Below are positions 1 through 32,241 of a stretch of DNA of 32,241 nt, one piece after another. The notes below the pieces were generated by a model that saw only the letters and a program-made list of their open reading frames with translations, was not told the origin of the DNA and made no database searches. This DNA comes from a bacterium (GTDB lineage Bacteria > Patescibacteriota > Patescibacteriia > UBA9934 > GWF2-40-263). Position numbers and translations under genes: made by a program. The stretch lies in assembly GCA_020057555.1 (NCBI GenBank), contig JAGVFR010000009.1, positions 1-32,241 on the forward strand, read 5' to 3'. Within the stretch, counting starts at the first letter, position 1. Each line of letters opens with the position of its first letter.

Positions 1-3000
1 ACTTATGGCGCGCCAGATGATTGCGATGTGTCAGGGCAAGCTCTTCAAAATTCAGGTTACAAGTGGAACGCGTGGACATCCAAAGACACGCCAGATAATT
101 ATAAAGTCGCTCAAGGTGGCACAACACAGGATGTGGCGTTCATGCTGAAAAACGGCGCGATTCAACTTGCCACAACGCTTCCGCAATGGTGCACATCACA
201 ATGTTTGAATGCTGGAGCCACAATCAAACACACCCAAGCGGTTTGTGGAGATGGAATTGTTGATTACAACGGTGATGGAAAAAATGAAGTTGAAGAATGC
301 GATGATAAAAATACAAACTCCGGAGATGGGTGTTCTTCAAGTTGTTTGAAAGAGGGTTCGACTTTGACTTGTGGAAATAATGTCGTGGATTCAGGAGAAC
401 AATGCGATGACGGAAATACTTCTGCAGGAGATGGATGTGATTCGACGTGTTTGAATAATGGATCGTCTTCAGTTGGCGCGACATGCGGAGATGGTATTGT
501 TGATTTTGCTCCACAGACCGGAGGCGAAGATTGTGATGATAAAAATATAAAAAATGGCGATGGTTGTTCAAGTCAATGTTTGTTTGAAGGCGCGGTCGCA
601 AAAGAGTTGGTCTATGCGACTTGTGGAAACACGAAAATCGAATCAGGAGAAGATTGCGATGATGGCAACGCTGTTTCTGGCGATGGATGCAGTGAAAAAT
701 GTTTGAAAGAAGGATCATCATTGCAATATGCTTCTCCGTCATTTTGTGGCGACAGCAAAGTTCAAACAGGAGAAGAGTGCGATGACGGAAACACTGTTTC
801 CGGAGACGGCTGTAATATAAAGTGTTTGAACGAAGGCGCGTCAGTTCAATATGGTGCTCCATCATATTGTGGAGATGGTCAAATTCAAACAGGCGAAGAA
901 TGTGATGTGACAGCCGGCCAAACACTTTCAATAGGTGGATACGCGGCCGCGCAGATTAGCGCCAACGCTCCAAAAGAAGTTGATAAAACAACTGGTTATG
1001 CAGTTTCGACTATCACCGCGCAGGCCGAAGGAGTAACAGGCGACGCGGAGTTAAAAGTTGATTGTTCCTGTGAATCAGATCAAGCGTGTGGAGATTATAA
1101 AACCCTAGGATGTGGCGCAGGGAGTTGTTGTTTCCTTCGTCCAAAAACAAAAACACCTTTTCAGCCGCCTGGCGGAACAGGTCCTGGAGGTTTGGGGTAT
1201 TGTAGAAACACTGCGGTTGCTGTGAAATTTGATCAGAAAATGGATCCGAAATCATTTGGTGAATTTGACAAAAATAAGAATGGAAAAATTGACTCCGGAG
1301 AATCCGCAAACATTCGACTGCAATTGTTCATGAAAGACGGAAAATTAATTGCAACAAATCCGTTGCTTTGTCCGTCGAATTATCAACTCGTTTCAAACGG
1401 ACAAGCGCAGTCAGGTTGGTTTGCACAGATTTGGAATATTGTTAAAACAGGATTTTGGACAGTTTTTGGAAAAGACGTATCAGCTGCAGGAACTTCATGT
1501 TACGCGCCAGTGAGTTTTCAGACGATTGATGTATCGGACGGTCAAAAGATTGTGCTTGAATATGGTGATCTTCTTGAACCAAATTCTGTTTATCAGGTTA
1601 AGATTTTTGGTGACAGTAATGTTACAGATAACAATCCAGCAGGAGTTTTAAGTGAAAATGGAGTTGGAGTGTGTTTGGGTGGAACGTGCGGTTTTGGAGT
1701 TTTGGCTCATCAGTTTTCAATTGGAAAAGAAGTTTGCTTGCTTGAAGCAGTTAAGGTTGAAGACAATGGAAAAGTCAACAAGCAACAATATGAAGACGCA
1801 AGTTTCGGATTCTTTTCAAAGAAAGATGAAACGCACGAGTTTGTCGCGCAAGCTTTGACATATCGTGATGGACTTAGTGTTTACGAACCGATCAGCAAAA
1901 CTTTGAATTACAGTTGGACTTGGGATTGGGGTTCATCGTACGCAACTGGTGCAGTTGAAAATATAGTTGATCTTGCAACAGGTGACACTGGAAAATTAGA
2001 AAAAGCAAAATTTTCGTCAGTTGGCAACAACGGACTTGAGTATGTGATTGCGACTGCAAAGATCAACAAAGATACATTTAATAATCCAACAACCACAGGA
2101 AAACAAACCGCAGGCCAGCTTGAAGTTACAGCTCTTGTTTGCGAAAACCCATGGCCGGCTTTAACTTCCGCGCTTGGTTTTCCATATATTGAAAAAACAG
2201 ATCCAACAAAACCATCAAATTTTGGTTTTTATTATTGTCGCGACCGCGGCGTAGAAGGAATAACAGATGATCTCCCGTCGCTTGCTGATCCAGTTGACGT
2301 AACTTCTGTTGCAACAGCCGGACTTTTACAGGAACTTTTCTTCAAAGTTCAAGGAACTCCTGACGCGATTGGAGTGCGAGTTTTCCAAAATCCAAATTAT
2401 CTTTCACCTAAAGCTTGGTTTGAGTCGCAAAAGTTTTTGGGCACTTACAAAGAAATTGACATTGACGGATATCAAGCGATTCAGTCCGGAAACACTGCGT
2501 ACGTTGCGGCCGCGAACAAAAATGGAAATATAATTTATCCAAACATTTACGTTGTTTCATATAATCCAAACGCCGGAGCTGACGCGAAAGAAATTTTCAC
2601 GCAGATTTTTGATCATTGGAAATTTAACGCGAACACAACAGACGTAAGCAATGTTGGTTTGTGTAAGACTGGAACCTCGTATGTTCAAAACGACAAAGGA
2701 GATTTTGTAAATTGTTCTTGGGATGGGGATTGTTTGGAAACGTTTGTTAATGGCGAGTGTACAATCACAAAGAACAAACCAGCAACAGCGGCTGAATGTC
2801 CGCTTGCGTCAACCAAAAACGCTTTTTGCGATAATGACAAATCAAAATTACAAAACGACATGCAACGATTGACGGACGTCACAACAACGATTTCTGCTTT
2901 GAATAAATACGGATTACAAAACAAACATTGTTCAGTTACAAAAAATCAAGGATGCTCATCAGATCCGCAGTGCCCGGGTGATGAAGTGTGCGTTGAGGGT

Positions 3001-6000
3001 TATCCAACAGTTCAACAAGGAACTTATGTTCCGGCAATGAGCGTAAGTAAATGGGAATCATGGAACGCGGTTCTCTCAAACGCGGTTGGTTCAACTTTAC
3101 CAAAAGATCCGATTGACGCTTTCTGGCAGGATTGCAAACAACAAGGTGAAGGTTTTGATCCTTTAACTTGCTTCAATGGTTTGGCAGGAAAGTTTGTTTG
3201 TCCAAAAGGATCTCATGTGTATGGTTATCAAAATAAAGGTGGGGAAAAGTATAAATTGTTTACTCAATTGGAATACGGAGTTTCGCCATGGAATTTTGCG
3301 ATAGATCAGTTTACAGATGATGATGTGACAGTTGTTGCCGAGTATTTGAGCGGACTAGCTGGAGTTCCAAAAGGATTTGTTTCAAATCCACTCTTCTGCG
3401 CTGACAACACAAGCTGGGGAATTTCAGCTGTATGCGGTGATGGAGTTGTTGGATCAAATGAAACATGTGAGCCAGGGCAAGTTAAGGCCGTATATCTTGC
3501 TGATGGATATGTGAATGTTTCTTGTAAAGATGATTGTTCAAATTATCAAACCGCGGCAGAAGCGATCGCGGCAGGATCACCAAAGATTGCCTTTAAATGC
3601 GGAAACGGTGTGCTTGAAGGAGATGAAAAATGCGATGATGGCGCGCAAAACGGAACTTACGGTCATTGCGCTGAAAGCTGTACGTTCACAAATGCGTTTT
3701 TGTGTGGAGATGGATATTTGGCTGGAGGCGAGCAATGTGATTGTGGATCGATTGATAATTTTGCGACTCTTCCAGCAACAAGTTGGGCAAAGCTAAATAG
3801 CTGTGAAGTGTCAAACGGGCAATACGGCAATACAACAACCAAAACTTGCACTTACGATTGTAAACAACCAGGACTTTCTTGCGGAGATAAAGAAGTGAAC
3901 GGGCCAGAAGAATGTGATGGAGGATTACAGGAGTGGGCTGGGAAACTTTGCCCAGACAACAAAACAACATGCACAACAGATAATGATTGTTCAAGTGGCG
4001 TTTGTGGAACGGGTAGCCAAGCTTGCGGAAGCAGTAAAGTCTGTGTTGATGCAAGCGATGTTGGAAAACAATGCGGTGCCAATAACCAATGTATAAGCGA
4101 TAAATGTAACAACTCGAAATGTCTTGGTGTAGATGATGTTGGAACACAATGTACCGTCGGTACACAGTGCGATAGCACCAAATGTTCAGATTTCACATAC
4201 GAACTAACTCGAACGCGAGTTTGTCAAAATGATTGTTCATGGCCTGGCTTTTCTTCCTGTCAGGGCGGAGATCAGTTTTGCGGAAACGGTAAAATAGAAG
4301 GAACTGAAGCGTGTGATGACGGAAATAAATCAAACAATGATAGTTGTACAAACGGATGTCAAAAAAATATCTGCGGTGATGAATATGTTTATAGCGGAGT
4401 TGAAGCGTGCGATAATGGAAACGAAAACGTGGGTCCAAACGATCTAAATCCGTGCGAAGCTTCATACAGCGACACGTGCAATTATTGTAATTGGCAATGT
4501 CAGTACAAGACTTTGTCAGGTTCGTATTGCGGCGATGGCGTAAAAAATGGAAATGAATTTTGTGATGGAAATGATCAACCTTATTGGTGTTTCGAAAAGG
4601 ATGCAAGTGGTGAAGTTTCACGCGGCGCGAGCTGTTCAAAAGCAGTCGCGCTTAAATTAGGCGCGGAAGGTACTTGCGCAAATGGATATACATGTCATTA
4701 CACAGGTGTTTGCAATGGTGGAGTGAATAATGGAAAGCCGTGCACACTTCAACCGACAAACAAAACAGCGGCAGAATATCTTGCCTCGGCAAACCAATTT
4801 TCTTGCGGAACAGATAGTCAATGTGTTGCGCCTGTTTGCGCGAGCGATTGTTCAAACACATGCCCTTTCACATTTAAGAAAGTTGGTATTTTTGCGCAAA
4901 GCGAGTTGTCGGGTTCTCAACCGCTTCCGAGCGTTGATTTGTACAGCTATTTCAACAAAGAAAAATTATCACCAGACAATGCTGTTTTGCACATTCCAGC
5001 TTGCTCTGTTGGAACAAAGATTACAGCGAACATTGACAACTCAAACGTCATCGAGCCAAACATTGATATTGTTTTTGTAACAGATTTAACTGGAACGATG
5101 GAAGACGGTCCAGATGGAAAAGCCGCCACTGCCCCAGAGCGTAGAATTGATATTGTGTCAGAAGCGGCAAAGCAAGCAATTGATGATTTGTATGACGCGT
5201 ATCAAGGCAACGACGGAGAAATCAGAATTGGTTTAGTGTCATATGGATACGGGCCAGCAGGAGAGCAGATTGATGAAAATACATACACGCATAATGTTCA
5301 AGATGATGTACTCAATGTGCTTGTTACAGATCCAACAAGCACAGAAAGTTTATTGCCATTGAATGAAGCTGGGAATAAAGCAAAATTGCAGAGCATTGTT
5401 GAAACATATAAAGACAATACCGGCGGTTGGACTTTAACTGGTTCAGCAATTCAAAAAGCAATAAAAATTCTAGATGAACAATCTCCATCTGAAAACCAGA
5501 AATTTGTGATTCTTCTTGCCGATGGACAAGCAAATCATGGTCTTGGAGAATATACTCCAGACAATAAACCAGCACACGACATATTATTGCATTGTTCTCA
5601 GATGACTTTTGAAAACGACACAAATAAAGATTATCTAAAAGAATATGGAAGTTTCGTTCCATATGAAGGAAAGGACGCTTGTATTGCCGAAGCTCGTTAT
5701 GAAGATGGAATGATTTTTGATCATATCAAATCTGGTGATATCACGTTTTATTCAGCAGTCATTTCAGATGAGGTTTCTGATAAAGCTTACATGGAACATT
5801 TGTCTAGTATGAAGTGTATAGGGTATGAAATGGCAGACATCAACGATTGTTCTGAAGGGAATTATGCATATGATGCTAACACTGGAAAAGGTATAGAAGC
5901 AATGTACAAGAAAATCATTGAATCTGTTTTGACATCAACAACGACAGTTACAGCGACAAAAGCAAATGATTCAAGTTCAGAAACAGCGATCACTCCTGTG

Positions 6001-6141
6001 GGACAGAATATCGAATTGCCTCTGCCTAAAACATTCGCGTGTCAAAACAAGCAAACTTTGATGCCGATCCAGACCATCTTCAACGGAACCGGAACAATGC
6101 ATTTCGATAACATTACATTTGAGTATTGTCCGACGCAGTAA
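1..6141 (+). CDS. Giant Cys-repeat, Ig-like and vWA surface protein (5' end outside window)
   Basis: The frame is open from base 1, so the gene starts upstream; the GTG at 28 is probably internal. The product exceeds 2,000 residues. About 13 DUF4215/Myxococcus-type Cys repeats (pattern CGDGxxxxxEECDDGN..GDGCSxxC) lie in two blocks, nt ~240-910 and ~3430-4600. Between them, nt ~1200-1740 resembles a Big_5/SbsA Ig-like domain (VKFDQKMDPKSF) with an EF-hand-like loop DKNKNGKIDSGE near nt 1267. A vWA domain occupies nt ~5055-5940, with MIDAS elements DLTGT, a downstream GWTLTGS and LLADGQ. No membrane segment follows it, so anchoring must be N-terminal or through partners. A cell-surface adhesion or binding role is inferred from the domains. 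The next three genes also carry calcium-loop motifs, which suggests one surface system. Confidence 0.9.
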   Translation, partial: TYGAPDDCDVSGQALQNSGYKWNAWTSKDTPDNYKVAQGGTTQDVAFMLKNGAIQLATTLPQWCTSQCLNAGATIKHTQAVCGDGIVDYNGDGKNEVEECDDKNTNSGDGCSSSCLKEGSTLTCGNNVVDSGEQCDDGNTSAGDGCDSTCLNNGSSSVGATCGDGIVDFAPQTGGEDCDDKNIKNGDGCSSQCLFEGAVAKELVYATCGNTKIESGEDCDDGNAVSGDGCSEKCLKEGSSLQYASPSFCGDSKVQTGEECDDGNTVSGDGCNIKCLNEGASVQYGAPSYCGDGQIQTGEECDVTAGQTLSIGGYAAAQISANAPKEVDKTTGYAVSTITAQAEGVTGDAELKVDCSCESDQACGDYKTLGCGAGSCCFLRPKTKTPFQPPGGTGPGGLGYCRNTAVAVKFDQKMDPKSFGEFDKNKNGKIDSGESANIRLQLFMKDGKLIATNPLLCPSNYQLVSNGQAQSGWFAQIWNIVKTGFWTVFGKDVSAAGTSCYAPVSFQTIDVSDGQKIVLEYGDLLEPNSVYQVKIFGDSNVTDNNPAGVLSENGVGVCLGGTCGFGVLAHQFSIGKEVCLLEAVKVEDNGKVNKQQYEDASFGFFSKKDETHEFVAQALTYRDGLSVYEPISKTLNYSWTWDWGSSYATGAVENIVDLATGDTGKLEKAKFSSVGNNGLEYVIATAKINKDTFNNPTTTGKQTAGQLEVTALVCENPWPALTSALGFPYIEKTDPTKPSNFGFYYCRDRGVEGITDDLPSLADPVDVTSVATAGLLQELFFKVQGTPDAIGVRVFQNPNYLSPKAWFESQKFLGTYKEIDIDGYQAIQSGNTAYVAAANKNGNIIYPNIYVVSYNPNAGADAKEIFTQIFDHWKFNANTTDVSNVGLCKTGTSYVQNDKGDFVNCSWDGDCLETFVNGECTITKNKPATAAECPLASTKNAFCDNDKSKLQNDMQRLTDVTTTISALNKYGLQNKHCSVTKNQGCSSDPQCPGDEVCVEGYPTVQQGTYVPAMSVSKWESWNAVLSNAVGSTLPKDPIDAFWQDCKQQGEGFDPLTCFNGLAGKFVCPKGSHVYGYQNKGGEKYKLFTQLEYGVSPWNFAIDQFTDDDVTVVAEYLSGLAGVPKGFVSNPLFCADNTSWGISAVCGDGVVGSNETCEPGQVKAVYLADGYVNVSCKDDCSNYQTAAEAIAAGSPKIAFKCGNGVLEGDEKCDDGAQNGTYGHCAESCTFTNAFLCGDGYLAGGEQCDCGSIDNFATLPATSWAKLNSCEVSNGQYGNTTTKTCTYDCKQPGLSCGDKEVNGPEECDGGLQEWAGKLCPDNKTTCTTDNDCSSGVCGTGSQACGSSKVCVDASDVGKQCGANNQCISDKCNNSKCLGVDDVGTQCTVGTQCDSTKCSDFTYELTRTRVCQNDCSWPGFSSCQGGDQFCGNGKIEGTEACDDGNKSNNDSCTNGCQKNICGDEYVYSGVEACDNGNENVGPNDLNPCEASYSDTCNYCNWQCQYKTLSGSYCGDGVKNGNEFCDGNDQPYWCFEKDASGEVSRGASCSKAVALKLGAEGTCANGYTCHYTGVCNGGVNNGKPCTLQPTNKTAAEYLASANQFSCGTDSQCVAPVCASDCSNTCPFTFKKVGIFAQSELSGSQPLPSVDLYSYFNKEKLSPDNAVLHIPACSVGTKITANIDNSNVIEPNIDIVFVTDLTGTMEDGPDGKAATAPERRIDIVSEAAKQAIDDLYDAYQGNDGEIRIGLVSYGYGPAGEQIDENTYTHNVQDDVLNVLVTDPTSTESLLPLNEAGNKAKLQSIVETYKDNTGGWTLTGSAIQKAIKILDEQSPSENQKFVILLADGQANHGLGEYTPDNKPAHDILLHCSQMTFENDTNKDYLKEYGSFVPYEGKDACIAEARYEDGMIFDHIKSGDITFYSAVISDEVSDKAYMEHLSSMKCIGYEMADINDCSEGNYAYDANTGKGIEAMYKKIIESVLTSTTTVTATKANDSSSETAITPVGQNIELPLPKTFACQNKQTLMPIQTIFNGTGTMHFDNITFEYCPTQ

Positions 6142-6159
6142 CTACCACTTCGTTATTCT

Positions 6160-6957
6160 ATGAATATCAACGATTATCCATTCGAACAAAAACAAATCTC
6201 ATGGAAACCTGTGGCGATTGTCGCTGGCGGAGTTTTGATTGCGGTGTTTTTGGTGATTGGCGCGTTTAGATTGATCAATGGAAGAAACGAAACAGTATTA
6301 CAAACAAAAGAAGTTGAAAAACAACGCGCGGCAATTGAGCAAACATGTGAATCCGCAACAAACAAAGAAGAATGCGTGCAACAACAAACGCAGAAACTCG
6401 CTTCTCAAACCGGAAACGTTTTGTTTTGCGATGGACTTACAGACAAAAGTTATGACGCTTGCGTCTGGGAACTCGGAGTTGATAAGAAAGAAACGGTGAT
6501 TTGTGAAAAAATAATTAACGAAGAATGGAAAAGACTTTGTTTGGATAGTGTGAATTACGCGCTGGCAGTTTCTGCTCAAGATGCGAAATTGTGTGATAAA
6601 ATACAAAACGAGAATAAAAGACTTGGATGTCACAATGGTCTTGAACCGATAACAGCAGAAAATTGTGCGTCACTTGGAAAAGACCCTGCCCAGTGTGAGC
6701 TGTTAGTCGTGTCAAAAGAGGCAAACTTAAAACAGGATTCCCGCGTTTGTGATAAACTCGCAAACGTTGGACAGGCCGAGTACTGTAAAGAGGAATTACT
6801 TTTGGTTAATGATCCCGATTTTGATGATTTGGATGACACACAAGAAAAATTGTACGGGACTGATCCATACAAAGCTGACACTGACACAGATGGATATAAT
6901 GATAATCAAGAAGTTTCGGCTGGATATAATCCAAAAGGACCTGGGAAATTAGAATAA
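6160..6957 (+). CDS. Single-pass membrane protein with Cys-rich ectodomain and C-terminal TSP3-like calcium loops
   Basis: 265 residues. A short basic N-terminus precedes one hydrophobic segment (about residues 17-38, VAIVAGGVLIAVFLVIGAF). A charged ectodomain follows with regularly spaced Cys residues (CESATNKEECV, CDGL, CVWEL, CEKI, CDKI, CDKLAN). The last ~45 residues are thrombospondin type 3-like: DPDFDDLDDTQEKLYGTDP, then ADTDTDGYNDNQE. Such Asp-rich loops bind calcium in known families. The gene starts 18 bp after the giant surface gene, so the two are probably co-transcribed. No Shine-Dalgarno is visible. The role is not known; a partner of the giant protein at the cell surface is an inference. 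Confidence 0.85.
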   Translation: MNINDYPFEQKQISWKPVAIVAGGVLIAVFLVIGAFRLINGRNETVLQTKEVEKQRAAIEQTCESATNKEECVQQQTQKLASQTGNVLFCDGLTDKSYDACVWELGVDKKETVICEKIINEEWKRLCLDSVNYALAVSAQDAKLCDKIQNENKRLGCHNGLEPITAENCASLGKDPAQCELLVVSKEANLKQDSRVCDKLANVGQAEYCKEELLLVNDPDFDDLDDTQEKLYGTDPYKADTDTDGYNDNQEVSAGYNPKGPGKLE

Positions 6958-6963
6958 TATTTT

Positions 6964-6987
6964 CGCAGGCTAAAGCCTGCGGCTACC
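6964..6987. repeat. REP-like palindrome
   Basis: The 18-nt perfect palindrome CGCAGGCTAAAGCCTGCG is followed by GCTACC, in the 39-nt gap between two genes. Its GGCTTTAGCC core (read on the minus strand) recurs in the hairpin after ftsZ (12288-12305). Palindromes of this type are common dispersed repeats in bacteria. No T-run follows, so it is unlikely to be a terminator. Confidence 0.6.
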
Positions 6988-6996
6988 AATATAAAT

Positions 6997-7617
6997 ATGT
7001 TTGAAAATTTACCAAAATCACCCGAAGATATTTTTGAAAAAACAGATGAAGCCGCGCCTCATGTTGCTCCGCCAACTGCCCCGCAAACAGTTCCTATTTT
7101 ATCTGTTCCTGCTACGTCTCCGGAGCCTGTTCAACCTATTTCACAATCGTTGCCAGAATCGTCTTCTGGCGGAGGTGGTGGTCATCTCAAAACGATCATT
7201 ATTATTATCGCAATTTTGGTTGTGATCGGCGGAGCGTTTTTAATTTCTTGGCGAATTTTAAGTTCGCGAACTCCTGTAACTCCACAAGAACCAATTACCG
7301 AAGAAACAGCCAAAACAGAAACACAACAACCATCAGCCGCTCTTGAAACAGAACCAGAGCCTGAGGTTGTACAGCCTGAAGTTGATACAGATAAAGACGG
7401 GCTTTCTGATTTGCAAGAAGCACAACTTGGAACAAGTTCAAAGAGTTCAGATACTGATGGAGACTTTTTGTTTGATCTTGAAGAGCTTGAAGTTTACGGA
7501 ACAAATCCTCTGAATTCAGATTCTGATGGTGATGGATTTTTGGATGGAAATGAAGTGAAAGCCGGATACGATCCAAACGGAACAGGGAAGTTGCTTGAGG
7601 TTCCGACAGGAAGTTAA
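6997..7617 (+). CDS. Membrane protein with Pro-rich cytoplasmic tail and TSP3-like calcium repeats
   Basis: 206 residues. The N-terminal ~55 residues are Pro/Ala/Ser-rich, ending in a Gly run (SSSGGGGGH). One membrane segment follows (about residues 66-88, TIIIIIAILVVIGGAFLIS), then a Glu/Thr/Pro linker. The C-terminal ~75 residues contain three TSP3-like loops: DTDKDGLSDLQE, DTDGDFLFDLEE and DSDGDGFLDGNE, ending in AGYDPNGTGKL. The layout is a cytoplasmic tail, one membrane pass and an outside calcium-loop domain. The 7669 gene has the same plan, so the two are probably paralogues. No signal-peptidase site is evident. Function unknown. Confidence 0.85.
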   Translation: MFENLPKSPEDIFEKTDEAAPHVAPPTAPQTVPILSVPATSPEPVQPISQSLPESSSGGGGGHLKTIIIIIAILVVIGGAFLISWRILSSRTPVTPQEPITEETAKTETQQPSAALETEPEPEVVQPEVDTDKDGLSDLQEAQLGTSSKSSDTDGDFLFDLEELEVYGTNPLNSDSDGDGFLDGNEVKAGYDPNGTGKLLEVPTGS

Positions 7618-7619
7618 GT

Positions 7620-7665
7620 AGAAGTCCAAGAGGCCCAAGATGGCCGAGAAGACCAAGAGGAAAGA
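7620..7665 (+). repeat. Purine-rich imperfect tandem repeat before the 7669 gene
   Basis: The gap holds near-repeats of a CCAAGAGGCC / AAGATGGCC / GAGAAGACCAAGAGG unit. Its final AGAGGAAAG lies just upstream of the ATG at 7669 and could act as a weak ribosome binding site. Nothing else is seen here. Confidence 0.4.
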
Positions 7666-7668
7666 CAT

Positions 7669-8664
7669 ATGCCTGACGTTTTTCAACAATCTCAAACACC
7701 TTCTCAAGAAACGGGTTCAAAATCGAACGCACAGATTTTTACGATGCCAGAACAATATCGTCATGGCAAAGAAGCAAAAGTTGTTGAACCTAAGATTCAG
7801 ACAAAACCAGTGGCAACACAGACAATTCCAACAATACCTCCGCCACTTCCAAAACCAATTCCGACATTGCCTTTGAAAAAAGGATTTTCCTCTTCAACAA
7901 AAGCATTGCTCATTGCTGGAGTTGTAATTGTTCTTGCCTTGATTGTTGTTGGATATTTGCTTTTGCGAACATCTCAACCAAAAAATGAAAATCAAGTTCA
8001 GCCAACTTCGGAAACACAACCAACTCCACGTCCTGAACCAGAGCCAACACAAACACCAGAACCAGAATCCGAGCCAGTCGTTGAAAGTCCGTTTTCAAAC
8101 GAAATTGTTCCGGGAAAAGATTCAGATTCAGATGGTTTAACAAACATTGAGGAAACAATGATTTATAAAACTAATCCAAATCTTCCAGATACAGATCTTG
8201 ATGGATTTTTGGATGGCAACGAAGTGTTTCATCTTTACAATCCGAGTGCTAAATCTCCGGGCACATTGCTCGAAGCTGGTTTTGTTTCGAAAACAACAAT
8301 TACGCCAAAAATTGAGTTGATATATCCGTTGATTTGGCAAACACAAACCGGTGAGAATTTATCAGTTTCAATTATCACTACAACCGGTGAAACTTTTGCT
8401 GTCAGTGTTATCTCTCAAACTCAAGAAGCGCTTTCGCAAACAATTCAAAATTGGATTGGAGAACAAGGCGGACAAGAAAATGTTGTTAAAACATCAACCA
8501 AGACAGGAAAAGAATTTTATATGACTCAAGACAAGAGATCAGCGATCGTTGTTGTTGGAACAGATGTTTTGTCGTTCGAATATGATGTTTTTTCAAAGAC
8601 GACTATTGATTATGTACAAACTTTCCAAATGATAATCAATAGCTTGCAAGAAGTTGCATTATGA
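7669..8664 (+). CDS. Membrane protein with TSP3-like calcium loops and extra C-terminal domain
   Basis: 331 residues. A Gln/Pro-rich N-terminal region of ~80 residues is followed by a membrane segment (about residues 80-102, ALLIAGVVIVLALIVVGYLLL). A long Pro/Glu/Thr linker with repeated PEP motifs comes next. Two TSP3-like loops follow (DSDSDGLTNIEE, DTDLDGFLDGNE). Unlike the 6997 paralogue it ends with ~130 further residues of probable alpha/beta fold (from PKIELIYPLIWQ to the end) that I do not recognise. The stop overlaps the ybeY start by 4 bp (ATGA), so translation is probably coupled. Likely displayed outside the cell; function unknown. Confidence 0.85.
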   Translation: MPDVFQQSQTPSQETGSKSNAQIFTMPEQYRHGKEAKVVEPKIQTKPVATQTIPTIPPPLPKPIPTLPLKKGFSSSTKALLIAGVVIVLALIVVGYLLLRTSQPKNENQVQPTSETQPTPRPEPEPTQTPEPESEPVVESPFSNEIVPGKDSDSDGLTNIEETMIYKTNPNLPDTDLDGFLDGNEVFHLYNPSAKSPGTLLEAGFVSKTTITPKIELIYPLIWQTQTGENLSVSIITTTGETFAVSVISQTQEALSQTIQNWIGEQGGQENVVKTSTKTGKEFYMTQDKRSAIVVVGTDVLSFEYDVFSKTTIDYVQTFQMIINSLQEVAL

Positions 8665-9071
8665 TTCGCGCTGAAATGAATCAGACTTTGCTTAAAGGGG
8701 GAGAACAGTTTCCACAAGCAAAACTTGAAAAGCTTTTGCGTGTTGTCGGCCGATTTGTTAAAGAGAAAAACTACGAAGTATCTATAGCATTTGTAAACAA
8801 CAAGACAATCCGTTTTGCAAATCGCGTTTACAGAGGCAAAGATTCAGTGACGGACGTCCTATCTTTTTCACTTGAAAAAAATAGCGGAGAGATTCTTATT
8901 TCATATTCTCAAGCAAAAAAGCAAGCAAAGGAAGTTGGACACGGAATTCGAGAAGAAATATCGTTTTTGATTGTTCACGGGCTGTTACATCTTTTTGGAC
9001 ACGACCATGAGACATCAAAGGAAACGAAAAAAATGTTTGCGTTGCAGACAAAAATTTTGAATCAATTATGA
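8661..9071 (+). CDS. ybeY: Endoribonuclease YbeY (rRNA maturation factor)
   Basis: 136 residues, slightly short for the family. The diagnostic zinc-binding motif is intact near the C-terminus: VHGLLHLFGHDHE, that is HGxLHLxGxDH with three metal-ligand His. The upstream RGKDSVTDVLSFSL matches the family's TDVLSFP-type block. YbeY is a metallo-RNase involved in 16S rRNA 3' end processing and ribosome quality control. It overlaps the preceding gene and dgkA by 4 bp each (ATGA at both junctions), so the three are translated as a coupled unit. A ybeY-dgkA pairing is common in bacteria, which supports both calls. Confidence 0.95.
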   Translation: MIRAEMNQTLLKGGEQFPQAKLEKLLRVVGRFVKEKNYEVSIAFVNNKTIRFANRVYRGKDSVTDVLSFSLEKNSGEILISYSQAKKQAKEVGHGIREEISFLIVHGLLHLFGHDHETSKETKKMFALQTKILNQL

Positions 9072-9427
9072 TCAGTATTAGACGTCTAATAAAAAGTTTT
9101 TCTCACGCGCTTCGTGGCGTGCGAGTTGTATTCAAAAACGAACAAAGTTTTCGATTACAATCGTTCGCCGCTTTAGTAATAATTTTGTTAGCGATCTGGT
9201 TTCGCGTAAACGTCTTTGAATGGATCGTTCTTTTGCTGATGATCGCTCTTGTTTTGACCCTTGAACTTATCAACAGTGTTTTTGAACGCATCGTTGATAC
9301 TTTTAAGCCCAGAATTCACCCAATCGTTCGTGATATTAAGGACATAATGGCCGCGACAGTTTTACTTATGTCTTTGGTTGCGCTTGTGATTGGTGCAATG
9401 ATTTTTTCCTTGCGTTTGTTTTCATAG
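9068..9427 (+). CDS. dgkA: Diacylglycerol/undecaprenol kinase family protein
   Basis: 119 residues, the usual length for the small integral-membrane lipid kinases. Family marks are the N-terminal FSHALRGVRVVFKNEQSFR, the catalytic ELINSVFERIVD (ExxNxxxE) and DIKDIMAATVLLMSL (D-KD-A-AAVLL type). Three membrane helices are visible at residues ~32-47, 52-75 and 95-117. In Gram-positive-type bacteria this family phosphorylates undecaprenol to recycle the peptidoglycan lipid carrier; which lipid is used here cannot be read from the sequence. The start overlaps the ybeY stop. Confidence 0.93.
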   Translation: MISIRRLIKSFSHALRGVRVVFKNEQSFRLQSFAALVIILLAIWFRVNVFEWIVLLLMIALVLTLELINSVFERIVDTFKPRIHPIVRDIKDIMAATVLLMSLVALVIGAMIFSLRLFS

Positions 9428-9439
9428 ACGAGTTATACT
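9410..9439 (+). promoter_or_regulatory. Predicted ftsA promoter inside the dgkA 3' end
   Basis: -35 TTGCGT (9410-9415), 18-nt spacer, -10 TATACT (9434-9439). The ftsA ATG at 9452 lies 12 nt after the -10, leaving a leader of about 5 nt or none. No Shine-Dalgarno is present, so ftsA mRNA may be leaderless. Confidence 0.5.
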
Positions 9440-9451
9440 TCATCTATTCGT

Positions 9452-10714
9452 ATGACCGAAGAAATATACACAGGGCTTGATGTTGGCTCTCATGCTGTCC
9501 GAGTGGCAGTTGGGAAACTTGTTCCAACTTCAGATGGAAAAGAGCAGATGCACATCATCGGCGCTGTTGAGGTTCCATCAAGCGGAGTAAACAAAGGAAC
9601 AATAACAAATCTTGAAGACGCGATTTCCTCAATTTCTCGAGCTCTTGAGCAGGCCGAAAGGATAACTGGAGTTCCTGTAAATTCAGCTTGGGTTGGGATA
9701 AGTGGTGGACATATCATTTCACAAGAATCAAGAGGTGTGATTGGAGTTGGAAGAAGTGATGGCGAGATTCGAGAGGAAGATGTTGAGCGCGCTATCGAAG
9801 CCGCTCGAACAGTCGCGACGCCGACAAACTACGAGATCATTCATGTTATTCCAAAAAGTTTTATTGTTGATGGTCAGCGAGGAGTGAAAGATCCGGTTGG
9901 TATGAATGGCATTCGGCTCGAAGTTGATGCACTTATCATTCAAGGACTTGGTTCACAAATCAAAAATTTAACAAAAGCAGTATATCGAACAGGGATGAAC
10001 ATCGAAGATTTGGTGTTTTCGATTCTTGCGACAGCAGAAGCTGTTGTTTCAGACAGACAAAAGGAATTGGGCGTTTGTGTTGTAAATATAGGAGCTTCGA
10101 CAACTTCATTGGTCGTTTACGAAGAAGGTGATGTACTTCACACCTCTGTTTTACCTATCGGGTCTGATCATATAACTTCGGATATAGCTCTTGGCTTGAG
10201 AACCTCAATTGATGTTGCCGAACAAGTGAAACTTCGTTATGCAACGTGCATACCGGAAGAAATAAATAAAAAAGACGAAATCAATTTAGCTGAACTTGGA
10301 GCGCCTGAAGATGAAATCGTGGGTCGACGATTTATTGCAGATATTACACAAGCTCGCGCGCAGGAAATTTTTGAATACGTTGATAAAGAGTTAAAGAAAG
10401 TTGAAAGATCAGGAATGTTGCCAGCAGGTTTGGTTCTAACAGGAGCTGGAGCTAAATTACCAGGAATGCTAGATGCGGCAAAAGAAACTTTGCGTCTCCC
10501 AGTGTCTCTTGGAAATGCAATCGGTATTACATCAGTGATTGATCGTGCCAATGATCCTGGTTTAAGCACAGCAATAGGTCTTGTTCTCTGGGGATATCAT
10601 ATTCGAGGAACAAGCGGTAAAGGGAATTTTGGAAAGATATTCAAATCATTTGGTGGAAACATGGGAAAAATATCTGGTGGATTGAAAAAATTGTTTAAGT
10701 CGATGAAACCGTGA
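9452..10714 (+). CDS. ftsA: Cell division protein FtsA
   Basis: 420 residues, full length. The actin-like ATPase frame is clear: phosphate-1 region TGLDVGSHAVRVAVG at residues ~5-20, the SHS2/1C domain with the SGGHIISQESRGVIGV block, phosphate-2 region VVNIGASTTSLVVYEEG, and adenosine motif LVLTGAGAKLPGM. The C-terminus is a Gly/Lys/Phe-rich segment ending KKLFKSMKP, the expected amphipathic membrane-targeting helix. FtsA tethers FtsZ filaments to the membrane and recruits the divisome. No ftsQ or mur gene is adjacent. A strong terminator separates it from ftsZ, so unlike in many bacteria the pair is probably not one transcript. Confidence 0.97.
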   Translation: MTEEIYTGLDVGSHAVRVAVGKLVPTSDGKEQMHIIGAVEVPSSGVNKGTITNLEDAISSISRALEQAERITGVPVNSAWVGISGGHIISQESRGVIGVGRSDGEIREEDVERAIEAARTVATPTNYEIIHVIPKSFIVDGQRGVKDPVGMNGIRLEVDALIIQGLGSQIKNLTKAVYRTGMNIEDLVFSILATAEAVVSDRQKELGVCVVNIGASTTSLVVYEEGDVLHTSVLPIGSDHITSDIALGLRTSIDVAEQVKLRYATCIPEEINKKDEINLAELGAPEDEIVGRRFIADITQARAQEIFEYVDKELKKVERSGMLPAGLVLTGAGAKLPGMLDAAKETLRLPVSLGNAIGITSVIDRANDPGLSTAIGLVLWGYHIRGTSGKGNFGKIFKSFGGNMGKISGGLKKLFKSMKP

Positions 10715-10728
10715 AGGAAAGGTCAGAC

Positions 10729-10753
10729 AGAGGTTGTGCACAACCTCTTTTTT
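10729..10753 (+). terminator. Rho-independent terminator after ftsA
   Basis: A perfect 20-nt palindrome AGAGGTTGTGCACAACCTCT (10729-10748) runs into a stretch of six T (10748-10753). It lies 15 nt after the ftsA stop and 6 nt before the ftsZ -35 box. Confidence 0.9.
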
Positions 10754-10759
10754 ATTTGC

Positions 10760-10788
10760 TTGACATTACTTTCGGCGATGCTTAAAGT
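10760..10788 (+). promoter_or_regulatory. Predicted ftsZ promoter
   Basis: Consensus -35 TTGACA (10760-10765), 17-nt spacer, -10 TAAAGT (10783-10788). Transcription would start near 10795 and give a leader of about 185 nt. That is exceptional in this window, where many core genes have almost no leader. Confidence 0.7.
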
Positions 10789-10821
10789 GTTAATGAATTT
10801 TTGTGCTCAAGTAAGCAGAAT

Positions 10822-10842
10822 TTGAACACATATAGTGTTCAA
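10822..10842. promoter_or_regulatory. 21-bp inverted repeat in the ftsZ leader
   Basis: Arms TTGAACAC and GTGTTCAA pair perfectly around the spacer ATATA. The site lies about 27 nt downstream of the predicted ftsZ transcription start. It could be a dimeric repressor operator or a small RNA hairpin. It resembles an NrdR box in outline (ACAC..GTGT), but the 5-nt spacing is too short for that consensus. A TATAGT at 10831-10836 could also be a second -10, with no matching -35. Confidence 0.45.
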
Positions 10843-10864
10843 CCACAACATCTTTTTCGAAATA

Positions 10865-10945
10865 ATCATTTTGAATCGAACCATGTCTCCGGGCCATCGG
10901 ACTGTCGCCGCTGTTCCCTACGACACGGTTCGATCTCAAAATGAT
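10865..10945 (-). ncRNA. Structured RNA-like element, copy B (unrecognised)
   Basis: A long imperfect hairpin sits in the ftsZ leader. Read on the minus strand, the outer stem pairs ATCATTTTGA with TCAAAATGAT, ATCGAACC with GGTTCGAT, and TGTC with GACA. The core contains AGGGAACAGCGGCGA and TGGCCCGGAGACATGG, both shared with copy A at 29789-29860. The minus orientation is preferred because one stem mismatch (A.C on the plus strand) becomes a G.U wobble, and because the unpaired core is purine-rich in that reading. The outer stem sequence differs from copy A but stays paired. On the plus strand it is a hairpin between the ftsZ promoter and start codon. Identity unknown. Confidence 0.5.
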
Positions 10946-10978
10946 AAAGAACAAAATGCTCGACTTAACATTAATTGT

Positions 10979-12235
10979 ATGGCTCAAGTTAAACCAGACA
11001 TAGAAACCTTTGCAAAAATTAAGGTAATTGGAATTGGAGGAGGAGGTGGGGCGGCAATCAATCGCATGATCTGTGACAACATTAAGGGTGTTGAGTTTAT
11101 TGCCATCAATACTGACGTTCAAGATTTGAATCAAAATCTTGCGCCAAAAAAGATTGCTATTGGCAAAACCATAACTCGCGGACTCGGAGCTGGAATGAAT
11201 CCTGATATTGGTTCTCGAGCCGCAGAAGAAAATCAAAATGAGATTCGTGAGGCTCTAAGTGGATCTGACATGGTGTTTATCACATGCGGACTCGGCGGAG
11301 GAACTGGTTCTGGTGGAAGTCCTGAAGTCGCGAAACTTGCAAAAGACATGGGCGCTCTTACGGTTGCTGTTGTTACAAAACCTTTTACATTCGAAGGCGC
11401 ACAGCGAAGACGTATAGCGGAAGAAGCATTTGATCGTTTGCTTCAGCATGTGGACGCTATAATCACAATTCCAAATGACAGAGTTTTGCAGATTATTGAT
11501 AAAAAAACTTCACTCATGGAAGCGTTCACGGTTGTTGACGATGTTTTGCGTCAAGGTGTAAAGGGAATAGCTGAACTAATTACAATTCCAGGTCTTATCA
11601 ATGTTGATTATGCTGACGTTAAAGCTATCATGGAATTGTCAGGCTCTGCTTTGATGGGAATTGGGCGCGCGTCTGGTGAGAACCGAGCGATCGAAGCGGC
11701 TAAGCAGGCCATCGCGAGTCCTTTGCTTGAACTCTCGATTGATGGAGCAAAAGGAATTTTGTTTACGATTTCTGGTGGAAGTGATCTTGGTATGCATGAG
11801 GTTGCTGAAGCCGCAAAAGTTATCACAGGTTCAGCAGACGAAGACGCGAAAATTATTTTTGGCGCAAACATCAACGATGATCTTGAAGATGAAATTCGAA
11901 TCACTGTTGTTGCAACTGGTTTTGATTCTCGAGAGCGACGCGCAACATCGCCAGGAGCTGTTGAAGTGCAAGCACAAGGAATGTGGTCGCCGAATTCTTT
12001 CTTGCGTGTTCGTGAGCGCGATGAACAGCCAGCTATGCATCACCAAGTTCAAAAAACTCCGCCACCTCGTTTTTCTCATAAACCAATTGAATCACATCCA
12101 GAATCTGTTGCAGTAAAACAACCTGAACCGAAAATTGAGCATAGACCAGTTAACAAAAACTCTGTGTCAGTAAAGGCGCAGACAGAGGAAGAGGAAATTG
12201 AAATCCCGGCGTTTATCAGAAAGAAAATGATGTGA
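10979..12235 (+). CDS. ftsZ: Cell division GTPase FtsZ
   Basis: 418 residues from the ATG at 10979 ([20 protein letters not shown]). The frame is open further upstream, but that part overlaps the hairpin element and does not look like FtsZ. Visible are the N-terminal glycine loop [13 protein letters not shown], the tubulin signature [13 protein letters not shown], the T7 loop region [11 protein letters not shown] and a C-terminal peptide [13 protein letters not shown], which matches the tail that binds FtsA. A variable linker of ~90 residues rich in Pro/Gln/Glu precedes that tail. FtsZ forms the division ring. No Shine-Dalgarno is visible. A terminator follows. Confidence 0.95.
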
Positions 12236-12287
12236 AGAAGTAGGTTTTGGGTTTTAGGTGATAAGTTTAGGATGCTGAAATTGTAGT

Positions 12288-12315
12288 CCACGGCTTTAGC
12301 CGTGGTTTACTTTTT
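12288..12315 (+). terminator. Rho-independent terminator after ftsZ, built from a REP-like palindrome
   Basis: Stem CCACGGC / GCCGTGG with loop TTTA (12288-12305), followed by TTTACTTTTT. The GGCTTTAGCC core is the same as in the palindrome at 6964-6987. Its T-run forms the spacer in front of the nrdR -10 box. Confidence 0.75.
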
Positions 12316-12323
12316 GGTATAAT
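12314..12323 (+). promoter_or_regulatory. Extended -10 promoter of nrdR
   Basis: A perfect TATAAT (12318-12323) is preceded by TGG, an extended -10, with only a poor -35 match. The nrdR ATG is 11 nt downstream, so the transcript would have almost no leader. Confidence 0.6.
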
Positions 12324-12334
12324 GAATTTACTGT

Positions 12335-12823
12335 ATGCGTTGCGCTGTTTGCAATCACAAAGACACCAAAGTCATTGACTCACGAATTTCAACCGATGGA
12401 GTGAGTGTTCGTCGACGTCGTGAATGCGAGCGTTGCGTTTTTAGATTTTCAACTTTGGAAGAGATTGAATTGCTAGATTTAACAGTTGTAAAACGCGACG
12501 GTCGTCGTGAAAATTATTCACGCGACAAACTTTCTCGCGGGCTTGAAAAGGCATTGGAAAAACGCCCGTACACTGATGTTGGTTTTCAAAAATTGGTTCA
12601 CAAAATCGAACGTGATATTCAAAAGAAACGACGCGGCCAACTTACAACAGCAGAACTCGGCGACATTGTCATGAAGCATTTGAGATTGTTTGATAAAGTC
12701 GCGTACATCAGATTCGCATCAGTGTACCGATCTTTTGAAGATGTAAAAACATTTGAATCAGAACTAAAAAAACTTTTAGGGGAAAAGAAACTCGCGCTTC
12801 GCGCTTCCAAGCGGAAAAAATAA
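12335..12823 (+). CDS. nrdR: Transcriptional repressor NrdR
   Basis: 162 residues, typical of the family. The N-terminal zinc ribbon has Cys3, Cys6, Cys31 and Cys34 (MRCAVC ... RRRRECERC), and the ATP-cone follows from about residue 49 (VVKRDGRRENYSRDKLSRGL). The closing VAYIRFASVYRSFEDV is the conserved C-terminal ATP-cone block. NrdR senses dNTP/ATP and represses ribonucleotide reductase genes; none are in this window. A basic tail (RASKRKK) extends beyond the domain. The next gene begins 2 nt after the stop, so nrdR, htrA and pyk probably form one operon. Confidence 0.95.
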   Translation: MRCAVCNHKDTKVIDSRISTDGVSVRRRRECERCVFRFSTLEEIELLDLTVVKRDGRRENYSRDKLSRGLEKALEKRPYTDVGFQKLVHKIERDIQKKRRGQLTTAELGDIVMKHLRLFDKVAYIRFASVYRSFEDVKTFESELKKLLGEKKLALRASKRKK

Positions 12824-12825
12824 TT

Positions 12826-13944
12826 ATGGAAAAACGTTTGCAAATGATATTGATTCTTGGGATTGCTATTGCCGCTATTGTTGGAGCAATTTCAGGAGCA
12901 GTCGGTGGTTATGTTTTTTGGGGCCCGTTGTCATCATTAAGTTCTATTCAGCCAAAACTCTCTGACGCTCGAGTTGAACAAAAAATTGTTGAGCTCATTG
13001 AAGAGGAAAGCGCGACCATTGCTGTTGTTGAAAGCGTAACTCCGGCAGTTGTTAGCATTATCGTAAAACAAGACGGTTTTGAGATTTCCAGTGGTTCAGG
13101 TTTTATTGTTAGCGCAGACGGATATGTGCTCACAAACCGTCATGTTGTTGATGGACTTGGCACATCGCTTACTGTAATCACAAACAATGGTGAAGAATTA
13201 CAGGCGAAACCTATTGACACAGATCCGTTTCAAGATATCGCCGTGCTAAAAGTGGATGGAGATGGGTTCACGATTGCACAGCTTGGCGATTCTGACAAAA
13301 TACAAATCGGACAAACTGTGATTGCGATCGGAAACACACTTTCCGAATTTCGCAACACTGTTACAAAAGGTGTGATTTCAGGAATAAATCGTCGAGTTGT
13401 TGCGGGTTCTGCAGTGAACACTGATGTGATTGAACAAGCTATTCAAACTGATGCGGCAATCAATCCAGGAAATTCAGGAGGTCCGCTTATTAATTTGAAA
13501 GGAGAAATTATCGGAATCAATACGGCTGTGAGTATGGAAGGTGAATCAATCGCGTTTGCTATCCCGATCAATCAAGCAAAACGAGCAATTGAAGATGTGC
13601 GTCAGTTTGGACATATTGTTCGGCCGTGGCTTGGTGTGCGCTATGTTCTTGTGCAACAAGTTGAGTTGGGAGAACAAAACGGAAATTATGAACTTGGCGC
13701 TATGATAGTTGAAGGATCGCAACCCGGACAACCAGGTGTGATTCCTGGAAGTCCGGCGCAACTCGCTGGTTTGAAAGAGGGAGATATAATTGTAAGTATT
13801 GATGGAACGCGATTGTCGAAAGATGATTCGCTTTCAAAACTGGTTTCAGCGCGACGTCCGGGAGAAACAATTGAACTTGAAATCTTGCGAAACGCTGTTT
13901 TGCAAAAGATTTCAGTTACACTTGCAGAATATAAAACCGAATAA
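12826..13944 (+). CDS. htrA: HtrA/DegP-family trypsin-like serine protease with PDZ domain
   Basis: 372 residues. An N-terminal membrane anchor (residues ~7-32, LILGIAIAAIVGAISGAVGG) is followed by a trypsin-like domain with an intact triad: His106 in LTNRHVVDG, Asp137 in FQDIAVLK and Ser217 in NPGNSGGP. One PDZ domain covers residues ~265-370, with an insertion GSQPGQPGVIPGSPAQLAGLKEGD. These proteases degrade or refold damaged extracytoplasmic proteins. It begins 2 nt after nrdR and ends 6 nt before pyk. A second member, lacking the triad, is encoded at 30676-31740. Confidence 0.95.
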   Translation: MEKRLQMILILGIAIAAIVGAISGAVGGYVFWGPLSSLSSIQPKLSDARVEQKIVELIEEESATIAVVESVTPAVVSIIVKQDGFEISSGSGFIVSADGYVLTNRHVVDGLGTSLTVITNNGEELQAKPIDTDPFQDIAVLKVDGDGFTIAQLGDSDKIQIGQTVIAIGNTLSEFRNTVTKGVISGINRRVVAGSAVNTDVIEQAIQTDAAINPGNSGGPLINLKGEIIGINTAVSMEGESIAFAIPINQAKRAIEDVRQFGHIVRPWLGVRYVLVQQVELGEQNGNYELGAMIVEGSQPGQPGVIPGSPAQLAGLKEGDIIVSIDGTRLSKDDSLSKLVSARRPGETIELEILRNAVLQKISVTLAEYKTE

Positions 13945-13950
13945 TTTTTT

Positions 13951-15351
13951 ATGCTTCGACGAACAAAAATTGTGTGCACGATCGGTCCGGCGTGCGAAAA
14001 AGAAACTATACTTAAAGCAATGATACGCGGAGGAATGGACGCGGCGCGTTTGAATTTTTCACATGGCACACATGCCGGACACAAACGGCTTTTGCGCAAT
14101 GTTCGACGTGCATCAAATTCTGCTCATAAGTTTGTAACAGTGATAGGAGATCTTCAAGGTCCAAAAATTCGGTTAGGTGAATTGCCAAAAGATGGCGTCG
14201 AACTTAAAAATAATGAGACTTATATTTTTTCAACAGAGATTGACGGATACGAAGGTTCAAAGTTTTCAGTTACATACAAACAATTACATAAAGATGTAAA
14301 AGCTGGCCATAGGCTTTTGATAGATGATGGTTTGATTGAAATGAAAATTGTAAAAATTATTGGAAAAGATATTCATGCAAAAGTTAAAAATGGTGGAACA
14401 GTTACTTCGCACAAAGGATTAAATTTTCCAGACTCAAAACTTTCTGTTTCTTCTCTAACACAAAAAGATCGAGAGGACGTAAAGTTTGCTGTTCAGATTG
14501 GTGTTGAATGGATCGCGCTTTCATTTGTGAAATGCGCGGCTGATGTTCGGTTGCTCAAGAAGTTGATCAAAAAAGTTGTTCAAGCAGGACAGATACTTCC
14601 ACGCGTTATTGTAAAAATTGAAAAACATGAAGCCATTGAAGCGTTCGATGAAATTCTTAAAGAGGCTGATGGCGTGATGATTGCTCGCGGGGACTTAGGA
14701 ATTGAAATTCCTGCGGAAGAAGTTCCAGTTCGACAAAAACAGTTGATAGAAAAATGTAGAGCCGCTGGAAAACCAGTTATTGTTGCAACACAAATGCTTG
14801 ATTCAATGATTCGCAATCCACGTCCAACTCGCGCTGAAGTATCTGATGTTGCAAATGCAGTATTTGATCACACTGACGCTGTTATGCTTTCTGGTGAAAC
14901 AGCATCAGGAAAGTTTCCGCTTGCCGCGGTCAAAACAATGGCAACAATTGTAAAAGAAGCAGAGGCATCTCCATTTGATGATGTTGTTTTTGATCCGCCG
15001 CCTGTGAAAGATTTAATCGGGTCTGTCGCGCAAGCTGTCAAACTCGCGGCAACACAAAAAACAATTGACGGGGTTTTGGTTTCAACGGAGTTGGTAGACT
15101 GGTCAGAAAGCGTTCTGCGTTTTCATCCAGAAATTCCTCTTTTTATAGCATGTCCAACACAAATGCAGGCTCGTCAGGTTTCAATGAGGTGGGGAAGTGA
15201 AGCTTTTGTATTAAAAAATGTCCGTGAGAAAACATTTGTTACGCGAGTGCTTCGTATTCTCAAATCCGAGAAAAAAGTTCGTAAAGGAATGCGGCTTGCC
15301 GTTATACTTGGCGGCCGTCACGGCGAAGCGTTTGATGTTATCATTGTCTGA
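13951..15351 (+). CDS. pyk: Pyruvate kinase
   Basis: 466 residues, the single-copy length without an extra C-terminal PEP-utiliser domain. Motifs are RRTKIVCTIGPA at the start, MDAARLNFSHGTH, GDLQGPKIRLGE, the active-site block VIVKIEKHEAIEAFDEI with its catalytic Lys, MIARGDLGIEIPAEEVP, and TRAEVSDVANAV...VMLSGETASGKFP. It converts phosphoenolpyruvate and ADP to pyruvate and ATP, the last step of glycolysis. Probably co-transcribed with nrdR and htrA. Its TGA stop (15349-15351) lies inside a dispersed REP-like repeat (15348-15369), so a repeat insertion appears to define the end of the gene without losing known core sequence. Confidence 0.97.
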   Translation: MLRRTKIVCTIGPACEKETILKAMIRGGMDAARLNFSHGTHAGHKRLLRNVRRASNSAHKFVTVIGDLQGPKIRLGELPKDGVELKNNETYIFSTEIDGYEGSKFSVTYKQLHKDVKAGHRLLIDDGLIEMKIVKIIGKDIHAKVKNGGTVTSHKGLNFPDSKLSVSSLTQKDREDVKFAVQIGVEWIALSFVKCAADVRLLKKLIKKVVQAGQILPRVIVKIEKHEAIEAFDEILKEADGVMIARGDLGIEIPAEEVPVRQKQLIEKCRAAGKPVIVATQMLDSMIRNPRPTRAEVSDVANAVFDHTDAVMLSGETASGKFPLAAVKTMATIVKEAEASPFDDVVFDPPPVKDLIGSVAQAVKLAATQKTIDGVLVSTELVDWSESVLRFHPEIPLFIACPTQMQARQVSMRWGSEAFVLKNVREKTFVTRVLRILKSEKKVRKGMRLAVILGGRHGEAFDVIIV

Positions 15352-15369
15352 GCCTGTCGAAGGCAGTAG
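15348..15369. repeat. Dispersed CTGAGCCTGTCGAAGGCAGTA-type repeat between two convergent genes
   Basis: A 22-bp repeat provides the pyk stop codon and ends at the base next to the stop of the convergent 15370 gene. It is the entire junction. Related copies lie at 24761-24783, 24808-24824 (inverted) and 28997-29020. The type is a widespread bacterial intergenic repeat. Confidence 0.75.
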
Positions 15370-16035
15370 CTACGGATTCAACAGTTCTGCAAAAAGTGAT
15401 TCTTCATTTCCATCTTCTACAACTCGCGTTAGTTTTGAAATAATTTTGTACGGTTTGTTTTGAACAAAAACATTAGCGATCTGCCAGTCATTTTTGTTTT
15501 CAGTCCACGGTTTATCATCCGTTGAAAGAAAGACCGATTGCTCAAGATTTGTGTTTGATTCCCATCCTTCTTTCATTACGAGATCGTCAGAGACTTTTGT
15601 TTCCAAAAATTTCCAAAACATTTTTTCAGTACGCGCGCTTGGTTTTTCATTTGATGTTTTCCAAGTTTTGCAATCCGGATCCCCGCATGCTTGAACAACA
15701 AATGTGTACCCTGTATCAGGGTCAAGATCAGAAACATCCAAACTCACACGTTCATGCTCGCCGGCTTCTGTTCTTGACCAACCTGTTTCTGGATTAGTGA
15801 CAGTGATGAGAAAATGATTATACGTTGTTTCGGGTTTTTGCCATGTCAGACGAATAAACGAAGAAGAGCCGCGTTCTGTTTCAGCAATGAGCTGTGGCCG
15901 AAATACAGACGTCTGGAGATTTGAGTTCCATAATGTTTTGTCAGAATCTGTTTTTTGCTGTGTCCAAAAGAAAAAAGCAACGGCCAGGATTAAGATGATT
16001 AAAATTCCTACAATAATTGCGTTTTTGTATTTCAT
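15370..16035 (-). CDS. Membrane-anchored protein with fibronectin type III-like domain
   Basis: 221 residues. A short basic N-terminus and one membrane segment (residues ~5-25, NAIIVGILIILILAVAFFFW) tether it. Residues ~48-125 resemble an FnIII domain: FIRLTWQKPETTYNHFLITV, then SLDVSDLDPDTGYTFVVQACG. The remaining ~95 residues (from KMFWKFLE) are unrecognised and mostly hydrophilic. The domain probably lies outside the membrane and may bind protein or carbohydrate, but no specific function can be named. It converges on pyk with only the repeat between them. No clear ribosome binding site is seen. Confidence 0.75.
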   Translation of the reverse strand: MKYKNAIIVGILIILILAVAFFFWTQQKTDSDKTLWNSNLQTSVFRPQLIAETERGSSSFIRLTWQKPETTYNHFLITVTNPETGWSRTEAGEHERVSLDVSDLDPDTGYTFVVQACGDPDCKTWKTSNEKPSARTEKMFWKFLETKVSDDLVMKEGWESNTNLEQSVFLSTDDKPWTENKNDWQIANVFVQNKPYKIISKLTRVVEDGNEESLFAELLNP

Positions 16036-16069
16036 ATAGTTTGTTTAAACATATCATACACAATACTAA

Positions 16070-16096
16070 AAAAAGAAAAAGACCCGAGTTGGGTCT
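16070..16096 (-). terminator. Terminator of the 16095-16337 gene
   Basis: On the minus strand AGACCC-AACTC-GGGTCT is followed by TTTTTCTTTTTTT. The hairpin overlaps the gene's stop codon. Confidence 0.8.
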
Positions 16097-16337
16097 AGTG
16101 AGCATCGCTTTTGATTCGACTGGTGATATTGGCTATGATCTTGTCGCGATCGTCTGAATCTAGTGGTCCAAACAGATACCATGCGTCTATCGTTCTATGC
16201 AGACTTTGTACAAAGTCGAAGTAAGAAAAAAATAGCATGTAAGTCCCTGTGTCGTGATCATTGAGCGTAAGGTGGAGAATTAGGCTCCCTCCTTCGAATT
16301 GTTCGATTCGAAAACCGAATTTTTTTCCTTGTTCCAT
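16095..16337 (-). CDS. Small hypothetical protein
   Basis: 80 residues, no recognised family. The sequence is soluble-looking with an aromatic-rich middle (MLFFSYFDFVQSLH) and a basic C-terminus. It is supported as a real gene by an AAGGAG Shine-Dalgarno 7 nt upstream of the ATG, a TTGACA promoter (16360-16389) and a terminator overlapping its stop. It is a compact single-gene unit of the same style as 16823-17206. Function unknown. Confidence 0.7.
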   Translation of the reverse strand: MEQGKKFGFRIEQFEGGSLILHLTLNDHDTGTYMLFFSYFDFVQSLHRTIDAWYLFGPLDSDDRDKIIANITSRIKSDAH

Positions 16338-16359
16338 GACCGCTCCTTTCTGAGTAAAG

Positions 16360-16389
16360 AAAATATCATAAATAGGAGAATTTTGTCAA
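16360..16389 (-). promoter_or_regulatory. Predicted promoter of the 16337 gene
   Basis: Minus strand: -35 TTGACA (16389-16384), 18-nt spacer, -10 TATTTT (16365-16360). It starts 20 nt beyond the terminator of the tRNA-like element. Confidence 0.55.
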
Positions 16390-16408
16390 CGGTCGTTGCT
16401 CGATAAAT

Positions 16409-16443
16409 AGAAAAACAACCCGATGTATTCAGATTGTTTTTCT
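16409..16443 (-). terminator. Terminator-like hairpin after the tRNA-derived element
   Basis: Stem AGAAAAACAA / TTGTTTTTCT (10 bp). It begins on the final A of the CCA-like end of the element, exactly as the tRNA-Asp terminator begins on its CCA. Confidence 0.6.
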
Positions 16444-16462
16444 GGCGGACCGGACGGGATTC
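16438..16462 (-). repeat. 25-bp direct copy of the tRNA-Asp 3' end
   Basis: Identical to 16624-16648, which covers the acceptor 3' strand, CCA and part of the T arm of tRNA-Asp plus 5 nt beyond. The copies are 186 bp apart. A duplicated tRNA 3' end can mark an attachment site or a degenerate tRNA copy. Confidence 0.8.
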
Positions 16463-16581
16463 CTCCTCCCCCGTCGCTCGCTCGTTCCGCTAAGCGGAAC
16501 AGGCTCGTTCCTCCTCCGGAGCCGGGGTCGACAAAAACATGAAGCAGTTTATATTTTTGTCGTACCCTTCGAATCCAGTCC
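16443..16581 (-). ncRNA. tRNA-Asp-derived structured element (pseudo-tRNA or novel RNA)
   Basis: Read on the minus strand it starts GGACTGG and ends CCGGTCC-G-CCA, which pair as a 7-bp acceptor stem (one G.U). An alternative, longer closing stem is GGACTGGATTC with GAATCCCGTCC (one mismatch). Inside lie hairpins CGACAAAAA/TTTTTGTCG, GGCTC/GAGCC with loop CGGAGGAGGAAC, and GTTCCGC-TTA-GCGGAAC. GGAGGAGGAA occurs twice. No tRNA D arm or anticodon arm is recognisable, and the T-loop TTCGAAT is replaced by a longer purine-rich loop. A terminator hairpin follows directly. It is either a tRNA-Asp gene copy whose body was replaced, or a structured RNA with a tRNA-like end. I see no ORF in it. Confidence 0.4.
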
Positions 16582-16594
16582 GTTATTCATACAA

Positions 16595-16629
16595 GAAAAG
16601 ACGACCAACAAAAGTCAGTCGTCTTTTCT
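16595..16629 (-). terminator. Terminator of tRNA-Asp
   Basis: A perfect 12-bp stem AGAAAAGACGAC / GTCGTCTTTTCT starts at the final A of CCA. Its U-rich 3' arm (TTTTCTT) is suitable for termination. The loop resembles that of the hairpin at 17303-17350 (shared CGACTGACTTTTGT). Confidence 0.8.
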
Positions 16630-16706
16630 GGCGGACCGGACGGGATTCGAACCCGCGATCTTCTCCGTGACAGGGAGACGTGTTAACCGGGCTACACCAC
16701 CGATCC
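16629..16706 (-). tRNA. tRNA-Asp (GTC anticodon)
   Basis: The minus strand folds as a full cloverleaf. The acceptor is GGATCGG / CCGGTCC (one G.U), the anticodon stem-loop TCTCC-CTGTCAC-GGAGA has anticodon GTC, and the T arm GCGGG-TTCGAAT-CCCGT is intact. CCA is encoded. A promoter lies 24 nt upstream and a terminator starts on the CCA, making a single-gene transcription unit. Confidence 0.97.
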
Positions 16707-16729
16707 ATAGGGTGTATAAATGCGTCGGC

Positions 16730-16758
16730 ATAGTAGCATGATATTTTTATGTCTGCAA
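16730..16758 (-). promoter_or_regulatory. Predicted tRNA-Asp promoter
   Basis: Minus strand: -35 TTGCAG (16758-16753), 17-nt spacer, -10 TACTAT (16735-16730). The start would lie about 17 nt before the mature tRNA 5' end. Confidence 0.65.
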
Positions 16759-16782
16759 GGAACGTTAGAATATAAAAATTTT

Positions 16783-16813
16783 ATAAAAAAATCCGCTCAA
16801 TGAGATGGGCGGA
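16783..16813 (-). terminator. Terminator of the 16823-17206 gene
   Basis: Minus strand: TCCGC / GCGGA stem followed by a run of seven T. Confidence 0.65.
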
Positions 16814-16822
16814 GAGGTCTGT

Positions 16823-17206
16823 CTATCGAAGGAAAGGAGCGAGACTTGGTACGTCTATGAGAATATCCTTGTCGAGGATTGTTACCTCGTTGTCTGGGAC
16901 AAGAGCAGTCATCACGTAGACGGAAGCGTTCTGGGAATTTTTTTTGAATCTTCTTGCCGAATCAAGGTTGCCGCGCGAGTTGAAAAACACGACGACTTTG
17001 TCATGTATCGACATGAGCGCCGCGCGAAGATCGCCGTCGTCCAAGTTGTCGATGATCTTGACGCTTGCTGCGATCGGCTGATGATCTCCATATGGATGCT
17101 TCGCATCTTTTGCCTTGAACTCGATCAGCTTGCACCACTCCTCGGCTTCTTTCAGATCTACTTGACCCCAAGTCCCACGCACAATGAACACATGAATCGG
17201 CCGCAT
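16823..17206 (-). CDS. Hypothetical protein
   Basis: 127 residues, no recognised family. It begins MRPIHVFIVRGTWGQ and has alternating hydrophobic strands (KVVVFFNSRG, ASVYVMTALVPDN) that suggest an alpha/beta soluble fold. This frame is chosen over the longer opposite-strand open frame because of the AAGGAG Shine-Dalgarno 5 nt before the ATG, an upstream TTGACA promoter and a terminator just past the stop. Like the 16337 gene it is a stand-alone unit with strong start signals. Function unknown. Confidence 0.75.
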   Translation of the reverse strand: MRPIHVFIVRGTWGQVDLKEAEEWCKLIEFKAKDAKHPYGDHQPIAASVKIIDNLDDGDLRAALMSIHDKVVVFFNSRGNLDSARRFKKNSQNASVYVMTALVPDNEVTILDKDILIDVPSLAPFLR

Positions 17207-17254
17207 GTTTCTCCTTTGCTTTGTTTCAGACTGTCTGTCAGTCCGATGTTAGAC

Positions 17255-17282
17255 ACCTTACACTTGTTTGCCGAAGTGTCAA
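17255..17282 (-). promoter_or_regulatory. Predicted promoter of the 17206 gene
   Basis: Minus strand: -35 TTGACA (17282-17277), 16-nt spacer, -10 TAAGGT (17260-17255). Confidence 0.45.
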
Positions 17283-17302
17283 TACATACAGAATTCCTTT
17301 TG

Positions 17303-17350
17303 CCTAAAATACAGACGAAAATACGACTGACTTTTGTCATTCGTCTTTTT
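17303..17350 (-). terminator. Terminator after the Nudix gene, possibly bidirectional
   Basis: Outer stem AGACGA / TCGTCT (17313-17318 with 17341-17346) and an inner TGAC/GTCA pair. Minus-strand T-run TATTTT; the plus strand also has TTTTT. The loop sequence is shared with the tRNA-Asp terminator. Confidence 0.6.
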
Positions 17351-17364
17351 GTGTTCAAACAAAT

Positions 17365-17832
17365 TTATTCCCCCAGTTCTTTCAGTGCCTGTTGCGCGTA
17401 ATACTTTGTGCTAAGTTGAAGATTGTATTTCGGATCATCCAATTCTTGAAGTGTGAACCAATGCCAGTTGTCACTCCTGTCGTCGCCGCTCGCCACAACT
17501 TCATCGTTTTCGCTTTTTGCAAAATAAACAAATGAAATGTGTTTGTGAGTTTCGTTTATTTTATGTTGATTGAGAAATCTTGGCGGCATGAGCTCCTTAT
17601 AATCTACTCTTGTTTGATCAACATCAATCGTTTCACCAATAAGCTTAACATCCAAACCAACTTCCTCTTTCACTTCTCTTATTGCGGCTTCGATCGGATC
17701 TTCATCCAACTCAATATGTCCACCAACACTCAACCATTTGTTGTACTTATCGTGTAATCGAAGAAGCACCATGTTGTGATAGACAATAAAAACCTCAACA
17801 GTGAAATCAATTTTTTCATGAATGTGTGGCAT
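17365..17832 (-). CDS. Nudix hydrolase
   Basis: 155 residues. The Nudix box is complete at residues ~38-60: GGHIELDEDPIEAAIREVKEEVGL, matching GX5EX7REUXEEXGU, so metal-dependent pyrophosphohydrolase activity is expected. Substrate cannot be told; the N-terminal VEVFIVYHNMVLLRLHDKYNKW is typical of general (d)NTP or nucleoside-diphosphate-X hydrolases. The ATG lies 3 nt after the stop of the RsuA-type gene on the same strand, so the two are co-transcribed. No Shine-Dalgarno. Confidence 0.92.
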   Translation of the reverse strand: MPHIHEKIDFTVEVFIVYHNMVLLRLHDKYNKWLSVGGHIELDEDPIEAAIREVKEEVGLDVKLIGETIDVDQTRVDYKELMPPRFLNQHKINETHKHISFVYFAKSENDEVVASGDDRSDNWHWFTLQELDDPKYNLQLSTKYYAQQALKELGE

Positions 17833-17835
17833 ACA

Positions 17836-18540
17836 TTACATTCCAACTGCTTTTTTTAACTCTCGAATTTCCGATTCCGTTAATGAGCGCCAATTTCCAA
17901 GAGGATAAGTTGATGGCATTCGAAGTGTGAGAATTCTTGTTCGTGTAAGAGCTTCAACACGATATCCAAGTGTCTCGCACATTCGTCGGATTTGGCGGTT
18001 GCGTCCTTCACGCAAAATTATTGCAAAACGTTCGTCATTCATTTTTCGAACTTTTGCAGGAAGTGTAATACCGTCATCAAGTTCAACTCCTGTCTGCAAT
18101 CGTTTGATATCTTTCATTTCAATCGGTCGATCAACCAAAACAACATATTCTTTTTCGTGTTCGTATTTTGGATGCATGAGACGATTCGCGAGCACTCCAT
18201 CATTTGTCAAAAGTAAAAGCCCTTCGCTTTTCACATCAAGTCTGCCAACAGGGAAGACGCGTTCTTGGATATTTATAAAATCAATCACATTGTCTTTTTT
18301 GTTTTGATCAGTTGTGACAATAATGCCGGCTGGTTTGTTGAGCATGATATAAATTTTTTCCGGCGGTTTTTTTTTGTCACGACCATGCACACGAACGTCA
18401 TCGTTTTCAGAAACTTTGTCCCCGAGCTTCGCGCGTTTATTATTTATAAAAACTTGACCGAGCTCAATAAGTCGGTCTGCTTCGCGTCGCGAGCAATATC
18501 CATTTTCAGAAAGGTATTTGTTGATGCGGGTTGATGGCAT
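17836..18540 (-). CDS. RsuA/RluB-family 16S/23S rRNA pseudouridine synthase
   Basis: 234 residues from the ATG at 18540 (MPSTRINKYLSENGYCSRRE); a longer frame exists but would begin inside the repeat. Residues 1-50 form an S4 RNA-binding domain. The catalytic motif GRLDVKSEGLLLLTNDG contains Asp102, and REGRNRQIRRMCETLGYRV is the RsuA/RluB/RluE/RluF signature. Whether it acts on 16S or 23S rRNA cannot be decided from sequence alone. The start codon directly follows the inverted repeat of the four-helix-bundle cassette, so native upstream signals seem to have been displaced. The Nudix gene follows 3 nt later. Confidence 0.93.
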   Translation of the reverse strand: MPSTRINKYLSENGYCSRREADRLIELGQVFINNKRAKLGDKVSENDDVRVHGRDKKKPPEKIYIMLNKPAGIIVTTDQNKKDNVIDFINIQERVFPVGRLDVKSEGLLLLTNDGVLANRLMHPKYEHEKEYVVLVDRPIEMKDIKRLQTGVELDDGITLPAKVRKMNDERFAIILREGRNRQIRRMCETLGYRVEALTRTRILTLRMPSTYPLGNWRSLTESEIRELKKAVGM

Positions 18541-18578
18541 AGTAGAAAAGTAGCAAAGTAGCAAAGTAGCAGAAGGGG
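18541..18578. repeat. Left inverted repeat of the four-helix-bundle cassette
   Basis: Tandem AAAGTAGC units (AGTAGCAAAGTAGCAAAG), inverted relative to 18952-18989. It abuts the start codon of the RsuA-type gene. Confidence 0.75.
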
Positions 18579-18586
18579 ATATGGAT

Positions 18587-18949
18587 TTATTTATTAATAG
18601 AACGAATGAGAGCGTTGATTAGACGTTGCACATCTTCGCTTAGGTTATATTGGGTTGTATATTCTTTCAAGCTAAAATAGTTAAGATCTTTTGCAATTAG
18701 AAGTTGATCTTGTAATTCATAAAGCGAACCGATGGCAATATCATAAAATCGTGTCTTGTCAGCAAGTCCTCGGCGACCGAAACCCTCAGCCAAATTTGCA
18801 GTGATTGAACTTGCCGAACGGCGCATTTGTACCAAAAGTCCGAATTTTTCTGTGTCAGGAAATTTTTTTGTTAAAAGATAAACAGTCAACACGAGTTCGT
18901 GTCCTTTTTGCCATGCAATTAAATCTGTGAATGTTTTGATTTTATTCAT
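18587..18949 (-). CDS. Four-helix-bundle protein (23S rRNA intervening-sequence protein/S23 family)
   Basis: 120 residues, the usual length. Family marks are FTDLIAWQKGHELVLTVYLLTKKFP near the start, the MRRSASSITANLAEGFGRR block, and a C-terminal run of amphipathic helices. This family is known from intervening sequences in bacterial 23S rRNA and from diversity-generating retroelements (Avd); free-standing copies have no proven function. It is bounded on both sides by inverted repeats of AAAGTAGC units, so the ~450-bp unit looks like a mobile cassette. No reverse transcriptase or rRNA gene is nearby. No terminator separates it from the downstream RsuA-type gene. Confidence 0.88.
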   Translation of the reverse strand: MNKIKTFTDLIAWQKGHELVLTVYLLTKKFPDTEKFGLLVQMRRSASSITANLAEGFGRRGLADKTRFYDIAIGSLYELQDQLLIAKDLNYFSLKEYTTQYNLSEDVQRLINALIRSINK

Positions 18950-18951
18950 AA

Positions 18952-18989
18952 CCCTTTGCTACTTTGCTACTCTACTACTTTGCTACTTC
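18952..18989. repeat. Right inverted repeat of the four-helix-bundle cassette
   Basis: CTTTGCTACTTTGCTACTC followed by TACTACTTTGCTACTTC, the inverted counterpart of 18541-18578. It lies 2 nt upstream of the four-helix-bundle start codon. A degenerate stretch (AAAAGTAGTAAAG) also occurs at 31747-31759. Confidence 0.75.
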
Positions 18990-19042
18990 TTTAACAAAAA
19001 AAACGGTTGCTGGAAAGATATTCCATACGACCGTCGAGAGAA

Positions 19043-19774
19043 CTATTGCCTGGGAAAGAAGAGATTTCCGACAGCACTACAGCCAACTTTGCAAGTTGGG
19101 TTGATGACCTGTCCGCTACTCGCGCCAGAAACTGGCTGGCCGTTCTGTGAGTTGCCGTTTTTCGCGATGAGCCAGACCGCCCAGTACGGCATGGACAGGA
19201 TCCCCATGCCGATCACGAGCGCGGCCAGTACGACCACGAATGCCGCGACCCAACTCACTCCGAAGCTCATGAAACACCGAGTAGAAGGGGCGGCGGGTGC
19301 CGGAGCGGCAACAGGAGCCGGAACCACAGGAGGAACAACTGGCGGAGCAGGTTGTGTCGGCGTTGGTGCTGGCGCTGGCGCTGGTGCTGGAACCACAGGA
19401 GCCGGAACCACAGGAGGAACAACTGGCGGAGCAGGCGGTGTCGTTGCTGGAGCCGGAGCTGGCAGAACCACATCGAACTCAATTTGCGTGCTCGGGATCT
19501 GGCTGAGTGGATCGGACTCGTTCACAGCAACGAAAGTGAAGTGTCCGATCGCCTGAAATCCGTTCACGCTCTCAAATGTGAGGTCGGCAGGGTCGCCTGA
19601 TCTCGTTGTGATCTCATCCGTATGAATGTCGATTACGACATGTGCGGAAGCGTCAGTGACCACGAGTGTGTATCTGTCTCCATGTTTGGCTTCGGTAGCA
19701 TCGACGTGCAGGAAGACGTTGAACCCCTGGCCAACCTCAAGTGGGTTTGGATAAAGAGTCAATGAACTTGCCAT
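19043..19774 (-). CDS. Pro/Ala-linker membrane protein of unknown function
   Basis: 243 residues from the ATG at 19774, chosen because GGAGGA lies 7 nt upstream; the longer frame lacks such a site. Residues 1-100 form a beta-rich domain (SSLTLYPNPLEVGQGFNVFLHVD...). A long Pro/Ala/Val linker follows, containing a duplicated PAPPVVPPVVPAPV unit encoded by a 41-bp perfect direct repeat. One or two hydrophobic segments (WVAAFVVVLAALVIGMGIL, PYWAVWLIA) come next, with a short tail containing two Cys. No signal peptide is seen, so the beta domain may be cytoplasmic with a C-terminal anchor. GC-richer codon use than its neighbours. Function unknown. Confidence 0.75.
   Translation of the reverse strand: MASSLTLYPNPLEVGQGFNVFLHVDATEAKHGDRYTLVVTDASAHVVIDIHTDEITTRSGDPADLTFESVNGFQAIGHFTFVAVNESDPLSQIPSTQIEFDVVLPAPAPATTPPAPPVVPPVVPAPVVPAPAPAPAPTPTQPAPPVVPPVVPAPVAAPAPAAPSTRCFMSFGVSWVAAFVVVLAALVIGMGILSMPYWAVWLIAKNGNSQNGQPVSGASSGQVINPTCKVGCSAVGNLFFPRQ
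19311..19435. repeat. 41-bp perfect direct repeat in the Pro/Ala linker
   Basis: Copies at 19311-19351 and 19395-19435 are identical and 84 bp apart, encoding the repeated Pro/Val/Ala linker. The copy number could change by recombination or slippage. Confidence 0.9.
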
Positions 19775-19819
19775 CGGATTTCCTCCAATCTTTGTCCGGA
19801 ACCCATTCCGGAACAAACA

Positions 19820-19848
19820 AAAATAGCACGTTTGTGCTATTTTGTCAA
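19820..19848 (-). promoter_or_regulatory. Promoter of the 19774 gene overlapping the rplT terminator
   Basis: Minus strand: -35 TTGACA (19848-19843) falls in the last codons of rplT, with a 17-nt spacer and -10 TATTTT (19825-19820). The spacer and -10 are also the hairpin AAAATAGCAC-AAAC-GTGCTATTTT, which is followed by TTGTTTG and would terminate rplT. The same bases appear to serve as stop codon, terminator and promoter. Confidence 0.6.
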
Positions 19849-20190
19849 TTGTACTGTTTCAACCACTTTTTTGAATATTTCTGGATGATCTTTTGCAAGC
19901 GTTGAAAGAATCTTTCGATCAAGAGTGATTCCAGCCTTTTTCAAACCATCAATAAATCGGCTATATGTGGTTTCTAGTGGGCGAAGCGCAGCATTCAGAC
20001 GAATCTGCCAAAGTCTTCGAAACGCTCGCTTTTTGTTTCGACGATCGCGGTAAGCGTAAACTCCGGCTTTGAGCATTGCAGGTCGAGCGGCTCGGATGCT
20101 TGACTTGCGTCGCCACATCATTCCTTTTGTTTTTGAGAGTAGACTTTTACGTCGTTTGACGTGTTGTACCCCTCGTTTAACTCTTGGCAT
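19837..20190 (-). CDS. rplT: Ribosomal protein bL20
   Basis: 117 residues, full length. It starts MPRVKRGVQHVKRRKSLL and has the family blocks RRKSSIRAARPAMLKAGVYAYRDRRNKKR and FRRLWQIRLNAALRP. bL20 binds 23S rRNA and is needed early in 50S assembly. Its start lies inside the end of rpmI (14-bp overlap), so translation is probably coupled. The stop codon is within the terminator hairpin. Confidence 0.97.
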   Translation of the reverse strand: MPRVKRGVQHVKRRKSLLSKTKGMMWRRKSSIRAARPAMLKAGVYAYRDRRNKKRAFRRLWQIRLNAALRPLETTYSRFIDGLKKAGITLDRKILSTLAKDHPEIFKKVVETVQLTK

Positions 20191-20386
20191 AAAAGTTCGA
20201 TATTAAAGTTTTTACCGCTTTTGCGTGCGACACAAACGTTTTGTCGCGACGTTTTTTGCGCGTGATTTTTCCCGGATCTCGACTATTAAAATGATCCTGT
20301 CCGCAATAACGCTTGAGAACCTTTCCAGTTTTTGTGACTTTGAACCGTTTTGAAATGGATTTGTGTGTTTTGATTTTCGTACCCAT
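20177..20386 (-). CDS. rpmI: Ribosomal protein bL35
   Basis: 69 residues. MGTKIKTHKSISKRFKVTKTGKVLKR and HFNSRDPGKITRKKRRDK are the expected basic motifs. The C-terminus (LISNFYAKS) is a few residues longer than usual and runs into the rplT start, giving a 14-bp overlap. It has its own promoter at 20407-20435, so rpmI-rplT can be transcribed independently of infC. No Shine-Dalgarno. Confidence 0.95.
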   Translation of the reverse strand: MGTKIKTHKSISKRFKVTKTGKVLKRYCGQDHFNSRDPGKITRKKRRDKTFVSHAKAVKTLISNFYAKS

Positions 20387-20406
20387 ATAATATTGATGAC
20401 GCGCGA

Positions 20407-20435
20407 AGTATAAAGAAATGCTCCAAAGCTGTCAA
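20407..20435 (-). promoter_or_regulatory. Predicted rpmI-rplT promoter
   Basis: Minus strand: -35 TTGACA (20435-20430), 17-nt spacer, -10 TATACT (20412-20407). The ATG at 20386 is 20 nt past the -10, so the leader is about 14 nt. Confidence 0.75.
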
Positions 20436-20443
20436 GATATGGT

Positions 20444-20995
20444 CTATGATTTAGCCACGATCATTGAAAACTTTCCGCCCAAGTATTTTATCTCTTCTTC
20501 AACGCGAAGTCTGTAATTAGCTCGCAAGCCACTTTCGAACCGTTTCATGATTTCTTCAGCAACGTCTCTATGCGCTTTTTCGCGTCCTCGCATTGGAAGT
20601 TCGACTTTTACTTTATCGCCACGATCCAAAAATTTACCAGCTTGTTTTTGACGCACTTCAAAATCATGATCTCCAATACGCACAGAAAGACGAATCACTT
20701 TCATTTCAACTTCTTTTGATTGAGCTTTCTGTTTTTTTGCTTCTTTTTCTTTTTGATATTTGAATTGTCCGTTGTCCAGAATTTTACAAACAGGCGGAAC
20801 AGCAAGAGGTGACACCTCAACTAAATCAAGCTCTTTTTCTAGAGCAAGCGCAATGGCTTTTGCTGTTGGCATAACACCAAGAGCTTGACCGTTTTCATCA
20901 ATGACACGGACTTCTTCGGAACGAATACGATCGTTTGCTTTGTATTTTTGAATGTTGAGTGCTGATTTTCGCTGACGATGACGATGGATACGCAT
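20444..20995 (-). CDS. infC: Translation initiation factor IF-3
   Basis: 183 residues. The N-terminal domain has YKANDRIRSEEVRVIDENGQALGVM and LDLVEVSPLAVPPVCKILDNGQFKYQKEKE. The C-terminal domain has EVEMKVIRLSVRIGDHDFEVRQKQAGKFLDRGDKVKVELPMRGRE. It prevents 50S joining and checks start-codon pairing. The start is ATG, not the rare AUU used for autoregulation in enterobacteria, and no long leader is present, so that type of autocontrol is not evident. It is divergent from smpB with only 69 bp between. Confidence 0.96.
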   Translation of the reverse strand: MRIHRHRQRKSALNIQKYKANDRIRSEEVRVIDENGQALGVMPTAKAIALALEKELDLVEVSPLAVPPVCKILDNGQFKYQKEKEAKKQKAQSKEVEMKVIRLSVRIGDHDFEVRQKQAGKFLDRGDKVKVELPMRGREKAHRDVAEEIMKRFESGLRANYRLRVEEEIKYLGGKFSMIVAKS

Positions 20996-21009
20996 AATTT
21001 GATAGAGGG

Positions 21010-21038
21010 AGTATAGGCAAAACAGTGAAAAAATACAA
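21010..21038 (-). promoter_or_regulatory. Predicted infC promoter
   Basis: Minus strand: -35 TTGTAT (21038-21033), 17-nt spacer, -10 TATACT (21015-21010). The ATG is 14 nt past the -10. The divergent smpB -10 candidate (TAAAGT, 21048-21053) is 11 nt from its ATG. Confidence 0.65.
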
Positions 21039-21064
21039 GTATTCGTGTAAAGTGAAATTTAAGT

Positions 21065-21508
21065 ATGTCATTAGCAATAAACAAGCACGCCAGATTTGAT
21101 TACGAACTCCTCGACAAATTCGAGGGAGGTTTGGTTTTGACTGGCCCTGAAGTGAAGTCAGTCAAGGCCGGCTCCGTACAACTTAAAGGAGCATTTCTTG
21201 ATATTCGAGGCACAACTCTCTGGCTAAAGAATGCTCACATTTCTAAATATCCTCCGGCCGCGGGTGTTCAACAGGAATACGATCCAACCCATGACCGAAA
21301 GGTTCTCATTCACAAACGTGAGCTTAATCGGCTGATCGGAAAGAGAAAAGCCGAAGGTTTGACGATCATTCCCGTTTCACTTTATCTAAAAGGTAACTTG
21401 GTGAAGTTGGAATTCGCGGTTGCTCGTGGAAAAAAGAAATATGAGAAGCGCGAAACCATCAAAAAACGAGATGTTGATCGTCAGTTGCGCGAAAAGATGA
21501 AAGAGTGA
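21065..21508 (+). CDS. smpB: SsrA-binding protein SmpB
   Basis: 147 residues, full length. Motifs are NKHARFDYELLDKFEGGLVLTGPEVKSVKAG, GTTLWLKNAHISKY, YDPTHDRKVLIHKRELNRLIG and the basic C-terminal tail (KKYEKRETIKKRDVDRQLREKMKE) that reads the empty mRNA channel. SmpB delivers tmRNA to stalled ribosomes; the tmRNA gene is at 24239-24629. No Shine-Dalgarno; a weak -10 lies 11 nt before the ATG. The aminopeptidase gene follows 24 nt later on the same strand. Confidence 0.97.
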   Translation: MSLAINKHARFDYELLDKFEGGLVLTGPEVKSVKAGSVQLKGAFLDIRGTTLWLKNAHISKYPPAAGVQQEYDPTHDRKVLIHKRELNRLIGKRKAEGLTIIPVSLYLKGNLVKLEFAVARGKKKYEKRETIKKRDVDRQLREKMKE

Positions 21509-21532
21509 TAGGGTTTTGTCAGGAGGTGCCAA

Positions 21533-23326
21533 ATGGCAAACGAAACTGTCAGAGATCCTCATTCGCATTACGTTCCAGGCCAACCAAAGATGAAGCATGT
21601 GGGCTGGCATGTTGAAGTGAGCTTTGCAAAACGTGTTCTTGAATGCACAGTACTCATCACGTTCAACAAGCCAGGATTGACAACTCTTGACTTGCGCGGC
21701 ATTGACATCAAAGAGGTGAAAGACAGTCGCTTCCTTGACCTAGCTTTCTCACGAATAGCAGATCATCCTGTCATTGGCGACGGGATTCAGTTCGTTGTTC
21801 CAGAGAACAGGATGGTCTTCATCGCATACAAGACAAGTCCCGAAGCTTCGGGCTTGCAGTGGCTCACAAAAGAACAGACGAGTGGCAAACGTCATCCGTT
21901 CATGTTCACGCAAGGCCAGTGCTTGCACACGAGAAGTTTCCTGCCGTGTCAGGGTACGCCAGAAGTTCGCTTCACCATTGACGCGACGGTTGTGGTTCCA
22001 AAAGAACTGCGCGCGCTCATGGGCGCAAATCACTTCTATCGAAGCGAATGGAGAGAGTTCGAAGGGTGTGTTGTCGAGCGATGGAAGATGCAACAGCCGA
22101 TTCCGGCATACCTCGTTTCACTCGCTGTCGGCGAGCTGGAAGAAAGAGACATCACGGATCGTTGTCGCGTGTACGCCGAAAAAGAAATGGTCGAAGCCGC
22201 GGAAACCGAGTTCAAGGACATCGGCAAGATCATGGAAGCGGCAGAGCGTTTGGCCGGTCCGTACGAGTGGGGCCGGTTTGACATGCTCGTTCTACCGCCT
22301 TCGTTCCCATACGGCGGGATGGAGAATCCGCGACTCGCGTTTCTTTCACCAACAATCGTGACTGGCACCGGTTCAATGGCCTTCGTCATCGCGCACGAAC
22401 TCGCGCACGCGTGGACTGGGAACCTGATCACAAACGTCAGTTGGGGGGACTTCTGGCTGAACGAAGGCTGGACAACATACTTCGAACATCGCATTCTCGA
22501 AGAGCTCTATGGAAGAGAAGAAGCGCTCTTGCACATGGCAATTCAAGAGCGTGATCTCAAGCGTGACATGGATCGCTTCTTCGCAACAGGGAAGCAAGCA
22601 TGGACGAAGTTGAACGTCATTCTTACACAGGACGATGATCCTGACGACGTTTTCTCGATCATTCCGTACATCAAAGGCGCTATGTTCGTTCAGATACTTG
22701 AGGAAGCAGTCGGGCGCGCACGTTTCGACAAGTTCATTCAACGCTATATCGCGCAGTTCAAATTCACTTCGATAAGCACGCAGAAATTTCTCGAGTTCGT
22801 TGATGGTGAATTGCCTGGCGTGCTCGAAACTGTTCATCATCTCGAATGGGTTGACGGGGAAGGTGTACCTACCAATGCTCCGCGCGTGAAGTCGCAAAAG
22901 GCCGCGGTTGCGTTGGCTGATGCTCAACTCAACATGGTGCCGATCGATTCTCACGCATGGAGTTCAAACCAGTGGGTCTTGTACCTTCAGTCGCTTTCGC
23001 GTGAACTTCCGACAAGTCACGCGGATTCGCTTTTGCAATTCAATCTGCACAATGCCGCGAACATTGAGGTTCGCTGGTCGTACCTTCTGTTCTGTCTTGA
23101 GACCAAGTTCATGAACGATGACATTGGCAAGGCGGTTGAAAAACTGCTCACACAAGTCGGTCGGATGAAATTCATTCTTCCGATCTACCGTGCGCTGACG
23201 TGCAACCGAGTCGCGCTCACGCTGGCACAACAGATATTCAAAAACGCTCGTTCTGGATATCACCCGATTGCGATCGCGCAAGTCGAGAAGATCTTCAAGG
23301 AGGCAGAATCAAAGTCGACTACCTGA
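21533..23326 (+). CDS. M1-family metalloaminopeptidase, leukotriene A4 hydrolase/aminopeptidase B-like
   Basis: 597 residues. The zinc site is complete: HELAH at 288-292 and Glu311 in WLNEGW (HEXXH-X18-E). The exopeptidase motif GGMEN is at 261-265 and a catalytic Tyr candidate is at 379 (PYIKGAMF). The run YGGMENPRLAFLSPT...HELAHAWTGNLITNVSWGDFWLNEGW closely matches the LTA4H subfamily, and the length and helical C-terminal third fit its ARM-repeat domain. It releases N-terminal residues from peptides, probably in the cytoplasm since no signal peptide is seen. AGGAGG lies 8 nt before the ATG. Codon use is GC-richer than in smpB, consistent with transfer or high expression. Confidence 0.94.
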   Translation: MANETVRDPHSHYVPGQPKMKHVGWHVEVSFAKRVLECTVLITFNKPGLTTLDLRGIDIKEVKDSRFLDLAFSRIADHPVIGDGIQFVVPENRMVFIAYKTSPEASGLQWLTKEQTSGKRHPFMFTQGQCLHTRSFLPCQGTPEVRFTIDATVVVPKELRALMGANHFYRSEWREFEGCVVERWKMQQPIPAYLVSLAVGELEERDITDRCRVYAEKEMVEAAETEFKDIGKIMEAAERLAGPYEWGRFDMLVLPPSFPYGGMENPRLAFLSPTIVTGTGSMAFVIAHELAHAWTGNLITNVSWGDFWLNEGWTTYFEHRILEELYGREEALLHMAIQERDLKRDMDRFFATGKQAWTKLNVILTQDDDPDDVFSIIPYIKGAMFVQILEEAVGRARFDKFIQRYIAQFKFTSISTQKFLEFVDGELPGVLETVHHLEWVDGEGVPTNAPRVKSQKAAVALADAQLNMVPIDSHAWSSNQWVLYLQSLSRELPTSHADSLLQFNLHNAANIEVRWSYLLFCLETKFMNDDIGKAVEKLLTQVGRMKFILPIYRALTCNRVALTLAQQIFKNARSGYHPIAIAQVEKIFKEAESKSTT

Positions 23327-23355
23327 CGTTTCTTCAAACGAAGAACGTCTTTTTT
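23325..23355 (+). terminator. Terminator of the aminopeptidase gene
   Basis: GACGTTTCTTC-AAAC-GAAGAACGTC followed by TTTTTT, starting within the stop codon. Nearly the same hairpin ends the 23509 gene (24028-24059). Confidence 0.9.
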
Positions 23356-23367
23356 GTTTTCAAACAT

Positions 23368-23396
23368 TTGACATAAAGCTGTTTTTATGCTAATCT
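23368..23396 (+). promoter_or_regulatory. Predicted promoter of the 23509 gene
   Basis: -35 TTGACA (23368-23373), 17-nt spacer, -10 TAATCT (23391-23396); the same boxes as the promoter at 25456-25484. The leader of ~105 nt contains a perfect hairpin CTTAGTC-GTAT-GACTAAG (23408-23425). Confidence 0.75.
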
Positions 23397-23463
23397 AGTC
23401 GTCGATTCTTAGTCGTATGACTAAGTCGTTTCTTTCACCGAAAGGTGGGGAATAAGGAGGTAA

Positions 23464-23496
23464 GTGCGTTCCTCCACTAACGCACAAGCTCATTGA
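23464..23496 (+). CDS. Candidate 10-residue leader peptide
   Basis: AAGGAGG (23456-23462 region) precedes a GTG-started frame encoding VRSSTNAQAH and a TGA that ends 12 nt before the 23509 start codon. The spacing from Shine-Dalgarno to GTG is short. GTGCGT pairs with ACGCAC inside it. It may be a regulatory uORF or chance. Confidence 0.25.
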   Translation: MRSSTNAQAH

Positions 23497-23508
23497 AAGG
23501 AGTGTCGT

Positions 23509-24015
23509 ATGGCACGATGGAATGGAGAGCTCGCAATCGACAACGGACCTTCAAAGCTAGATCTGATGCTCTCTCTGTTCGACACGGACATGGGACCGCG
23601 GGTGCTGAAATTCTACAAAGCGCGAGACGAAGGTAGACAACACGGGCTTTGGATATTTGATGTACAGATTGTTTCCGCAAGGAGACGAAATCCTGCGGCG
23701 AACATCTGGGAAATCGAGGGAATCACCGATGCCAACGACGGCGAAGATAGGGTTTCGATTTACTACACAAGCGACACGCGCAAAGGTAGGATGAGATTCG
23801 AGGAAGAACTTCGAACTCACGGCATCCTTGAGACGTCAGACGACTCCAAGCGGTCGCGGGCACTCATGATCGTTATCGAGAAGATAATCGCCACGTATCA
23901 GAACAGCCATCGAGGCAATCTGGACGAGGAAGTCTTCAAGCTCTACGAAAAAGCCAAGCGGATCAAATTCGCCAAAGATCATGATTCACTCACCGAAGCC
24001 ATCAAGAACATCTGA
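23509..24015 (+). CDS. Hypothetical protein
   Basis: 168 residues, no family recognised. The N-terminal ~90 residues are probably beta-rich (WNGELAIDNGPSKLDLMLSLFD...VSIYYTSDTRKGRMRFEEEL). The C-terminal ~65 are helical and charged (RALMIVIEKIIATYQN ... LYEKAKRIKFAKD). No membrane segment or signal peptide. It is supported by an AAGGAG 6 nt before the ATG, a strong promoter and its own terminator. GC-richer codon use matches the aminopeptidase and the 25522/26585 genes. Function unknown. Confidence 0.75.
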   Translation: MARWNGELAIDNGPSKLDLMLSLFDTDMGPRVLKFYKARDEGRQHGLWIFDVQIVSARRRNPAANIWEIEGITDANDGEDRVSIYYTSDTRKGRMRFEEELRTHGILETSDDSKRSRALMIVIEKIIATYQNSHRGNLDEEVFKLYEKAKRIKFAKDHDSLTEAIKNI

Positions 24016-24027
24016 AGCCGATAACCT

Positions 24028-24059
24028 GACGTTACTTCGATCTGAAGAACGTCTTTTTT
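24028..24059 (+). terminator. Terminator of the 23509 gene
   Basis: GACGTTACTTC / GAAGAACGTC with one bulged A, then TTTTTT. It is a near-copy of the aminopeptidase terminator. Confidence 0.85.
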
Positions 24060-24070
24060 AATTGTATTCC

Positions 24071-24158
24071 GTCATTGCGAGGAGGAGCGAAGCGACGACG
24101 AAGCAATCTGTGTGTTTGAGAGATTGCTTCGTCCCGCCACGGCGGGACTCGCAATGAC
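24071..24158. repeat. REP/MITE-like palindromic repeat
   Basis: Ends GTCATTGCGAG and CTCGCAATGAC are inverted, and AAGCAATCT / AGATTGCTT form an inner pair. This GTCATTGCGAGG..CGAAGCAATC type is a widespread non-coding repeat in bacterial genomes. Confidence 0.8.
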
Positions 24159-24168
24159 GACAAATTGC

Positions 24169-24201
24169 GTCCCACTTCGCTCCTTCGGAGCTTCGTAGGA
24201 C
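24169..24201. repeat. Second REP-like hairpin
   Basis: GTCC...GGAC ends with an inner GCTCC-TTC-GGAGC hairpin, a common intergenic repeat type. Directly adjacent to the tmRNA terminator. Confidence 0.65.
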
Positions 24202-24240
24202 AACTAAAATAACTGACCTTGTGGTCAGTTATTTTAGTTG
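24201..24240 (-). terminator. tmRNA terminator
   Basis: A perfect 18-bp stem (24201-24218 with 24223-24240) with loop ACAA on the minus strand. The 3' arm is rich in T (GGTCAGTTATTTTAGTTG). It starts on the tmRNA CCA end, as in the tRNA-Asp unit. Confidence 0.85.
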
Positions 24241-24629
24241 GTGGAGCTGCGGGGAATTGAACCCCGGTCTGGTAAGGCTTCACATTATGATTTTTCCAAG
24301 CTCATTTCCACTTGTTTGCAAGCGCGCGCTTGAAGTAGAAACAAATGCGCGTGCAGGTGTTGATCGCAATTCTCGAAAGTGCGAGACCAACGACCGCACT
24401 TTCCAGCTCACATTTATGACGCCGCGATTCGATTATTGAGCATCACCGAGGCGGACGGTTCTCGGGTATTAAGCGAGAACAGGGGCGAATGTTGGAACGC
24501 TGAAAGCGTTCTTAATTTTCGCAATGACGTTGTTTGCATTTATCGTCTTGTGCGGATTGATTTACGAGAAGCCGCACCTGCTCGGCTTGATCACAATGTA
24601 AGGGACTTCCATCGATACCGATCAGCCCC
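24239..24629 (-). ncRNA. ssrA: Transfer-messenger RNA (tmRNA)
   Basis: 391 nt on the minus strand. The tRNA-like ends are clear: 5' GGGGCTG pairs with 3' CAGCTCC, discriminator A and encoded CCA, and the T arm GGGG-TTCAATT-CCCC is intact. The 5' part reads GGGGCTGATCGGTATCGATG. A resume codon GCA and a tag frame lie at 24537-24469. tmRNA with SmpB (21065-21508) rescues stalled ribosomes and tags the nascent protein for proteolysis. It has a strong promoter (24696-24724), a ~60-nt precursor leader and a terminator. Confidence 0.95.
24469..24537 (-). other. tmRNA tag reading frame
   Basis: From GCA (24537-24535) the frame runs 22 codons to TAA (24471-24469). The tag begins ANNVIAKIK and ends TFAPVLA. 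The AN start and hydrophobic -LA end fit known tags, but it is about twice the usual ~10 residues and lacks the common ALAA end. The resume point is inferred by analogy with ANDENYALAA-type tags. Confidence 0.75.
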
Positions 24630-24641
24630 GAAAGTATTCTC

Positions 24642-24687
24642 TGTCATCCTGAGTGCAATGGGGGATCTCTTAGAGAGAGATTTCCCC
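24642..24687. repeat. REP-like repeat in the pre-tmRNA leader
   Basis: A GTCATCCTGAG-type repeat with hairpin GGGGATCTCT / AGAGATTTCCCC (24661-24687). It lies between the ssrA promoter and the mature 5' end, so it should be removed during maturation. Confidence 0.65.
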
Positions 24688-24695
24688 GTCGAGTA

Positions 24696-24724
24696 AAGAT
24701 AAAGCAATTTTGCGTTTTTGTCAA
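24696..24724 (-). promoter_or_regulatory. Predicted ssrA promoter
   Basis: Minus strand: -35 TTGACA (24724-24719), 17-nt spacer, -10 TATCTT (24701-24696). Confidence 0.8.
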
Positions 24725-24760
24725 TCGTGTGCTTGAGACCGTTGAAAAACTCTAATTATT

Positions 24761-24824
24761 GCCTGAGCTTGTCGAAGGCAGTACTTCTGTCGTGACAAAA
24801 TTTTACTCCTTCGACAGGCTTAGG
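24761..24824. repeat. Inverted pair of the CCTGAGC-TGTCGAAGG repeat
   Basis: GCCTGAGCTTGTCGAAGG at 24761-24778 faces CCTTCGACAGGCTTAGG at 24808-24824, forming a potential hairpin. The pair separates the divergent ssrA and pgpA promoters. Single copies lie at 15348 and 28997. Confidence 0.75.
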
Positions 24825-24834
24825 AAATATAGTT

Positions 24835-24863
24835 TTGACATCCTGATCGCCGCAAGATAATGT
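24835..24863 (+). promoter_or_regulatory. Predicted pgpA promoter
   Basis: -35 TTGACA (24835-24840), 17-nt spacer, -10 TAATGT (24858-24863). Confidence 0.6.
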
Positions 24864-24895
24864 TTCGGCGTTGGAATATCCAACAAGAGGATTAA

Positions 24896-25459
24896 ATGAA
24901 GAAGGCTTTGCAATTCGTTTGTCTCTGGATCGCAACAACGTCATTTTCAGGTTTGATTCCTGGTTATCTCTTGAACAAACCAGGAAAGATGGGAGGAACA
25001 GCAGGAGCGCTTGTTGCGCTTCTTGTTCAGTACCACATGCTCAACTCGTCATTGACGACAATGCTTTGGTTCGTCATCGCGAGTTTCGCGATCGGATGGA
25101 TTGTTGTTTCGACAGCAGAACGTTATTTGCTTGAGCTGTACGGCCCACGCAGACGTCACACTGGCGATGTTGTCTTAAGTGATTTCAACGAGACAAACAT
25201 TGATGAGTTCCACGGCCAACTTCTCGCAGGTCTTCCGATCTGGTTCTTTGACATGGACGTTGACAAAAGTGCATGGTGGCTTCTCATCATCTCTTTCGTC
25301 CTGTTTCGTTTCTACGACATTCTCAAACCATGTCCGATCGATTCTGTTGAACGTCTGACAGAAGGAACTGGTTTCGGCGTGATGATTGATGACACATTGG
25401 CTGGCTTCATGGCCGCCGCAGTTATGTTCGGACTGATTTCGTTCATGGTGTTTACTTGA
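24896..25459 (+). CDS. pgpA: Phosphatidylglycerophosphatase A-like protein
   Basis: 187 residues. The PgpA features are an N-terminal GLIPGYLLNKPGKMGGTAGAL (Pro-Gly-Thr block), NIDEFHGQLLAGLP (DExxG core), FRFYDILKPCPIDSVE and GFGVMIDDTLAGFMAA (MxDDxxAG). About four membrane helices are visible. PgpA dephosphorylates phosphatidylglycerol phosphate to phosphatidylglycerol. Two features are less typical: an HTGDVVLSDFNETN insertion before the DE motif and the Phe-His after it. GAGG lies 6 nt before the ATG. The stop codon lies within the -35 box of the next promoter. Confidence 0.85.
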   Translation: MKKALQFVCLWIATTSFSGLIPGYLLNKPGKMGGTAGALVALLVQYHMLNSSLTTMLWFVIASFAIGWIVVSTAERYLLELYGPRRRHTGDVVLSDFNETNIDEFHGQLLAGLPIWFFDMDVDKSAWWLLIISFVLFRFYDILKPCPIDSVERLTEGTGFGVMIDDTLAGFMAAAVMFGLISFMVFT

Positions 25460-25484
25460 CAAGAACATCGCGCGTCACTAATCT
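25456..25484 (+). promoter_or_regulatory. Predicted promoter of the 25522 gene
   Basis: -35 TTGACA (25456-25461, overlapping the pgpA stop), 17-nt spacer, -10 TAATCT (25479-25484). The 26585 gene has a matching promoter with the same distance from the -10 to a shared GTTCCAGG. Confidence 0.75.
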
Positions 25485-25521
25485 TCAACAGTTCCAGGCG
25501 TGAGCTTGGATGGAGGTAAGA

Positions 25522-26505
25522 ATGGCAAGAAGGAGATCTGTTGATCGAAGTGCGCGGCCAGATCCAACAAAAGCAGAGGTTGCTCTGCGTTGGAAGGTGA
25601 AGATTCTCCCTGAAGGCGAAGTTCAAGTCACGGACGTCACCACAACGCCAGCAACTGCAACTGCTGAAATTGAAACTGCAATGAAGAGTTGGTTCGAGAG
25701 GAACAATATCGAGTTAGCGCCTGGCAAATATGCACTGAATTTCGGGGTGCATACAGGCATACAATTTCTGCAGTTTCCGAAAGAGCTTGATGCTGAATCA
25801 CGGAACAAGATTGTTACAACTCTGATTCCGTTTCTGGCAGACAGAGCAGTTCTACTTTCTTCGGAGTTCGCGCGATTCCCAAGCGACGATGAGATTCGTG
25901 AAGGCGCCGAAGAGGTGGTCGGAGAGATATTCAACCATCTAATGCGACTCACTGGTGGGTGTGGAGAAGTACCGGAACAGGTTGACTATTCACACATTCG
26001 CACAGGGTGCATTTCAGTCGTTGGTTCTTCCTCACGACTGGGAATGTACGACAATCATCAAAAGAACAGCATGCTTCAAGCGGTTGAAAATTATCTGAGC
26101 GAAGTCACTGGGATGATTCGTTTCGGCACAGGGAAAGCAACCTTTGAGTTCGCGGAAGGCAAGCCAGTCGTCATTGTCGATTTCGCAATGCATGACGTCT
26201 TCACTCAAGCCGTCAATGGGATGCTTGCCAAGCGCTTCGCAAGGATTCTCGCTGAAGTCGAATCCGAAGTCATCACTTCAATGTCAAGAGATCTGCACAA
26301 GTATTTCGCCGTTGCGTCGGGAGCACTTGCGCAGATAGCCGAGGGCTACGGCTTCGCGCTTGAGCCTACTGCACCGATCGAACCACCGCCTCCAGCGGAA
26401 GAACCTATCGCACCGGTCGAGCCGGTTGCTGCTGCGCCTGCACAGCCTGCGCCTGCAGAAACACCGGAACCTTCTGTTCCGGTTGGTGAGACTGCTTCGG
26501 TATAG
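25522..26505 (+). CDS. Unrecognised protein family, tandem paralogue 1
   Basis: 327 residues from the ATG at 25522, 7 nt after GGAGG; the ATG at 25510 would sit on that site. The N-terminal ~45 residues are basic then beta-rich (ARRRSVDRSARPDPTKAEVA ... LPEGEVQVTDV) and nearly identical in DNA to paralogue 2. A middle alpha/beta region of ~220 residues follows, with shared blocks EFARFPSD-EIREG and MLAKRFARILAEVE. A Pro/Glu/Ala-rich tail of ~45 residues ends it. No signal peptide, membrane segment or known motif. GC-rich codon use relative to the core genes. Function unknown. Confidence 0.8.
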   Translation: MARRRSVDRSARPDPTKAEVALRWKVKILPEGEVQVTDVTTTPATATAEIETAMKSWFERNNIELAPGKYALNFGVHTGIQFLQFPKELDAESRNKIVTTLIPFLADRAVLLSSEFARFPSDDEIREGAEEVVGEIFNHLMRLTGGCGEVPEQVDYSHIRTGCISVVGSSSRLGMYDNHQKNSMLQAVENYLSEVTGMIRFGTGKATFEFAEGKPVVIVDFAMHDVFTQAVNGMLAKRFARILAEVESEVITSMSRDLHKYFAVASGALAQIAEGYGFALEPTAPIEPPPPAEEPIAPVEPVAAAPAQPAPAETPEPSVPVGETASV

Positions 26506-26512
26506 CCTCTCT

Positions 26513-26539
26513 AGCGTCCTTGACATGGGCGCTTTTTTT
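26513..26539 (+). terminator. Terminator of paralogue 1
   Basis: AGCGTCC / GGGCGCT (one G.T) with loop TTGACAT, then TTTTTTT. The loop carries the -35 box of the next promoter. Confidence 0.8.
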
Positions 26540-26548
26540 AATTAACGT
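26520..26548 (+). promoter_or_regulatory. Predicted promoter of paralogue 2, inside the terminator
   Basis: -35 TTGACA (26520-26525) lies in the terminator loop, with a 17-nt spacer and -10 TAACGT (26543-26548). It is positionally equivalent to the promoter of paralogue 1. Confidence 0.6.
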
Positions 26549-26584
26549 TTTTGTGTTCCAGGTAAAACTTGGATGGAGGCAAGA

Positions 26585-27523
26585 ATGTCAAGAAGGAGAT
26601 CCGTTGATCGAAGTGCACGGCCAGATCCAACAAAAGCAGAGGTTGCTCTGCGTTGGAAGGTGAAGATTCTCCCTGAAGGCGAAGTTCAAGTCACGGACGT
26701 TACAACAATTCCGGACAGTGACACGTCAAAAATGGACATCGCGGGATTCTGCGCGAAGAAGAACATCAGACTGGTGGCAGGCCAATACATTCTGCGTTTC
26801 GGTGTACACAACGGAATGTCAGATCCAGTATTTCCAAAGGAACTCGACAGCGAATCGAGGGTGAATCTCTACATCGCTTTCATTCCTGATCTAGCGATCA
26901 ACGCGTCGGCTCTTTCAAGTGAGTTCGCGCGATTCCCAAGCGACAACGAGATCCGAGAAGGTGTTATCGAGACAGTCACAATAGTCTTCGATAATCTGAT
27001 GCCGATTCCAGATGAGGATGGAAAAATTCCGGTAAGCATAGACTTATCGAAATTGCGCCCAGGATTCATTTCTGTCATTGGCGCAGAATGCGTTCAGTGC
27101 ATGGGACGGTGTGATCAACAGATGCCGATGGGAGAAGTTCTCCACAAGTTTCTGGCAGTGTACGACACGAAAGGTGTCGAATTCGGCAATGGAATGGCCA
27201 TGATTGGGTTTGATACTGGCGAGTGCGTCGTGAAGGTCGGTTATCGGCATTTGTCGCACGAATTTGTCTTCGCTCATTCTGTAAACAACATGCTTGCCAA
27301 GCGCTTCGCGAAGATTCTCGCTGAAGTCGAGTATGATCTTATGGCAAGATATTCCAGAGACACGCTTAAAATCTGCACTGACATAACAAGCTGTCTCTTG
27401 CGGATTGCTAACGTTTACGGCTTCGCGATTTCAGGTTCAGAACCCGTGACAGAACCAGTCACCACTGCAGAGCATGCACCTACCGCTCCGGTCGAGCCAA
27501 TTACTCTCACCCCTAAACTTTGA
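26585..27523 (+). CDS. Unrecognised protein family, tandem paralogue 2
   Basis: 312 residues from the ATG at 26585 (GGAGG 7 nt upstream). The first ~130 nt, including the ribosome binding site, differ from paralogue 1 at only a few positions. The protein then diverges strongly, with later shared blocks RFGVH, SSEFARFPSDNEIREG and VNNMLAKRFAKILAEVE. Four Cys lie in the middle (AECVQCMGRC region and GECVVKV) where paralogue 1 has none of the first three. The Pro/Glu tail is shorter. It is probably an old tandem duplication with later homogenisation of the 5' end. Function unknown. Confidence 0.8.
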   Translation: MSRRRSVDRSARPDPTKAEVALRWKVKILPEGEVQVTDVTTIPDSDTSKMDIAGFCAKKNIRLVAGQYILRFGVHNGMSDPVFPKELDSESRVNLYIAFIPDLAINASALSSEFARFPSDNEIREGVIETVTIVFDNLMPIPDEDGKIPVSIDLSKLRPGFISVIGAECVQCMGRCDQQMPMGEVLHKFLAVYDTKGVEFGNGMAMIGFDTGECVVKVGYRHLSHEFVFAHSVNNMLAKRFAKILAEVEYDLMARYSRDTLKICTDITSCLLRIANVYGFAISGSEPVTEPVTTAEHAPTAPVEPITLTPKL

Positions 27524-27545
27524 AAAAAGTTCGGGGTGTTTTTTT
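27508..27545 (+). terminator. Terminator of paralogue 2
   Basis: CACCCC / GGGGTG with inner AACTTT / AAAGTT, then TTTTTTT; it overlaps the stop codon. Confidence 0.85.
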
Positions 27546-27551
27546 GTTTTG

Positions 27552-27560
27552 TGCTATACT
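27552..27560 (+). promoter_or_regulatory. Extended -10 promoter of the AI-2E-type gene
   Basis: TGCTATACT is an extended -10 directly after the terminator T-run, with no good -35. The ATG at 27571 is 10 nt downstream, so the mRNA may be leaderless. Confidence 0.55.
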
Positions 27561-27570
27561 TTCTTTAACT

Positions 27571-28584
27571 ATGCGTCCTTCCGAAACAATCAGCATTTCA
27601 ACCGGGACTTTTTTCAAAGCCGTGGCAATTATTCTTGGTTTGTGGTTTTTGTGGTTTGTTCGCGAGATTGTCGCGATATTAGTTGTCGCGATCATGCTTG
27701 CTTCAGTTATTGATCCGTTCGCTGATTGGTTTGCGAAGCATCGTATTCCTCGCGGTCTTGCCGTTCTCATTGTTTATACAATTCTTCTCGCTCTTGCTTC
27801 AGTCATCATAGTTGTCTTGGCTCCGATCATTGCCGAACAGTCAGTTCAACTCGTTCAAAACATCTCATCGCGTTCAACTGAAATTTTTGATTCTTTTGTT
27901 CGGTTTCAAGCAAAACATCAAATCGTTGAAAGCATCACGACAAGCATTCAATCATTCCAACAAAATATTTCATCTTCCGCAAATTCACTTTTCACAACTG
28001 TCAAAGGTTTTTTTGGAGGACTTGCCGCTCTTTTGATTGTGCTTGTGCTCGCGTTTTATTTGGTTGTTGAAGAAGACAGTATGCGCAAGTATTTCAAAAC
28101 TCTCGCGCCGGTTGAGTATCAACCATACATCACTCAGCTTCTCAAAAAAATGCAAGCGAAAATTGGCGCGTGGCTTCGCGGACAAATCATTCTTGGATTT
28201 TTTGTTGGATTAGTTGTTTACATTGGACTCAAATTACTCGGCGTACCATATGCACTTTTACTCGCTGTGATTGCAGGACTTTTCGAAATCGTTCCTTATG
28301 TCGGGCCGATCGTATCATTGATTCCAGCCGCGATAATCGGGTTTGCACAATCAACTGTAATCGGAGTCGCGACAGTGATTTTGTATTTAGTTATCCAACA
28401 AATAGAAAATAATGTGCTTGTGCCAAAGATCATGCAAAAAGTGACTGGCTTAAGTCCGATATTAAGTATTCTCGCGCTTCTTATTGGTTTGAAAGTTGGC
28501 GGAATTATTGGCGCGATTCTCGCGATTCCTCTTGCGACAATGATCGCCGTTGTTGTTGAAGACGCGTTCAAAGACACAGTATGA
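27571..28584 (+). CDS. AI-2E family transporter (PerM/YhhT-like)
   Basis: 337 residues from the ATG at 27571 (MRPSETISIS); the longer frame starts inside the terminator. The layout fits the family. Two helices at the start (FFKAVAIILGLWFLWF, IVAILVVAIMLASVIDPFADWF) are followed by PRGLAVLIVYTILLA and then a periplasmic-type helical stretch with coiled-coil character (residues ~90-150). A C-terminal block of helices contains LGVPYALLLAVIAGLFEIVPYVGPIVSLIPA and the closing ILAIPLATMIAVVVEDAF. Members export small molecules or act as Na+/H+ antiporters; autoinducer-2 transport should not be assumed. The stop overlaps the next start (ATGA). Confidence 0.93.
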   Translation: MRPSETISISTGTFFKAVAIILGLWFLWFVREIVAILVVAIMLASVIDPFADWFAKHRIPRGLAVLIVYTILLALASVIIVVLAPIIAEQSVQLVQNISSRSTEIFDSFVRFQAKHQIVESITTSIQSFQQNISSSANSLFTTVKGFFGGLAALLIVLVLAFYLVVEEDSMRKYFKTLAPVEYQPYITQLLKKMQAKIGAWLRGQIILGFFVGLVVYIGLKLLGVPYALLLAVIAGLFEIVPYVGPIVSLIPAAIIGFAQSTVIGVATVILYLVIQQIENNVLVPKIMQKVTGLSPILSILALLIGLKVGGIIGAILAIPLATMIAVVVEDAFKDTV

Positions 28585-28985
28585 TGATATTTCACCATCA
28601 CCATCGTTCTTTTTTTCTTCCGATTCTTGGACTGCTCACTGTCGGACTTGTTGTGTTTATGTTTTATAGTTTGACTGATTCGTTCAAACCACCAGAATTT
28701 TCTCAACAAGTTATAACACCTGTTTCATCACAAGAATATACAAACAGCATAAAAACGATTGGGGGAAAATTTGTGGAATCATATGGTGTCGCAGAAAATG
28801 ATATTGCGCGTTTGGTCATAGTTGAAAATACACTTTCTGAATTGCTCGCGCTTCGCGTGCCAGTTGAGTTTAAGGAGATACATCTTGAACTTGCAGTAAT
28901 TCTTAGCCAGATGCAAACAGCGTTAAAAGCACAAGACACAAAACAAGCGCAAAATTTATTCGCGACATGGGAACAAGAATATTGA
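28581..28985 (+). CDS. Small single-pass membrane protein, hypothetical
   Basis: 134 residues. It starts MMIFHHHHRS, a natural four-His run, followed by a membrane segment (residues ~11-30, FFLPILGLLTVGLVVFMFYS). The ~100-residue outside part is mostly helical with no Cys (ENTLSELLALRVPVEFKEIHLELAVILSQMQTAL). Either ATG at 28581 or 28584 could be used. It overlaps the transporter gene by 4 bp, so co-translation is likely. Function unknown. Confidence 0.75.
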   Translation: MMIFHHHHRSFFLPILGLLTVGLVVFMFYSLTDSFKPPEFSQQVITPVSSQEYTNSIKTIGGKFVESYGVAENDIARLVIVENTLSELLALRVPVEFKEIHLELAVILSQMQTALKAQDTKQAQNLFATWEQEY

Positions 28986-28996
28986 TATAAGTTATT

Positions 28997-29020
28997 GCCT
29001 GAGCAACGTCGAAGGCAGTA
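28997..29020. repeat. Dispersed GCCTGAGC..GTCGAAGGCAGTA repeat
   Basis: Another copy of the repeat at 15348 and 24761, with AA inserted in the middle (GAGCAACGTCGAAGG). It lies in the 57-nt gap between two small membrane-protein genes. Confidence 0.7.
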
Positions 29021-29042
29021 GATAAAAAGGGAATAAATATCT

Positions 29043-29774
29043 ATGTCCAGAATCGAAAAAGGCTCTGATGTAAAAGAAGAATTGCAACAGATGAAAGGGG
29101 AAGTGATAAAAGAAATTAGTTCAAAAAAACAACGCCATTCGTTTCGAAGTTGTTTTGTTATTTTTTTTATTTTGATTATTTGTATATTAGTTGTTGCCGC
29201 ATGGGCTGTCGCATCAACCGGTGTTATTAACGTTCCAGTGTTTAGTAAGTTTGCTTATAACAAACCAGAACCGGAGCGCATTGTTACTCCAGGAGTTCCA
29301 CTTGAAAAAGTTATTGAAGAGCAGGTCATATCAAAATTAGCAACAGGTTCTGTAAACAAACCAATCTCGCTCTCGCTTAGTGAATCATCTCTCACAGCAT
29401 CTTTGCGTTCTGTTCTTGAATCAAGCGCTGATGGATTTATTGATGCGTCATTTTCTCAAGCAACAATATCTCAAGATCGCGGTTTAACTTTTTTCTTACC
29501 GCTTGAAAAATCAAAGTCAGGTTCCGCGCTTTCTATTTCAGTCAAAGCAAATATAAAAGATGGAAAATTAGAGCTTGTTCCAGAAGAATTTAAAATCGGT
29601 TCTTTACATGTACCAGATTCGTTTATAGCTCTATTTATTCAATCGTTTTTGAAGGACCAACTCGCTGATGCAAATAAAATTCTCGGATCGTATGTGGAAG
29701 TTCAGGAGATTGAATATAATGATGGATCTGTTATTGTAAGCGGGAAAATATCAGCAGAAGTTAAAGAAGAATAA
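29043..29774 (+). CDS. Membrane-anchored protein, possibly DUF2140/YpmS-like
   Basis: 243 residues. A cytoplasmic N-terminus with coiled-coil character (VKEELQQMKGEVIKEISSKKQ) precedes one membrane segment (residues ~36-60, SCFVIFFILIICILVVAAWAVA). The outside domain of ~175 residues alternates strands and short helices (SLSLSESSLTASLRSVLE ... SALSISVKANIKDGKLELVPEEFKIGSLHVP ... DGSVIVSGKI). That pattern resembles YpmS/DUF2140-type proteins, but no diagnostic residue is visible, so the family call is tentative. Function unknown. A structured element follows 14 nt after the stop. Confidence 0.75.
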   Translation: MSRIEKGSDVKEELQQMKGEVIKEISSKKQRHSFRSCFVIFFILIICILVVAAWAVASTGVINVPVFSKFAYNKPEPERIVTPGVPLEKVIEEQVISKLATGSVNKPISLSLSESSLTASLRSVLESSADGFIDASFSQATISQDRGLTFFLPLEKSKSGSALSISVKANIKDGKLELVPEEFKIGSLHVPDSFIALFIQSFLKDQLADANKILGSYVEVQEIEYNDGSVIVSGKISAEVKEE

Positions 29775-29788
29775 GTGTTGGCCTTAAA

Positions 29789-29860
29789 GAGCGGTTTGTA
29801 CCATGTCGGAGGGAACAGCGGCGAGGAGTCCGCTGGCCCGGAGACATGGTACAACCGCTC
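29789..29860 (+). ncRNA. Structured RNA-like element, copy A (unrecognised)
   Basis: A 72-nt hairpin. The outer stem GAGCGGTTTGTACCATGTC pairs with GACATGGTACAACCGCTC (18 bp, one bulged T). The core can form a GGA/GGA purine internal loop, a GGG/CCC pair, an AAC/GG loop and a 5-bp AGCGG/CCGCT stem closed by loop CGAGGAGT. The core AGGGAACAGCGGCGA and TGGCCCGGAGACATGG is shared with copy B (10865-10945). No T-run follows, so it is not a terminator. It fills the gap between two co-directional genes and ends 3 nt before a possible start codon, where it could affect translation. Confidence 0.55.
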
Positions 29861-29863
29861 CTG

Positions 29864-30637
29864 ATGATTAACATGATTTTAATCCACCGTCTTACTCCAT
29901 TTGCGATCGGACTTATTGTTTCGCTTGGTTTTGCTTCGATTTTATTTTCACAAATCTCTCCAGTTTTGAGTCTTGTTTTGACAGTCGTTTTGATTGCGCT
30001 TTTGTACGCGCGTCTTCTTCACTTCAAAATTCGCACGTTTCAATTTTGGCATTTTCTTGGAACACCAACTTTGTATTTACTTTCATCTTTTGGGATGATC
30101 TTTTTGTTTGAACAACAAACAATATCTTTAACTCTCGCTATTTTGACAGTTTTATTTCTTGTTCTTTTTGCAGAATATATTTTCCAATTCACACATCTTC
30201 CAAGTCAGTATCAACCTTACTCAATTGAATATCTAACTCTCTTGTTGAACGTTCTTACGATTTTTTTTCTATCTTCAGTTGCTTACGGAGTCAATCTATT
30301 AGCTCAAGTTCCTCTTTGGATTCTTGCTCCAATTTTTTTTCTTCTCTCGCTTTTCATTCTTTATGGAACACTTTGGGTAAGTAAAGCCGATGAAGCAAGA
30401 TCAAAGCCATACGCGCTAGCTGGTTCAATTCTAACAACGGAATTTTTCGTTACTCTTGCGTTTTTACCAAGCGGTTTGTACACGAACGCCGCGCTCATCA
30501 CTTTGTTTTTTTATTTGTTCCTTGGATTGACACGTGCCGAAGTTCGCCATAAGCTCTCCAAACAAGTCGCGCTTAGATATCTGATTACAGCCACGATTTT
30601 GCTTATTTTGATTGTTGCAAGCGCAAATTGGTTATAA
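29864..30637 (+). CDS. Polytopic membrane protein, hypothetical
   Basis: 257 residues from the ATG at 29864; the ATG at 29873 (MILIHRL) is equally possible, and the longer frame from 29846 would lie within the hairpin. About eight hydrophobic segments cover most of the chain, with short polar links (FKIRTFQF, THLPSQYQPYS, VSKADEARSKPY). There is no family motif I recognise. Its tail overlaps a longer alternative frame of the next gene. It lies between a structured element and the HtrA-like pseudoprotease. Function unknown. Confidence 0.75.
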   Translation: MINMILIHRLTPFAIGLIVSLGFASILFSQISPVLSLVLTVVLIALLYARLLHFKIRTFQFWHFLGTPTLYLLSSFGMIFLFEQQTISLTLAILTVLFLVLFAEYIFQFTHLPSQYQPYSIEYLTLLLNVLTIFFLSSVAYGVNLLAQVPLWILAPIFFLLSLFILYGTLWVSKADEARSKPYALAGSILTTEFFVTLAFLPSGLYTNAALITLFFYLFLGLTRAEVRHKLSKQVALRYLITATILLILIVASANWL

Positions 30638-30675
30638 AAACATTTCCAACCTTTCAGTCCTTTCTGACCTTTTTT

Positions 30676-31740
30676 ATGCCCTCCTCTTTTCGAACACTCA
30701 TCTATACTGTAATTCTTGCGATCGTCCTTGGAACAGCGAGCGGTATTTTGGGTACTGTTTGGACTTCTTCATATCTCTCCGATTACGCGTTTCAACTTTC
30801 CGAATTATCATCTCCACTTCGAGTTGATCAAGAAAAACCTCGCAATGTTCCATCTTCATATAACGAAGCTGTAACAGGTTTGATCGAATCATCGCTTCCA
30901 AGTGTTGTTGAAGTTTATATAGGAATGGCCGGTTCGCTTGGTTATTCTTCAAACGATGTTTTTGATCGTGGCATCGTCCTTACAACAGACGGATGGGTTG
31001 CGATAGCGTCAGTTGATCCGACTCGTGTTTCATCTTTCAAAACCGCGCGCGCGCGAGTTGCCGGAGAAATGTATTCTGTTGTTGAAAGCGCATACGATTC
31101 AATTACACAAACATTATTTGTGAAACTCGACGCTAATAATTTATCTGTCGTGTCTTTTGGGAAGGGTAGGGAAACGCGCGCTGGTGAACAGGTATTTGTT
31201 GTTGAATCATCCAGTGCGTTTTTGCCAGCTACAATTAGTGAACATGTTTGGCCGCAAGCACAAGCTGTTTCATCTGACAAACCACAACGACGTTTATTGT
31301 TGGATAAAGAAATTTCCGAAGGATTTTTGGTTTATAATTTGAGTGGTGATGTAATTGGTTTTGGACAAGATCGAGTTGTTCTTCCATTCGAAAGTATTTT
31401 GCCCGCATTTCATTCTTTGCTCGAGACGAAAAAAATTTCACGCGCGTCGCTTGGAGTGAGTTACATTGACTTGAGCCATCAAATTGATATTGCGCGCGAG
31501 TTAAGTCGAGGTTTGAAAAACGGCGCACTTTTATATGGAAGTTCAGCTGTGAAGTTTGGTAGTGCGGCGAAATCGGCCGGCCTCCAAATAGGAGACGTTG
31601 TGCTTGATATAAACAGTGAAGTGATAAATAGTTCAAAAGGTCTGGATGAACTTCTTGAACAATATAAAGTTGGAGATAAGATTTCGATTATGTTTGATCG
31701 TATAGGCGAATTGAAAACAGTTGAAGTGATTTTGAAGTAA
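30676..31740 (+). CDS. HtrA-like pseudoprotease with PDZ domain (catalytic triad lost)
   Basis: 354 residues from the ATG at 30676 (MPSSFRTLIYTVILAIVLG); a TTG-started frame 48 nt longer is less likely. An N-terminal anchor, a linker, a trypsin-like domain (residues ~60-240) and a C-terminal PDZ (ASLGVSYIDL ... GSAAKSAGLQIGDVVLDIN) match the HtrA layout. Aligned to the active protease at 12826, TNRHVV is replaced by IASVDP, QDIAVLK by TQTLFVK, and the NPGNSGGP loop by EISEGFLVYN. Thus His, Asp and Ser are all missing. It may bind peptides or act as a scaffold. A Wzz-like gene follows 25 nt later. Confidence 0.85.
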   Translation: MPSSFRTLIYTVILAIVLGTASGILGTVWTSSYLSDYAFQLSELSSPLRVDQEKPRNVPSSYNEAVTGLIESSLPSVVEVYIGMAGSLGYSSNDVFDRGIVLTTDGWVAIASVDPTRVSSFKTARARVAGEMYSVVESAYDSITQTLFVKLDANNLSVVSFGKGRETRAGEQVFVVESSSAFLPATISEHVWPQAQAVSSDKPQRRLLLDKEISEGFLVYNLSGDVIGFGQDRVVLPFESILPAFHSLLETKKISRASLGVSYIDLSHQIDIARELSRGLKNGALLYGSSAVKFGSAAKSAGLQIGDVVLDINSEVINSSKGLDELLEQYKVGDKISIMFDRIGELKTVEVILK

Positions 31741-31765
31741 AGAAGAAAAGTAGTAAAGTATAATT

Positions 31766-32241
31766 ATGCCCTCCAATCATCTTCGCGATCTCACAAACGC
31801 TTGGCAAACAATAATCATGTTTGGTTTGCTTGGACTTGTTTTGTCGCTTGTCATTTCATTTGTTCAACCACTTCGATACGCTTCAACCGCGCGCTTGCTT
31901 ATTTTACAAAACATCGGAACTCAAGTTGACGCTTACACTGCATCGCGTTCAGAAGAACGTATTGCTGAAAATCTTTCAACAATAATTTATACGAGCACTT
32001 TTTTTGATCAGGTCATGGATAGCGGTTTTGATATTGATGAAGATGCGTTTCCAACAGACGATGTCCAAAGCCGTCGTGTATGGCGAAAAACAGTTTCCGC
32101 GACTGTTTCGCGTGGGTCAGGTTTGCTCTCCATTTCAGCTTATCATCAAGATATTAAACAAGCCGAACAAATTGTTCGAGCAGTTGCTTTTGTCTTAACC
32201 AACCGTGTTGGAGAGTTTACATCTGGTGGAAATGTCCAAGT
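31766..32241 (+). CDS. Wzz/chain-length-determinant-like protein (3' end outside window)
   Basis: The frame is open from ATG 31766 to the window end (158 residues seen). It starts MPSNHLRDLTNAWQTI, followed by a membrane segment (residues ~17-34, IIMFGLLGLVLSLVISFV) and then VQPLRYASTARLLILQNIG, like the start of the Wzz/CpsC/tyrosine-kinase adaptor family (YxSxAxLLI). The following region is hydrophilic and helical (SRSEERIAENLSTIIYTSTFFDQVM). Members set polysaccharide chain length with a polymerase or kinase. A surface-polysaccharide locus probably continues downstream. The upstream gap has a TATAATT just before the ATG, too close to serve it. Confidence 0.65.
   Translation, partial: MPSNHLRDLTNAWQTIIMFGLLGLVLSLVISFVQPLRYASTARLLILQNIGTQVDAYTASRSEERIAENLSTIIYTSTFFDQVMDSGFDIDEDAFPTDDVQSRRVWRKTVSATVSRGSGLLSISAYHQDIKQAEQIVRAVAFVLTNRVGEFTSGGNVQ

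Follow-up and report, generated by a model that had tools for sequence, protein, structure and literature searches.

Two copies of a structured element had been proposed in the 32,241-nucleotide stretch of Patescibacteria DNA analysed here (the window), and both were found, copy A at positions 29789-29860 of the + strand and copy B at 10865-10945 of the - strand. Copy B lies in the gap between ftsA and ftsZ, antisense to ftsZ, with ftsA ending about 150 nt before it. Copy A follows an unnamed open reading frame for which no Pfam family was matched. The window also carries a tmRNA (24239-24629, -), a tRNA-Asp (16629-16706, -) and an ORF of 2037 aa (28-6141, +). The element and its neighbours are laid out as follows.

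29789..29807, + strand: 5' arm of copy A, GAGCGGTTTGTACCATGTC, with a single unpaired T (from fold and comparison)
29808..29842, + strand: conserved centre of copy A (from fold, alignment of copies and loop counts)
29843..29860, + strand: 3' arm of copy A, GACATGGTACAACCGCTC
10922..10945, - strand: 5' arm of copy B, ATCATTTTGAGATCGAACCGTGTC as read on the - strand
10888..10921, - strand: conserved centre of copy B
10865..10887, - strand: 3' arm of copy B, GACATGGTTCGATTCAAAATGAT as read on the - strand
10979..12235, + strand: ftsZ (Pfam Tubulin and FtsZ_C)
9452..10714, + strand: ftsA (Pfam FtsA), upstream of copy B
29043..29774, + strand: unnamed ORF before copy A, its stop 14 nt from copy A

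The predicted folds reach -49.9 kcal/mol for copy A (z -7.9 against dinucleotide shuffles) and -43.6 kcal/mol for copy B (z -7.6). Both core blocks named in the original prediction are identical between the copies, which have a 49-nt core in common, enclosed by long arms that vary in sequence yet remain paired. The centre of copy A consists of a GGA/GGA 3x3 internal loop, GGG/CCC, an AA/G internal loop and a CAGCGG/CCGCTG stem closed by the 8-nt loop CGAGGAGT. Copy B has GTA/GGA in the first loop, the same GGG/CCC and AA/G, an inner stem with a G.A mismatch and a 7-nt loop, CGACAGT. Neither copy matched an Rfam family at the gathering score when the window was scanned with 4227 covariance models, in agreement with the initial failure to recognize the element among several named RNA classes, and for copy A no meaningful match appeared even at a permissive threshold.

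The description of a two-copy element was correct for A and B themselves and far too low as a count, since their own 849-kb genome (G000) holds approximately 27 copies. A search with the shared 16-mer, allowing up to two mismatches, returned 26 core matches there versus none for a reversed control pattern, and a covariance model returned 27 convincing matches. Altogether, about 105 distinct copies were gathered from eight genomes: besides G000, the window's genus contributes G002 (27 copies) and G001 (16), a second genus G015 (23) and G027 (12), and two further genera the single-copy genomes G006, G060 and G019. The other 65 of the order's 73 genomes gave no match to the covariance model, and a second model run on 381 genomes of the class, with strict filters and few candidates scored, returned nothing beyond the family. 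Among 84,980 species genomes, the core pattern occurred only in Candidatus Uhrbacteria and in a single related Parcubacteria MAG. A phage origin was considered and rejected, as no IMG/VR viral contig matched the core pattern. Our literature search found no paper linking Uhrbacteria with palindromes, and the best-supported conclusion is that the copies form a previously unlisted, lineage-restricted family of small palindromic repeats belonging to a few Uhrbacteria genera.

The anatomy of the element, derived from 24 copies of the own genome and then from the 105 copies of all eight, is that of an outer palindrome around a conserved centre. Some 70-90 bp long, it holds an asymmetric centre of about 35 nt between near-perfect inverted arms with a median length of 21 bp, the sequence of which is almost free except for the innermost ATGTC/GACAT. 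The consensus centre opens with GNA/GGA as a 3x3 internal loop, followed by GGG/CCC and the AA/G internal loop; beyond these come a stem of 6 bp (CARCGG/CCGYTG) and a loop of 7 or 8 nt, CGA(N)NAGT. The length of this loop follows the third pair of the stem, an 8-nt loop accompanying a Watson-Crick pair in 50 of 50 copies and a 7-nt loop a non-Watson-Crick one in 28 of 31. Longer branched variants, with extra hairpins in the internal or terminal loops, occur at L090:12970-13200, L100:15295-15470, L104:8870-9005 and L194:1090-1260; an Rfam scan of the stretches with the L090, L100 and L194 variants found nothing. Some copies are nested inside another, larger palindromic repeat. This larger repeat, CTCTGTTCGCNGACAT...GGCGGTCAAGAACAGAG, was seen at L024:2840-3010 and in L110, L103 and L085.

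That the stems covary, as had been proposed from two copies, holds for the family at large. In the 24 own copies, both partners have changed in 19 of 27 pairs; in 69 copies from seven genomes, this rises to 24 of 27, with 95% of the cells paired. The 69 copies contain 435 double-change cells, where shuffles give 114 and slid controls 70-115; their covariation score of 0.63 compares with 0.17 for shuffles and no more than 0.12 for slid controls. Mismatches within the stems are biased by strand: G.T outnumbers A.C on the core strand by 86 to 28 (70:27 when one inherited pair is left out), and 43 copies have more G.T than A.C versus 13 with the converse, an excess whose significance is inflated by shared ancestry. 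It comes mostly from the genus g1 and is absent in G015 (9:10).

Orthologous sites were compared in alignments that covered 20-kb stretches for G000 and G002 and shorter ones for G001. Several sites filled in one species are empty in another, and others carry unrelated palindromic repeats there; L081:7661, L091:1555 and L105:16310 are among these empty or otherwise filled sites. The site of copy A is empty in G015, occupied by a different repeat in G001, and carries a truncated arm and another repeat in G002. At the ftsA-ftsZ site of copy B, G015 likewise has nothing, and G001 and G002 carry a long hairpin of quite another kind. The centre is inverted in place at 7 of the roughly 19 occupied sites that were compared, these figures being a rounded reading of a pairwise table that excludes G006 and G060 and in which some comparisons share a site. 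G000 and G002 differ by five inversions with three or four sites the same, depending on the direction of comparison, G000 and G001 by two with four the same, and G001 and G002 by one with four or five the same. When all three genomes are compared, one inversion (L100:8963) falls on the branch leading to G000 and another (L087:9932) on that leading to G002. The orthologous arms show 56 double Watson-Crick changes versus 33 single ones, counted over site pairs that are not fully independent. No clean target-site duplication was seen at the few empty sites, where boundaries have drifted, and a constant element boundary was looked for and not found. A further idea, that target hairpins (GAGCGGTT...AACCGCTC without the core) pre-existed at the sites, was rejected, since none occurred in four genomes.

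The only insertions found within a gene are in tgt, which encodes tRNA-guanine transglycosylase (PF01702). The element lies in frame in the tgt of seven of the eight genomes, that is, in all three single-copy genomes and in four of the five copy-rich ones. In the fifth, G002 (97% complete), no tgt was located in the assembly, owing to either gene loss or a gap. The tgt match in G001 contains one in-frame TGA. Six of the insertions are antisense; the one in G006 is sense (LSEGTTATVRRPGD), and the TGT tree pairs this gene with its antisense sister in G060 (support 89/71). Five of the seven element-bearing genes could be placed in the tree, where they form two separate groups, and the simplest reading of the tree is two or more separate entries into the same TGT loop. 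The palindromic arm extends, in G000 and G060, into the conserved LFG codons (CTGTTTGG), and the opposite arm thus looks as if host sequence had been copied in inverted form. At this site, other relatives show a short loop or different repeat-like inserts. In this family, the loop that TGT carries between RWAxRC and LFGIVQGG is an insert hot spot (L114-L143, L059), the inserts varying from genome to genome, for example STLPLSKGELEGVAAQQ and HTNSQLPTPNSQN.

Dispersal, patchiness, empty sites, nesting, random orientation, in-place inversion and the in-frame tgt insertion together argue for a dispersed family of small DNA palindromes that are mobile or formerly mobile and behave like the Rickettsia palindromic elements (RPE), a reading to which we assign a probability of roughly 0.75. 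The mobile palindrome was one of three readings offered at the outset, and it is upheld by the dispersed, patchy and randomly oriented copies; the other two, a new RNA class and a ribozyme, are disfavored. Copies settle between genes and in a single coding site that tolerates them, a variable loop of TGT. Polymerase template switching between the arms probably rewrites both arms together, yielding stems that appear compensated, and flips the centre. The element may be spread by a trans-acting activity that recognizes the hairpin or by recombination among copies. Since neither a clean target-site duplication nor a constant boundary was found, strict transposition is putative only, and no mobilizing enzyme for the element was found.

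Template switching homogenizes the arms of inverted repeats and inverts the spacer between them, in coding genes as well (PMC8604942), and it can make compensatory hairpin changes in a single step, without selection on RNA (PMC8794818). The surplus of double over single pair changes and the flipped centre fit this process. Consequently, the argument that compensated change is the hallmark of selection on RNA structure does not carry over to long DNA palindromes, where template switching yields compensated arms. As a residual alternative, one copy may have been replaced outright by another, which could give the appearance of double changes and of some inversions. However, template switching alone predicts neither a conserved, strand-asymmetric centre nor an excess of G.T, and the centre retains non-complementary, strand-specific loops which this process should erase. 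This suggests a one-strand role for the hairpin, as DNA or as RNA, perhaps in relation to whatever spreads it. A more specific version, in which the centre is the recognition hairpin, as single-stranded DNA or one-strand RNA, of an undescribed Patescibacteria transposition or retro-copying system and the arms are regrown from the host site, is unlikely.

The position of the copies relative to genes, with ORFs called by a simple longest-ORF rule, bears on whether they are instead intrinsic terminators or 3'-end stabilizing hairpins swapped between genes. Many copies lie within about 10-20 nt of a stop codon, 20 are in convergent gaps versus 5 in divergent ones, and long symmetric arms would function in both orientations, all of which favors such a role. 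The lack of a T-run noted for copy A is nevertheless true of most copies, and the T-runs that speak for termination occur in just 6 of the 88 copies whose arms reach 11 bp or more. Copy B, moreover, is just upstream of ftsZ and some 150 nt beyond the end of ftsA, and the conserved 35-nt centre is not needed for terminating or stabilizing a transcript. We therefore regard a terminator role as unlikely.

A new structured RNA class, whether cis-regulatory element, sRNA or ribozyme, would attribute the covariation to a selected fold. This has in its favor the strength of the stem covariation, the conserved purine-rich internal loops GNA/GGA and AA/G, the tie between loop length and the neighbouring pair, and the excess of G.T over A.C on one strand. 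On the other hand, orientation relative to flanking co-directional genes is random (34 copies in the same direction versus 35 opposite), a poor fit for a cis-acting RNA, and closely related species can have opposite orientations of the centre at one and the same site. The empty orthologous sites, the tgt copy within a protein-coding frame, and the uneven copy number, with 12-27 copies in each of five genomes and one or none elsewhere, also count against an RNA, making this explanation decidedly unlikely. A riboswitch or leader role at ftsZ in particular was rejected, because relatives lack a copy there or have another repeat in its place.

Mobilization of a REP-like hairpin as a single strand by a Y1 transposase of the RAYT or IS200 type would suit a strand-asymmetric, intergenic, multicopy hairpin and the two Y1_Tnp genes of the own genome, but it is very improbable, and was rejected, as Y1 transposases do not track the copies: Y1_Tnp was undetected in G001, G015 and G027 (16, 23 and 12 copies) and is common among copy-free relatives, the own Y1_Tnp gene in L024 is flanked on both sides by a different palindrome, CCCACGGCTTTAGCCGTGGG, and the hairpin has variable flanks with no constant GTAG-type foot. 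The Y1-transposase ORF between CCCACGGCTTTAGCCGTGGG-type palindromes (L024:1390-1930) is itself a likely REP/RAYT pair, separate from the element.

The favored palindromic repeat can be set beside several known systems. Like the palindromic elements of Rickettsia and Wolbachia, it is short, dispersed, and found both in intergenic regions and in frame in a conserved protein gene; it is also similarly lineage-restricted and has no known mobilizer, a likeness drawn at the level of features (taken for RPE from PMC2229807). It differs in bacterial phylum, in length (about 70-90 bp versus 105-146 bp for RPE), in conserving the centre alone while the arms are rewritten and the centre inverted in place, and in having been found in only one gene, tgt, where the Rickettsia elements have entered many.

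REP and BIME sequences are intergenic, multicopy imperfect palindromes with a strand-asymmetric structure, as is the Uhrbacteria element. Unlike REP/RAYT systems, the latter has longer, variable arms and no conserved tetranucleotide foot, and a Y1 transposase went undetected in three of the five genomes rich in copies. With quasipalindromes shaped by template switching, it shares arm homogenization and spacer inversion (PMC8604942) as well as compensatory changes (PMC8794818); however, quasipalindromes are private local repeats, whereas here a spacer of about 35 nt is both conserved and dispersed. MITEs such as Correia/NEMIS, ERIC and RUP are likewise small, non-coding and dispersed with terminal inverted repeats, but in the Uhrbacteria element neither constant terminal repeats nor a target-site duplication was seen. 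The conserved centre, freely rewritten arms and in-place inversion are the distinguishing marks of the family.

The family is a clear natural case in which a textbook RNA covariation signal was probably generated at the DNA level, and it calls for caution in covariation-based RNA discovery in multicopy repeats. It also adds the reduced genomes of the candidate phyla radiation to those known to carry RPE-like palindromic repeats. Because the TGT loop was apparently entered at least twice and holds the element in both orientations, it lends itself as a compact model for work on mobile palindromes and inversion in place.

The long hairpin found in the ftsZ 5' leader of G001 (L232:2765-2919) and G002 (L233:2753-2905) is an observation of its own. 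The G002 copy had no match in Rfam, and the two share a conserved core, GTTGAACGGGGAA...GGGCCCCGTGA.ACGAAAG.
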